Origin: Ochromonas danica
Taxonomy: Eukaryota; Sar; Chrysophyceae; Chromulinales; Chromulinaceae
DNA length: 64,000 bases
Direction: 5' to 3'
NCBI GenBank assembly: GCA_015146655.1
Contig: VKHL01000010.1
Coordinates: 248,001 to 312,000, forward strand
The notes under the pieces: model-generated
The model's database searches: none
What the model saw: only the letters and a program-made list of their open reading frames with translations
What the model was told of the DNA's origin: nothing
Shown: one piece after another, positions 1-64,000 of the stretch
Position numbering within the stretch: the first letter of the stretch is position 1
Layout: every line of letters begins with the position of its first letter
Made by a program: the position numbers and the translations under genes

Positions 1-3000
1 AGGATTATAATAACCTTGCTTGGAAACCAAGGATGCTTCATCAGCCAGCCGCAACAGTAAATTCGATATCACCTGCAATCCATACCGCTCTTCGATGCCA
101 GCCTTTGCAAGTTCATTACCTGCGCAAAGTTCACCGAAAGCCACCAGCATAGACCACCAAATCTCCACCTCCATATCTGTAAGAGCCTCGGGAGGAGAGG
201 ATAAATAACTGAAGCTATCTGGGATGAGCTCTTGAATGGCATGGACAGGAACTCCCACTATTAGTAAGATGCGATCTTCGCATATCAATTCATAGAGAGC
301 AGAATGAATATGCATTCGATGAAAAGCATCCTTCACTTTTTGGTGACGAAGAGAGTAAGAATAGCACGGGCCAAATACGCCCCGATTTCTGGTCTTCTCG
401 TTGAATGCAGACAAACCCAACCATTCGCCATCATCCTTATTCATAGAATCAATTGAATTGCCACGTGAATAGCGTGGGGTGAGAGGAGGCGCAGACAAAA
501 AGGGAAGTTGTGAAAAAGCAAAAGGAGACAGAGGATGTAACTCAGAGAGGTCAGTTTCCGATGGACTTCCTGAGAGCAACAATCTCAACTCTTGTACGAC
601 CATTAGCCGCGTGTTTAGATGGATTTGAGGCGGACCAATTGGACATCGCTCAAATGTGATGCTTTTTCGATGGATAGGCTTTAGAAAGGCCCTACGGCTT
701 TGTTCAATAATCCGACTCCCTGAAATGTTCCCCTTCGTGTCAGAAATAGCAATCGCATCAGTTCTTAGAATCCAAACAAACCATTCCAAAAGTTTCTTCT
801 GTGTATCCTCGGAGACTACATGAATCATCATCAAGCTACACTCACGTAATAACCACCAAATATAATGACGATCCAGAAGAGTTAGACAAGTCCTGTGAGA
901 ATGATCGATGGCACAATGCACTAAAAGTGCATCACCTCCATAACTAAATAGCATTTCTATCATGAGTCTAAAATCAGCATGGAAGGCAAGAAGCTGCTCC
1001 ACGGAATAGGATGAAGAACTATCTGAAGTGCCTGGAAAGGCAGGATCATTTACTTCTTCCACAACGGTTCGATGTAGCATTCCCCGAGCCATATTTTGAC
1101 AAAGTAAGGACAATAAAATACGTCTTGAGTTGAGCTGGTTGGCTTCTGGAGGGGGGTGGTCAAGTGGACTACATTCATTTTGGTCGTGGCTGGCGGAAGT
1201 CACAGGCTCAGAATCGTCGAGAAGCGTCGTCCATAAACTAAAAGACTTCTCACTTGAATCACTTGCTGGTAAGACATCGTCTCGTAAGTTTGGTATAGAG
1301 TAATTTTCTGCCAGCAAATGTTGGGCAATGAAGAGCAGCATAGGCAGAGCTGAAGGAGGAAAGGGCAGCGAGTTTACTTTTCGATCATCCCATATATTTC
1401 GCAAAGAAGCCAACGCTAGCGCAGAGAGGAGTTCCCTTCTCTTTAAATATAGTAATCGTTGATCCACTAGTCCGTCTTCCCTGATCTCGGGAGATTTGCT
1501 TTTCACTACATGAGCATGCTTTACACAAAGCCAATAATCCTCGCCAATTTTGTGTTGCATTTCATTTAACCATCTCCCTCTGTTCATTGCTTCTTGAGCA
1601 GACATACGCATACGGATATGAGATCGCTTTAACACTGACTTGTGGAATACCTTATCACATTCCTCGCATAGACGATGAGATTGTTCCTGGAGACAGCTAA
1701 AAGGAAAAACACGTCAATATCAACTTCAAACAAACCTCAATTTCAGCTTCAATAGTACCTACCTGTCATGCAGACAAAAGCAAACAGCCAATTCAGCTTC
1801 GCAATTAGAGCATCGCAAACCACTATCATCACTTCTGTCAATCGCATCTGGTAACCAGCTAACCAACAATATCCCCAATAGAGAAAGAGGAAGGTCGGCA
1901 TCTCTCTCAGCCAAGCATCCACTCACAACTTGAAGAGTCTCCAAACTTGCCGATAAAAATTGGAGAAGATCTTCATTCCATGACAGCATTGAGTCTTCTG
2001 TATACGAAGAATTCAGAAAAATAACCTGTGGTGAAGGCTCAGAAGACTCTATTTGCGAATCATAAAGCTTTCCTCGATACAAGAAGGTCGTAAGTGTTCT
2101 GATCATCGAAGGAATGACCTGATGGATCTCCAGAGCTACCACGTTGATTGGGTTAATCGAAAGAATAACCCATATAACTCGTACAGCAACCAAAGCAAGT
2201 GCTGGTGACTTTGTCTTCAAGCATTTCACCAACAGCGAGAGAAATGAGTAATTCTTGATCAACATTCCCCGCCAATTTTGTACAAATCCACATCGACCAT
2301 ATGCAGGCTTTGCAAAGTCATCTAAGATAATCCGTAAAATCAACACAACTAAACTGTGATGGTATTCGGAGAAATCCATATTCGCAGCTTGGTCTGCTTG
2401 AGAAGACCCACTCGCTGACGACGAAGGGGCTGCGGCACCTTTCGACTGCAATCCTGCCGCAGCAGCTCTGGTAGCTGAGCTGCACGATTTCAATAAGAGC
2501 AAGTTTCTCTCCACACGATCTAACATCGCCACCGTTGAATCAACGATACCATACTTGTAGAACTCGTTCTATCAAACATGTCGAAGTCAGAATACAACAG
2601 AAGCCTCAATAACGATACTAACTGTGATTACCTGTGTTTCGATATTGCCTGACAATACACTAAATAGAAAAATGATGGCATGAATCACCTCAGCAGGTGT
2701 TTGGGCTGCAGCTATCTTATCAAATGTTTGCTTGCGTAAACCCTGCAAAGCATTCATAAGAACCCTATTATATGCCCTGAGAAATAGTCAGACTTACATG
2801 CACTTCACATGTTAATGGCAGCATAGACTCGCCAAGAAATGCTTGTAGCTCCAGAACATCTTCTTGTTCCTCTTCGATTGTGATATCCATGCCCACTGCA
2901 GGTAGTCAATGAAATATCAACAGTTAGTATGGAAGACGAATCTCAACAAGCACGCAGTGCTTACCAGCTCCTTGCACGAAGTTCATTAGACGCTGCCTCT

Positions 3001-4154
3001 CCATTTCAAGATCTTCCGCGCTTAAGGAATGACCCAGGAGGAAAGGATGATCTTCCAGTAAAGTACTGAAGTCACCACGACCTTCTTCAAAAGTCTCATT
3101 AGGATTATTGCCAGCAAACCAACTTCCAGCGATTGGAGTATTTCTATTGATCAAGACAATTGCCGTCATTCCATGATATCATGTTCAAAGTATAATCTCA
3201 CTCACTTTAGCAATTCACTAAGCACATTCCAAGCGTAATTCAAACCCTTGAGAGGGTTCTGGTCCTGTACGGGATTGACCAACTCCATTTTATTCGATTT
3301 GCCCGCTGCTACCACATTATCTGCATTATTCATTTTACGGATCGGTTGCGAACCTTTTGCCACAGCGGGAGCTGAAGGAAAGGAAGATCGACCCACACTT
3401 CCTATGCTACTGCTACTCATTGCTCGACCCCTCTGCAGATTACTGCTACTGTGATTATCAACACTATTATCTGAAGAATGAGTCTCCAATTCAAAATCGA
3501 TACCACGAAAGCAAATAACAAAAGTTGACAACAGATTTCTCGCACTTTTTGCAATCGATTGATCATCTTCTCGATTGATTAGCGCGATGAGTTTATCCAA
3601 ACCATTCATAGTGGTGATGAACTATATACAAGATAACATTTATCATCAAAACAGTTATTATAAGGGTAACAAGTGTGATCAATCCTTCGTACCACACGTA
3701 ACAGATGAGTGGTATTAACGAGGCACTTCAACAAGCGTAGTAAAGTTAACACCAAAGAAGTGTCAGAACAAGAATGAATCCCATCCAACACCCTAAAAAT
3801 ATGACAGCCAGAGTAAGCATGTAAAGAGAGGCTAAATACTCCAAAAACAGTGTGTGTGATCACTTACAGTGTAATAGCTTCCGTACGACATTCTTGAGGG
3901 ATAGGTCGATCTTCTATACTACAAAGAGACTCACATATAGTTAGGATCTTGGATAAGAGATCAAGACTTCCTTTTTCCTCATTCAATGAAGGTCTTCCTT
4001 CATTAGAATTCACTTCATCAATCAATCGTACAGAGTGTGTAAGTAATCCAAGAAAGACCACCGGCACTTCCTGATCTAATTCTTCCACTACAGTTGATGA
4101 CGAGATTTGAAAAGCAGTATCAAGACTATCAATCAAAGGAAAGAGAATCTTTTG
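1..4154 (-). CDS. ARM-like helical protein with B-box-like zinc finger (partial, 3' end off window)
   Basis: A multi-exon minus-strand gene. Exons with GT-AG borders and conserved phase can be read at about 4154-3868, 3792-3693, 3621-3206, 3143-2965, 2895-2798, 2742-2632, 2568-1763 and 1696 to the left edge. The joined protein is mostly amphipathic helices rich in Leu and Ile, for example the stretch around 2150-2350, which resembles ARM/HEAT repeats. A cysteine/histidine cluster spans the 1763/1696 splice: C-x2-C, C-x-C, then LCEECDKVFHK and a following RSHIR, the spacing of a B-box-type zinc site. A low-complexity Ser/Ala segment lies near 2400-2460. The true start was not found. The first exon seen begins after a plausible acceptor at 4155, so a short upstream exon is expected before 4440. 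I do not recognise the family. A scaffold or ubiquitin-related role is only a guess from the zinc site. Confidence 0.7.
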
Positions 4155-4691
4155 CTGAGTACTGGCTTGGTATTTGTCACTCTTCGGCAGCTAGATCAAC
4201 ATCGTCATCATACAAGGTTAGAGGCAACGACACAGAGGCAAAGAAGCATCGCAGCATGAACACAGGATCAACTATGATATATAGAGATAGGCACAGACAT
4301 GAACAAAGCCATGGGGTGGTACAGTACGTTCACAGACATCAACCATCACAGCCGTCACAGCCCTCACACTGCAAAACCAAATTATGACCACAGGGAAGAT
4401 AGGAAAGAGAAACTTACACTATGATAATCATTCCATAGCTTTTTAATTTGTTTTGTGGGCCTTGAAGAATGAAAACTAAGTCTCCACTTTTGCATTGGAG
4501 TTCAATTAAATCTCCCCAGATTGTTATCATGAAAATCAATCACAAGCCATTATTATGGCACCCCGCGCATCATTAAGGAATTTCATAATATTCTATCATT
4601 CCATGGAATGCGGTTGTTTTCTTTGATATCATCATCCATTATTACAAAATATCTAGGTATCCTTGTTTGGAAGAAAAAAAGAGGCTAAAAG
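4155..4691. other. Region between the ARM-like gene and EAF6
   Basis: About 540 bp separate the first readable exon of the minus-strand gene from the EAF6 start. It probably holds the first short coding exon and 5' leader of the minus-strand gene plus the EAF6 promoter. No other open frame here looks protein-like. The part from 4440 to 4690 is AT-rich. Confidence 0.4.
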
Positions 4692-5569
4692 ATGATATTA
4701 GCCTTACAGAAGAAGAAAAAAGAGTAAGATTTTTTTGTTAGTATCTTGTATAACGTTAGTGAGTTATTTATGATGTGAATGTGTGTGTTGTCTGCAGATT
4801 GAAAAACGAATTGGGACAGATTGAGCGACAGGTACAGTACTGTAGTCTAGTAGAAATACTGTTTGAACTAGACCAGTCTTGTCTAGACTTGACTTGACTT
4901 GAACATATTATCATATAATACAGCATAGAATGAGTGCGTGTAGTCAGTGTATTCATACTACCCACCTCACTCTATATATCTACTTGTACGACACCTTTGC
5001 CTTTAGTCTTGACTAACAACAACTCTCCTTTCTTGATGATCCCATCAGATCTATGACCTCGAGACAAGCTATCTTGAGGAAACCAAAGAATTTGGCAACA
5101 TCTTCAGTGGATGGGATGGATACCTTTCCTCCGATAAGACGAAAGTGAAGAAGCAGATTCAAAACGAAGATCGTCATTTCTCTCTTTCTTCTGTGACTTC
5201 TCCAGCTTCACGGAAAGAGGAACACAAGAAGGTGACTTCCATTGGCTATCATCTTCCTCGTCATACACTCACTGACTGACTTGCTCTCTTACTATCTTTC
5301 TTCTTGTTTTGTTTGGGGGGCAGCGAAAAGCTACTGGAGGAGATAGTACAGTGCTAAAGAAAAAGAAGAAAGAAAAGAATGAGGCAGATGAAGCAGTCCC
5401 TCCCGAACCCACTGAATCAACAGTTGGCAAAGAAGTCACAGTACCCGTGAAGGAAGAAGAACCTGTTGTTGGTCTAAATCAACAAGAAGTGGTTGAAGCT
5501 GTGGAAGCAACAGCTGAAGCCAAAGAGGAATCAGATGTATATATTACAGACATCCCAGACAATAATTAA
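4692..5569 (+). CDS. EAF6: EAF6 subunit of NuA4/MYST histone acetyltransferase complexes
   Basis: A four-exon gene (4692-4723, 4798-4831, 5049-5231, 5324-5569) whose phases join exactly to a 164-residue protein. The N-terminal third is the Eaf6 domain: a Lys/Glu coiled coil followed by ERQIYDLETSYLEET and then FGNIFSGWDGYLS, the family signature. The tail is Lys-rich and then acidic, and low in complexity. Eaf6 proteins are small scaffold subunits of chromatin acetyltransferase complexes in the nucleus. The start at 4692 gives a 32-nt first exon ending in GTAAGA. It is inferred from frame and helix continuity, so a different first exon is possible. The gene converges with the minus-strand membrane protein gene, with only 51 bp between stop codons. 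Confidence 0.88.
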
Positions 5570-5620
5570 AATTAATCCAAGTAGATAGACGGACAGACTA
5601 CTTTTGTGTCGTTCAATTGT

Positions 5621-6590
5621 TCAATTGTTCTGGAAAAACTTTCGTACTTGGTCCACTGCATTTTCAATAAAGTCAATACAAGGATCTAAAACAACATTCA
5701 CTTCTTCTGCAATACGAGGATGATCCAAAGCCAAGAAAGCTAGAGCTGTAGAGAAATGATTTGGCTTTATAATGGAGTGGAAGACTAATTTATGAATATC
5801 TCCTCGAACAGCTGAGCCTTGCATTGAATAGCAGCGTTGACACTGAGGCCACAATCTTTGATTAACCTACGAGAAGACATTGTATCAAGTTATAAACAAT
5901 GATAGCAAGCAAAGGTATAGACTTCATCAATGTACTAACCTTGAGTCTCAACAGTCTACGCCACCATGCAGCCTCAGCTTCTTTAGCAAATCGAGTGGGA
6001 GGCATATGATCAGCAATAAATCCTTGAATTCCTAGTTGACGACTTCCACATTGATGACAACCAAATAATCTACCCAATCGTTGAATTTTGGTTCTTTGTG
6101 ACTCAGTGGTCAATTCAGATGTGGCTGGCACAGAATAGCGATGTTTGTTGAGAATATTGCCAAAGACACCCAGTGAGATCACACTCGATGGAAACACGGT
6201 GCGGAAAAACCCTCTTTCTAATAGAACAAACATACCAAAGCTTAATAGAAATCGTCGTTTCTGTACCCTTTCTGAGTCAGCAGCTGGTGGATAACGTGAT
6301 GAATATTGACTGTTAGGGAAAAAGGAATAACCATGAGTGATTTCACGAGTTTTCTCTTCCACTTTCTGACTAAAATAGATATTTGCCATAGTAATACTAC
6401 ATCCAATAGGAGCCAAGATATTAGTAGGCCAACCACCATGTAGACCAATTTTGCCAACAGCCCGTTGACTAATCATTTGCAGCATATAAAAAGAAGAAAA
6501 CAAAACACCTGAAGCAGGTCCAATAAAATTCCAATTTTTATTAGATAGTCCATCTTTTACATCTTTCCAAAGTCTTTCTACGTCTGCCAT
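5621..6590 (-). CDS. Conserved multi-pass membrane protein with paired Cys motifs
   Basis: Two exons (6590-5940 and 5866-5621) join in frame to 298 residues starting MADVERLWKD. Several hydrophobic segments occupy the first 170 residues. The second half has C-x2-C (CHQCG) followed by GIQGFIADHMPPT, and after the intron a second CxxC (PQCQRC) followed by a small hydrophilic stretch. This order (CxxC, DHxPPT, CxxC) occurs in an uncharacterised eukaryotic membrane protein family that I recall but cannot name. It suggests a zinc-binding loop next to membrane helices. The gene is divergent from METTL13, with start codons 236 bp apart, so the two may share a promoter. Confidence 0.72.
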
Positions 6591-6826
6591 TTCTTTTATC
6601 CTGTTGTTGTTCTTCGCTCTTCGTTCAATAAATTATATTATATTCATTCATTTCTGTCTTTAATGGCAATGTTTCGCGCATTGCCGGGAGGTGTTTCCGT
6701 TTTCACACTTCCTCAACAACATATTTAGATATTTTTCTTGCAATTTATGACTTTTATCCCTTCCCCAGCAAACCATCAATCTCGTCCTCTGTGATTATCA
6801 ATGAGATTACATCCATATTAGCAAGA

Positions 6827-9128
6827 ATGATGACTGATCCAAACAAGCTTTTACCAAGTGATCATAAAGAATTCAATAGTAAAGAATATTGGAATCATTT
6901 TTTCCAAGAACGTAATAAGACAGCCTTTGAATGGTATGGTGTCTTTGGAGATGTTGTTCCACATTTATTGCCTGCCATCCAAAAGACTGATCGTCATTTA
7001 GTCATTGGTTGTGGTAATTCTAACTTCTCTAGTGAACTTTATGATCTTGGTTATCATGATATTGTCAATGTTGACTTTTCTGAGTTAGTAATTGAAGAAA
7101 TGAAAGAAAAGAATACTTCCACCCGACCATTGATGACATGGGATATTGGGGATATGACTAAATTAGACTCTTATTCACCTTCTTCCTTCCATACTGTCCT
7201 TGATAAAGGTGCATTAGATGCTTTATTAAGTGCTGATACAGAAGAGTTAAGAAGTCAAGCATTGTGCATGTTTCAAGAAATTGATCGTGTATTACAAGAG
7301 AATGGGAAGTATATTTGTATTACCTTAGCTGAGAGTTATGTCCTGAAAGCTTTAGTTGATTATTTTATTCAAAGAAATAATAGATGGAAGATGGATATTT
7401 GGCCTATTTTTACTTCTTCACGTAGTCCTTTTATGCCTTTCTTGGTAATCATTGAGAAAAGCACAACGGCCTTCCCTATCCTTGAGAAGCTAGCAGTACA
7501 TGTCTCAACCACTGGACAACAGACTGATCATCCACAATTTCTTACGAGTGAACAGGTTCAATTACATTTAGCTCATTTGCAACATTATATTGCAATGAGT
7601 TATCGTATGGGCAGTCTGGACATTGGACGCTTTGAAGTCATCCAACTCTACGCGAATGATCAAGATCATATTGATGTACCGAGATTTACTATCTATATCG
7701 TTGATGTTAGCGATCAAGCTAAGATGTCTTGTGCAGTCTTTTTAGTTCCAATTGGAAGAGAATCCGAATATCAATTTACCTCGAAGAATGGCCTCATTGA
7801 TATTGCTTATCAAGCTCAATGCAAACGTTTAATATCTGTCTGTTGTAATCGTCCACATAGCTTCCCAGATTCTGTTGGATTACAAGCTGAACTTTCACCA
7901 ATTATGATGTCTCTCAAACCTGCTGGAATGAGTGAAGGAGAGAGTATTCCGTATTTAGGAGTAGGGGCAGATTATGACTGGCAGCTGCTTGAAGAAGGTC
8001 GTTCTGATCTTTCAGGAGGATATCTTGTAGAAGAAAGAGATCATGAAGCAACTGGTGGAGTAGTGAGAAGGTTAATCTTTTTACAAAACCAACAATTGGT
8101 TCAAACGGAAGTTCGTCTTTTGCGTAGTAAGCGTAAGGAAGGAGGTGGAAGTGGAAAGTCTAATAAGAAGAAAGGTAAAGGTAACAGTAATTCTGCTAAG
8201 AAAGCTGGTGTTACTGGTAGTGGTGATAGTGAGGAGGCTTTGTCCTTTGACTACCAGTATATTGATGATCATCATCGGGGTATGATGGCTGGCTTAACTC
8301 TTGTAGCCAGTCTGCCTTTAACTGCTTCAACTAATCAAACTTCTTCTTCTCCATCTAAACAAGCACTTGTCATTGGATTGGGAGGTGGTGCATTACTAAT
8401 GGCTATGCAACGTCTTCTACCTCAATTACGTATTACTGCTGTAGAGATTGATAATCAAGTGAAAGAAGTAGCAGAGAAGTATTTTGGTTTTCAACCTCGT
8501 CGAAGTACAGAAGTGGTCATTGCTGATGGTCTTAATTTCCTTTCCTCTTCTAACCAGCAGACTGCTACTACTAATCATCTCTATGATTTGATTATACTGG
8601 ATGTGGATGGTAAAGATTTGTCTATTGGTCTTAGTGCACCACCTAAAGCTTTTGTTGAAGAAGAAATTGTTCGTACCATGTACAATCTCTTATCATCACA
8701 TGGTATTCTAGTATTAAACGTTGTTGCTAGATCTTCTAGTGCTTTACAAGGTGTTATTGATACGTTGAAAAAAGAGTTTCACTATAGTTCATCATCTAAT
8801 TTGAACATTTTCGTCATGCAGCCATCAAAAGAAAATGTCAACGTGGAGATTTTCTGTTGTAAGACAGCACCTTCCTATGATAATCAAGGATCATCCAAGA
8901 CAAGTGCTAAAGTTCGTCCAGCAGTACATTACATGAGAACTTTGGATGCTTGGCTTAAGGTAAGAAATGCTTCATATTATTATTATTGTTGTTATTGTTA
9001 TTGCTGTTGATAGTCATAGCTAAACAATATGATTGTGATTGTGATAGAATTGTGGTCAGAGTGACTTCCTTGAATTAGAAGAACTGGTAGAGAAGATTGT
9101 TCCATTAGAAAGCTTTAGTGTTGTCTAA
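6827..9128 (+). CDS. METTL13: METTL13-like eEF1A lysine and N-terminal methyltransferase
   Basis: Two exons (6827-8959 and 9048-9128) encode 737 residues. The N-terminal half is a class I methyltransferase: a KEYWNHFF lead, then FEWYG, the SAM motif HLVIGCGNS near residue 60, DIVNVDFS and a VLDKGALDALL motif, all matching the METTL13 family closely. A second spermine-synthase-like methyltransferase domain sits in the last third, with VIGLGGGALL near residue 515 and an ILDVDGKD motif. A Lys/Gly/Ser-rich linker lies near 8130-8220. In animals the N-terminal domain methylates Lys and the C-terminal domain the alpha-amine of eEF1A. The start chosen is the first ATG of the frame, three bases before a second one, and gives the length usual for the family. 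Confidence 0.93.
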
Positions 9129-9130
9129 GT

Positions 9131-9176
9131 GCTAACCTAACCTAAGCTAACCTAAACTAAGCTAAGCTAACCTTCT
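9131..9176. repeat. Degenerate CTAAC/CTAAG array
   Basis: Just after the METTL13 stop, about 46 bp consist of repeated CTAACCTAAG-type units, a degenerate telomere-like pentamer/hexamer series. No gene is implied. Confidence 0.7.
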
Positions 9177-9246
9177 TACAGTGCACTAGTCTAATACTAG
9201 TATGACAAGGTGTTGACTAGTTACTCTTATTTACACAAACAAATAG

Positions 9247-9280
<34 letters not shown>

Positions 9281-9281
9281 C
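9247..9281. repeat. (CAAT)n microsatellite
   Basis: About eight perfect CAAT units lie in the 290-bp gap between METTL13 and CFAP58. The rest of the gap is AT-rich, with a short TGGTAA repeat at about 9360-9383. I see no gene in it. Confidence 0.9.
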
Positions 9282-9417
9282 TAAACTTGGTTATGTTACA
9301 ATAGACTCTTTTCTTGTTGTTATTATTACAGTTTATATAGTAGTAGTTGTTATTACCACATGGTAATGGTAATGGTAATGGTACAGTTTATGTATATTCC
9401 ATTATACTACTATTACA

Positions 9418-11919
9418 TTACATGATATTATCATTTCCATTGTCTCGTAATTTCTTTTGACGTCTTATCCATTGTTTATTCAATTTCATCATTTTATTAT
9501 CAAATCCTGCAATATCTTCTTTAAAGATACGTACTTGTTCAATATACATCTCTAATTCTTGATTCATTGCAGCTAATTGTTTATTCTTCTCTTTCAATGT
9601 TTGTTGATATAATAGAATTTGTTCTTCAACTTCAGGACCAGGATGACGTGCTAAGACATTCTTTAATTCTATATAAATTTTCTCCTTTTCTTGAATAAGT
9701 AATTCATGTTGCATGACTTTATCTGACATGACAACAAATTGCTTTTGTAACATATGAATTTGTGTAATCTTATCATAACGTTTTGGATCCGAACTTTCTA
9801 AAATTCTCCATCGATGAACATTCATAGGTGTAGCTAATTCATCTAATAAAGCACGTGAACGTGTTCGTTCTTTAGAAATTTCCTTTTCTAAAGCAATTTT
9901 ACGTGTTTTAAGAAGATCTAATTCACTTAATGTCTTAACTGTATCATTATTAGCACCAACAATCATTTGAATTTGTGCTTGCCAACCTTGTAAATCTTCA
10001 TAATATTTCTTATAATTTCTTTCACCAATTTTTAATTGTCCACGTGTTGTTTTAATCTTTTCATACATTGTATTTAATTCTGTATTACGTTTTACTAATT
10101 GTGCTGTTAAGAGATTACGTTCTGATAAGACAGCTGCTAATTCATTCTTTTGTCGTAATCGTTCTTGATCAGCTTCTTCTATAATACGTTGTAATTTCAT
10201 AATTTCAACACGTTGATTTTCAATAATGCCTTCACTTGCTTGAACTTGTTTACGTATTTTAGTTAATTCATTTTTCAATAATTCTCGTTCTTTATCAACA
10301 CTATGATGAAGAAAATGTTCTTTTACAATAGCATGATCTTTAGCTGAGATATCTTCTTTCATTTGATCAATTTGATTATTCATTGATCGAAATTTTCTTT
10401 TTAATGCTTGTATTTCTTCTTGTGCATCAACTAATTGTTTAGAAAAGAGATTACGTTCTGATCGTACACTTTCATAAAGTGATTGTTTTTGTTTTAATTT
10501 CATTTGATCAGTTGTAATCTTTTTATTTAATTCATGTACTTGCATTTCTTGTAATTTCAATTCTTCTAATGCAGTATAATATTGTTGATTCGATACTTCA
10601 GCATCATGTTCAAACTTCTCTTTCTCTGTTAGTAATTGTCGTATATTAGCTTTATGTTGATCAACTTCTTCTTCTAAAACACGAATTTCAATACCTAAAT
10701 TTAATTTTCCATTTTTATTTAATACAATTAAATCATTTACTGCTTTTGTTGTTCTTTCACTACCAAAATGTTTCTTTCGTAAGATATCTAATTCTTGTCG
10801 AATCACTGCTAATTGTTTCTCTAATCCTTCTCTTTCTCTCATGGAAGATGAAATTTCTGAATCACGAATTTGACCAATTTCTTTATTTAATTGATCCATT
10901 TTTTCTTCTGTCTTATGTTTAACTTGATCTACTTCATCACATTTCTTTAATGCAGTTTGACATAATTGCTTTTTCAATAAAATCTCTTTTTCTAATTTCT
11001 TACATTCTATGGTAATACTCTCCATGGATTGAATTTTCTCTTGAATTTCTTCTTCAATTTTCTGATTACTTTCATTTTGTTTTTCTAAATGACTTGTTAC
11101 TTCACGTAAAGAACGAAACATTCGTTCATAATCTGTAAGATAAACTTCCATTTGATGCTTTGCTTTAATAATAGATTCATCAAGTGAACGAAGATCTTTC
11201 CCTTCATTAGTATTATTTGTTAGTTTTTGAATAAGATAGTCTTCTTTATCATTCATAAGAGAACGTAAATCAAAGATATCTTTTTCAATTCTTTGTTTTT
11301 CATGAATTAATTGTGATGATTCATGTTTTATTTCATGACGACGTTGTTCAATTTCTTCAATTTGATTTTCTAATTTTTGAATTTCTTCTTCTAAATCATG
11401 AATACGTTGATAAGAATGTTCAATTTCAATTCGTAAAGCAGTTAATGAATTCGATTTATTTTCTAATTTTCCACTAATAAAATCTCGTTCTTTCTCTAAA
11501 GCAATACGTTGATCTAATTGTTCTGGTGACCAATCACTTCCTATAAGAAGTGCTTCTTTTAATTCAGTAAAAGTTGTTGTATACATTGAAATTTCTTGAC
11601 GACTTTCTTCTTCATGTTGAATGAAATTCTCCGTTTTCAATTTTGTATTTTCATTACTTTCTTTTAATAATTCTTGTTGTGATGATAATTCATCAATATT
11701 ACGTCTAGTAAATGTAATTTGTTCACGTAATATTTTTAATTCCATTGTTTGTTGATCTAATTCACGTTCTTTACTTGTATTTGTTGCTAGTAGAATATCT
11801 AATTGTTTTTGTAATTCAAGATATTCATTTTTAAAAGGTTCTAAGACAATTCCTTTAGATGCTATGAGATCCATGATATCAATATCATCTTCTCCTTCTT
11901 CTAGAACAGGTTTTGACAT
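9418..11919 (-). CDS. CFAP58: CFAP58 (CCDC147) flagellar coiled-coil protein
   Basis: A single uninterrupted exon encodes 833 residues, almost entirely coiled coil rich in Glu, Lys and Gln, close to the roughly 870 residues of animal CFAP58. Diagnostic segments match the family: LYESVRSERNLFSKQLVDAQ, ERLRQKNELAAVLSERNLL, then PMNVHRWRILESSDP, QEKEKIYIELKNVLARHPGPE and LAAMNQELEMY near the C-terminus. In animals CFAP58 is needed for sperm flagellum assembly and axonemal organisation. Its presence implies a flagellate stage. The gene is divergent from TTC27, and their 315-bp shared upstream region is dominated by a TG microsatellite. Confidence 0.93.
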   Translation of the reverse strand: MSKPVLEEGEDDIDIMDLIASKGIVLEPFKNEYLELQKQLDILLATNTSKERELDQQTMELKILREQITFTRRNIDELSSQQELLKESNENTKLKTENFIQHEEESRQEISMYTTTFTELKEALLIGSDWSPEQLDQRIALEKERDFISGKLENKSNSLTALRIEIEHSYQRIHDLEEEIQKLENQIEEIEQRRHEIKHESSQLIHEKQRIEKDIFDLRSLMNDKEDYLIQKLTNNTNEGKDLRSLDESIIKAKHQMEVYLTDYERMFRSLREVTSHLEKQNESNQKIEEEIQEKIQSMESITIECKKLEKEILLKKQLCQTALKKCDEVDQVKHKTEEKMDQLNKEIGQIRDSEISSSMREREGLEKQLAVIRQELDILRKKHFGSERTTKAVNDLIVLNKNGKLNLGIEIRVLEEEVDQHKANIRQLLTEKEKFEHDAEVSNQQYYTALEELKLQEMQVHELNKKITTDQMKLKQKQSLYESVRSERNLFSKQLVDAQEEIQALKRKFRSMNNQIDQMKEDISAKDHAIVKEHFLHHSVDKERELLKNELTKIRKQVQASEGIIENQRVEIMKLQRIIEEADQERLRQKNELAAVLSERNLLTAQLVKRNTELNTMYEKIKTTRGQLKIGERNYKKYYEDLQGWQAQIQMIVGANNDTVKTLSELDLLKTRKIALEKEISKERTRSRALLDELATPMNVHRWRILESSDPKRYDKITQIHMLQKQFVVMSDKVMQHELLIQEKEKIYIELKNVLARHPGPEVEEQILLYQQTLKEKNKQLAAMNQELEMYIEQVRIFKEDIAGFDNKMMKLNKQWIRRQKKLRDNGNDNIM

Positions 11920-12022
11920 TTTCTTTCTTTCTCTCTCTATTTCAAAGTCTTTCTCTATTGATTGTTGCTTCTATTGATCATCGAGATAGTTAACTTAAAA
12001 AGAGAATTGTAACGGTCCTTGA

Positions 12023-12163
<141 letters not shown>

Positions 12164-12234
12164 TCACAGTCTAAATGTCCAGATGTTTGGGTATTTGTCT
12201 CTCTCCATCTTCACTCCTTGTCATTGTTTTGTGA

Positions 12235-15200
12235 ATGGAGGGAATGAAAGTGAGTGAGATTGTTCTATTAGGTCTATATGATCATGAGATTCCTATTGCA
12301 AATGAAGAACTTTTCCTACAAGCATTAGACTCTCCTTTAATCAAACAGTTCCAAGAAGGTCATTATATCAATATTTTGGATTCCTTCGAGAAGACTGTCT
12401 TGTGTCGTGATGAGCTCATCACACTTTGTGAGACAACCAATGAGAATCCTTACTATGCTATTCATCATCGTATTCTAGACTATCTTATCTTGTCTACAAA
12501 GTTAGAGAAGGATGAGAGTAACACTACCTCGGCCACTACCTCTACCAGTACTAGTAGTGTTAGTAGTAATGTGTTGGAAAATGTGTTTTTGTTAGGTCTA
12601 GCATATCTACAACTGTATGTACAATGTAACTACACAGGTCCTGAGTTAATCAATACACTTCGTAATAAGATTGATCTAAAGACAGAGAGTGCTCATAGTA
12701 CTGTTCTAATGCATCTAGAATGTGATGGATATTTCCCTTATAAAGCAGTTGATGTCCCACATTGTCTTCTAATAGCACGTTGTCTTCTCTCTTTTATTAC
12801 TAATCCTCATCAAGGAAGTTGGAGAGAGAATGCTTATCTTGACAAAGATGGTATCTTACATCCTGCTATGAAATCCTCAGAAGAGATTGAGAAGATTGAT
12901 AAAGTGTTAACTTCTCTCTCTCAAGCTCAACCTCCTGTACTAGTTACAGCACCACTCACTGCTTTTTGGTGGCATGCTAGAGCTACAGTGTTACAAGCAC
13001 GTGCTTTACAATGTAAAGCTTTTGAAACTATGCCTATGCTATGGAAAGAAGTGAAAAGTACTTTCCAGATTACATTAGAAGGTATTTGTGGACTCACTCG
13101 ATCATCTGATTTAGACAAAGATGACAGTTATCAATTTGACACTCTTCTAATAAAGTCAAAGATTGAAGGTGATTCTATGATGCATGCTCTACAAGGTATG
13201 CTATGGGTTGAGTGGGGATTAGCAAGACATTTCTTCTCTACACAAGATAAAGGCAAATTAGCATTCCAACGAGCAAGAGAAGCAATTCAATTAGAATTAT
13301 CAGTTACAGCTGCTCTGGGTAAACGTACCAAATATCAACGTGATGATATAGCTCAGTTGTATTTATATGCTAAATCTCATTTGATTGGTCACCATGAAGT
13401 GAGTGATGAGACTTCTCCTCCACCATCCTCCGCTGTGGCTACCATTGAGAACAACAACCAGCAGCAGGAGGATCAACCTGAAGCTACTTATGAGATAGGT
13501 AGGCGTATGGTAAAAGAGGCTGAAGGTGGTGAAGAAGCTGCTATTCGTGAAGTGTTATTAGACAAAGTTGATACTGGAGCAGCAGAGAATATCATTCTTG
13601 AAGGAGGTCCACACTTTAATCCAAAGGAAGAGATTCATAAAGGAGGTGCACTGCATGCTATTGATCAAGTTGTACTGCTTGCTTTATGTTTGGATGTGAG
13701 TAATAGCAACCCTGCTGATGGTTTAACCAATGAAGAAATGATGCCTTATATTGAACGAGTACTTGATCAAGCAAAGAATTGGATGGTTCATTCTACTTCA
13801 CTCTTAGAACGATCATGGATTGAGTTTGAGAGAAGAAAGACAATGGATCGTGCTATGCTTCAAATACAAGCATTGATTGATCAACATAGTACTAAACTAA
13901 CAGTAATGCAAAGTACTTATCAATCCATTGAAGAGTCAGCTTCTGTGAATCAACGTATTCAATATATCTATGGACTTATCTATCCTTCACAGTTTGAATT
14001 AAAGAGAGATTTAGCACAAAAATATCTTAGTTATCAAGTATTTATGAGTGCTTTAAGTTATTTCAAAGAGTTGGAAATGTGGGATGAAGTTGTCAGTTGT
14101 TATCAACTTCTACAAAAACCTCATCGTGCAGAAATGGTAGTTCGTGAGCAGTTACGAATTAGCCAATCACCTTATATGTTAACTGCTCTGGCTGATTTGA
14201 CTGGTCAAGAGGAATTGTACGAACAAGCATGGAATCTCTCGCAACATCGTTATGCACGAGCAAAGCGTACTTTAGCTAAACTTCATTATGATCGTGGTGA
14301 TTATGCTTCATCTATTGATCATTTAAATCAAGCATTACAAGTACAACCTATGGTAGCAACTGCCTGGTATTTACTTGGTGTAGCTTGTATGCGTATAGAG
14401 AGATGGGAAGAAGGTGTACAAGCTTTCCTACGATGTGTACAACAAGACGAAGAAATTGGAGAAGCGTGGGCTAATATTGGTGCAATTCATATGCGTACTC
14501 AAGATTGGGCAAAAGCTTATCATGCTCTGACAGAAGCATATAAACAAAAGCGTGAGGATTGGAAAGTATTGGAAAATCTTATGTTAGTTACCTTAAACCT
14601 ACAAAGATGGAAAGAGAGTATTCGAGTTATGACTAGTCTTTTAGATCTTCGTCATAAATCTGTGCGTCCTGTACATATTCCACAGTTACGTTATTTAATG
14701 AAAGTAATTGTTGCTGAGACAGTAGGTCTGAAACAAGATACTGCAAATGATAGTTCTCTTGTTGAAGTGAAGTCTGAGGCGGAAGATAAAGTGACCGAGT
14801 TACCTGAATTAGCCGTTCATCTTCAAACACTCTTTTTGAAGATTACAAGCAGTGTGAAGAGTGATGCTGAAGTTTGGGATGTTGTGTCTGAGTTCTATGA
14901 TCACTATGGCTATTATGCCGCTGCTCTAGATGCTCGATTGAAACAGGTTCAGTGTCTGATATTATTGTAGGCCATTTATTATTGCTATAACTCACCTGTC
15001 ACCTGTGATTGTTGAATAGTTTCGTGCTTTGATAGCTGAACCACAGTGGGAAAAGAAAGAAGATTCTGTCAAGAGAGTCGCTCTCTGTGCTGATCAAGTT
15101 CTTCTTGCAGTTAATTACAAGGTAGGCTACAATTGGTCTCTGTGCATTGATTATAAAGTAGTAACTGAATCTGTTTTCAACTCTGTCTCAGGAGGCAACC

Positions 15201-15365
15201 AAGACTGATTTCTATTCCATCCGTATGCTTCTGCAATCAATGGTTCGAAAAGTTGAGAGTGCTGTCAACCAGCAACTTGTTGTCTCCGCCATCGTTGACC
15301 AACTGAGCGGTCTGAAGGAGAAAGTCACGCACATTGAGGAGCTGATTAAAGCGAGAGGCGTGTAA
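12235..15365 (+). CDS. TTC27: TTC27-like tetratricopeptide repeat protein
   Basis: Three exons (12235-14946, 15020-15121, 15192-15365) join in frame to about 995 residues. The C-terminal half contains consecutive TPR repeats (for example RTLAKLHYDRGDYASSIDHL and ATAWYLLGVACMRIERWEEG), preceded by the ALSYFKELEMWDEVVSCYQLLQ segment typical of TTC27. The N-terminal half is helical, with a Ser/Thr stretch at about 12510-12560. The yeast homologue is Emw1, linked to cell wall and GTPase function; the molecular role is not settled. The first intron donor is GTTCAG, which is weak, but both flanking frames fit. Convergent with the RGG/W2 gene 120 bp away. Confidence 0.88.
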
Positions 15366-15486
15366 ACTCTGATACTTCAGTATTATAATTAATTAACAAG
15401 TTACAGCTCATCTACATTTAACAACTTCCCCTTTCTCTCCACCTATAGTTACAATATCATGAGCTCTGAGAAGCTTTGATGGCTGC

Positions 15487-16875
15487 TTAAGCAGTCTCTC
15501 TTGGAGCGTCAATTTCATCTTCCTCGTCTCCTTCTTCCTCTCCTTCAGCTAATAAATCTCTCAGAGTTTGAACGAGGGCAGTTGTCTGGACAATGGCATC
15601 CACTCTGCCAGCATATGGCCGATCTTCCACATCATCTGCCCAAGCAAGCAAACCATCGATATCGACGACTTCAGCCTTCAATAAGGCATTGAAAATAATC
15701 TCAATGACCTTCTTTTGCACTCCTTTGACAGCAACCTTTGGAAAGCCTTTATCAGCACAGAATTGCTGAACTCCGAAGATAATGAAAGCCTGTTCCTTGA
15801 CATCTTTTGCAGCAGCTTTGAGAACTGGACCAAAATTCTTTCCATCTAACCAAGGATCTTGAACAAAATCACCAACCTGGTGAAGGACAGCCGTAGTCAG
15901 TTCGGCAGGCAAAAGCTTCGAAGTCTTCTCATTCAAAGTCTTCAACAAGTCGCTGCCTTTGACACTAGTCTTCAATACTTCTTCCACTATACCCTTGAAC
16001 TCATTTGCTTCGGCTTCGGCTGCTTGTCTTTTAGCTTCTAATTCCGCCTTCTCATCATTCTTAGGAGTAGGTGTAGCAGGCTTGGCAGACTCGTCATTCA
16101 CCTTGGTAACAGGCTTCTTCTCTTTCTTCTCGACAATACGCAACTGACCGAGAAGACCCTCAGCCACTTCAACACGTCCATCAGAAGCTGAAAGTGACGC
16201 TCTTGGAGCAGTGGGAAGAGGACCAGAGAAACGGCTCTGATCATCACGTTGGTAGCGTCCGCCACCACGATCATCACGGCCGAAGCGACCGCCAGGGCGG
16301 TCAGAGCGATCTCCACCACCCCAACCTCTTCTCTCTCCGCCACGGTCACCGCCACTACCGCGATCACTATTGCCAAACTTCCCGGCAAAGCGAGGGTCAT
16401 CGATGACTTCGTCATCATCACGACGTCCACCACGTCCGCCACCGCCGTATCTTCGAGGAGGATAGGCACCGTCACGAGGACCATCTCTGGGACCGTCTCT
16501 AGGGCCATCGCGGGGTCCATCTCTAGGACCGTCGCGAGGTCCATCAAAGTCACGAGGACCACGAGGTCTGTCCCCATAAGGTGCGCCTCGATCAGAAGAT
16601 GGTGGTGGACCGTCAGAGCCAGGTCTGGAAAATCCCTTGAAGGCCTTCGACCACTTGTCATCTACGTCTTCACCTGGCTCATCACGACCGCGTCCACCAC
16701 CATAACCTCCTCGGCCTCCACGAAAACCTCCACCCTCGCCAGGAGGGAAGTTATCTCTCCTTCTTGCATATCCATCATCGCGAGGTTCAGGACGACTATT
16801 GCGAGACCAAGGCTCGTCGGTTCTAGAGCGAGCATCGCCTGATCCACGACCGGCGTCAGCAGTAAATCTTGACAT
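15487..16875 (-). CDS. RGG-rich RNA-binding protein with C-terminal W2/eIF4G-like domain
   Basis: A single exon encodes 462 residues. Residues 1-225 are Arg/Gly/Asp-rich with many RGG boxes and a run of DGPR units repeated about six times at 16495-16550. A Lys/Glu linker follows, then about 170 helical residues (FKGIVEEVLKTSVKGSDLL... AWADDVEDRPYAGR) ending in an acidic EEGEEEGDEEDE tail. The helical part and its acidic end resemble the W2/AA-box HEAT domain of eIF4G, eIF5 and eIF2B-epsilon. No MIF4G domain is present, so this is not a full eIF4G. A translation or mRNP role is inferred. Four repeat-driven frames overlap it and are not genes. It is divergent from the first LHC gene. Confidence 0.8.
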   Translation of the reverse strand: MSRFTADAGRGSGDARSRTDEPWSRNSRPEPRDDGYARRRDNFPPGEGGGFRGGRGGYGGGRGRDEPGEDVDDKWSKAFKGFSRPGSDGPPPSSDRGAPYGDRPRGPRDFDGPRDGPRDGPRDGPRDGPRDGPRDGAYPPRRYGGGGRGGRRDDDEVIDDPRFAGKFGNSDRGSGGDRGGERRGWGGGDRSDRPGGRFGRDDRGGGRYQRDDQSRFSGPLPTAPRASLSASDGRVEVAEGLLGQLRIVEKKEKKPVTKVNDESAKPATPTPKNDEKAELEAKRQAAEAEANEFKGIVEEVLKTSVKGSDLLKTLNEKTSKLLPAELTTAVLHQVGDFVQDPWLDGKNFGPVLKAAAKDVKEQAFIIFGVQQFCADKGFPKVAVKGVQKKVIEIIFNALLKAEVVDIDGLLAWADDVEDRPYAGRVDAIVQTTALVQTLRDLLAEGEEEGDEEDEIDAPRETA

Positions 16876-17088
16876 TTTCTTGAAATAAGTTTCTCTTTAG
16901 CGACGCAAAGCAAAGACCAAACTCTCTCAACCACCAACCAGTGCCACCATCCAAAAAGCAAAAACGCGTTTTATCGCAAAGCAGGATTCTGGGAGTTTGA
17001 GGGGAAGTTAAAGAAGATAGGTTGAGCCGGAAAGATCGGAGCAGCTTGTATCTTGCAGTCTCAACCTGTGCTCCTCCACTAAAGATGC

Positions 17089-17827
17089 CACAATCAAATC
17101 CGACCTCCGGATCACCAGCACAACTCTCAAGTCCTCAAGAATGTTCCGCGCTCTTGCTATTGTTGCTTCCCTTATTGGCGCTTCTGCCTTCGCCCCTGTG
17201 GCTCGCCGCGCTACCACCTCTTCCCTGAAGATGGGCTTCGAGAACGAGGCTGGTGTCACTGCTCCTGCTGGCTTCTTCGATCCTCTTGGACTTTCCAAGG
17301 ATATTGACCAGGCTACCTTCGATCAGTACCGTGAGTCTGAGTTGAAGCACGGCCGTGTTGCTCAGCTCGCTGTCCTCGGCTACATCGTCCCTGAGATCTT
17401 CAAGTTCCCTGGTGACATCGCCCCTGGCATCTCCTTCGACTCCATCCCCAATGGTGTCGCTGCCATCCAGGCTGTTCCTGCTCTCGGCTGGCTCCAGATC
17501 TTCTTCCTCATCGGTGCCGTCGACTACCGCGGATACCTCGTCTTGGGTGACACTGAGGGCAAGGGCAAGACCCCTGAGGAGCTCCGCAAGGCTCAGGACC
17601 AGGAGCTCAACCACGGCCGTCTTGCTATGTTGGCCATCTTGGAACTCCTCCGCCACGACTCTCAGCACCTCATTGGCGGTCTGTACCAGGGTGACAACCT
17701 CATCACTGGTCTTCCTTTCCTCTATGGCAACTAAGCAGTTTCCTTCTAGTAACCTGTTTCAGCTTTCAATAGAGTAAATCTTAAAGAAAGACTATCTCGT
17801 GAATTCATTCATTGTCTTGATATCATT
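17089..17827 (+). repeat. LHC duplication unit, copy 1
   Basis: About 739 bp match 34412-35150 in direct orientation. I see one mismatch (at 17779) after the coding region. The match starts 52 bp before the ATG and ends about 90 bp past the stop. Sequence outside the unit is unrelated apart from a short patch upstream. Confidence 0.93.
17141..17734 (+). CDS. Fucoxanthin chlorophyll a/c-type light-harvesting protein, copy 1
   Basis: An intronless 197-residue LHC family protein. The leader MFRALAIVASLIGASAFAPV is a short signal peptide ending at an ASAFAP motif, the bipartite plastid-import signal of secondary red plastids. The two chlorophyll-binding helices are visible as ESELKHGRVAQLAVLG (residues about 66-81) and QELNHGRLAMLAILE (about 153-167), with a middle hydrophobic helix around ALGWLQIFFLIGAVDYRGY. 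Length and spacing fit the LHCF/LHCR-type FCP group. Codons are strongly C-ending, unlike the AT-ending neighbours, as expected for very high expression. It is identical in protein sequence to the copy at 34464-35057. Confidence 0.95.
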   Translation: MFRALAIVASLIGASAFAPVARRATTSSLKMGFENEAGVTAPAGFFDPLGLSKDIDQATFDQYRESELKHGRVAQLAVLGYIVPEIFKFPGDIAPGISFDSIPNGVAAIQAVPALGWLQIFFLIGAVDYRGYLVLGDTEGKGKTPEELRKAQDQELNHGRLAMLAILELLRHDSQHLIGGLYQGDNLITGLPFLYGN

Positions 17828-17863
17828 TTTTATTATAATCTCTGTTTTGATTTTTGATTGGTA

Positions 17864-18241
17864 GCCTCAAATTGGCAATGGTTGTTGGTGCCAAGGTAGG
17901 TTATATGTATTAAGATTCGTTTAGTGCCATCCTCTCTTCCAGCGGGCTCTGTGCTTGCCTGCTACTCAAAGATGATCCTTTGAAAGAAGAGAATGTCAAC
18001 ATTTTATTTGCCCATGAGGCGGTGATGGGTAGTGCTACATTTACATCATGTCATATTTCATTGAAGGTTGTCCTATCGTGTGGTTTCCCAGGACTGGCAA
18101 CGTTTTGATGTCCTCGATCAAATGTTGATGACGGTTAAACAGAGTGAACCAAAAACCACCACAAGATGGGCCTCTTATCTGGGACACCTCCTCAGAATGG
18201 AACAGTTAACTTCCCGACTGAAAGGAAGAGTTGGAGCGTAG
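17864..18241 (+). pseudogene. Possible 3' remnant of a truncated gene downstream of LHC copy 1
   Basis: Three short stretches with matching splice phases can be read: about 17864-17896 (donor GTAGGT), about 17942-18017 (donor GTGATG), and 18093-18241 ending TAG. The last reads DWQRFDVLDQMLMTV and continues as a protein-like stretch ending in GRVGA. No start codon or upstream exons exist, because the LHC unit and its promoter occupy that space. It looks like the tail of a gene cut off when the LHC copy arrived, or a gene with unrecognised upstream exons. The product is not recognised. Confidence 0.35.
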
Positions 18242-18701
18242 TGCCCCAGGACTGCTGTGTTAGCGAGGGAGAGATGAGGAGGCGAAGCACAGGAGAGGCC
18301 CAAGGAGCAGCGAGAGAGTTAAGTTAACTCGTGACGTGCCACTTTCCCCACTCTGAAAAGAGAGGCATGATGGGACAGGACACACGGTGTGATGAGATCA
18401 CAGAGACAAAGGAGATCATCTCAATTGTCAAAACAAAAAAAGAAATTAATTGAGAAACAATAAAAAAAGGGAATCCTTTTGATCAAATAAGAAAAGACTT
18501 TCCCCCAATTTTTTTTGGTTTGCTTGTCTTTACTTCTTTCACTTTTTATTTTTATTAGGATATCGAAGAATTAAAATTATTAGTTGGTTATATAACGATC
18601 TTATCCATAATATCTTAGGATCCAGTAGCTTATTTAATTTTTCGTTAAAAGAGTTTTCTGTCAAATTAAAAGATTAAGGTAAAATAGAAAACGGATGTTC
18701 A
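18242..18701. other. Intergenic, no gene seen
   Basis: The first half is GC-richer with a purine-rich segment at 18240-18310. The second half is very AT-rich with T-tracts. It probably contains the promoter of the GAF/zinc-finger gene. Confidence 0.5.
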
Positions 18702-21700
18702 ATGGATCCCACACGAATCGAATCCTATCTGAGATCTACCTGCTCTGTTCTTGACTTCGATATTGGAGAATTATGGTGTGCTCGTAAACTGCCAGGTAGT
18801 GTTCCTTTGTTTTTTTTGTTGTCTTTTGTGTCGATATGATAGCTAATCATTTTTTTCTTTCCGTGGAAAACAGAACAAAGACCTTTGTTGAAATTTATTC
18901 AATTGTATACCAGTCCTACCTATGAGGACTTCCATTCTTTGCTCGTTCAACCGGATCAATTGTTGGATATGAGCCATCATGATGAAGATAAGCACCGCTT
19001 CTCTCCTGTTATTTGCAGAAGTGTGTGCGAAGGTGGTCAAATCGTCTGGGCTAATACTCGCGTTTCACAGGGTCTTACGGGACGCATTGATTTACCGCTA
19101 AACACGGCTGTAGGGGTACCAGTATGTTCAATTGGGAACGATGTGTATATCCTCGTTCTCTTCGCTGTGGGCATTATAAACATGACCCCTGCTGCGGTCG
19201 AGTATTTGTCAACTGTGGCAAGGGCTGTTGCTGAAGGAGCCAATGGATTCCTGAGTGCCTCGTTTTTCTCGAGAGTGTCGCCCGCCAACACTGAACATTT
19301 CGTGGGTGTATTTGATATCTCCGAGCTAATTCGCAAGTATTCTAATGAAGTCGAATTCCATTTGTTGCCAATGGGGAAGTTGCAAAAGTATTTCGATTGT
19401 CATGAGATTTTACTTTTCTGTGATCTCTTCATGGATTTTAAAATGTCTCGAGACGGACGATTTACGGCCAAGCAGCTTGAAAGTCTTCGAGAGACTTACA
19501 AAGCAACCAGAGAACGCAGTGACAGTGCATCAAGTGCAGGTAGCCAAATTTGGGACCTCGGACACGCTGATGCGCAATCTGCTAAAGAAATCAAAGATGT
19601 GTTGGACAGTGTCACCGCATCTGCTTCTTCAAATAAGATTGCTGATGGCAATCACGGTTCGGGAGACCTGATTATTTCCCATAATAGTCATCATCATGGT
19701 GTTTACAGTGTTGATTTAAATTCGATAGAAATCGAACTGGATTCCGACAAGAAAGTTGAGCCGTCATTGGGCAGTAAGTATTCTGGCGACTTTTTCGACA
19801 ATGAATGTGGGGCAAATGGACATGAGGTGAATCGTTCCATTCTTCATATTTATGCACATATGACCTACAAAATAAACCAATGCCGATTTCATGAATTCAT
19901 GATCGCGATGCTGGGGATGACTGTATTTGAAGCAGCAGAATTATGGCTTGTATCGGAACGTAAAGCAGATCTATTCCTTGCTGCTGCAGTCTACCGTTCG
20001 AGTGTAATGCAAAAGTGGATATCATTAAGCGAGACACTTCGTCTTCAAGTTGGAGCCGACGTTCCGGGAAGAGTGGTTGAGAGTGGAAGAAGCTACTGGG
20101 ATGCTGACTATTCCCAGCAAGAAGTCCTAAAAGATGGAATCTTCGATCCTCGCGTGCAAGCTGCACAAGACCTAGGAGTGCATACTGCCTTCGGTGTTCC
20201 TCTTCCAGGTGTTACGGGCATTTGTGGAACGATCGTCTTCTATTCGTCTAAACCGGACTTTCGAGCAGAACCTTTGGTTGCTCTTTTGGTTGAAAAAGCT
20301 GTACAGCTTATGGTTCCTGTTTCTATCGAGTCACAATTTGCCAAGCTTGAGAATGGGTCGTTTACAGAAACGACTAGCGATCCCCAAATTGTCCACCCTG
20401 CCATGTCCTTATCCAGATGGGTTTCTTCTATAGAGGCGTCATCGTCCCATCAAGATGCTTCCCTGGAGCAACCTTTTAAAGTATCAACTACTACTGTGAA
20501 TGCTTCGATACAAGTGAATACTCTCCCTCCTCAGCTTTGTACCTCAGACTTCGAGCAAAGGCTTCAGATTTGTCGTTCTCTGGTCAATAGCAAACAGCCC
20601 GAACCTTATTGTGGGGATTGTTCCAATCCACTTGGAATGTATATTCCCAACACACCCATCTCTGCTACATTAGTGTCTCATGACCAACAGTACTATCAAT
20701 TACCAGATTATTATTCCGCGAACATGGGTGGTTTCAACTCAGGAACTATGCCCATGCAATCGGGCTCGCAAGCTCAAATGTCAATTATGCAAACGCATAA
20801 TGTTATCACGCCAACGAACGAAAACGTTTCTGCCGCAGCTAATGCTTTAGCAAACTTTGCCAAAGTGGAATGGAGGAACTACATTCCCGGCACGGTTGAT
20901 CCTTCTCTAAATGAGTATGGTCGCCCAAGAACAGAATCTGAATGTCTCACCATCAACGACGCAACGACAGGAGCAGCTTTGCCGCTATGCAAAGTTGAAG
21001 GTTGTGCTTCGAATGTGGAAAACAGTTCAGCACAATATTGCGCTGCTCACCGCAGCACCAGACGTTGCCAGAAAGAAGGGTGCAACAAGTGCGCTCAAGG
21101 TGCTACCAAGTTCTGCATTGCTCATGGAGGTGGTCGCCGCTGCACTTTCCCCGGTTGCTTCAAGGGAGCTCGCGATAAGTTCTTCTGCGCAGCTCACGGA
21201 GGTGGAAAGCGTTGCACTCAAGAAGGCTGCTCGAAGTCTGCGGTGGGAGGGTCGAACTTGTGCACTGCTCATGGAGGAGGCAAACGCTGCCAGTATCCAG
21301 GATGCACTAAGTCTTCCCAATCGAATACGATGTATTGTGTGCGACATGGAGGAGGTCGCTCTTGCATGTTCCAGGGATGCACAAAGGTGAGTCAAGGGTT
21401 GTTTGATATGTTGTGCATATGGGATGTGATGACTAACCGTTGTTGTTCTATGTTGATCTGTTATGATATTAGGTGGCAAGAGGCAAAACCGATTTCTGTG
21501 CAGCTCATGGAGGAGGAGTTCGTTGTCGCATAACCAACTGTAACAAGTTGGCTGTGGGTAGTCAACAATTATGCCGCACTCATTCGCATGCTCTTCATGG
21601 AAATTCTACCATGAGCGGTAATGGCAAAGGAGTTCGCAAAGTTAGCGTCGGGGACGATGACGACCTTGACACCGCTTCAATGTCAAGTCAGAGTCGACCT

Positions 21701-21751
21701 TCTGACGATTTCTCTGAAGTGAACACAGCCAAGCGTGCGAGAGTTCTGTAG
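18702..21751 (+). CDS. GAF-like/WRKY19-type zinc-finger protein A
   Basis: Three exons (18702-18795, 18874-21386, 21473-21751) give 961 residues. Two related GAF-like regions are seen, at about residues 15-180 (FDIGELWCARKLP, then GLTGRIDLPLNTAVGVPVCSIG) and about 370-515 (AAELWLVSERKADLFLAA, then VPGRVVESGRSYWDAD and FGVPLP). Residues about 737-915 carry at least six zinc-finger-like repeats of the form RC-x2-x-GC-x-K-x-C/A-x5-C-x2-HGGG, as in plant WRKY19 and many stramenopile proteins. No WRKY domain is present. The C-terminus is acidic and then basic (KRARVL). A sensory or transcriptional role in the nucleus is inferred. The finger region including intron 2 is an exact inverted match to gene B at 26721-27913. 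Confidence 0.85.
21027..21568 (+). repeat. 542-bp homogenised tract, arm A (inverted)
   Basis: This tract matches the reverse complement of 26907-27448 over 542 bp, intron included, wherever I compared the lines. On both sides the two genes diverge abruptly in the same reading frame, the pattern of gene conversion between paralogues. Confidence 0.92.
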
Positions 21752-21973
21752 GGGACAACTCACCAATTTTGCTCTTTTAATGTTTGACAGCCTATTGTTA
21801 TGTTCTTCTGTGAGTTATTATTTGTTTGTTGTTACTTCTTCGTGAGAGGGCTTTTCAAAGTGCCGTATTTTAGCCCAGGCCCCAAGAGTTTTTTGAGGTC
21901 TCATATGAGCTATTCATAGAATAAAATATCTTGATGCTGAGACCATGTGTTAGAGAGATTTAAATTTACTTTG

Positions 21974-22038
21974 CTTTGGAAACCATGTGTCAGCGCAGAC
22001 TGTGGTAATGTCTTCGCGTCATTCCCTGGTTTCCCAAG
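21974..22038 (-). promoter_or_regulatory. SECIS-like stem-loop in 3' UTR of deiodinase-like gene
   Basis: Read on the minus strand, helix I pairs GGAAACCA (22034-22027) with TGGTTTCC (21985-21978), plus three more pairs beyond one mismatch. A small internal loop follows (GGGA and ACA). Then come opposed TGAC/TGAC strands, which give the tandem G.A/A.G quartet, the 5' side reading AATGA. Helix II is GCGAAGAC with GTCTGCGC (one mismatch). The apical loop is nine bases, ATTACCACA, with CC where many SECIS elements carry AA. CC variants are known (for example SelM and SelO). It starts about 45 nt past the stop codon at 22083. The topology is that of a eukaryotic SECIS. Confidence 0.85.
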
Positions 22039-22082
22039 TGTCCAACCTTTAACATTTTTGTTCTTTCCACTAAAACGCTGAG

Positions 22083-23561
22083 TTAAATATCTCCTCGTTC
22101 ACGAAGAAAGACCTCCAATTGAGTGGAGAAAGAGCTATCTCTGGTTCCTGGGCGACTCGTTGACATTTGTCCCTGGAATATGATCATGCCTTGTTGATCG
22201 ATGGCGTATAATTGATCAGGCCATGCAGCAAAGAAGTTGTTGAAGTCATTTGACCATGAATCCGTGCAGATAACGTCTGCATCCGTCAAACAGTGCATCT
22301 GCTTACTTGCTGTCTTTGCCATTCGAATACGATCTTTCAGGCTGTGATGCTGAGGATATTCGCAATCGGTGTATCCAATGGGCCAACCATTTTGAATGCG
22401 TCCTTTTTCATCTCTCTCCACGAAATGAGCCTCAAGAATATAAACAACCGCCATTATTGCAATCTTTCGATAAGTTCGCATAAATCGCGTGTAGTCATTG
22501 TCTGAGGCTCGAAACGGAGGTCAGGTTAATGAACCAGCAAATATTACCAATAGCTTGTTCATTCTTTTAGAGAGATCAAGAAGATGACCTAAACTATATG
22601 GTTTTCCGTCCATTTGACTCAAAGCAATATTGCGAGGAGCTGGACAAGGTAACTGAGGGGGCTCTTTGATAATGTTTAATCTGAGGAAGAAAACGTTATC
22701 TCGAATGGCAGGGCATTGAGTAAACGGTTGCAAAGCCTTCCGATAGTTATGTAAGATATCATAAAATGGATCACATGGGATACCATGCCAAAATAAAATA
22801 GCCATTTGAATATCATCTTCAAGCAACCATCCATTTTCTCTAAGATGCTTGTACTCACTACTTACACGACTGATCTTATAGAGGTGTTGTGTCATATCCT
22901 GTACACGAAGATGTGCCTCAGCATATAACAAATGTGCAGCAATCTCTTCGTTTAATTGAAATTCTCCAGTGTCGGTGGAGAAACAAGAACAGAGATGGAA
23001 AGGACAGTCTTCATGCAATAAACAACATGTCCTCCCAAACATTTCAACTATCCGCTTCTCCATATTCTTTCCATCACCATCCATAAGATCAACCAGTATG
23101 TTAGCTGACTCCTCACTATACCCGCCCTCCATCAGAGCGACTACCAGACTTGAGCGATCACCTGACCAACCGAATGCCTCACAAGCTTTCGCTATGTCTG
23201 ATAATGACATCTTGTCCCGCAGAGTGATCGCCACTGTTGCCTTATTCTCCTCTCCTGAGAAAGTCTTCGAGCAACCATCACATCGAACATCCTTCGCATC
23301 AAACCCGCGATCTCTCCATTCATTGATCGCTTCCAGCTTCAACACAGACTTGAAATGTTCCGAAAATCGACTGTAACATTCAGGACAAATGTCCACATTC
23401 TTCGCTCGATCTGTATAGACCACAGCTCGACTGGTAGAAGAAGTGGCGGTGGGTTCGGGTCTCGGTGAGGGTCGTGAGGAGAAGAAGCCACCAATTAAAG
23501 ATGAGCCATGAGCCATTCTTTTCGTAGGAAGACCTTCCTTAGAATGAAATAAGGAGTACAT
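22083..23561 (-). CDS. Deiodinase-like selenoprotein with N-terminal zinc-binding region
   Basis: An intronless frame of 492 codons with one internal UGA at codon 347. The C-terminal 165 residues match the iodothyronine deiodinase thioredoxin-like fold: LLVIFAGSLT-U-PPFR (deiodinases have GSCTUPPF), VVYILEAHF (YIEEAH), GWPIG, PQHHSLKDRI (IPQHRSLEDR), and AAWPDQLYAIDQQGMIIFQG (GAWPERLYV...GKIVYQG). Residues 59-62 (CPEC) and 94-97 (CDGC) form a likely zinc site, followed by a helical region of UBA-like appearance and more Cys near 179-193. Family members are reductive selenoenzymes; the substrate here is unknown. Translating UGA as stop would remove the whole catalytic fold. A SECIS-like element follows. 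The start is the first ATG of the frame. Part of the N-terminal coding region is copied in inverted orientation at 23853-24282. Confidence 0.88.
22521..22523 (-). other. Selenocysteine UGA codon
   Basis: The in-frame UGA lies between Thr and Pro-Pro-Phe, exactly where deiodinases carry their catalytic selenocysteine. The conserved fold continues in the same frame for 145 codons after it. Confidence 0.88.
23090..23519 (-). repeat. 430-bp inverted duplicate tract, arm 1
   Basis: This tract lies within the deiodinase-like gene. Its reverse complement matches 23853-24282 with one difference that I could see. The arms are separated by about 330 bp, so single strands could fold into a long hairpin. 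Confidence 0.93.
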
Positions 23562-23789
23562 CGTAAGGTCCTTCTCCTTCAACACAGCAGATTATTAAAT
23601 TAAAAAGAGTTAAGATTATTATTTCAATAGGATGTATAGTATATAGTTGAGAGGGATATCTGATATGATGATGAAATCTGTTTTGGATCCTGCAAAAATT
23701 GGATGCAGCACCATTCCAGCTTCCGTTCCATGGAATGTATCTTTCCACCCACTCAGACTTGATCTATTCTTCTCTGCAATTTAACGTTA

Positions 23790-24323
23790 ATGATGATGTA
23801 TCATCCTTCATCGTTGAGGAGGCAATTGAAGAAGGAAGGTGTTCCTCAGAAGAGAATGGCTCATGGCTCATCTTTAATTGGTGGCTTCTTCTCCTCACGA
23901 CCCTCACCGAGACCCGAACCCACCGCCACTTCTTCTACCAGTCGAGCTGTGGTCTATACAGATCGAGCGAAGAATGTGGACATTTGTCCTGAATGTTACA
24001 GTCGATTTTCGGAACATTTCAAGTCTGTGTTGAAGCTGGAAGCGATCAATGAATGGAGAGATCGCGGGTTTGATGCGAAGGATGTTCGATGTGATGGTTG
24101 CTCGAAGACTTTCTCAGGAGAGGAGAATAAGGCAACAGTGGCGATCACTCTGCGGGACAAGATGTCATTATCAGACATAGCGAAAGCTTGTGAGGCATTC
24201 GGTTGGTCAGGTGATCGTTCAAGTCTGGTAGTCGCTCTGATGGAGGGCGGGTATAGTGAGGAGTCAGCTAACATACTGGTTGGTCTTCTCCGCGTTGAGC
24301 CTAAGGAGATGTCCGAATGCTGA
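23790..24323 (+). CDS. Truncated inverted copy of the deiodinase-like gene's N-terminal region
   Basis: A 177-residue frame starts MMMYHPSSLRR. Its region from RMAHGSSLIGG to YSEESANILV is identical to residues about 15-157 of the deiodinase-like protein, including both CxxC motifs. Upstream, KKEGVPQKR versus KEGLPTKR shows older divergence. Downstream the frame runs into 13 unrelated residues and stops. The thioredoxin-like catalytic fold and SECIS are absent. It may be an expressed short zinc-binding protein or a decaying fragment. The identical middle and diverged edge suggest a gene conversion tract in an older paralogue. Confidence 0.55.
   Translation: MMMYHPSSLRRQLKKEGVPQKRMAHGSSLIGGFFSSRPSPRPEPTATSSTSRAVVYTDRAKNVDICPECYSRFSEHFKSVLKLEAINEWRDRGFDAKDVRCDGCSKTFSGEENKATVAITLRDKMSLSDIAKACEAFGWSGDRSSLVVALMEGGYSEESANILVGLLRVEPKEMSEC
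23853..24282 (+). repeat. 430-bp inverted duplicate tract, arm 2
   Basis: Partner of 23090-23519. Identity begins sharply seven bases before the shared ATGG... codons and ends sharply after the codons for NILV. Confidence 0.93.
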
Positions 24324-25012
24324 AAGACTCTATTTCTTTTCGTTCCTATGTATTGCTACTAAAGCTGGTATTGCTTATTTCAATTCCCGAGGCGTTAGAC
24401 TAAACCATGATCAGTGGTAGCCATTTACTTTTCATTCCTGTTGTCTCTATTTGATGATCTGAAAGCGTGTGGGTTTGCTTTCCACGCAAGGTGATTTTAC
24501 TGGAGTCTACATGACTCAAACAAACATAATTTGTCGCTTATTTTAACCCATAATTTCCACCTGTATTTCCCAATGATGTATTTTCCAGTGCTAGTATTCC
24601 AGCATTAAAAGAGAATCGGTTAAACAGGGTACCAGTCGTCTGTTTACTATGATTTTCATCTTCATCGATTGAGGATAATTTTTGCTGTTCGAAAAGAAGG
24701 TACGAGAAATGAGTGAGAAGATGCATACTGTGATCATGAAAGCATCAAATAACAATCGGCATACTTGGTAGAATGCAAGAAGTTGAAGTTCAACAGTCAT
24801 TGTTGGGGGATGTGCTGCCAAAGAGGAAATTATCTCCACTCCATATTTTTATTGTGGGAATTGATAGTGCAAATGTCTAGTTCGAAGTGCTAGGCTTACT
24901 TCTATCATCTTTGAGGTTAAGAATAGCGAAAGTCAGCGATTGTAATTTGTAAAAGTCAGCGTTTGTTATTACAATTCAATAACTTGTCAATGTAATAATA
25001 AAAGCTACTGAT
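24324..25012. other. Intergenic, no gene recognised
   Basis: This 690-bp gap contains two overlapping short minus-strand frames at 24538-24839, one hydrophobic and one Ser/Asn-rich. They do not join with acceptable introns and match nothing I know. Confidence 0.4.
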
Positions 25013-25543
25013 TTAAGTGTCAATACGCTTCTCATAACAGCTAAAGGCGATATCAGCATAAATAGGAGGCAGATTACGCAACTTCACATCGCCACCATAT
25101 TGATACCCCAGCTTCTCAAAGATATGTCTCATAGGAAGATTCAATTCATGAGTATCACCACGTATCACTTTACAACCCGAACTCTTGGCGACTTCTTCTG
25201 CTTTGAGGAGAAGCAATTGAGCAATACCTCTTCCTTGATAGACAGGATTGATTGCAATACGATGAGGAATGAGACTTTTCACAGACATATCCCATCCAAG
25301 ATCTTCATATTCTGCATGTTGATCGAAGTTGTAGGCAGCAGTGCCTGCCACTTCTTGGTTTTGACTATCTACTGCCACCCAGAGATAACCAGCAGAGAGA
25401 TCTTCTAGGAAGTTATTCTCTGTTGGATAGGTCTCATTCCATTGAAAGTTATTCTCTGCATTAAGACGTTGAACGACAACTTGGATAATTGCCCAGATGG
25501 AAGGGATATCTTCTGAGGTAGCTTGACGCAATATAATGGACAT
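25013..25543 (-). CDS. GNAT family N-acetyltransferase 1
   Basis: A single-exon protein of 176 residues. It has the GNAT layout: an N-terminal beta-alpha region (IILRQATSEDIPSIWAII), WVAVDSQNQEVAGTAAYN, then the acetyl-CoA site IAINPVYQGRGIAQLLLLKAEE with the R/Q-x-x-G-x-G/A loop, and MRHIFEKLGYQYGGDV near the end. The substrate is unknown. It is head-to-head with a clear paralogue at 25787-26347, with 243 bp between start codons. This indicates an inverted tandem duplication that is old, since the proteins share the core motifs but differ widely. Confidence 0.9.
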   Translation of the reverse strand: MSIILRQATSEDIPSIWAIIQVVVQRLNAENNFQWNETYPTENNFLEDLSAGYLWVAVDSQNQEVAGTAAYNFDQHAEYEDLGWDMSVKSLIPHRIAINPVYQGRGIAQLLLLKAEEVAKSSGCKVIRGDTHELNLPMRHIFEKLGYQYGGDVKLRNLPPIYADIAFSCYEKRIDT

Positions 25544-25786
25544 GATGAAAGGTAGCAGTTAGTTTTTAGTCTATTCTCAACAACTACTAGTGCTAGTAGT
25601 AGTAGTTAATAAAAAGTAAGGCTAGGACTTGCTGGTTTGTTCTTCTCCTTCTTCACTTCTTTTCATGGGGACGATATCAGAAAATGTAAGAGTTTTATTA
25701 CAGACAGAAAGGCTTTTAAAGTGAGAAAAGTGTACTTTGTCTCTTCCCAGTCCTCCCAAAAACCACAAAATTGGAAACCCATCGAA

Positions 25787-26347
25787 ATGGAAGAATCTTC
25801 TGGTTCCGGTCTATCATCATCTCTTATCTATTTACGACGTGCTAATCATGATGACGTTGATTTGATCATGGTTATGATCAAAGAAGTCGTGTCATTATTA
25901 AATGCTGAAGGTAACTTCCAATGGAATGATGGATACCCTCTAGCTTCTGACTTTGCCCAAGATATTGACAAATCAGAACTATGGCTAGCAATCGATCCAG
26001 CACATGATAATGAAATTGTTGGTGTTGGCGCTCTCACAAAGGATCAATATGATGAATATGCTGATGTAGGATATGATCTGAATGATCTTTGTATTGTTCC
26101 ACATCGTATTGCTGTGCGACCTTCAGCACGGGGACAAGGTATCGCTCAATTGATCCTTCTCCATGGTGAAAAGCTGGCTAGAGAAGAAGGTATTGCCCTC
26201 ATTCGAGTTGATACTAATGCCAAGAATAGTAAGATGAGGCGTATCTTCGAGAAGTTGGGCTACAGCTATGGTGGAGACGTTGTATTCAAGCATAAACCTG
26301 TCGTCTATGAAACAATGAAGTTTTCTTGTTACCAGAAGAAACTTTGA
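25787..26347 (+). CDS. GNAT family N-acetyltransferase 2
   Basis: Encodes 186 residues from the ATG at 25787. The frame is open further upstream but has no earlier ATG. Motifs parallel the neighbouring GNAT: LLNAEGNFQWNDGYP, LWLAIDPAHDNEIVGVGAL, PHRIAVRPSARGQGIAQLILLHGEKL (acetyl-CoA loop) and MRRIFEKLGYSYGGDV. A Ser-rich N-terminus of about 15 residues is unique to this copy. Paralogous to, and divergently arranged with, GNAT 1. The substrate is unknown. Confidence 0.9.
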   Translation: MEESSGSGLSSSLIYLRRANHDDVDLIMVMIKEVVSLLNAEGNFQWNDGYPLASDFAQDIDKSELWLAIDPAHDNEIVGVGALTKDQYDEYADVGYDLNDLCIVPHRIAVRPSARGQGIAQLILLHGEKLAREEGIALIRVDTNAKNSKMRRIFEKLGYSYGGDVVFKHKPVVYETMKFSCYQKKL

Positions 26348-26720
26348 ATCTCACAATTTTTGAATTGCTTAAGGGTTCTATTGAGTGAAGGTGTTAATGG
26401 GTAATTTTTAAAAAGAAACAAGCATGTTGAACAGTCACTGATCATCATTCTCGAAACAAACAACTTTTGCCTCCACACGAGCACAGGAGACTACGCTAAA
26501 TAGATTCTGACCTCCACTATAACAAACATGAAATATCTACACTAATGTAACACTAACTTTATACTGTTGGTAGCCTAAACGGGATCTGTTGGGTCACTCA
26601 TCTGTTGATAAAGACCTCCGCCCAATGGTATGTTCCATCAAATCATACGTCATGCGGAGGAAGTCTTGATATTCACCACTATTCGGAAAGGAGAGGTATT
26701 CTGGATATTCACCTTTCACT
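26348..26720. other. Intergenic, no gene seen
   Basis: Convergent 3' regions of GNAT 2 and zinc-finger gene B. No open frame of interest was found. Confidence 0.5.
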
Positions 26721-27913
26721 TTAATTGAGCTTCTGACGCTTGATGTTGGGCTGCTCTTCGTATTCGGCAGAGCGCTCACGGCTGTCCAAAGAAGCCTCAT
26801 CTGTGGTGTTGCCACTAACGCTGCACTCCTGGCAGTGCATTTCACCCTCTAAACACTCTTCATTGCTACACACGGCGGTCTCATCTTGAGTATGGACACG
26901 GCATAGTTGTTGACTACCCACAGCCAACTTGTTACAGTTGGTTATGCGACAACGAACTCCTCCTCCATGAGCTGCACAGAAATCGGTTTTGCCTCTTGCC
27001 ACCTAATATCATAACAGATCAACATAGAACAACAACGGTTAGTCATCACATCCCATATGCACAACATATCAAACAACCCTTGACTCACCTTTGTGCATCC
27101 CTGGAACATGCAAGAGCGACCTCCTCCATGTCGCACACAATACATCGTATTCGATTGGGAAGACTTAGTGCATCCTGGATACTGGCAGCGTTTGCCTCCT
27201 CCATGAGCAGTGCACAAGTTCGACCCTCCCACCGCAGACTTCGAGCAGCCTTCTTGAGTGCAACGCTTTCCACCTCCGTGAGCTGCGCAGAAGAACTTAT
27301 CGCGAGCTCCCTTGAAGCAACCGGGGAAAGTGCAGCGGCGACCACCTCCATGAGCAATGCAGAACTTGGTAGCACCTTGAGCGCACTTGTTGCACCCTTC
27401 TTTCTGGCAACGTCTGGTGCTGCGGTGAGCAGCGCAATATTGTGCTGAGCTGCTTTCCACGTTCGAACAACAACCTTCAACTTTGCATTTTGGGAGCGGT
27501 CTGTGTCCACCATTTTGGATGTACTGTTCCTTGTAGAGTTTGTTGATCAAGGAAGGGTCAGGAAGCACCATGCCAATCGCAGGAATCGCAGAAGCATCAC
27601 AAGGCTCTTTCAATTCGCCACATGATTCTTCAGGAAGCTCAAGATTTTCTTGGATATCCTCAGGTTTGGCGTGGATGGGAGAATTCTTGAGACTTGCCAG
27701 TGTTCTGCAGAGCTGTAACTTGGCTTCCAGGTCAGCGTTAAAGGAATAATGACTATTATAAATAGGAGGAATGATCTGAGGAAGAGGGGCTGTTTCCTTG
27801 ACTTGAGTTTTCGAACTATTATCACCTTCTATGTCCCATGCATCAGCAGCCATCAATTGCATGGCATTTTCGATGAGCATCAACAACTTGTTCTGAGAAG
27901 GATGAATCATCAT
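26721..27913 (-). CDS. WRKY19-type zinc-finger protein B
   Basis: Two exons (27913-27089 and 27002-26721) encode 368 residues. The N-terminal 140 residues are helical and acidic, without GAF domains. The rest holds the same HGGG zinc-finger repeats as gene A, identical over the homogenised tract at 26907-27448, with the shared intron at the same place. After the tract the protein diverges into a Cys-rich tail (CSNEECLEGEMHCQEC) and a basic end, NIKRQKLN. The segment just before the fingers (LEAKLQLCRTLASLKNSP) resembles the equivalent part of gene A (FEQRLQICRSLVNSKQPE), so the paralogy is older than the identical tract. Probably a nuclear DNA-binding or adaptor protein. Confidence 0.85.
26907..27448 (-). 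repeat. 542-bp homogenised tract, arm B (inverted)
   Basis: Partner of 21027-21568, 5.3 kb away in opposite orientation. It includes the complete 86-nt intron, whose identity cannot be explained by protein selection. Confidence 0.92.
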
Positions 27914-28330
27914 TTTCAATTAATAATATGATTGTAAAGAAGTAAAGAAGAAAGAATGGAATCAAGAATGAGGAATGATTATGAATTGGAATCTGATAGG
28001 AAAGCTATCGGCATTCAATAAAGAATGCAAGAACTTTCTTCCAGGAAGGTGATAAGTCTTGAAGGATGGATGGACAACGTTGAAGTGCTGTGGTCCTGGC
28101 TCCAACCTGCGCTGTTGGCCTTCATTTTCCGTCCTTTCTGAACTTTCACCTTGAATTTTCTCAACTTCAACCAGTAGAAAAGAAGGGTTTAAAACAAGGA
28201 AAAGGGACTTTAGAGGATGTGACATGAATGGCGGGGAGGGGGTCACGTCACTTGTGGTGGTTGCCATGGAATCTTCCCTCTTTCCATTGCCATACAATTA
28301 CACACACACGTGGAATGCTCCTGGAATCAA
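27914..28330. other. 5' flank of zinc-finger gene B
   Basis: No gene seen. A G-rich patch lies at about 28232-28245. The downstream-most part is AT-rich. Confidence 0.4.
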
Positions 28331-28541
28331 GAATATTCTTATTTTTTTAAACAGACCAAACGTCAGGAATTTTACAGAAGCAACAAGAATGAGGAATATT
28401 CTCGCGAATACACTGTAAAAATATTGAATTTTCCTTTATACGGGAATATTCTTATGACTTTAAAATTGACCAAACGTCAGCAATATATAGAAGAAACAAG
28501 AATGAGGAATATTCTCAGGAATATACTATAAAAGCATTGAA
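28331..28541. repeat. Two tandem 113-bp units with GAATATTC palindromes
   Basis: Unit 1 begins at 28331 and unit 2 at 28444. They share about 80 percent or more of their bases, including ACCAAACGTCAG and CAAGAATGAGGAATATTCTC. Each unit has two copies of GAATATTC, which fits the nGAAnnTTCn core of a heat shock element. The array lies about 420 bp upstream of zinc-finger gene B and just past the 3' end of the PhyH-like gene. Confidence 0.7.
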
Positions 28542-28596
28542 TCCTCGATGGTGCGGATTATCAAAACAATAAAAGATCCTTTAAATGACAACGGCA

Positions 28597-30466
28597 TCAT
28601 GCATTAAAAACAGAGTGAGGATCAAAATCATTCTCCAAATAATGGCTTGCATTCTTGTACTCTAGCCATAAACTTTCCAAAGCTGGATCTTTCAGAACGC
28701 TGTGGTCAATGTGAGAGACACGAAAGAAAACCAACGCACTGATTGCGTCACCGGTATTCAACGCAAAGAGATGAGCCAGGCGCTGAGTACAAATGAAAGC
28801 ATCACCAGCTCGAAGAGTAAGTTGCAGAGGTTCTCCAAGCTCTGGCTTTTGCGTCGATGCTGGGTCATCCGAGAAAGTTGTCTGGCGGTGAGAAACTTGT
28901 TCGCGATATTGATCAAGCAGTTGGACGTGGCTTCCAGGATGGACACAAAAATTACCCTGAGGGAGAAGTTCGTCAAAAATGTCAGTTCGTCAGTTCAAGC
29001 AGATAAAACAAACCCTTACCATATCAGTGGAAGAGAAATCTGTTAGTGCCACTCCTACAAGCACATTGTATGGAGAATGCCCACCATCTTTCGTGAAACC
29101 TTCAATGACCCACTGATCACCAAGAAGAGAGGGCGAAGTAACTGATAAATCAACCGAAGGGAAGCTGCAAACGACTCTGCTGGCCGTTGTTGCAGCAACT
29201 TCGTCCTTTCCCATGATATGTTGCAGCAGATGGGGCAACACCGAGGAATGATACAATGCCAAGAGATCTTGGTCCTGACAAATGTCTCCGATCAATTCTA
29301 GAAAGTTAAACTTAGCTTTGCGAATGCCATTTCCTCCTTGATTTTGGGACATATAGCGGTAGATCCAGTAGTTCACAATCTTAAGAGCAGGTTTGGTCAG
29401 CTCTGAATTCACTGCTTGAGATAATACCATATAGCCTTGCTCGAAAAATGACTTTATTTGTTCAAAGGAGATTGCGCGCTTGACTAACTCTTCATCAAGA
29501 ATCACTTCAGAGTGACCAAAATCCAGGAAACTCAAAGCAGTTAGAGGCCAATCAGGTCGATGAAGTATCTTAGCCAGCTTGCCACTTCGATAAAGTGCTT
29601 TTGCTGCTGAATACTGAGGTTGTGAAAGAAATTCATCTCCTTGTGTCGTCGCAAAATAGCGCAGCAAAGCCTCTCTTCCCGCATCAAATCCTGGAAAGGT
29701 GGACTCCGAAACACTTGTTGTCACAGGGGCTGCTCTTGCTGAATTCGGAACCAATACCGGATTCGGTGATGAAGCGATAAGCGCCCATTGAGATAGACTA
29801 TCTTTGCTCCCGTTGCAGTACAAGACGCCATCAGAAGAAAGTCCCAGATACCAGCCAATAGTGTTTCCTCTATTTGTACTACGCTCATGCTTCTTAATAG
29901 CCAAATAAATCACATTACCACCACCTACAGGCTCCACACGGAACTTAGCAGCTTCATCAAGGACTGGAGCATAGTCTAATCCACCATTATCTTTTGCTTT
30001 CAAGAAACGCCCTGGGACACTGGTAAGTTCAAAAGCCATAATGGTCGTGTCAATGTAGTGGGCAGTCACCACTTCGCCAATTTGCCTATTTGTGGAAACA
30101 TGATGAAGGCGCACGGTAATCTGTGCACGAGTTGGTTATCTTCCTCAATCGAGATAGTCAATCAGAGGCAACTCACCGAATGTCCCTGCGAAAGAACAAA
30201 AGGTTCACTGGAGGCAGCTGGCGGGATAGGAGGTCTGCCACAATTTACACAACAGACACGACATGAATTGAAACCATTCTTCTTTCTTCCTATAGCCTAC
30301 CTCGAAGGTTGTTGTTGTTGTTGAACCACTCCTGTTCTCGAGCTAACAAACTCTACTCAGGTGAAACGTCACGTCTCAGATAAGTCAACACGCAATTAAA
30401 GAAAAGCATAATCTAACCTTCAGCTTGCAGCCTTTGGGCGATTTGCACATCATTTGGTTCGCTCAT
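28597..30466 (-). CDS. PhyH-like (phytanoyl-CoA dioxygenase superfamily) protein
   Basis: Five exons (30466-30418, 30352-30301, 30234-30177, 30120-29020, 28956-28597) join in phase to 539 residues. A short N-terminal segment ends in a poly-Gln run. Residues about 55-170 look like a beta-rich domain. The C-terminal third has the dioxygenase layout: WVIEGFTKDGGHSPYNVLVGVALTDFS, then after the last intron GNFCVHPGSH, and GDAFICTQRLAHLFALNTGD. PGSH and the distal AH...N are as in PhyH enzymes. The usual HxD iron pair is not evident; the expected place reads HSP. It may therefore be inactive, use other ligands, or be a distant subfamily. The substrate is unknown. Confidence 0.75.
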
Positions 30467-30577
30467 TGTTTTTTCTATTTTATGTCGATTTGGATTGTTC
30501 CCTCCTGCGGAAGGTTACGTAATTCCCTGCAATTTATGTAATTGACTAATGTGGGCCAGGAATTCGGATTCGTTGTG

Positions 30578-31369
30578 ATGATGTGGCCGAACAATTCGCC
30601 GGCAATGACCTGCCTTTTATTGCTATTCATTGCTCTTTGTACGATATCTGTTAAATCCTATGAGCTTATTCGATTTGGTGGAGCTGGAATCTACTTCTGG
30701 TGGCAAGCTGGGGCTGCATCATATATTGCGGAGAAATATCACACCCGATCAACAGCGCTAGTTGGTGCAAGTGCAGGTTCAATAGCTGCAGCACTAATGG
30801 TTTCCAATGCATCTTTTTATGATGCTGCAAAGCTTGCTATTCGTCAAGTTGAAGAGAGGGATCTGTGGAGCCGCAAAGAAGGTTTGGCTACAGTGTGGGG
30901 ACCAATTGTGCGAGAGTTTTTGGTGGAAATAGTGCCAAACAATCTCGAAAAGGAAGATCTAAGTAGAGTTCATATTTGTGTTACCCCTCGTGCGTTAGTG
31001 AAAGGAACTCGAATAGAATCGAATTTTGCAGACAAGGCAGAATTAGTGGATGCTGTCATGGCCTCAGTACACATACCCATCTTCATGGATGGAAAAATAT
31101 GGTCAACTTTCAAAGGAAAGAAATATATTGATGGCTCCTTTTGGTCATTTGTGACGCGTAGGAAGATCCCAGTACCTAAGCATCTACGACATGTCCCAGT
31201 GTTGGATATTGACTATTTAGACGATACAGTCTTTCTGTCTTCTTTGAAGTCCAGAAACTTTGTTAAGCTGATCAAGCCTGATGGTCTATTCGAGATGATG
31301 GACTATGGCTATCAGTATATGGAGCAGCAAGATCGAACTGGTCGTCTCTCATCTCTCGTGAATCGCTGA
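30578..31369 (+). CDS. Secreted/ER patatin-like phospholipase
   Basis: A 263-residue single-exon protein. Residues 10-28 form a hydrophobic signal segment (MTCLLLLFIALCTISVKS). The patatin fold follows: the oxyanion-type loop FGGAGIYFWW (33-42), the nucleophile elbow GASAG with Ser65, and the second dyad residue in YIDGS (Asp185). Patatins hydrolyse acyl esters of phospholipids or galactolipids. The first of two adjacent ATGs is taken as the start, because it gives a coherent signal peptide. Short compared with many patatins, but all catalytic elements are present. Confidence 0.85.
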   Translation: MMWPNNSPAMTCLLLLFIALCTISVKSYELIRFGGAGIYFWWQAGAASYIAEKYHTRSTALVGASAGSIAAALMVSNASFYDAAKLAIRQVEERDLWSRKEGLATVWGPIVREFLVEIVPNNLEKEDLSRVHICVTPRALVKGTRIESNFADKAELVDAVMASVHIPIFMDGKIWSTFKGKKYIDGSFWSFVTRRKIPVPKHLRHVPVLDIDYLDDTVFLSSLKSRNFVKLIKPDGLFEMMDYGYQYMEQQDRTGRLSSLVNR

Positions 31370-31453
31370 CACTATATTCCGTGTAACTTTTAAAACATCT
31401 TCTCATATAAATCCGACTTGCTATAAGTTGCATTACACGACTAATTATAGACA

Positions 31454-31981
31454 TCAAGGTTTGGAAGGACTGCTCTTAGTGCTCAGGTCTAAGGGAGCAA
31501 AATGGGATGTCAGAGTCAATTGCTTCTGGGCCTTTCTGGGAACATTAGCTTCTCTCCATGGCTTTTCATCATCAGAACGCTTTGGACCACTTCTGGTAAT
31601 CTTCCACAGGGTGGTAGGTTTGGTAGGAAGAGAAGTAGTCTCAGAGCAAGCGGACTGTCGCTGATGGAGTTCAGGAGAACTTTCGATGATTTCAATAATA
31701 TCATCATTATCATCAGCATTATTATCCTTTTCGTCAATTACTACTACCTCTTTTCTTCTAATGGGGGAAATAGTCAAGAGTTCAGGAAGATGTTGAGTTT
31801 CCTCTCCCCAAGAGGATATGCGCTGTTCCTTCTTTGTAACTGGTGGAATGTTCTTCACAGAAGGAATGACATCACTACCACTATTATCACCATTACTACT
31901 TCTACTATCAAAATCAGGAATAGGAACAATAGGAGTTAAAGAAGAGATCACATATGCACTGCTGACTTTTAGGCCATCCAT
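31454..31981 (-). CDS. Small disordered protein with PIP-box (PCNA-binding) motif
   Basis: A 175-residue single-exon frame with ATG start, low complexity and no predicted fold. Near the C-terminus QLTLTSHF (154-161), preceded by KAQK, fits the PIP-box Q-x-x-L-x-x-[FYH]-[FY] with a basic lead, as in replication and repair proteins that bind PCNA. An acidic DDIIEIIESSPE stretch (residues 93-104) looks like a SUMO-interacting motif. The pattern recalls small PCNA-associated proteins or a Pol delta accessory tail, but I cannot assign a family. A role in replication or repair is inference from the motif. Confidence 0.6.
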   Translation of the reverse strand: MDGLKVSSAYVISSLTPIVPIPDFDSRSSNGDNSGSDVIPSVKNIPPVTKKEQRISSWGEETQHLPELLTISPIRRKEVVVIDEKDNNADDNDDIIEIIESSPELHQRQSACSETTSLPTKPTTLWKITRSGPKRSDDEKPWREANVPRKAQKQLTLTSHFAPLDLSTKSSPSKP

Positions 31982-32470
31982 GTAATAGTATGAGGTTCCC
32001 TCTTGTCCTGTGTCAATTCAATTCAATTTATGCTCTTCGTCTTCCAAACAAACTCATTCACCATCCCCCATCATGAAAAACAGGGTCAAGATGGGTAGTT
32101 TCTCTTGATAAGCGCATTTATTGGATGGTGGTAGTTAACTTAAGAGGGGATTTGCCACCTCTCTGCTGTGCAACGATCATCAACGATCAAATCAGGTCGA
32201 CATCGTCATTAGTCTATATAGAGGAAGGCCTGTACCTTCTTCTTTCACTTATGCTATTCCTCTGAAATCTTCTTTATCATTATCAAAGAAAAAGCAGATA
32301 TTTCTTAAATTTCTATATTTTTTAATAATAATATTGACAAAAAGTGTTCACTTTTCAGTCAATCAATCCACTCCTCTGCTGGAACAACAACAACCACCAA
32401 CAAACAATAACAGTACTAACACTTATTACATTGCAACGATTATTATTATTCTTATAAATTACGATTAGTC
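31982..32470. other. Divergent promoter region
   Basis: The 490 bp between the PIP-box protein and PH-domain protein starts are AT-rich. A TATATA-like stretch lies at 32214-32221 and an AT-rich block at 32300-32345. No gene seen. Confidence 0.45.
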
Positions 32471-33991
32471 ATGATTTGGAAAAGTGGGTCAACATTAGCA
32501 CAACGTGAAGATATTGAAGAACGAAATCGTGTCTCTTCTTATCGCGGTTATCTCTTCAAACTACGACGTAGTAAGAACTTATTAGCACCACAGTGGGGAA
32601 AGCGATGGATTACTATAGAAGGTCATTTCTTGAAATGGTATCGTCAGGAGACAGATCTCTCTCCCTCTGGAATGATTGATCTCAAATATATTCGAAGTAT
32701 TCATAAGTTGGATAGTGGTCCAGCTTGGACCTTTGTTATCACTTGTGAAGAACGCACTTTGGTGTTGCGTTGTTCTTCTAAGAATGAAATGAATTCTTGG
32801 ATACGAGCTTTACACATTCAAGCTGATATCGCACGAGGTGGAACAGGCATGATGGTTGTCAGTGATTTCAATCAAATCCCTTTGGATTTCTCTGTTGTCA
32901 AATATGGTGGACCAAAGAATAATAAGAAATCTTCACCAAAACTTACCTTAGAACAAGAATTGGATCTAACTTTGAAGAAGTTACAAGAATTAGAACAAAA
33001 AGCACAAACACCCGATTTACCAGAAGGACAATCACCAGATTTTGTTGAGGAAGATATTACAAATAATCCTCCAATTAATCTAAACCCATCTTATGGAAGA
33101 AGAGGTAGTGATATTGAAGAAAAAGGTGGCTTTCCAGCGAGTCCTCTCCGAGGCAGTCGAGATATAAGTGCAGGACGAATAGATTCCAGTTTGAGAGATT
33201 TATCAGGAGCTTCTCGTGATCCACCAACGTTGAGGGATACTAGCAGGTTACGGGAAAGTAAAGAGACACCTTTAGATGGTGCGGCAGGTCGTGTATCTAC
33301 TGTGCGTACTTCACGGTATGGTTCTCCCCGCGCTGCTTCTCGTTCATCGAGTCCACGGCCCCGTCCTGTGGTAACTGATGATGATCCCTTAGAAGACAGC
33401 TCCGGCAGTTTGACCGAGGTCCCCGTGCGTGTGCCAAAGTCGCGTGCGTTTATGAACCCTCTCCCTGCTCAGACTAGCAGCGACAAAGTTATAAACCGCA
33501 CTGAATCCAACAACTCCATCGAAGATATCTCATTGGATACGAACAATGTGCGGGTCTCAAGAGCAAGAAATATTCAACAGCAGCGAGCTAGTAGCAATGG
33601 TAGGCGAGGATCTCGAACGTTTGATAATCAGCCACGTTCAGGTCTGCAAAATGGTTTTTATGGCAATTCGGTAGAAGATACTTATAATGATGAATTCGAT
33701 GTCTCGGACTCTTCTCCACCTCAAGGAAATCGCTTCAATGTGGAGCCAGTAGACAAGAGGCATGATTTTGATTTTGCTTCTGAATCAGTAGACTTCCTTG
33801 AGGATAACTCCGCACGTTCTCTACCGCTTGAAAACAACCTGCCTGTTCGAACCATTGGACGCCATCATGTACGAGTAGTCGAGTCTGATTTCAAAAATGG
33901 AAGAAATAATGCAGATTTCCCTCGCTCACCTCAACGATTACAAGCAAGTGGTCGGCAAACCTCCCTCCGCTCTGCATGGGATAACGCTTGA
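32471..33991 (+). CDS. PH-domain protein with long disordered tail
   Basis: A single exon of 506 residues. Residues about 22-115 form a pleckstrin homology domain: SYRGYLFKLRRSKNLLAPQWGKRWITIEGHFLKWY at the beta1-beta3 strands, and the invariant Trp in the C-terminal helix (NEMNSWIRALHIQ). A short coiled coil (LTLEQELDLTLKKLQELEQKA) follows. The remaining 300 residues are Ser/Arg/Pro-rich and disordered, with several RxxS-type sites. PH domains bind phosphoinositides or proteins at membranes. This is probably a membrane-recruited adaptor. No catalytic domain is visible. Confidence 0.85.
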   Translation: MIWKSGSTLAQREDIEERNRVSSYRGYLFKLRRSKNLLAPQWGKRWITIEGHFLKWYRQETDLSPSGMIDLKYIRSIHKLDSGPAWTFVITCEERTLVLRCSSKNEMNSWIRALHIQADIARGGTGMMVVSDFNQIPLDFSVVKYGGPKNNKKSSPKLTLEQELDLTLKKLQELEQKAQTPDLPEGQSPDFVEEDITNNPPINLNPSYGRRGSDIEEKGGFPASPLRGSRDISAGRIDSSLRDLSGASRDPPTLRDTSRLRESKETPLDGAAGRVSTVRTSRYGSPRAASRSSSPRPRPVVTDDDPLEDSSGSLTEVPVRVPKSRAFMNPLPAQTSSDKVINRTESNNSIEDISLDTNNVRVSRARNIQQQRASSNGRRGSRTFDNQPRSGLQNGFYGNSVEDTYNDEFDVSDSSPPQGNRFNVEPVDKRHDFDFASESVDFLEDNSARSLPLENNLPVRTIGRHHVRVVESDFKNGRNNADFPRSPQRLQASGRQTSLRSAWDNA

Positions 33992-34411
33992 TAGATTATA
34001 TCTTTGGTTTTCGATCTGCCTTCGCCTTCCTTTTCTCGGGATAGCAATAACACTGAGAATTAGTCATATGATGGCGAAGTCATTGGTGCAATGCTTGTTT
34101 TTTTGTTGCTAATGTTGTTATCATACTTGGTGGAATAACTATTCTTTTTAATTAATACCCTTGTCAAGATTAACCATTTCAAATGACAAGTTAGCAAGGC
34201 GATGTCTCCATAAACATAACACGATTTCATTACAAATCAAAGCAACTCTTTAAACACACAACAACCAATTCGACCGTTGGAAAGCAAGCAACTTGAATCA
34301 CTGGGCTGCAGTTTGGTCCAGGTTGTGATGTTGTGCCGATCATGTGAAGTTAACGACTGGGGGAGATCCACGCTGTTCAACCCCTGCACCTTCCCTCCAC
34401 TGCAAATTTAT
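33992..34411. other. Intergenic upstream of LHC copy 2
   Basis: No gene seen. A short patch at about 34390-34405 resembles the sequence just upstream of LHC copy 1 (CCTCCACT followed by A-rich bases). It may be a leftover of the wider duplication or a shared promoter element. Confidence 0.4.
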
Positions 34412-35150
34412 CACAATCAAATCCGACCTCCGGATCACCAGCACAACTCTCAAGTCCTCAAGAATGTTCCGCGCTCTTGCTATTGTTGCTTCCCTTATTG
34501 GCGCTTCTGCCTTCGCCCCTGTGGCTCGCCGCGCTACCACCTCTTCCCTGAAGATGGGCTTCGAGAACGAGGCTGGTGTCACTGCTCCTGCTGGCTTCTT
34601 CGATCCTCTTGGACTTTCCAAGGATATTGACCAGGCTACCTTCGATCAGTACCGTGAGTCTGAGTTGAAGCACGGCCGTGTTGCTCAGCTCGCTGTCCTC
34701 GGCTACATCGTCCCTGAGATCTTCAAGTTCCCTGGTGACATCGCCCCTGGCATCTCCTTCGACTCCATCCCCAATGGTGTCGCTGCCATCCAGGCTGTTC
34801 CTGCTCTCGGCTGGCTCCAGATCTTCTTCCTCATCGGTGCCGTCGACTACCGCGGATACCTCGTCTTGGGTGACACTGAGGGCAAGGGCAAGACCCCTGA
34901 GGAGCTCCGCAAGGCTCAGGACCAGGAGCTCAACCACGGCCGTCTTGCTATGTTGGCCATCTTGGAACTCCTCCGCCACGACTCTCAGCACCTCATTGGC
35001 GGTCTGTACCAGGGTGACAACCTCATCACTGGTCTTCCTTTCCTCTATGGCAACTAAGCAGTTTCCTTCTAGTAACCTGTTTCAGCTTTCAATAGAGTAA
35101 ACCTTAAAGAAAGACTATCTCGTGAATTCATTCATTGTCTTGATATCATT
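34412..35150 (+). repeat. LHC duplication unit, copy 2
   Basis: Direct repeat of 17089-17827 at a constant offset of 17323 bp, including 5' leader, coding region and 3' UTR. Confidence 0.93.
34464..35057 (+). CDS. Fucoxanthin chlorophyll a/c-type light-harvesting protein, copy 2
   Basis: The 197-residue protein is identical to copy 1 at 17141-17734, including the signal/ASAFAP leader and both HGR chlorophyll-binding helices. Identity continues in the 5' leader and about 90 bp of 3' UTR. This implies very recent duplication or continuing conversion, since synonymous sites are also unchanged. Its flanks differ from copy 1, so promoter activity may differ. An open frame extends 40 codons upstream of the ATG, but the conserved start and leader support 34464. 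Confidence 0.95.
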   Translation: MFRALAIVASLIGASAFAPVARRATTSSLKMGFENEAGVTAPAGFFDPLGLSKDIDQATFDQYRESELKHGRVAQLAVLGYIVPEIFKFPGDIAPGISFDSIPNGVAAIQAVPALGWLQIFFLIGAVDYRGYLVLGDTEGKGKTPEELRKAQDQELNHGRLAMLAILELLRHDSQHLIGGLYQGDNLITGLPFLYGN

Positions 35151-35227
35151 TATTACTATAATCAGATTCTTAGCTAAGGTATCTACAGCTGATGAGTTTT
35201 GATGGCTAACAGTTAACTTCCTAACGG

Positions 35228-37444
35228 TTATCTGGAATGAGATATTCGTATCGGCACCCCATTAAAGGTCTCCGTGGCTAGAGGTTTTTCAGGGTCAGTC
35301 ATTTCATGCTTGTTGGCTATTCCAAGAGGATCCTTTGCCTGAAACAAGCCCTGCTTCCAATCAACTGGTTGAAAGTCGTGCCTGATGCCAATAATCGCGG
35401 CAGAGGCAGCAGATGGCTTCCTCGAATAAGCAACGCCAAAACCAGTCATATCCACAGAGAAAGCAGGACTTGATGGTCTTTCCCGAGCAACTCCATTTCG
35501 AACAGCAACCTTTCCTCTTTGTTCTGCTTTGGCAAAAGCTTGTCTGTCTTGACCTTGCATAGATGTATAATGGAAAGACGACTCAACTGTTGCTGTCATA
35601 TTACTTTCAGCTGTTGTAGGACGAGAAGTGAAGTTATTGCGGCCGTGAGTAGGCGGTCGATTTGGACTGCCCACACGCGAAGGAGAATGATCATCCCAGT
35701 TATCATCAAACATGGTCATCTTTACCGATCCATCTTTCTCCATATAGATCTGTTTTCCTCTCCAAGGATCGGAAAGAAAATCAATCTCTTTTGGAACTGG
35801 TGCAGGAGCACTATTTCCTCTTCGTTCATTATTGGTACGGCCTACTAGATATTCGCCAAAGAGAACTGTATTGGAATAACTTTTCACTGGACTTGCATTA
35901 GTTTCTTGATTCGAATTGACGATAGTACGCTTCTTAGATTTGGGACTATGTAATCTAGCCTGAGGAAGATTGGCAGGATCATAGAAAGTGTGATGTGGCA
36001 CTCGATTCCAACAATCCACACAAAATGCATGAACACATTGAGTACACCAGAGATCAGCTGTCTGATAGCATTTAACACAGCCAAGTGGAGCTTTCAAAGT
36101 ATCAGTATGTGAGGATTTGACCTTATTCTTCTCAGTCTTTTTGCCACCTTTGAGATCACTAAAGAAGCACAATAACAACAACATTTTGCACATATTAGCT
36201 TCAATAATAATCTGAAACAAACACACACACAACGATATCAAAAATCATCCTTACCTTTTAAACATGGATGCTTGAATGTTTGCAGTTGGGACTTTAATTG
36301 CGGCAGTTTGCTTGTTGGGAGAAGTTGTGGCAGCAGTAGCAGGCAAAGGAGAGGTGAAAGGTCGCTGTGGTAGATCTTCTCCAGCTTGAACATATTTCTT
36401 CTTCCTGCGTACAATAGCTCCACCACTCACTTCAATCGGTGCTGAACTTAACGACCCAATCGAACCTTCTGATAGCTCTAAGTGACTATGAGCATGAACT
36501 TGTCCATCTCTCTGATTCTTACCATAGCTATCAACTGTCAAACTATCGCCCTCTTCACCATTTAATGTTGCCTCCAGTAATGGTGTCATTCCATTCAAGG
36601 GAGTCGTTAGTCGTTGACGTCCTGTTGGACTGTACAATGGACCTAACTGACTGTTATCAAATGACCGATCATCCTGACTACCCAATCCAATGGAAGGATC
36701 TTCCGTTTCTCCACGAACCACCAAAGACAGAGCCTTTCTACTATCAGGTCTAATGACAACACCTTTCACTTGTTGCTTGGTAGCGAAAGGTGATGGAGCT
36801 GTTGATGGTCTATGCAACAAGTTGTTGTTCTGGGGAGTAGCAGATTCCACTCCACCTCCTTCACTGCTTTTATCTTTACCTACTCTAGCCTCAACTAATT
36901 CTAATCGCTTACGAGGAGATAAACCTGCTTTAAACTTACGTAATTGTTGTAAACTTTTAGTCAAAGGCATTTTATTATTAATAGTGATGTCTGTGGATGA
37001 TCGAGAATTAGGACGAAGATTAAATCGAAATATCTCTTTTGAAATATCATCTAACTGTTCATTACAAAGTTTTTCAATTTCTGCTTGATCATGTTGTGAA
37101 ATTTCACTATCAGAGAAGAAATAAGCTTTAAGACAGGATAATGAGGGATTAGCAGGAAGTTGACGAAGTGTGCCGTGTTTTGTTTTACAGTTAACAGACA
37201 AATCATGTTGTTGATCCTCTTGAAGATCTTCTTTTAATCGGATATACCTTGGAACAGTCTTATTCTTCTTTATTGTATATTTGGGTGGTGGGAGATCAAA
37301 TTTAGAACAAGTTTTGATTAATGGAGCAATTGCTAATTCAATATCACGTGTTAAAGAAGATGAAAACTGATCCATGGGGCCTCCGCTAGTAGAACCTCCT
37401 CGTTCAACGATGCTTTTGGAAAGATTCGATGATGTTGTCTCCAT
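35228..37444 (-). CDS. Unknown protein with B-box-like zinc finger
   Basis: Two exons (37444-36255 and 36158-35228) join in phase to 706 residues. The first exon is mostly disordered, Ser/Pro/Lys-rich, with a few helices (SLQQLRKFKAGLSPRKRLELVEAR). The second starts with a compact cysteine cluster, GCVKCYQTADLWCTQCVHAFCVDCWNRVPHH, spaced as a B-box-like zinc finger, then a disordered tail with a short conserved-looking FLSDPWRGKQIYMEKDG segment. I do not recognise the family. The small treble-clef-like finger suggests protein interaction. Confidence 0.75.
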
Positions 37445-37837
37445 GCTGGATTAAATCATTTCATATAGAATATTGAGATAATAGATAGTAGATTAATAAC
37501 AAAAGAAGAAGTGGTAGTCGTAGTTATCCAACTAAACCAAAGAATGGAAACCGTTGAACTAGAAACATCTTTTTCCGCTCAGAAAAACGACTCATGGAAA
37601 GAGGAAGTTAAAGCAGAGAAGTGAAGTTAAAAGCAGCGGGGAAGTTAACCATTGGCCATCTTAAGAGCTTTCCAAGCAAATTCTGTGACAATTCTTTGAG
37701 CGGATCCCCTCCACATGAGATTGCAAAGGCATGCCCCATCACATTCGATCATCCACTGAACACCCAAGGGGAAGAAGAAGAATATTCTCAGAGATTTATT
37801 ATTTAATTTTTTCCCTTCTGAATTATTGCGAGAGAAA
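37445..37837. other. Divergent promoter region
   Basis: The 393 bp between the zinc-finger gene and the SulP transporter starts hold no gene. Frames here are short on both strands. Confidence 0.45.
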
Positions 37838-40234
37838 ATGGACCACGAAAATGATGTTGAAGAAGTCTCTGTTAGTTTTGAAAATTCATTGGAAGAAGGA
37901 AGTGGCGCCACTCCATCAAGTGAGCAAACCTCTAAGAAAAGACTATTCCGTCCAAAGAAAGCTTTAAAAGCTGCTGTAGGATCAGCAAAAGAAGGGTATA
38001 CTTCATTAAAACAAGACACACATAATCTTGCGAATGAAATTCAAGTGGAATGTTTTCAACTTTTTGAAGTCTATGAAGTCATTGATTTTATTCGCGACAA
38101 TTGGTATAAAGCTGTCTATGTACCTTATCTGCCTGCTTTCCATCATCCTGGTTGGTTGCTTCGATATTGTGTCGGTCCATACTCTACGGAATTAATTGAA
38201 TCATTTTTTGCTGATATTATTGCCGGTATTACGGTCGCGTTAACATTGATTCCACAGGTAATGAAATTTCTATTATTAACTACTAACAATTGTAATTCAC
38301 CTTTCTGTGCCATATTTTCGTAGGCCTTGTCTTATGCTTCTCTGGCAAACCTTCCCGCCATTAATGGTCTCTATACTGCTACCTTGCCCTCAGCGACCTA
38401 TACGTTTTTTGGTTCCTCCATGCAGTTAGCTGTGGGTCCCGTCGCTTTAGTTTCACTTTTACAAGCACAGCTTATTACCAAGTACGATATTGAACCTCAA
38501 TCAGCAGAATCGGTCGATTTTGCTGCTGAGTGTGCCATTGCTGTGGCTACTATCCTTGTTTTAATGTCTATTTTTAACATGGGAGACTTGATTCGCTTCA
38601 TTTCTCATCCTGTGATGTCCGCGTTTACAACTGCTGCCGCCTTGGTCATTGGTCAGAATCAACTCAAAGGCGCCTTCGGGTTTGTGGTTAGTCCTCCTCA
38701 AGCCGGACAGGAAGGATACGAGTGGAACTATGAAGTGATGAAGTGGTATTCGGAGAATTGGAATCTCAACGACGCCTCCACTTCCAATCACAATGTTCGA
38801 AACCCTTATGCTACAAAGATTTGTTTGGGATTGTATTTTGGAATGATTTTCTTCGTGGTCTTAAAGAACTGGATCAAGCCCACACCTGCCAGGAAGAAGA
38901 CTTGGGTGTGGACATTTTGGACGTTGTTCGTCAACTTGCTTCCTCTTGTTGCCATTGTCGTCGGTGGACATCTGGCTTGGCAAATTAAGCATGACGATCA
39001 CTATCACGAAAAAGACTACGACCATGATTTCTATGCCAGCAAATTGTCTATTGTTGGCATAGTTCCTGCTGGATTGGATTTCATTCGAGCTCCCAAGTTA
39101 AAATGGGACTTCGGTATATTACTGGGAGATGTGTTCCCCACAGCCATTATCCTCTTCATGGAAAGCTGGTCGGTTGCTCAACGCATTGCGACACAAAATA
39201 ACCAAATGCATCTTCTCAATGCCTCACAAGAACTATGGGCTGTAGCTTGTGCCAACTTCCTTTCTGGAATTTGCTCGGGTTATCCAGTTGCCGGATCATT
39301 TTCTCGTTCGTCTTTGAACCACTCCGCAGGTGCAAAGACCCCACTGTCCAAAGCGACCACCATGATTGCAATTATTCTCACCCTGCGTTTCTTCACACGT
39401 ACTTTTCAATATATCCCCAGCGCTGCTCTGTCCGCCGTGATTTGGGTTGCTATTTTCAATCTTGTGTGTATTTCCGACTTTTGGCATGCTTGGAAGCATT
39501 CGAAGAAAGATTTCTTTGTTATGCTTGTCACGGCTGTCACTGTGTATGTCACAGATACAGGGGTTGGATTAGCAGTTGGTATTGGCGCAAATGTTCTGGT
39601 CTTATTGGCAGACACTGCCTTTAATCCTGAAAATGCTCCTGTGCTGATCAATACTGATGAGGAGCACGAAAAAGGTTTGCTCGTACATCTGCGATTCCGC
39701 AATGATTTCAACTTCTTGACGGCTGGTCGTTTCAGCGACTTCGTGACCAACTTCACTTTATTGCAGGAGTCAAAGAGTCAAAAGCAAGCAAACCTGACGT
39801 CTTGGAATGAGCGAGCATTTCATACTGTCGCTGATTTCTTGGACTCATGGTTGCGTCCCCAGCTTGCCAAGGGTGTGCCATATTATCCTCGAGCTCTTGT
39901 TTTGGACATGGGAGCTGTCTGTGTTATTGATGTTACCGCACTTCACACCATAGAAGATATGGCTCGTGTAGCGCACGAGAAAGGAATTTCATTCTTGATT
40001 ATTAATGCCAGTCCAGTAGTTGCAAAACAGATCGCTAAGTTTGGCTACAAAAATGACAATATGGCTAATCTATTTCGACCTGAAATAAGCCTGAGATACA
40101 ATGACTGGGCAGGCGACATCATTCCTATGAGAGATCCAAAGATTACCGATGAAGATAGTAAGTCCGAAAGCAACAACAGTGACGAAGAGAAAGGATTGAT
40201 GATGAGAACTATTTCTCATGATCATGATGTGTAA
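37838..40234 (+). CDS. SulP/SLC26 family anion transporter
   Basis: Two exons (37838-38257 and 38324-40234) give 776 residues. After a cytosolic N-terminus of about 100 residues come 10-12 membrane segments with the SulP signature at the exon junction (AGITVALTLIPQALSYASLANLPAINGLY). The segment QLAVGPVALVSLL and the GSFSRSSLNHSAGAKTPLS loop follow. The last 170 residues form a STAS domain (ALVLDMGAVCVIDVTALHTIEDM), then an acidic tail. The family exchanges sulfate, bicarbonate, chloride or similar anions at the plasma or organelle membrane; the substrate is not predictable here. The start is the first ATG in frame, 12 nt after an open non-ATG codon. Confidence 0.93.
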
Positions 40235-40512
40235 GCTTTGGTTGGAAATAACTAATATTTACTGCTTCTGGAAATTTTGAATATATAATGAAAAGTCAGC
40301 GACTTGCTTACATTGGTGCAATTGCTCGATATTTTTGTGATTTAAGAATAGCCTCGAATGCGATGAGATTCGCGGAGAAGGCTCTTCGGCCGCAGTATAT
40401 GTGCGTACTGCTGCAGTTTACAAACAAATTCATAGAATAGAATAGATTCTTTTAAGCCATTGAGTCGCCATCTAATGAGAATTAATATTAACATCATCTC
40501 AATGCTTTGTAT

Positions 40513-42222
40513 CTACCGAAAGTCTTTGACCAGTCCTTTTCTTTGTAGAAAGAACATGATTTGCACTCCGACAGTGAGCATGTAGACCGTGAAGAGTAAA
40601 GTCCTCCCAGCTTCAGCCGTGAAGACCCTTGTCATGAGATTCGAAAACCCTCCCGTACCAGCACCGTAGCCAATCAGGTTGACCAAGATAAGCACTATAA
40701 TATAAAATGCGCTTACTAGACTAGATAAAAGAGACTCTGCGAAGGTTTGACGTACTAGCTGCTCTGCTTTATGATATCCAGCATAAGGTTTAAGGACTAT
40801 CTCCAATCCATAGAAAAATGCATTCAATCCTCCCCATATTAACAGCCTGTATTCACAATCATGCCAAAAGGCAACGAAGAGAAAAATGAGAAAAACTGCA
40901 AAATATCGCCAGCCAGTACGATTCCCTCCCATAGGCTTGTAAATGTATCTCACAAGCCACTGATTGAAAGAAGCATGCCAACCTTTCCAGAACTGTTCCA
41001 AAGAATAGTTATTCGACATGCAGCGAAGCATATTCTCTGGTGGACATATACCATCAAATAGTGCCCAAGCACGGAAAAATCGCCAAATTAGGAGAAATTT
41101 TAACCACATTGCCTTTAGTAATAGATAGCATACAGCTGCTTGCTCATAGACATGTAGATGTTGTAATAAACCAGAGGAAGCAATAGCAAAGACATAGTAC
41201 TTCCTCAAGAACACCTCCATCAAGAGAAAACAGAAGATCCAACGAAGAGCATAGAAACATGTGTTTAGTGTTATTGGTTGTGGATGGAAGGCTTGATGAA
41301 GAAAGTCCTTATAAGGCATGATTGGCCCTGCGATATATAATGGTGCATATACAATGTAGGTCAGATAGCTGATGAAATCTTCATGATCTTTCTCTTCTCC
41401 TACAGGCCAACCAGAAAGACAATCTAATCCATAGGATAATATTCTTAAAGCAAGGAAGTTAGCAGGAAGTTGCCATCGATATAATCCACCATATCGATGA
41501 TCAAAGAGAATATATAAGAATGATAGTGAAGAAGGTAGATAAGGTAGTAGACGATAAGATTCTTTGAAGACTAAGACAAAGAGGCCCATTATCCATACCA
41601 TACATTTTGACCAAACACTATTGCAAGGTCCAACATGATGATGATGAGGATATTGATAAAAGAGACGAGGAGCATAATATCCTCCCCAAGCAAGACCAAA
41701 GATAATCAAACTATGAAATCCATGTTGAATGAAAATGGATATGATGCCAATACTAAGTTTGCCAAGTAAACGATAAGATTTCCTAGTAGAATAAGATGGC
41801 ATAAGTAAATTATCTAAGATAAGAAGATAGATACGATCAATGATCACAGAAGTAATCACTACTAGAATGAAGAGATTCAAATGTTGTCGAAGATCTTTCC
41901 ATTGTCCATCTGATAGATCAACATAGTCTTCATTACCATATCCTAGGAGAGAGAGAAGAGTAGTGGATATGCTATTAGTACTCCAAATAGATGCTATGGT
42001 GGTAGTAGTAGTAGTGGTAGTATGACTGAGTCGACGAAAACAAGACCAACTTCCAGCACATTTTACTGATGCTTTACTAGTTAATGGAAAGATATACCAA
42101 CCATAAAAAATCCATAGATGAACTAGAAAAAAGAAAAATAAGAAATAATCTTTCCAAAGAAGATAATCAATTGTTGTAGTTGTCATTCTTGATGACAGTA
42201 ATAATCTCTTTATTCTCATCAT
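40513..42222 (-). CDS. GUP1: GUP1/HHAT-like MBOAT acyltransferase
   Basis: A single exon of 569 residues from the ATG at 42222. Many hydrophobic segments are present. The MBOAT core is clear: NYSLEQFWKGWHASFNQWLVRYIYKPMGG with the conserved Trp/His/Asn, then FVAFWHDCEYRLLIWGGLNA containing the catalytic His. This order matches fungal and protist Gup1, which remodels GPI-anchor lipids in the ER, and is related to hedgehog acyltransferase. The frame is open 42 codons further upstream without an ATG. The start at 42222 leaves 117 bp to the divergent lipase gene, a likely shared promoter. Confidence 0.88.
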   Translation of the reverse strand: MMRIKRLLLSSRMTTTTIDYLLWKDYFLFFFFLVHLWIFYGWYIFPLTSKASVKCAGSWSCFRRLSHTTTTTTTTIASIWSTNSISTTLLSLLGYGNEDYVDLSDGQWKDLRQHLNLFILVVITSVIIDRIYLLILDNLLMPSYSTRKSYRLLGKLSIGIISIFIQHGFHSLIIFGLAWGGYYAPRLFYQYPHHHHVGPCNSVWSKCMVWIMGLFVLVFKESYRLLPYLPSSLSFLYILFDHRYGGLYRWQLPANFLALRILSYGLDCLSGWPVGEEKDHEDFISYLTYIVYAPLYIAGPIMPYKDFLHQAFHPQPITLNTCFYALRWIFCFLLMEVFLRKYYVFAIASSGLLQHLHVYEQAAVCYLLLKAMWLKFLLIWRFFRAWALFDGICPPENMLRCMSNNYSLEQFWKGWHASFNQWLVRYIYKPMGGNRTGWRYFAVFLIFLFVAFWHDCEYRLLIWGGLNAFFYGLEIVLKPYAGYHKAEQLVRQTFAESLLSSLVSAFYIIVLILVNLIGYGAGTGGFSNLMTRVFTAEAGRTLLFTVYMLTVGVQIMFFLQRKGLVKDFR

Positions 42223-42339
42223 ATTTAAAGATGATTGATTTTCTGGTTTTGTTCCATTTTGTGGAAAAATGAAAAGCGCGTTTTTTACAAATAAACGATC
42301 ACTACCACTAGGCAAAGCAACAAACAAGAATGAGATAAA

Positions 42340-44112
42340 ATGCAGCAAGTGGTGGTGAGGTTATCTATCCTATTCTTACTATTCACTTGTCTTATATGGG
42401 CCAAGACAAATCGATTGAAACAAGCTCGATCACTCAGTAAACAATCTCCTAATAGAGAAGAAAGCAATGATGATTCCAATGATGCTGCCATGGAATTGGC
42501 CAAGTTCCTTCATCGTAACAAAGGCAGTGCTAATGATGATAGTAGTAGTGGTAGTAGTGATAGTGGAAGTATTCGAAAAATATCAGACTCTATGGAGAAC
42601 TATGAAATAGAGGAAATTGCTCGTGCTATTCGTAGTTTAATGACAGCACAAAATGCATGGAAATCTATGGATGCTGCCACACACCAATTACGTAATACAT
42701 TCAAAGAGAGGTATGTTCATCCTCCCTTACAAAGTTGGTTTTGTTGACTTGCAAGCAGTTCACCATATATCTTGTATTATTCTTAATATTGTGTGTTGCT
42801 GTTTTGTGTGTACTACAACAGTGCATCGCTATCAAGTCGTTATGAGAAATTCCGTCGATCAAAGAGCAAGAATCGCAAAGAAGCCGCTAAATTATTGGAG
42901 TATGTGACGGCAGCTGAAAGAGGTATGCAAGCTGCTGAGATTCTTCAATCTCTCTATGAGCGTAATAGTGAACGAAGAAAAGAAATGCTCTTATTTGCTG
43001 GCTTGGAAGAATTAGCCCGACTGGATATGCAGGAGAATAAAGTCCATCTCTCCATGTTTATATTACGACCTATTGCCACAGATGATGATATGGGAAACGA
43101 GATTTTGCGATTTTCTCAAGATGAGTTAGTTGTTGCATTTATTGATAATGTTCGTAGTCCAGGAATTGGTATGGCTCAACTCCTTCGAATGGTGTCCAAG
43201 GAAGGTTGTCAAAGAGTGTCACTCGTAGAAGAATCAACAGCCACAGATAACAATAGCAACGCTCTTCCAATTCATGAAGCACCAGCTGATAATCCAAGCA
43301 AGATCATTGTTTTGCAACCCACCATGGCTCGACTAGCAATCCAAGCAAGTCAAGCTCTGGAAGAGTTTGTGAACAAAGAGGTCGACGCTCTGGTTACCTC
43401 CGCTGCTAATGTATCGAATGAGACAGTAGATGTGGCTTCACTCGCAGTTGGTGGTGATGATGAAAGAAATCAAACCCATCATTGGCCACTCCGTGTACGA
43501 TTTGTTGGACATTCAGCTGGGGGAGCAGTTGCTTCCTATTTGGCAATGCTTTTGCATGGAACACTTCCTCTGCACTGCTTATTGGCGTGCGATCCTAGTC
43601 AATCAACACCGTTGCCCTTGAAAATGCCCAAAAACTATCGTGGTAAAGTGAAATGTGTTACACTTGGATGCTTGCCATGTCTTTCCCATCAAGTGGTACC
43701 CAGGTACATTACCTCGTTAATATGTGGTGATGATGTCATTGCACGTGCTCAACCTGATGCGATAGCATCTTTCCGACGTCGAGTACTACGAGCATTAGAA
43801 GCTGGTGCTGGGAAAAAGGGGTTTGGGTGGTTAGTAGGTGGTAGCGTGTTGAAGGATATCTCATCTATGGCTGGCAAGTCTCTCACACGCTATCGCACTT
43901 CCAAGAAAGCCTCTTCATCTCCTTTGGATCTTCCTGGAAGAGTTTTCTTCATGAAGAATCGCCAACTTAAGCAAGGCGCCACATTACAACGTATTTTGCG
44001 AGGTAATTGGCAAGAAGATGTGCTTTGGAAAGTTCATGATATCCCTATCTCTGGAAAGATGCTTGAACATCATGGGCTTGATGCTTATATTCGCACACTA
44101 AATCGTTGCTAA
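42340..44112 (+). CDS. Class 3 lipase (DAG lipase-like)
   Basis: Two exons (42340-42710 and 42822-44112) join to 553 residues. An N-terminal hydrophobic segment (VVVRLSILFLLFTCLIWA) acts as signal or anchor. A Ser/Asp-rich linker and helical region follow. The catalytic core has FVGHSAGGAVASYLAMLL with the nucleophile Ser in GHSAG near residue 352, then SLICGDDVIAR as the likely Asp and LEHHGLDAY as the likely His. This triad order fits alpha/beta class 3 lipases such as diacylglycerol lipase. The lipid substrate is not known. Confidence 0.85.
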
Positions 44113-44172
44113 CAGGTGGTAGTACTTGTAGAATGAGAAGAACACTTCATTTGTGATTCAAATATACTGTTG

Positions 44173-44908
44173 TTAGTCTTTTTCTGATGTCACACTATTA
44201 TCATCTTTATTACTGGCATTCTCTTCGTCTTCTTCATCGTCTGAGCCATAGGCAGCCAAGAGAGATGATACAGTAGATGTTGGCTTAGATGCTGGCATTG
44301 GATTAGAAGAAGACGATGGGAGGACTTCTTCCACTCTTTTCACCACTTTACTCTCTGTTGAACTGGATTGGTTTTCTATAGCATCAACCTTTCTCTTGGC
44401 TATTTAGTATATTCTTGTTAGTATCAAGATGTGGGATATGAACAGTGAAATCATCTCTCTTACCTCGAATCTTCACTGTGGCTACTGGAGTAATAGCTGG
44501 TTTCTTCTCAATATTCATTAACTTAACCTTGGAAGAAATTGTTGAAGAACTTGAAGCTATACTCTCTTTCATCATAGTAGCAACTCGAAACTCTTCTAAA
44601 GCACGTGCTTCTTCTTCCTTTTGTTGTAATTTAGATTCTTGTTGTTGATTTTCTAAATGACGTAAAAAGGAAACATCTTCTTCATCAAGTGCTTTAGGTG
44701 GAGCAAAGATTAACTTAGTATTAGCATCATATTCATCTTGTTTCTTCTGTCTTTGTTCTGCAAGTTGTTCAAAAAGTGGACGATGACTTGCTCGTTCAGC
44801 TGCAAGACGAGCTATCTTAGCTTCTTCACTTTCAATGGCTACTTCATTTGAAAAGTCAATACCATCGTTTGAGGATAAGACAGAGGTTGCAACAAATCGA
44901 AGTGTCAT
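44173..44908 (-). CDS. PSME3IP1: PSME3IP1/FAM192A (NIP30) family protein
   Basis: Two exons (44908-44464 and 44399-44173) join to 223 residues. The NIP30 domain is visible: RPLFEQLAEQRQKKQDEYD, then LDEEDVSFLRHLENQQQESKLQQKEEEARALEEFR, matching the human YERLQEQKDRKQQEYE and LDEDETNFLDEV pattern. The C-terminus ends in the conserved-type SLLAAYGSDDEEDEE acidic motif. In animals this nuclear protein binds the PA28-gamma proteasome activator. Divergent from the HTD2-like gene, with 117 bp between starts, and convergent with the lipase gene. Confidence 0.85.
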
Positions 44909-45025
44909 TTATACCACTCTTCGTATTCCCAAAAGAAAATACCTTTCAGTCCTCATCGAATCGACAAGACAGAGTTAAGCTATTATTATATTGCAAAGTA
45001 TTGTTACGATGTGTGGGGATAAGAA

Positions 45026-45607
45026 ATGAAATGGAACAACAAAAACAGTGACAATAACATTGATATTGACATGATGAGACCAGCTGGCATGCTACTACCA
45101 ACATTATTAAAGAAGACAATTTCTTCTAGTACTAGTAAACTACATGTTTATCATCATTTTTCCACTCTACAAGAGAAATTTGTCATTCAAGGTACGATGA
45201 ACTTCAAATCACCAGAAGTTGGTCAATATGCAACAGTGGAGCATATCTTCCATCAAGCAGATGTCAATCATTTCTCTGAACTCTGTGGTGATAACAATCC
45301 TATTCATATCTCACCAGATATTGCTCAAGCCTCTATGTTTGGTGGGACTATCGTTCATGGCATATTCACTTCAAGTCTATTTTCGACTATCTTTGGTCGC
45401 ACTTTACCTGGTGCTATCTATGTTGATCAGAAGCTCAATTTCAAAAGACCTGTTCATGTTGGTAAGAAAGTTCAAGCTAAGGTGGAAGTATTAGAAGTGA
45501 AGGATCGAAGGAAAGGAGTGTTGTTAGTCTGTGCCACGACATGTTCTGTGGAGGGACAGACTGCTATTGATGGCACTGCCTCTGTCCTCCTTCTTAACTC
45601 TGCCTAG
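45026..45607 (+). CDS. HTD2-like mitochondrial hydroxyacyl-thioester dehydratase (MaoC hot-dog)
   Basis: A 193-residue single-exon protein. Residues 1-55 are basic and Ser-rich, consistent with a mitochondrial presequence. The rest is a single hot-dog domain with the hydratase 2 motif HFSELCGDNNPIHISPDIA and FGGTIVHGIF, where Asp and His are catalytic, and YVDQKLNFKRPVHVG typical of R-specific enoyl hydratases. In mitochondria such proteins dehydrate 3-hydroxyacyl-ACP in type II fatty acid synthesis. A PHA-type R-hydratase role is the alternative. Two later in-frame ATGs (45071, 45074) could also serve as starts. Confidence 0.88.
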   Translation: MKWNNKNSDNNIDIDMMRPAGMLLPTLLKKTISSSTSKLHVYHHFSTLQEKFVIQGTMNFKSPEVGQYATVEHIFHQADVNHFSELCGDNNPIHISPDIAQASMFGGTIVHGIFTSSLFSTIFGRTLPGAIYVDQKLNFKRPVHVGKKVQAKVEVLEVKDRRKGVLLVCATTCSVEGQTAIDGTASVLLLNSA

Positions 45608-45795
45608 TCTTACCATCAAACAATGTATTGCTAGATGAATATCTAGCTTGTGATCTAATCTTAACACCCATCATAAAGACGATTGATTTAATTCCAATGA
45701 AAATGATGACATCTTAAACGATTTCATTACTTTAAAAATAGTTACGACATATATGGTTTATACAAGATCAGCTACAAATCAAGCCAAACCATTTT

Positions 45796-46374
45796 TTACG
45801 ATGACTGTGCAGCTTGTACTAGTTCTAGTTCATCACAACTGAAGTGAGCCGACCATTTCCGATCAAACTTACCAGGTGGAATACCTTCTCCATCAGGTAG
45901 AAATTCCACTTTAATGGGTGTTATAGCAGAGCATAATGTCCCATATTTCTTTCCATAAAGTAACAAAGCTTGTACTGTCCCCACGAAGCCATTACAGTCT
46001 AAACCTTGCTTGGTATAGCCTTTGACATGATACAAGACGATATTCTTACTCACTCTTACCACATCTCCCACTTTAAAATTCCCTTCATATCCATAGGTAG
46101 CTTTAGTAGAAGCAGCAGTAGTTGGAGAGGTAGCAGTGGTAGTAGGTTTGGTCTCGACGACTCCCTCTTCATCACCAAACTCGGGGATCTCTGCCATATA
46201 CCGTGCCACAGATCGATGACGCTCAATAAGAGAAGGTCTATGTAAGAAACTTCTAGTAGTCCGTATATCATGTTGTTGAGATTGTTGTCGAATAGTTCCT
46301 AAACCAAAAGCAAGAAGTTGATGGAAAGAAAGAAGAAGAAGAAGAAACCATAAAAAGAAGTTTTGTTGCTGCAT
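45796..46374 (-). CDS. FTRV: Ferredoxin-thioredoxin reductase variable (alpha) subunit, plastid-targeted
   Basis: A 192-residue single-exon protein. It starts with a strong signal peptide (MQQQNFFLWFLLLLLSFHQLLAFG) followed by a basic Ser/Arg transit-like region, as expected for secondary plastids. The C-terminal 95 residues match the SH3-like FTR variable chain: FKVGDVVRVSKNIVLYHV, GLDCNGFVGTVQALLLYGKKYG, ITPIKVEF and a final KWSAHFSCDELELV. The subunit supports the iron-sulfur catalytic chain that passes electrons from ferredoxin to thioredoxin. It is a nuclear-encoded plastid gene in a non-photosynthetic neighbourhood. Confidence 0.85.
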   Translation of the reverse strand: MQQQNFFLWFLLLLLSFHQLLAFGLGTIRQQSQQHDIRTTRSFLHRPSLIERHRSVARYMAEIPEFGDEEGVVETKPTTTATSPTTAASTKATYGYEGNFKVGDVVRVSKNIVLYHVKGYTKQGLDCNGFVGTVQALLLYGKKYGTLCSAITPIKVEFLPDGEGIPPGKFDRKWSAHFSCDELELVQAAQSS

Positions 46375-46834
46375 TGTTTATCTCTTTCTTTCGTTTCTTT
46401 CAATAAACAAGTCGAAGTACTCTTTTAAATACTCTAGTAAGAATATTTTATATACAGAATTATTTTGGGACCTCTTGTTGACGTGATGAGATCTCCTTGT
46501 CTTGCTCTGCTGCTGCTCGCTTGCCCAAGGTGTCCAAATGCAACACTAATAACTCGCATAAACGCGTGTAAAACTAGGAGTTGAGAAATAGTGTTGTTTG
46601 ACGGAGGTTTGGAGTTTTCGTCAAAAGCCCAATTCTTGTCAGAAAAAGAAGTCAAGAAATAGCTTATTTGAGCTGTTCAAGTAGCTTTTTGGTCAACACA
46701 ACGTTCTTTACCTCGCTCCTCTTTGTAGAGTCTATCATCCCAATCAACAACAACCAGCAACAACTAGACTAGACTACAGTAGTAGATACCATCCATCCAT
46801 CCATTTAACTCTAATCCTCTCTAAATAAGAGAAC
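46375..46834. other. Divergent promoter region
   Basis: The 460 bp between the FTR variable subunit and D-glutamate cyclase starts contain no gene. Short CCAT repeats lie just upstream of 46835. Confidence 0.45.
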
Positions 46835-48052
46835 ATGAGTGTTTTATCCACTTCTGGTCGGGGGACTTTCCTGTTCGCGGCTGGAATGACATCAGTAGCA
46901 TTGGCTGCTTTTTATGTTTTTCGAAGAACAGCAACAACAATTACTAACCCTCCTATCAACACCAAGAAAACGATTTCATGTCTTCAACTTAATCGTATTG
47001 TTGCTAAAATGGAAGCATTAATACAGCAAGATGAAGGAAAACGAGGTATCAAGCAGATTCTACTTCCTCCAGGAGAACTTCTGAGTTGTGCCAAGTTTAT
47101 CTCTCATGCTACTCATGTTGTCATCATTACGGGCTTTCCCTGCATGATCGACTTCTCTCCTCCTACAGAAACAGATGGCCCTTTAGGTGCCATTGCCTTG
47201 GCAAAGACCTTACTTCACCTGGGCAAGGAAGTGACGGTACTCACTGATGAATGCAACGAGGAAGTCTTACTTGCCTGTGCAGCTGGTGCTAATATTCAAC
47301 ATTTTGGTGGAAGACTTTCTTTACAGTCTTTTCCTGCGAAAGAAGATATGGATGATATGGATTGGGGATTTTTGGAACAAGTGTCTGAGAAAGCAGATTT
47401 GTTAATCGCCATCGAGCGTGCTGGTCCCAACAAGAACGGCAGGTGAGTGAGTTTATAATGAATGAATCTTTTTAGTGTTCAAAAAGTGGAATCATCATTG
47501 TATATTGTTGTTAGCTATTTAACTATGAAAGGCAAAGACATGTCAGAGATTGTCTCTCCTTTGGATTTGCTTCTCACAGGTATGGACGTGAGTGAAGAAG
47601 ACAGTGACTCTGGAATTGTCAATCCTAGCCCAAATGTTATGCAAATGCGATCGATAGGAATAGGGGATGGCGGGAATGAAGTGGGTATGGGGAAGATCTA
47701 TGACAGGATCATCGATAGCTCTATCCCTAATGCATCTGAAATTGCTTGTGTGGTGCCTACTGACCTTCTTCTCGTCTCCTCCGTTTCTAATTGGGGTGGG
47801 TATGCACTTTGTGCTGCAGCCGTTCTCTATGATGTTTTCCTCAATGCTACAAGCGAGGAAGTTGAAGTTGATGTTGTTCACGATCAGTTGAACTACATGC
47901 TCCCCACTGAAGAAGAAGAGATCATTAAATGTCAGCGCATGATCGAAGCTGGTGCACGAGATGGTATTACAGGAGAAAAGTCTCTCAAGGTCGATGGCAT
48001 GCCTTTGCAAGCTAGTTTGGACCTTCTTCAGAAGCTCAGGACCATCATATGA
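46835..48052 (+). CDS. DGLUCY: D-glutamate cyclase (DUF4392, DGLUCY-like)
   Basis: Two exons (46835-47442 and 47515-48052) join to 381 residues. A hydrophobic N-terminal segment (FLFAAGMTSVALAAFYVF) and basic residues suggest a mitochondrial or membrane signal. The domain motifs match mammalian DGLUCY: VVIITGFPC, TDGPLGAIALAKTLLHLGKEV, LLIAIERAGPNKNGSYLTMKGKDMSEIV across the intron, and SIGIGDGGNEVGMGKI. The enzyme converts D-glutamate to 5-oxo-D-proline. The nucleotide-like GDGGNE motif is intact. Animal homologues carry extra N-terminal domains that are absent here. Confidence 0.9.
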
Positions 48053-48439
48053 TAATCTGAGGGTTACTAGATTCTGTTATGCTAATCACTATAATTATTT
48101 CCAACTTATATATAAGTAAGGTAATGAAGACTTGGAATCTGTGTAGTTTATATTGCTGCCTGTGCATGATTGCTGCCAACCTACCATATAATGATAGGCT
48201 ATACCCAATTATTGGTACTTTACCATCCGGCATTGTATTATACCAGATGGAGTGGAATGGACCCAATGATTGCATGGATTAATCTCAAAGCAAAACAAGG
48301 CTATTATTATTATGTTTATAGATATTCATCACACGACACAGGTGATATGTCAGATATGACAGAGACAGAAGGAAGGGAGAAGAGCAGAACACTGTACACT
48401 GTACAAAGAAGACTTTGGAGAAACAGGCACAAAGTGAAA

Positions 48440-48832
48440 CTAGCCCATAATCAACTCCATAATAATAAGAAGTGAATCCACGGCTATTAATGGAACTGTT
48501 GTCAATTCCAGTGATGTTTGTGAGACATGGACACCAGGTGGAAACTAAGAGATAAGAGAGCATCTTACCTTTAAGATATCGAACAGCTTGAAGGAAGCCA
48601 GCAACTTGATTCTTGAAACTAGTAGCAGGAAGATTAGGATCTACTTGATCATAACCATCTAAACATGTGACATGCGAAAAGCAAAACGTCATGAAGAGAA
48701 GATGAAAACAAACAAGTAATATTTTTCTATTTCCTACATACATTTCGCTAAAAATCGTTTAGGATGTAAAATAGCAACACCATTTGTTACTAAAAGACCT
48801 GCTTTGAAAATATTATAGAGAGAAAATCCCAT
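48440..48832 (-). CDS. YOS1: IER3IP1/YOS1 ER-Golgi transport protein
   Basis: A three-exon gene (48832-48742, 48658-48569, 48495-48440) encoding only 78 residues and easily missed. The first exon reads MGFSLYNIFKAGLLVTNGVAILHPKRFLAK, matching the Yos1 N-terminal membrane helix and HEERFL region. The last exon reads VPLIAVDSLLIIMELIMG, matching the C-terminal helix (VPLIIVNSIAIVLLLLFG in animals). Splice phases fit exactly and donors are GTATGT and GTAAGA. Yos1 joins Yip1/Yif1 in COPII vesicle traffic. Divergent from AP-3 beta, 155 bp between starts. Confidence 0.92.
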
Positions 48833-48987
48833 TATCTTCTAATTTGCTTTACTCTCACCTCGACCTAGTCATCAGAGAAACGCGTGTGGGATGAGATAAA
48901 ACGCATGCAGGGGAATAAAACGCGTTTCTCAGGTTTGGTGCTTCATTGGGGTCATCAGTCTGGTGGAGAAGTGAATAGGAAAGAGAA

Positions 48988-51900
48988 ATGGACTCAATAT
49001 TAAGAGATGGTGTACAACTTCAAGCCATTACAGCACGTGCCTTTGGTGGTGATTCTCATTTCTTTGAAGATTTAGTAACACCTGAGAAAATTCGTGAAGA
49101 ATTAGATTCAAATAAGGTAAGTCAGTGAAATCCACAACTATTCCCTTTCTCACATACACAAGGGTGAGACGAGCAGAGGATGTCTGACTGACTTTCTTGA
49201 CTTGACTTGACTTTACTGGACTTTACTTGACTTACATGCTAATCTATTGTTTGTCTAGGATGGAGACAAGCTCAAAGGTATGAAGCAACTATTAGCTATG
49301 ATATCAAAAGGAAGAGATGTTCCTGAGTTCTTTCCTGATGTTGTGAAGAATGTGGTTGTCAAGAATATTGAAGTTAAGAAATTAGTGTATGTCTACTTAG
49401 TCCATTATGCTGACTTTGATAGTAATTGTCGAGAGATCGCATTATTATCCATTAATTCTTTTCAAAAGGATCTGTCTGATCCAAATCAATTTGTTCGTGG
49501 ACTAGCATTACGTGTAATGACATCTGTACGTGTTCCTGATATTATACAAATTCAATTATTAGCAGTCAGAAAATGTGCGGGTGATACTTCACCATATGTG
49601 AGAAAATGTGCTGCCAATGCTGTTACAAAGATTTATGCCTTTGATCCAGAACAGATTGATCACCTTAAGCAAATCCTAAATGCACTCTTCAAGGATATGT
49701 CTACCATGGTTTTAGGATCTACTTTAGCAGCCTTTAATGAAATTTGTCCGACGGCATATGAGATGATTCATGCACATTATCGTAAACTTTGTCAACTCTT
49801 GGCTGATATGGATGAATGGACTCAAGTGGCTGCTCTTGATGTGCTTACAAGATATGTTCGTAATCAATTTCAAGATCCTTCTCCTGGTTCTACTGAAGTA
49901 CAAAAGCTACAAGCTCGTCAAAGATCTACAGCTGCTTTGAAGGGTCAGACAACGACCTCAGTGCGTCGCAAAGTAAAGAAACAGACAGCATTCTATAGTG
50001 ATGAAGAAGATGAAGAAAGTGAAGTTGAAATCATTGAAGTTAAACCATTTTCCCAATTTGAAGGAGCAACTGAAAATGAGCAGGATCTGGAAGAAGATCA
50101 TCAGTTAGTTTTAAAATGTTCACTTCCATTGTTGAAGAGTCGTAATACGGCTGTTGTATTGGCAGTCTGTACTTTACATTACTATGGCGGATTACCTGAT
50201 GGAAGTAATGGCAATCTTCTTGCTAAAGCTCTTGTTCGAATTATGCGTAATCGCCGGGAAGTTCAATACGTTGTCTTGAATAGCATTCAAACTATTGCAC
50301 GTGAACGTCCTCATCTATTTCGCCCATATCTTCACGATTTCTTTGTTATTTCATCTGATGCAATGTTCAACCGTCTCTTGAAATTGGATATCTTGGCTTC
50401 TCTCTGTGACAAGGACAATGTGCGTATTATCCTCAGTGAGCTGGATATCTATATCAAGGATCCCCATCCACAGTTTGCTGCTATGGCTGTAAAAGCTGTA
50501 GGCCGTGTCGCTGATGCAGATCCCACCGTTTGTGAAAGTTGTATTACGGGATTGATGCAGTATTTGATGTGTGTCAAGGAAGAACGGCTGGTGACTGAAT
50601 GTGTTGTTGTGCTGCGGCAATTGCTTCAACAGGCTAATAGTGGCGACAATCAATCCGTGGGTTGCATTAATGCACTGAAATCATTGATTAAGCTGCTATT
50701 AATTGATGATCCAAAGCTTCGGATCGAAGAACCTCGTGCTCGTGCTTGTATCGTGTGGTTGGTAGGTGAGTTTCATGAGCGCTTGCGGAAAGTTAGTCTG
50801 GATGTACTACGCATTCTTGCTTCGGGTTTCATGGGTGAAAGTACTATTTGCAAGTTGCAAATTATGAATTTAGCTGCTAAGTTGTCAGTTTACTTTGCTG
50901 ACAATGATAAGGCCCAGAGTCTGATGACATATGTTTTGGAACTATGCCGCTACGATATGGATACCGATCTTCGTGATCGAGCACGAATGTTGACTGCCTT
51001 AATGGGACTAGCCCCTCCTTCTGATGACAATCATCATATTGATGAAGATGCTTTGGGTGAGCTTTGTGAGCATGCAGGAGCTATCCTTCTTGCTCCGAAA
51101 TTGCCTCCTGTGACGTTAGTTGGTGCCGCTGACGATGAAGGATTACCTTCTCTTGCCATGGGCAGTTTAAGTCAAGTAGTGGGACATACTGTACGTGGGT
51201 ATCAGTCACTTGGAGCATGGTCAACCACTCGCCCTAATACTAAGCTACGAGACACAGGAAGCAATAGATTTGAAGAAACTTCGCGTTACTCTGAGGATAT
51301 ATTTAAAAAGGTTGAAACTGAAAGCAGTAGCAGTGCTGAAGAGAGCAGTGATAACGAGGATAGTGGAAGCAGCGATGATGATAGTGAAAGTGAAGATAGT
51401 GAAGATTCGAGCGAAGCAAATTCTTCTTCGGAAAGTGAAGACAACTCTTCCACTGCGAGTTCTTCTTCTGCATCTTCTTCTGACCGCTCATCATACAAGG
51501 TCCAAAAATTCGCCTCCAAATCTTCTCAACCTATCGTCCGAAATGATGATCGCAATCCTTCTTCTCAAACTCGTGCTCCCATTCGTAAAGTGGGTAGGAA
51601 GCGTCAGGATATTGTTGGTCTGGATTCTGGATTGGGATCCATGACTTTACAGCCTTCGGCATCAACCACGACAACTTCTTCTTTTCTGATTGATCAGTCT
51701 GGTGCGCATCCATCTCTTTCTTCGTCTAATTTGGATAACCTTTTGGACCTTCCTCACTCTGCCTCTAGTGTCGCTAGTCAGAGTTCAATCACTGGGTCCA
51801 CGAGACGTAACCACGAGATGGATATGCTTGGATTGGGAATGAATAACTCTAGTGGTGTAGATCACTTCAAAATGTTGTCAAATGATGGTCCAGACCTCTT

Positions 51901-52926
51901 GGATCACGGTCTGATGTCTTCATCCGCATCTGTACCAACTGTTCCTGCTCAAGCTAGCAAAGTATCCAATATACTCAGCAATTTCGATGTTCATCCAGCC
52001 TCAACTAAATCACATACCGCAGATGTTCAACCCACCTTGACAGGGTATGCGCCGTTACCATCTATTCCCAGTACGCCGATGACGGCCATGCATAATCCAG
52101 TGCCTCCTGCTAATTCATCGACAGTAACTTCAATTGACACCGGCATGCTAGCTCCGAAAGTGGTTTTACGTCCAGAGATTGGCGCAGGATTGCTAGTAGC
52201 TCTCGTGATTCGTAAAAATACCCCAGCTGTAGCTTATGCCGGTGCAACAAGCTGCTACTTTTCATTTCGGAATACAAAAGAGTATGCCATGCGCAGAATT
52301 CGGATTTCCCTGCCAAGTGATGTACGAAAAACTACAATATCTGATATTCCATTACTAGAACCAGGACAAGAAGTTCTTTTGCCTGTTGAAATCGTCTTCA
52401 CATCATGGGTAAATAAATCAATTAAAGTTGATGTTCGAAGTGATCGTGGCAGCTTTGTTGGGCTGTTGACTGTAGAAGACTATGACTTGCTTGTCCCTTT
52501 TGTGCTTTCTTCTGAAGATTTCGAGATGCAAAGGTCTCGAATGAAGGGATTTAGTGAGATTTCCAAGTTCTATGCTTGGTCTGCTGTGACTATGAATCCT
52601 ACTTCAGCCATGGAGGATTTGGAAAGGGAATTGATTCAGAGAGTTTGTCGTAGTCTTCAAATGCATGTAGTGCAGGGGGTGGGACTAGGAGAGCTGATGT
52701 TTGCTGCTAAAGTGCGCAAAGGCTTGTCTGAAGAGAAAGCCTTTCTCACTTTGCTCTCTCAAGGGTAAGTGTCGAGCAAATAATGAGATTTTTTTATCTT
52801 TCTTGAACTCCTATTGACTTGGATGTTGATTGTAGGGATGGTGTCACCGTGCAAGTAAATTGTGGCGATGCAGTTTTTGCTTCTTCATTCCATGATGCTG
52901 TCAAGAAGATTTTGTCTAATAACTGA
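48988..52926 (+). CDS. AP3B: AP-3 complex beta subunit
   Basis: Three exons (48988-49116, 49259-52764, 52836-52926) join in phase to 1241 residues. The adaptin N-terminal ARM trunk is clear: DSNCREIALLSINSFQKDLSDPNQFVRGLALRVM and SPYVRKCAANAVTKIY, as in beta adaptins. The Ser/Glu/Asp-rich hinge (51310-51500), with long alternating acidic and serine runs, is typical of AP-3 beta rather than AP-1/2. The ear region follows, and the last exon supplies its final 30 residues. AP-3 sorts cargo to lysosome-like organelles. A Ser-rich segment at 51650-52000 extends the hinge. Confidence 0.93.
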
Positions 52927-53220
52927 GGCATAGTAGAGTAATTAATCAATAGAGACAGAGATTTGATGACCATTGATGTCTTGTTTTTAACCACTACAAC
53001 ATTACAAAACACTGTGCTTGACAAGTGATTAACTCATGCTAAGACCTACACCGTACAGTAGTATTTAGAGTTTCTCACTAAAACTATCACCTATATATGG
53101 CCAAACCATGATATCATGACAAATCACAGTCTCTTGTCCCAACAAAACACTTTCCACCATCACATCTCCATCCTCCTCTAGCTTGCTTGTTCTTCTTCTT
53201 CTTGTTCTTCTTCTTCTCTA

Positions 53221-53574
53221 TCACCGACCACTACGACGAACCTTCCTGAAACAAGATTTCAACGCTTGGAATTGCTGATCACATATAGATTTTTCCACGG
53301 TTTCTGTTTTTAGGATACAGATCGCATATTGACTGATCTATATAACAAACATGAACAACAACACGAACATCCCATCACCACAACAAAACAACAAAAACAA
53401 CAAAAACAACAAAAACAACAAAACAACAAAAACAACAAAACAACAAAACCATCACATTGACCACTATACATACTATAAAGACTGAATCAGCCCTACCTCT
53501 CCTGGACAAACAGAAACCATGTCTTTGAAGACTTTTCCTATTCTTGTTCCTGGTGTGGTAGATGAGGATGGCAT
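53221..53574 (-). CDS. NDUFAF8: NDUFAF8-like twin CX9C complex I assembly factor
   Basis: Two exons (53574-53497 and 53337-53221) join in phase to 64 residues. The joined product has C-x9-C formed across the splice (C from CPGE, second C in ISQYAIC), an 11-residue loop, and a second C-x9-C, ICDQQFQALKSCF. Human NDUFAF8 has the same spacing and ends its second motif FCAREFEALRSCF. These mitochondrial intermembrane-space-type coiled-coil-helix proteins assist NDUFAF5 in complex I assembly. Each exon alone is too short to stand out. The gene sits just downstream of NDUFAF3 on the same strand. Its intron holds a purine-rich repeat. Confidence 0.85.
53383..53446. repeat. (AACAAA)n-type A/C-rich repeat inside the NDUFAF8 intron
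   Basis: About 64 bp of alternating CAACAAAAA units on the plus strand, so a T/G-rich tract in the intron of the minus-strand gene. Confidence 0.9.
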
Positions 53575-54015
53575 ACCGTAGCTATGGATTGATTATTAAT
53601 GACAACGAGGAAAGCGATTGATTAACTTAAAGCGAACGGAGTTAAGGAAATACATAAATGGATTTCTTGACTCCCCCATGCCCATGGCGCTATGATTTGA
53701 TGTTAGGGAACAGCGGATAAAAGTCAGAGTGATCATGATCAAGACAAAGCTTCAAAGAAAAAGGTAGATATACTACACTGTAGTTTACACAAACACATAT
53801 GCGAGAGTAAGTAACCATACAGCAGCAGCCTAACACTGTAGTAGATGTTATATAGTGATAGCAACTAACTCTCCACCATACCCCTAAAACAATCTGCTAA
53901 ACCTTTATTGAAAGAATTGATAAGCTCATCGTTCGTTTTATTCGACAGACAAGCAGAGCAACACCAAACAAGACTGTATGCTATAAGGGGAATGGGGGAA
54001 TAGTAAAGCAGCTCT
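53575..54015. other. Intergenic, upstream of NDUFAF8
   Basis: The 440 bp between NDUFAF8 and the 3' end of NDUFAF3 hold no further gene that I can support. Confidence 0.45.
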
Positions 54016-54564
54016 CTATTCATCATCGATCTCATCTGGTAGAGGCTTCAGTGTTAACAAAGCAGCAGCAACATTTCTTCCTTCAGCATTCATTATATTA
54101 AAAGTAGATGCCGCATTCTTTGTATCCATGGCTTCAATAATAATCCCTTTAGAACGAAAATGTTCTTGAATTTCAACAGGAAAACGAAATGTCATCTTCT
54201 CTCCACATCCAATGAACAAGATTTCTATTGTAGGAAACATCAAAGTGAAGACTTCAAGACTCTCCACTGTGATGTCCATTATCGTTCGGGCACGCCAAGC
54301 AAGGAAACTATTGGGGAAGAGCAAAACAGACTGACCCACAGCAACATTATTAATTAGGAAACCTCTATCACCCAGTGCTTTGATGGCAGTTCGATCATTA
54401 TCTCCATAAACATCTGAACCCAAAACATCAAAACCCATACCATTCATTGCACCACTACTCATCTTGCGATAAGATAATAGAAGAGGAATTCTCATTCTCT
54501 TCATCAACAAAGAGGAAGAAGAAGAAGAAGCTAAAGAAGATGCTAATACAGCTCTTGTAAACAT
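54016..54564 (-). CDS. NDUFAF3: NDUFAF3-like complex I assembly factor
   Basis: A single exon from the ATG at 54564 encodes 182 residues. The Ser/Leu/Arg-rich N-terminus (MFTRAVLASSLASSSSSSLL) is a typical mitochondrial presequence. The rest is the Mth938/DUF498 domain: GDRGFLINNVAVGQSVLLFPNSFLAWRA, LEVFTLMFPTIEILFIGCGEK and STFNIMNAEGRNVAAALLTLKP. NDUFAF3 with NDUFAF4 builds the Q-module of complex I. The open frame continues upstream for 48 codons without an ATG. Its direct neighbour on the same strand is the NDUFAF8-like gene, an unusual pairing of two complex I assembly factors. Confidence 0.9.
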   Translation of the reverse strand: MFTRAVLASSLASSSSSSLLMKRMRIPLLLSYRKMSSGAMNGMGFDVLGSDVYGDNDRTAIKALGDRGFLINNVAVGQSVLLFPNSFLAWRARTIMDITVESLEVFTLMFPTIEILFIGCGEKMTFRFPVEIQEHFRSKGIIIEAMDTKNAASTFNIMNAEGRNVAAALLTLKPLPDEIDDE

Positions 54565-55028
54565 CTTGCTTGATTTCTTTTCACTGGGATACAAGTGATT
54601 TGATCGGCTAGTAGCCACAGCAACAACAACAACAAGCAGCAGAGGAGATGAACGTGCAGAGACAACACACAGCAACAAACACCACCACTGCAAGTGTTTT
54701 TGCGCCAATAAACGAGAAACTTTACTCTATTGTGTACTTGTCCTCCATCGTATAGGCGAGTCTTTTGTATGCCGGTATGTCTTGAAGTTAGGCTAAATAA
54801 TGCAATAATCATCGTTCGTTACTACTTATTCTATACTCATCAGAGCCAAACCACTTTGACTAAGCATTACACACTCTTACTAACACTTCTTCCTACCATT
54901 CATTCCAACGCTGTCTGCCTCTGAGCTTTTGCTATCTTCAGTCTTCTCCTCATGACAACCACAACAACAATAACAATACCAATAGCAATAATAGTTAATA
55001 GCAGAGTACCCATACATAACATACTTGA
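54565..55028. other. Intergenic, no gene seen
   Basis: The 464-bp gap upstream of NDUFAF3 and downstream of the small membrane protein gene has no convincing frame. It contains CAACAA and trinucleotide-rich stretches. Confidence 0.45.
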
Positions 55029-55776
55029 CTACTTTCTCTTCAAGAAGACTTCGAAGGAACACTCTTTGCCCTCTTTATTCGTCAATCTACCCACGAGATA
55101 AAGAGTTTGGTCATCCAATAGCTTTCGCTCTTGATAACCATGATTTTTATTATGGTCAATAAACTTTGATGCGAGGATTTTCTCATCGCCATTCTCTTTC
55201 CAGAACATTTTCACATTGAGCAACTTGCCCTGGTCCTTGTACTCCAAGAAATCTGCCTTGTCCGCCTCTTCTTCATTATCATAGATCTTTTGATAGCATC
55301 CATCTACAAGAGGAAAGCCTAAACTACGAACACGCACAATGCTTTCATCTCCTTCTTTAGGCTCAATAATCTGAGTGAAGTCCGAGGCAGCTAGAGACTT
55401 GGTCAAGAAAGAAGGCGCGCCATTGAAGGCCAAATACTGTCATGTACACAGTAAAACATTGTTAGGATGAGAGGACTTGGAGGCAGAAATCATCGCCTAC
55501 CTCAGCAAAGTTCTTTCTCTCCGTTTTGACGAACTCTCCGAAGAACTTCTGCTTCCACGTCAAGTTCTCCATCCGACTTTTCTTTTTAAATTGAAAATAG
55601 CGATGATCTACAGCATCTTCAAGATGCTCAAATCGCTTAAGTTTGAAGAAGTAAGCCAAGGAGAGAAGAGCAAGGAAGGAATACAGTGGCACGACAAGAT
55701 CAAAAGAACGGTTGAATGTATTCAAGTCCATTAACATCATCACTGACATAAAGAAGAGACCAGCTATTAACACCAT
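55029..55776 (-). CDS. Small membrane protein of unknown family, paralogue 1
   Basis: Two exons (55776-55501 and 55436-55029) give 227 residues. Residues 1-45 hold two hydrophobic segments (VLIAGLFFMSVMMLMDLNTF, then VVPLYSFLALLSLAYFF). A basic stretch NLTWKQKFFGEFVKTERK precedes the intron. The C-terminal domain starts FNGAPSFLTKSLAASDFTQIIEPKEGD and looks beta-rich, ending SFEVFLKRK. It is clearly paralogous to the gene at 59589-60354, with the intron at the same place. The C-terminal half could be a small beta barrel (lipocalin-like is a guess). I cannot name the family. Confidence 0.8.
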
Positions 55777-55796
55777 TTCTTATTGATTAGCTTCAA

Positions 55797-56921
55797 AGAG
55801 AAAATTGTGTACAATAGATTTAGAAAAGGTTGCAAACAGAGAAGATATCGATATGTTGTCAGATCAGGTCCCTCCCTCATCTTCGGAAAGTTCTTACAGT
55901 GCGTGGGTTGCAGGCAACGTAACGTTCTTGCCAAGAAATGATCACAACAAAATTGATGTCCCTGATAGTCTATCGTACCATAGTTCGCAGATGATTCTCC
56001 TTTAATGCATTCTCCTTTAATACCGATCATCGGTAAAAATGCCTTTCGACATCTACTTCAAGTAGTAGCTGCTCTCTTTGTAGACGACTCCTTATGGATG
56101 AAGAAAACAGAGAGTAACAACATTAGACCATTACAATTGAGGCCGGGGTGCAGCGGTGACACCAGCGCCAAGGGCGTGAAAGTTACGACTTCCCGTATGA
56201 GAGTTGGGCAAAGAAGATATTATAATTTACTTCTTCTTGCTGTGCTCCAGACCAACACTTTATTGTCCAGATAAATAAGAAATGTTTCATCAGCGAAAAG
56301 ATTCCCCATTGATCTTATAAGAACATTTGTATCCATATGGATTGATATGTCCTCGTTTATAGTAGAAGATCACTGGACTTTCTAAGTCCAGCGGTAGTCC
56401 ATAATTGCCTAGACTACCGAGACTACCCCAAAAATGGTTATCTCTATGTTTAGTCCACTGTATGCTTAGCCCCGTGACATACCCATTGCTATACGGGTGA
56501 CTAAGTCTTCTGTAAAACTCTGTTGAAGCGATTGGAAAGGAGGTGTATCCTTCCGATAGCTTGTATAGAGTTTGAAAGAAGACATAGGCACCCATATATA
56601 CACTGTATATGGTCAGAAGACTAAGCATATAAATGTGAGTAGGATATGGCATGGTATCCAACAAGCATGTCGTTGCCTTATGAAATAGGTGGACGCATAC
56701 ACGGTTGTTATCGAATTAAACCACACCAAGTACTTCACAAAACAGCATGTCAAAACTTCGCAGATCTTCCCATTCCTACCGTTCTTCATAATTATTGGTT
56801 GAATAGAGTAAATCAACCACCCTGCACGCGTCTTTTCTTACCACCAATCTTCAAAAGCATAGCGAGGAGAAAGAACTCCAGAGTGGAACTGGGGGACTTG
56901 CGGCATTCCATGGAACTTCGA

Positions 56922-56961
<40 letters not shown>

Positions 56962-57054
56962 GAGAGTCAATCACTCCATCCATCTTGTCCGACACATCCC
57001 ATCGCATGGCTCACAAGACCATCCTTGAAGAACGAGGAAAAAATTTAAACGATC
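55797..57054. other. Intergenic with weak small frames
   Basis: About 1.26 kb. Candidates are a 66-residue plus frame from 55805, an 89-residue plus frame with ATG at 56005, and a 124-residue minus frame at 56290-56664. None carries a motif I recognise and none joins to another exon convincingly, so I do not annotate them as genes. It includes the 5' leader and promoter of NAR1. Confidence 0.35.
56927..56962. repeat. (GACA)n microsatellite
   Basis: About nine GACA units lie 90 bp upstream of the NAR1 start codon, probably in its 5' leader. Confidence 0.95.
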
Positions 57055-59241
57055 ATGGCAGGAAGTGTATTTTTAAATAACTTGGATGATTTTATCGCTC
57101 CTTCACAGGCTTGTGTGAATCCTTTTGTTACTGCCAAGTCTGATGGAGAGACAAATGGCAATAGCTCGAAGCCAAGCAGGAAGCATGGAAGAGTGACGAT
57201 TGAGACTGAAATTGGTCAATCAGATTTTGATGAAGATGCTATTGAAGCGAACTTGATCAAGCCCAAGTTTGGTGACAGTCGCAAAGTTGCTACGGTCACT
57301 TTGAACGATTGTTTGGCTTGTTCTGGCTGTGTGACATCGGCAGAAGCAATCTTAGTCCAAGAGCAAAGCATTGATAAATTGGTTAAAGTGTTGCAAACGC
57401 TTCAAAAATGCCATAATACGCTAGTTATTCAAGTATCCCCTAATAGTCAAGCCTCTATAGCTGAATTCTTGGGAATGGATGTGAAGGATTTTTTCCTTCG
57501 TATGGCAACGGCATTAAAGTCTCTAGGTGTAAAGTATGTTCTTGATAGCTCTGCTGGAGCTGATGTAGCCTTGGTAGAAAGTCGAGAAGAGTTTTTACAA
57601 AGGTAAGGTTTTCCGCAACGTGCCAGTGTTGGGTAATGCGGTCTTAATGTAGCTCTCTACGGTTGTAATAACAGATTTAAGAATGGCCGAAGCAAAGTGT
57701 GGACAAAGCCTGAAACATCCACTGCTGATTCCTCCACTGCAGTATCCATTTATGATGAAGAAAGCACGGGGGAGCGTGTCAGTCATCTTAGCTTGGGTGT
57801 CCCTACATTGGCAACTTCTCTACCTGTTCTGACATCCCACTGTCCTGGTTGGGTATGCTATGCTGAGAAAACTGCTCCTCAAGCACTTCCCTACCTTAGC
57901 ACTGTTAAAAGTGCTCAACAGATCGTAGGTTCGATCGTGAAGAGTATACTACAAGCTGCCCGCGAAGAAGAGGCGGTGGCCGGTGCAATAGATGATGATC
58001 ACCTCTCAGGCGACCTTATCAATGCTTTGCAATGTCTGTCGCTAGACACGAATGTTTCGGAAGTGTTTATTAACTCTGCCGATGAACATCACAAGTCTCG
58101 GTGTAATGCCTTCATTGTTTCTGTTCAACCTTGCTTTGACAAGAAGCTTGAGGCGTCGAGAAAAGATTTCTTTCATGCTGCTCAGGGCGTTAATGAAGTT
58201 GACCTCGTACTTTCTACTACTGAACTGTGGCAGCTTATTGAAGGTGAGGCTCGCAAATGGTATCAAGCAGAGTATGGTGTGGAAGGACAGCCCATTGAGG
58301 AGGCTGAAGAGGAAGTGGTTTTGGATTGTGATGATGATGAAATTCGTTGCAAACGAACCAAAGCACATAATCAGATTGCTCTTTTGAATAAATTAACTGT
58401 GGATAGTATGGATTTTGATTCTCCCAGTCCTGTTGTCAAGACGTCCGAGTCTGACGCAGGCGAAGTAGAAGGACAACGGAAGAAAAATATCGAGAATACG
58501 TTTGCATTTGTTCGTGACTATCTTCTATCTCTTCAACCTGATAAAGTTGGAGGTTCTGATGATGTCGAAGCACTGTTTCGTTCATTTTCACCACTCAGCC
58601 AGAAGATATTGGCAGCTGCCGAAAAGAACCTATCCTCTGGCGGTTATGCAGAATATCTGTTTCGATATGCTGCCGAGAAAGTGTTTGGTGTGGATATTTG
58701 GAATGAGCCTCTAGTCTACAAGGAAGGGCGTAATGCGGACATGGCGGAAGTGGATTTAACTGCTATGTTGAGCGCCAAGGGAGTTGATGTCTCTTCTGTT
58801 GAAGCTGTGGGAAGACCTCTTAAATTTGCCAGAGCATATGGCTTCAGAAATGTGCAAACTGTGATGCTGAAAATGAAACGAGGAGCTTGTGATTTTGATC
58901 TGGTGGAAATCATGGCTTGTCCGAGCGGCTGCAGCAATGGAGGAGGGCAGCTCAAGTCTTTGTCTTCTTTGGTCCCAGAGACTGGTGGAATCTTCACTCC
59001 GAAGAATCCTGTTCGCGGTGAGACTCCGCAGGAAAGCAAAGCTCGTATAAAAGGGGTTGAAACGGCCTTCCATGATATCTTACAATTCCGCCCACCGGAG
59101 GAGAGTCCTCTTGTTCGTTACTTGTACGATTCGCGTCGGCTGGGTGCACCTTTGAGTGATCGAGCAAGACAACTATTGCATACTCGCTATCATTCTGTTC
59201 CTAAATTGGAAAATATAGCTCCTTTTGCGGCGAAATGGTAA
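57055..59241 (+). CDS. NAR1: NAR1/CIAO3 (IOP1) cytosolic iron-sulfur assembly protein
   Basis: Two exons (57055-57602 and 57675-59241) join to 704 residues. It matches the [FeFe]-hydrogenase-like Nar1 family: NNLDDFIAPSQAC (Cys20), NDCLACSGC (Cys86, 89, 92), SHCPGWVCYAEKT, IVSVQPCFDKKLEASR, YGFRNVQ and VEIMACPSGCSNGGGQLK, and a C-terminal KW. All eight expected cluster-binding Cys are visible. Nar1 passes 4Fe-4S clusters to the targeting complex in the cytosol. It is about 230 residues longer than human CIAO3 because of charged inserts (for example at 58290-58480), with no obvious fold. Confidence 0.94.
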
Positions 59242-59588
59242 AGATGAAATGTGCGTTTGTGTGGAGAGCTTTATTGTTTGTTTTTGTTCGCGGAGAACGT
59301 TACATTGACGAGGAATGATTGGTGAAAGAGATTTAATCTCGTAATGTGTAAAGTAAAAGCTTTCTACCCTTGTTACACTGTAGTTTGATAGGTGAGAGGT
59401 TTCTCAGCACAGAGGTTGTGCAGCTCACTTCTGCAGAGGGTGTGAGCAAAGGTGTGCACACTGAGAACCACACCAAACACCACAACCAGGAATTGGTTGA
59501 CATGCGCGACACCGCTAGCAATTCAAGTCAAGTGTTACCAATCTTTCATTCCTTTCCCCTAACATTTTACAGTACTTGAACTGTTAAG
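59242..59588. other. Gap between NAR1 and paralogue 2
   Basis: No gene is supported. A GC-richer segment at about 59395-59535 is open in one frame, but has no start and no splice partner that I can define. Confidence 0.35.
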
Positions 59589-60354
59589 ATGTTTGCTCCT
59601 GTGATGACCTTTGTTGCCATTCTACTCTTTGTGTCATTGATCATTGTGACTGATGTCAATAGTTTCAATCGCGCCTTTGATTTCATTGTTGCCATTTACA
59701 CCGTTTTTGCAGTTGTTCTCATTGTTCATTTCTATCGCTTGAAAAACAAGGTTGAATATAATCATGATGTTGATACGAGACATTTTGAGTATAAGAAGAA
59801 AGGCAAGCTTGAGAATCTCACTTGGAAGCAAAAGTTTGCTGGACAGTTTTTGCGAACAGAGAAGAAGAATGTTGCCGAGGTAAGATGCGATTGAGAACAT
59901 GTAGTCATATTGCCTGCCATCCATCTCATTCGTTTTTGACATTCACGTTTCATAGTATTTGACATTCATGGGTGCCCCATCATTTATGGCCAAGAGTTTA
60001 GCAAATGCTGAATTCACTCAGATCATTGAACAAAAACCAGATGACGAGGATATGATTAAGATCAGTTCGATTGGTACTCCTCAAGTTGATGGTATGTTCA
60101 TTAAAGCTGGTAAATCAGATGAAGAAACAGAGCTCGTTGAGTATGTGGATGGTGGGAAGAAGGTTAAGTCCAAGTTGTGGTGGGATGAGAGCAAAAAGAT
60201 GCTTTGTGTGAAGTTTGTGACTCCTAAAGGATGGAATGGATATCAAGAGCGCTATTTTCAAGATGACTATACCATGATTAACAAAGCGACCGTAACTAAT
60301 CTTGATGGGAAGACATGTTGGTTTGATGCTGTGCTGAAACGCAAGGGCTATTAA
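59589..60354 (+). CDS. Small membrane protein of unknown family, paralogue 2
   Basis: Two exons (59589-59879 and 59956-60354) give 229 residues. Layout and motifs equal those of paralogue 1: two N-terminal hydrophobic segments (MTFVAILLFVSLIIVTDVNSF, FIVAIYTVFAVVLIVHF), NLTWKQKFAGQFLRTEKK, then FMGAPSFMAKSLANAEFTQIIEQK and a C-terminal WFDAVLKRK. The intron sits at exactly the same codon (GAG). The copies are in opposite orientation, pointing away from each other, with NAR1 between them. Function unknown. Confidence 0.8.
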
Positions 60355-61000
60355 CATAAATAGACGACGTCTCTGTCAGATATCTAGCTCCCTTTAATCA
60401 TATGTATTGCAGTTATCAATTCTTTAGTTCGGATAGGGTAGGATAGGATAGAATACAATCAGATTTTTTTTTAATGATCTGCGAGACGTACTGTTTTCCT
60501 CTGGAGATATTATCTTCTCGCCGGTGTACTTTTGTAACAAACAGTTTCGCTACTCCTCACCCATTTCGTTTCCACTTTACTTTTCATGAAGATATTACAT
60601 GTCTTCTTCGACACGTGCAATACATAATGTCCCCCCGATTTATGATGATGTGGGTTTGGTTAATCCTGACTGTACTTCATATCTACATCTCACTGTGATC
60701 TTATCTAGCTTTGCACTTTATTCGATAATACAGTTCACATCGTGTGCTTTATAGGAGTTATAATCCCTTCCAGTATTAGACTAATGAAAGTAATCAGAAA
60801 AGGGAATTAGGGAATTACACAGAGCAGTGTGGTGGTGTTGCACCGCGTCAATCGGGATGTTTTATTTTAGGTAGTGGGGCTGTCTTCACTTCCATTAGCA
60901 GTACTATGTCACTTCTTTATTAGCATTTTCCTTCATTTTGGAAGGTCTTTAAGGTCTTTCTTGATCAGATAATTGACTTGCAGAGAGTGAGAAAAAGAGA
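60355..61000. other. Intergenic, no gene seen
   Basis: About 650 bp with only short random-looking frames. It probably holds the promoter of the PLAC8-like gene. Confidence 0.5.
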
Positions 61001-61924
61001 ATGGCAAATTGTTTACGTTCGGAAACTGTGATCATTTATCAAGCAGAGACTACCACACCATCCTCCAAAGAGGTCACCATACCAGTTGATGAATCAACCC
61101 AAGAACAAACACAGACTCGAAAACCTGAAAAAGAATCAAAAGATAATTGGGAAATTGGTCTCTTTGAGATTGGTGATTGCTGTCTCTGTCTCTATTCGTT
61201 CACTTGCTGCTCATGCGCCGCAGCTTCAGCTAGAAGTGCATTAGATGGAAGTAGTTGGTGTGTGAACACTACATGCTTGAGTTCTGCTTTGCTTCGCTGG
61301 CTTGTACGGACAGCTTATGATATTGAGGGAGATGCACATGATGATTGTTGGAAGGGTCTGTGTTGTCCATGCTGTGTGATCAATCAAGCATTGCAAACCG
61401 CGACCAAACGGGGTCGTCCTCCCATTCCTGAGGTGGGACCTGAATTCAATGTGAACCCTCGCATAGCTTTTCAGAGAAGACCATGTGCGGAGCTCACTTA
61501 TGATGCGTGCTATGCTTTGATATGCTGGCCTTGTACAGCAGGGTTAGTGGCGGAAACAGTGGGAATGCCGTTCTGGTTTGGCGCTTGTTGTGCTTCAGGC
61601 TTTGCAATGAACAGTGTGATGCGCTATCACTACCGTATTCGTCCCTTTATGGACAATGAATGGATATTGGATTGTATGTTACCAAGTTTGCTCATTTCAT
61701 TAAATTGTATTACCATGTATGTCACTTATCCACTTGCAGAATGGGGATTCGCCTTCGCTTCACTGAGTGAAACCAATGCAAGGGTAAATAGGCATGGGTG
61801 CTATGGATGTGGCTGTTGCACAACATGCAGTTACCTCAGTGACTATATTTTCACCTGTACTTGTACTGCACGAGAAGGTCGCTATCTTGATCGTACCAAT
61901 ATTGATGCTGTCAGTGGGTATTAG
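61001..61924 (+). CDS. PLAC8-like cysteine-rich membrane protein
   Basis: A single exon of 307 residues. After a 50-residue disordered Thr/Glu/Lys-rich N-terminus, the protein becomes Cys-rich. WEIGLFEIGDCCLCLYSFTCCSCAAASARSALDGSSWC begins a PLAC8-like region, and DDCWKGLCCPCCVINQALQT matches the central C-x-x-C-C-x-x-C style core. A second Cys-rich part and hydrophobic stretches (GMPFWFGACCASGF, SLLISLNCITMYV) follow, ending with a GCYGCGCCTTC cluster. PLAC8 proteins act at the plasma membrane in metal tolerance, cell size or immunity. The family match is by cysteine pattern, so moderate. Confidence 0.6.
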   Translation: MANCLRSETVIIYQAETTTPSSKEVTIPVDESTQEQTQTRKPEKESKDNWEIGLFEIGDCCLCLYSFTCCSCAAASARSALDGSSWCVNTTCLSSALLRWLVRTAYDIEGDAHDDCWKGLCCPCCVINQALQTATKRGRPPIPEVGPEFNVNPRIAFQRRPCAELTYDACYALICWPCTAGLVAETVGMPFWFGACCASGFAMNSVMRYHYRIRPFMDNEWILDCMLPSLLISLNCITMYVTYPLAEWGFAFASLSETNARVNRHGCYGCGCCTTCSYLSDYIFTCTCTAREGRYLDRTNIDAVSGY

Positions 61925-62605
61925 AGCCATAGTGTATGGCTGAGGTAACTCCTTCTCGTATCTTAGAGTGTTCGCAAATGACCTGGACATTATTGTTCAT
62001 CTGTATTCTTCTCACGTATTGGTATTATTAGCAAGTCACTGATTGAGATCCCTCTGCATGATTCTGAGATGTCTGCTGTAATTGCGATTCGGATGGTAGG
62101 TCAACCAGCGATATTCATGTAACATAATTTAGCTTTAAGAGCCATTTCCGATAGCAATAATAATAGTTATCATTGATTCATTTTGACAAAAATGCAATAA
62201 ATCAATAACTCAGATTTCTGTCTTTCTGTGTCCCCAAGTGGAATTCCACCAGCATCGATTAACCTTCAGGCATCACGAGATGAAAGTTTTGTCCCCGAAA
62301 CAAAAACTATTCTTCATCGACCTTTCCTGTTCTTTCTGCTTTTCGTATTCCTTCTTGTTTACCCCACCTTTTTAGGTGAAGAACGGTCTTTGTTTCGGAG
62401 AGAAAACTATCTTCTCATGATGTCTCAGAACCTACTTCCTCTCTAGGTTTGATGAAGAATGAGTAGATAAACAAAATTTGTCACATAAAGTTGTTACAGT
62501 TTTTGTCATCCGAAGAAAATCCACAAAACCGGAAAACCAAACGGAAAACTTGGTCTTGAAAATCCACATCACGAGGTTTTTCGTGATCTGTGACACGGCT
62601 CGAAA
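61925..62605. other. Intergenic with an imperfect hairpin
   Basis: No gene was found between the PLAC8-like gene and the terminal element. A stem-loop lies at 62285-62408. Confidence 0.45.
62285..62408. repeat. Imperfect inverted repeat (hairpin)
   Basis: Arms of about 35 nt (AGTTTTGTCCCCGAAACAAA and onward, against the reverse complement at 62376-62408) pair with about seven mismatches around a loop of about 55 nt. It may be a MITE remnant, a terminator-like hairpin or a small-RNA precursor. Confidence 0.6.
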
Positions 62606-63811
62606 TTCATGCCCCTTCCAAATTAAATACCCCTAGCCCAAAAAGCAACATGTTTTTGCGACTTTTAGATGCGTTTCTTAATCTAAATATAACACTATTT
62701 AGAGTTTCACAACAGACGTTTTCGTCAGAATCGATCTTATCGGGGAAAATACTCCAAAATAGCTATGATTCATCACATTTTCATCAATGGAAGAGGCTTT
62801 GAGATCTATTTATGACGATGGATTAGCAGTAGAGGCTGATGCTAAGAAGCACAAGCTTGGATTTTGCGATCTTTTCCGTGCATTACTGAAAAATGCTTGA
62901 TGAACATGACAAAGGAGACGCCTCCTCCCATCAAATCAAGTTGGAGAAGAAGCAATCTGAACGCAAATGCAGTCTAAAGGGTGAATACATGTTGGAGCTT
63001 AAAGAAGAGCTTCAGAAGGAGGATAGATCGTCCAATTCTCTTGGATCGGCGTAAGGACTCATGAGAAGCGTGAAAAGCAAGCACTTGACGAAGGAAGAAA
63101 TGTGTTTGCAATCAAGCATGTTGATAAATTTAATGAAAGGAGACTAATTATAGAGATTGTTCCTGTTGTTGTACTTAAACCTCACATCAAAAACAGTCGT
63201 CGGTATCAAGCAAAACGAGATGTGAAAACAGCAATAAATCATGTTGTTGTATTGTCATAACATCATCTAAGGCGATAAATCAGCAGCATGTGTTATGGCA
63301 AGCGTGTCAGGCATGCGCAAAGCCATCAAAGAGAGAGCAGAGGTCAAACGCAAGGAAGCGCTGCGCTAAGCAGGTCAAACAGCTGACGCCAATGCACAAA
63401 AAGAGGCAAGAGCGCAACTCCAGAGGCAGGTCAATGTATGTGCTATAATTTCTAGCGAAGGTAAGCCTACAGTTAGTCGTTTTCCATGCTTGTATTCAAA
63501 TGAATGTGGGAAAACCTGAACTGCAACGCCATTCTCGGGCTGGAAAGGATGCCCAACACGCGATAATTGGTAGTTCCCTAAAGTAAACTGTACCTTTTAC
63601 ATAACAAGCACACTTTGCATTGCAATGGTAGAGCTATTTGCTATGAATCATAGCTATTTTGGAGTATTTTCCCCGATAAGATCGATTCTGACGAAAAAGT
63701 CTGTTGTGAAACTCTAAATAGTGTTATATTTAAATTAAGAAACGCATCTAAAAGTCGCAAAAACACGTTGCTTTTTGGGCTAGGGGGCATTTAATTTGGA
63801 AGGGGCATGAA
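62606..63811. mobile_element. 1.2-kb element with about 168-bp terminal inverted repeats
   Basis: The left arm 62606-62773 and the right arm 63643-63811 are inverted copies differing at only a handful of bases. They end in TTCATGCCCC and its complement. The 870-bp interior contains degraded coding-like stretches rich in Lys, Glu and Gln but no intact gene or recognisable transposase. This is most simply a non-autonomous TIR DNA element (MITE-like) or a decayed larger transposon. No clear target-site duplication was found. The close similarity of the arms suggests it is fairly young. Confidence 0.75.
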
Positions 63812-64000
63812 CTACTACAGGTACTACCACGAAAGTGATGTACTTTTTCGAAAAATGGTGATTCCAACGGAATTTCAAGGTCACGGTCCAAAAAAATACC
63901 ACTACTGTAGTATCATGGATGTCCAGTCCCACAGACGTCAAAAAACACAAACGCACCATAAACTCAAACGCTGACAGAAATAGCATCAAAATCAAATTCT

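Follow-up and report, generated by a model that had tools for sequence, protein, structure and literature searches.

We asked whether the single TGA that breaks a deiodinase-like reading frame in an alga terminates translation or is read as selenocysteine (Sec), and what kind of enzyme the read-through product would be. The first-pass annotation of the window (the whole 64,000-nucleotide stretch of Ochromonas danica DNA analysed here) had proposed a selenoprotein at this locus. Our analysis makes it highly probable that this is a nuclear selenoprotein gene in which UGA-347 would be decoded as Sec by way of a SECIS element, giving a protein composed of a Cys-rich N-terminus and a deiodinase domain. 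The features on which the argument depends are collected in Table 1.

Table 1. Features of the selenoprotein locus and its surroundings, in window coordinates
Feature	Position	Strand	Basis
Selenoprotein CDS	22083..23561	minus	492 residues, predicted Sec at 347; frame from translation and codon scoring
In-frame TGA, codon 347	22521..22523	minus	opposite the DIO3/DIO2 catalytic position; TGA in 12/12 acidobacterial relatives
Deiodinase domain (Pfam T4_deiodinase), residues 325-465	22167..22589	minus	56.2 bits, cut-off 27, E 3.9e-15
Cys-rich N-terminal region, residues 47-193	22983..23423	minus	Cys positions; no family above cut-off
SECIS-like hairpin, presumed 3' UTR	21974..22038	minus	descriptor match, structure
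Inverted copy of selenoprotein codons 8-159	23832..24287	plus	98.7% identical to arm 23085-23540
Convergent ORF, WRKY19-type zinc fingers	18885..21533	plus	bounds the ~550-nt interval with the SECIS candidate

A coding-like frame with one internal TGA

Across its 492 codons the minus-strand frame contains no internal stop other than the TGA at codon 347, after which it continues for 145 more codons to a TAA. The start codon is uncertain (ATG 23561, or ATG 23516 at residue 16); the calculated mass, with Cys substituted for Sec, is about 56 kDa from the first and 54 kDa from the second. Translation showed the motifs and the 145-codon count given in the first-pass annotation to be correct, the read-through protein containing GSLT-U-PPFR, YILEAH, PQHHSLKDR, AAWPDQLY and GMIIFQG. 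When bases were shuffled, the open frame of the 145-codon tail was retained in none of 5,000 trials. Codon scoring, for which 12 Pfam-matched window ORFs served as reference, gave 0.143 bits per codon upstream of the TGA and 0.121 downstream, compared with at most 0.031 bits per codon for the remaining five frames of either piece.

Homology to deiodinases and conservation of catalytic residues

A family search, which the first-pass annotation had recommended for the read-through protein, placed it well above the curated cut-off of the iodothyronine deiodinase family (PF00837, Table 1). Among the matches listed from a genome-wide search with T4_deiodinase (31.2 Mb), this gene was the only one (51.3 bits, with one TGA inside). 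Solved structures were also matched, namely DIO3 (4tr3, E 3.4e-11 over residues 307-480) and DIO2 (9h48, E 0.0019). Alignment to both ran without a gap across the TGA and set it opposite the catalytic position, where the first-pass annotation had expected Sec from family knowledge.

Identity with DIO3 (4tr3) amounts to 48 of 154 aligned residues (31%), and the two proteins agree at all nine positions checked for a catalytic or anchoring role. Ser167, Thr169, Sec170, Tyr197 and Glu200 of DIO3 correspond to S344, T346, U347, Y374 and E377 of the algal protein, and His202, Trp207, His219 and Arg225 to H379, W393, H405 and R411. Roles of these DIO3 residues are described in the available excerpts of PMC7506546, PMC9141512 and PMC12025243, the first of which links the counterparts of His379 and Trp393 to phenol binding and loop conformation. 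Three vertebrate residues are not conserved: Cys168, Phe258 and Arg275 lie opposite Leu345, Pro448 and Met466 in the DIO3 alignment, and the loss of these positions leaves thyroid-hormone binding without support. To judge from the sequence, R470 or R474 could replace Arg275 after an alignment shift, and C424, 77 residues past the Sec, may be a stand-in for the distal Cys239. The omega-loop of the algal domain has a 9-residue insertion relative to DIO3. Two AlphaFold predictions were of low quality (mean pLDDT 32.9 and 41.3).

Relatives and the equivalent of UGA-347

With the 188-aa domain alone as query, two of 20 candidates from the protein collection were matched. One of these (P0002) is the window's own tail, 132 aa long and starting at Met361; of the algal protein, this C-terminal stretch, truncated past the UGA, was the only part retrieved from the collection searched. 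The other (P0003, labelled 'lgn' and presumably from a metagenome) is likewise 132 aa long, shares 56% identity with the portion past the UGA and was called from the same Met; by itself it reached 27.0 bits against Pfam T4_deiodinase (cut-off 27). Since a sense codon at the position equivalent to 347 would normally have extended the P0003 call upstream, a stop codon is likely there. Nothing was retrieved from the protein collection (211 candidates) with the whole-length protein's domain region as query; the full-protein query found no relative in genome contigs, and none was found among viral contigs and plasmids.

Bacterial and archaeal genomes were scanned with a two-sequence alignment, for which all patterns were placed past the UGA, and 12 loci were confirmed (13 of 72 stretches, L052-L063). 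All are labelled as members of the phylum Acidobacteriota, and their identity is 25-30%. At the equivalent point every one of the 12 frames reads GSYT-TGA-PPFR, and the Ser, Thr, Tyr, Glu, His, Trp and Arg positions are kept in all of them; the histidine of PQH, shared by the algal protein and DIO3, is absent from all 12. These loci do not represent 12 independent events, given that near copies occur among them (94-98% of the compared stretch for L055, L057 and L063, and 99% for L056 and L058). A 7-pair hairpin starts 10 nt past the TGA in 10 of the 12, with an energy that is mostly unexceptional against shuffles, and folding energy gave no support for a bacterial SECIS in these loci, where 9-108 of 300 mononucleotide shuffles per locus were as good.

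Selenocysteine machinery and other selenoprotein genes

Decoding of UGA as Sec requires dedicated machinery, for which the first-pass annotation had advised looking, and tRNA-Sec, SepSecS, SelD, eEFSec and SBP2 were all found in the genome. The tRNA-Sec scored 64.2 bits (gathering cut-off 47) and, by eye, has UCA in the anticodon loop; ARAGORN called no tRNA-Sec at this locus. SepSecS and SelD scored 413 and 423 bits, respectively, and what we take to be the active site of SelD carries Cys. The best PDB match of eEFSec was a selenocysteine-specific elongation factor (5izk, E 3.3e-116), and the protein was below the cut-off of the bacterial selB model alone. An L7Ae-type protein (L049) had SECIS-binding protein 2 (SBP2) as its best PDB match (E 9e-17).

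Two further genes carry a TGA at a Sec site. One, matching Pfam Rdx, has an internal TGA in the context CTS-TGA-G and is presumably SELENOT, a name we assign from its sequence; the other, TXNRD, reads GC-TGA-G followed by TAA (NCBIfam TGR, 607 bits). TGA is also the ordinary stop of the SBP2 gene and of three of the 13 Pfam-matched ORFs in the window. Inspection by eye and alignments revealed a strong hairpin in the TXNRD gene (L031, 2959-3033) that starts at the TAA, one codon past the Sec UGA, a position that we take to resemble that of a Sec redefinition stem-loop. The genome has a further thioredoxin reductase gene that occurs twice in nearly identical form (L032 and L033, on contigs C112 and C79), which would reflect recent duplication, haplotypes or assembly duplication.

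Several families considered as further selenoproteins were rejected: the four GPx sites inspected are Cys, the Prx-like2 genes gave matches without an internal stop, and the CxxC site of the SelW-like gene is occupied by Cys. A second SelW-like piece (L022, contig C61) carries a TGA that lies within the family match and away from the CxxC site, which may be intron sequence, and Sep15/SelM yielded a single short match barely above the cut-off. Elsewhere in the assembly, contig C202 (L051) bears a plastid-type gene cluster with ribosomal proteins. By eye, we take its genes to be tufA, ribosomal proteins, rpoA and secY; the tufA/ribosomal-protein order points to the presence of a plastid, presumably one of the red lineage.

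A SECIS candidate downstream of the gene

The first-pass annotation had suggested that a SECIS element be sought at 21900-22083. A SECIS-like hairpin was found there by descriptor but went unrecognised by the curated Rfam library. The hairpin lies 45 nt past the selenoprotein stop (22038-21974). Its helix I comprises 8 pairs plus 3 past a mismatch, with ATGA at 22022-22019, and its helix II has 3 and 4 pairs around one mismatch, with the 3'-side TGA at 21992-21990. The apical loop of a SECIS usually contains AA; the candidate loop, AUUACCACA, has CC at that position. In the best TXNRD SECIS candidate, helix II likewise opens with 3 pairs that a mismatch separates from further ones; GGAATGAC is common to the DIO and SELENOT SECIS candidates.

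Rfam listed no SECIS for the 3' stretch of the selenoprotein gene at E values up to 10, nor for the 3' stretches of TXNRD or SELENOT. The 143-nt stretch past the stop folded no better than shuffles (z -0.26, with 69 of 200 as good); its minimum-energy structure differs from the SECIS, and its centroid includes it. With a loose descriptor, 12 window positions (128 kb over both strands) scored equally well or better, the candidate itself counted. A stricter descriptor, in its first version, matched six window positions and 19 positions across 281 kb of loci, and failed to pick up TXNRD. After this miss the strict descriptor was altered, a post hoc choice, and the adjusted version gave three matches in the window, among which the candidate was joint best at -20.7, and four across other loci totalling 304 kb, one of them at -20.8; it caught TXNRD at -30.0 and missed SELENOT. 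With two other matches at -20.7 or better in ~430 kb, a chance match within 100 nt of a stop would have a probability well under 1% under this post hoc descriptor. We infer that the hairpin at 21974-22038 may function as the SECIS of the gene.

A Cys-rich N-terminal extension and its inverted copy

Upstream of the deiodinase domain, the protein has CxxC pairs at 59/62 and 94/97 and a Cys/His cluster at 179-193, an arrangement that suggests zinc binding. Residues 16-346 matched no Pfam family at E values up to 5 and nothing in the protein collection at E 0.01 (983 candidates). The inverted copy gave matches only below cut-off (ZZ zinc finger, 15.9 bits vs 21.4; E6, 14.1 vs 27), and a match of the whole protein to an MJ0042-type zinc-finger was likewise below cut-off. 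No membrane anchor was found: the top 19-residue hydropathy (1.14) lies inside the deiodinase domain at 363-381, and 19-residue windows that start anywhere from residue 1 to 282 reach at most 0.86. The protein is predicted to be soluble.

The inverted copy sits in a head-to-head ORF (23790-24323, 177 aa) that has its own ends. It differs from the arm at 23085-23540 at six positions, four of which fall within the first 21 bases, and genome-wide matches to residues 16-304 were limited to the gene's own locus and this neighbouring copy. A second inverted pair (20987-21576 and 26899-27488) flanks the locus on both sides. The selenoprotein may have acquired its N-terminus by such a route or may have been the donor. 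Overall, the window contains three long repeat pairs of 98.7-99.6% identity, one direct (17089-17840 and 34412-35163) and two inverted. Each inverted pair has six differences, mostly close to the arm ends, a pattern that could result from ectopic gene conversion or from a recent inverted duplication. Two GNAT acetyltransferase ORFs (25013-25543 on the minus strand and 25637-26347 on the plus strand), divergent and arranged back to back, adjoin the divergent selenoprotein pair.

The Cys-rich extension without a membrane anchor, together with the head-to-head partial inverted copy, is the less usual aspect of this gene. No published mention of DIO fused to a Cys-rich N-terminus was found in titles, the opening parts of abstracts and sections of PMC7539508, which is weak evidence for the novelty of the fusion.

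Decoding of UGA-347

The sequence itself shows the reading frame, the homology, where the TGA lies and the machinery genes. Taken together with P0003 and the TGA in all 12 bacterial relatives, they argue that UGA-347 is read as Sec. On these grounds UGA-347 is very probably a selenocysteine codon at which Sec would actually be inserted.

Were the UGA instead a true stop, the gene would encode a 346-aa N-terminal protein alone, and the tail would be in decay or would form a gene of its own from Met361. The tail does stand by itself in the protein collection as P0002. However, the deiodinase match spans the UGA, the tail is conserved in P0003 and keeps an open frame with coding-like codons, and the equivalent site is TGA in every bacterial relative, which together make termination at codon 347 highly improbable. 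An intron that removes the UGA, a case that the first-pass annotation had named against its own proposal, would suit a genome that seems to be intron-bearing, as two GPx genes match in separate pieces with stops between them. Yet such an intron is extremely improbable because both flanks of the UGA align to DIO3 without a gap and the identical TGA recurs in all 12 bacterial relatives; spliceosomal introns are not expected in bacteria. Lastly, TGA might be reassigned genome-wide or read through unspecifically, with another amino acid at position 347. Nothing beyond the internal TGA codons themselves favours this, whereas TGA terminates Pfam-matched ORFs in the window as well as the SBP2 gene, the internal TGAs coincide with the Sec site in each of three selenoprotein families, and dedicated Sec machinery is present; we regard it, too, as having an exceedingly small chance of being correct.

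Under Sec decoding, the reading that we prefer, the gene would be a nuclear one in a plastid-bearing protist. Ribosomes arriving at UGA-347 would meet a 3' UTR SECIS hairpin that recruits SBP2 and eEFSec with tRNA-Sec, and Sec would be inserted in place of termination. The product would be soluble, with a Cys-rich, probably zinc-binding N-terminus and a C-terminal thioredoxin-fold deiodinase domain.

Possible chemistry of the read-through protein

In the mechanism that we consider likeliest, the selenolate of Sec-347 would be held by the conserved network of Ser344, Thr346, Tyr374, Glu377 and His405 and would attack a halogen, or another oxidised group, of a small substrate that may be phenolic, forming a selenenyl intermediate that cellular thiols would reduce. 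In nature the substrate is probably something other than a thyroid hormone, and neither thyroid function nor thyroid-hormone chemistry is implied. Between dehalogenation of a small aromatic substrate and general peroxide or thiol reduction, the sequence leaves roughly even odds.

The protein could thus be a Sec-dependent thioredoxin-fold peroxidase or thiol reductase and no dehalogenase, a function that would leave Sec decoding unaffected and to which we give somewhat less than an even chance. It is favoured by the loss of the pocket residues Arg275 and Phe258, by the insertion in the omega-loop and by the existence of relatives in bacteria, where thyroid hormone is not expected; the available excerpt of PMC12025243 also proposes a peroxiredoxin-like mechanism for deiodinases. 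However, the proposed proton-relay residues are kept, as are His379 and Trp393, with the link to phenol binding and loop conformation noted above for their DIO3 counterparts.

A more speculative and rather unlikely possibility is that the gene encodes, in an organism lacking thyroid hormone, an undescribed two-part Sec-dependent dehalogenase, in which a zinc-ribbon-like adaptor replaces the membrane anchor and is also encoded alone by the inverted copy. If so, the lone adaptor could regulate the full-length enzyme or compete with it, and the substrates would be halogenated phenols or tyrosines that the alga makes or encounters.

Comparison with known deiodinase-like selenoproteins

Almost all eukaryotic deiodinases known at the time of PMC3473315 came from multicellular animals, according to the available part of that paper. 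In algae, DIO is one of 42 selenoprotein families, with 80% of its members containing Sec, and the fusions named in the accessible sections of the same survey are SELENOM and GST with MSRA, DIO not being among them (Jiang et al. 2020, PMC7539508). The protein reported here resembles that algal DIO family in being a deiodinase-family selenoprotein of an algal genome, a likeness of description rather than of compared sequences. A deiodinase-like selenoprotein is also reported for Dictyostelium discoideum (Lobanov et al. 2007, PMC2375036); as described in the excerpt available, it is likewise a Sec-containing protist homologue with a eukaryotic SECIS, but it belongs to another lineage and the mini-stem of its SECIS is extremely long.

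The likeness to vertebrate DIO3 consists of the overall identity, the Sec position and the checked residues given above. In contrast to the vertebrate enzymes, no N-terminal membrane anchor was found in the algal protein, its residues opposite Cys168, Phe258 and Arg275 differ, and it has the omega-loop insertion and a long Cys-rich N-terminus. The domain also matches NCBIfam NF038285 (deiodinase family protein, E 7.9e-13), but its 48.6 bits fall below the cut-off of 250, which places the algal protein outside that group.

Among prokaryotes, deiodinase-like selenoproteins are described in marine bacteria (the GOS family, PMC2398784) and in other taxa (PMC13188914), as far as the accessible text of these sources extends, and GS-x-T-U-PPF, YILEAH and WPD are common to the algal protein and the bacterial ones (PMC2398784 and L052-L063). 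Deiodinase-like selenoproteins are already on record in algae, Dictyostelium and bacteria, and the algal gene adds a member: a well-supported algal addition to this selenoenzyme family, with TGA at the same site in its bacterial relatives. Its proton-relay residues, kept without the hormone clamp of the vertebrate enzymes, would make it a useful test of the role of the fold where thyroid hormones are absent.
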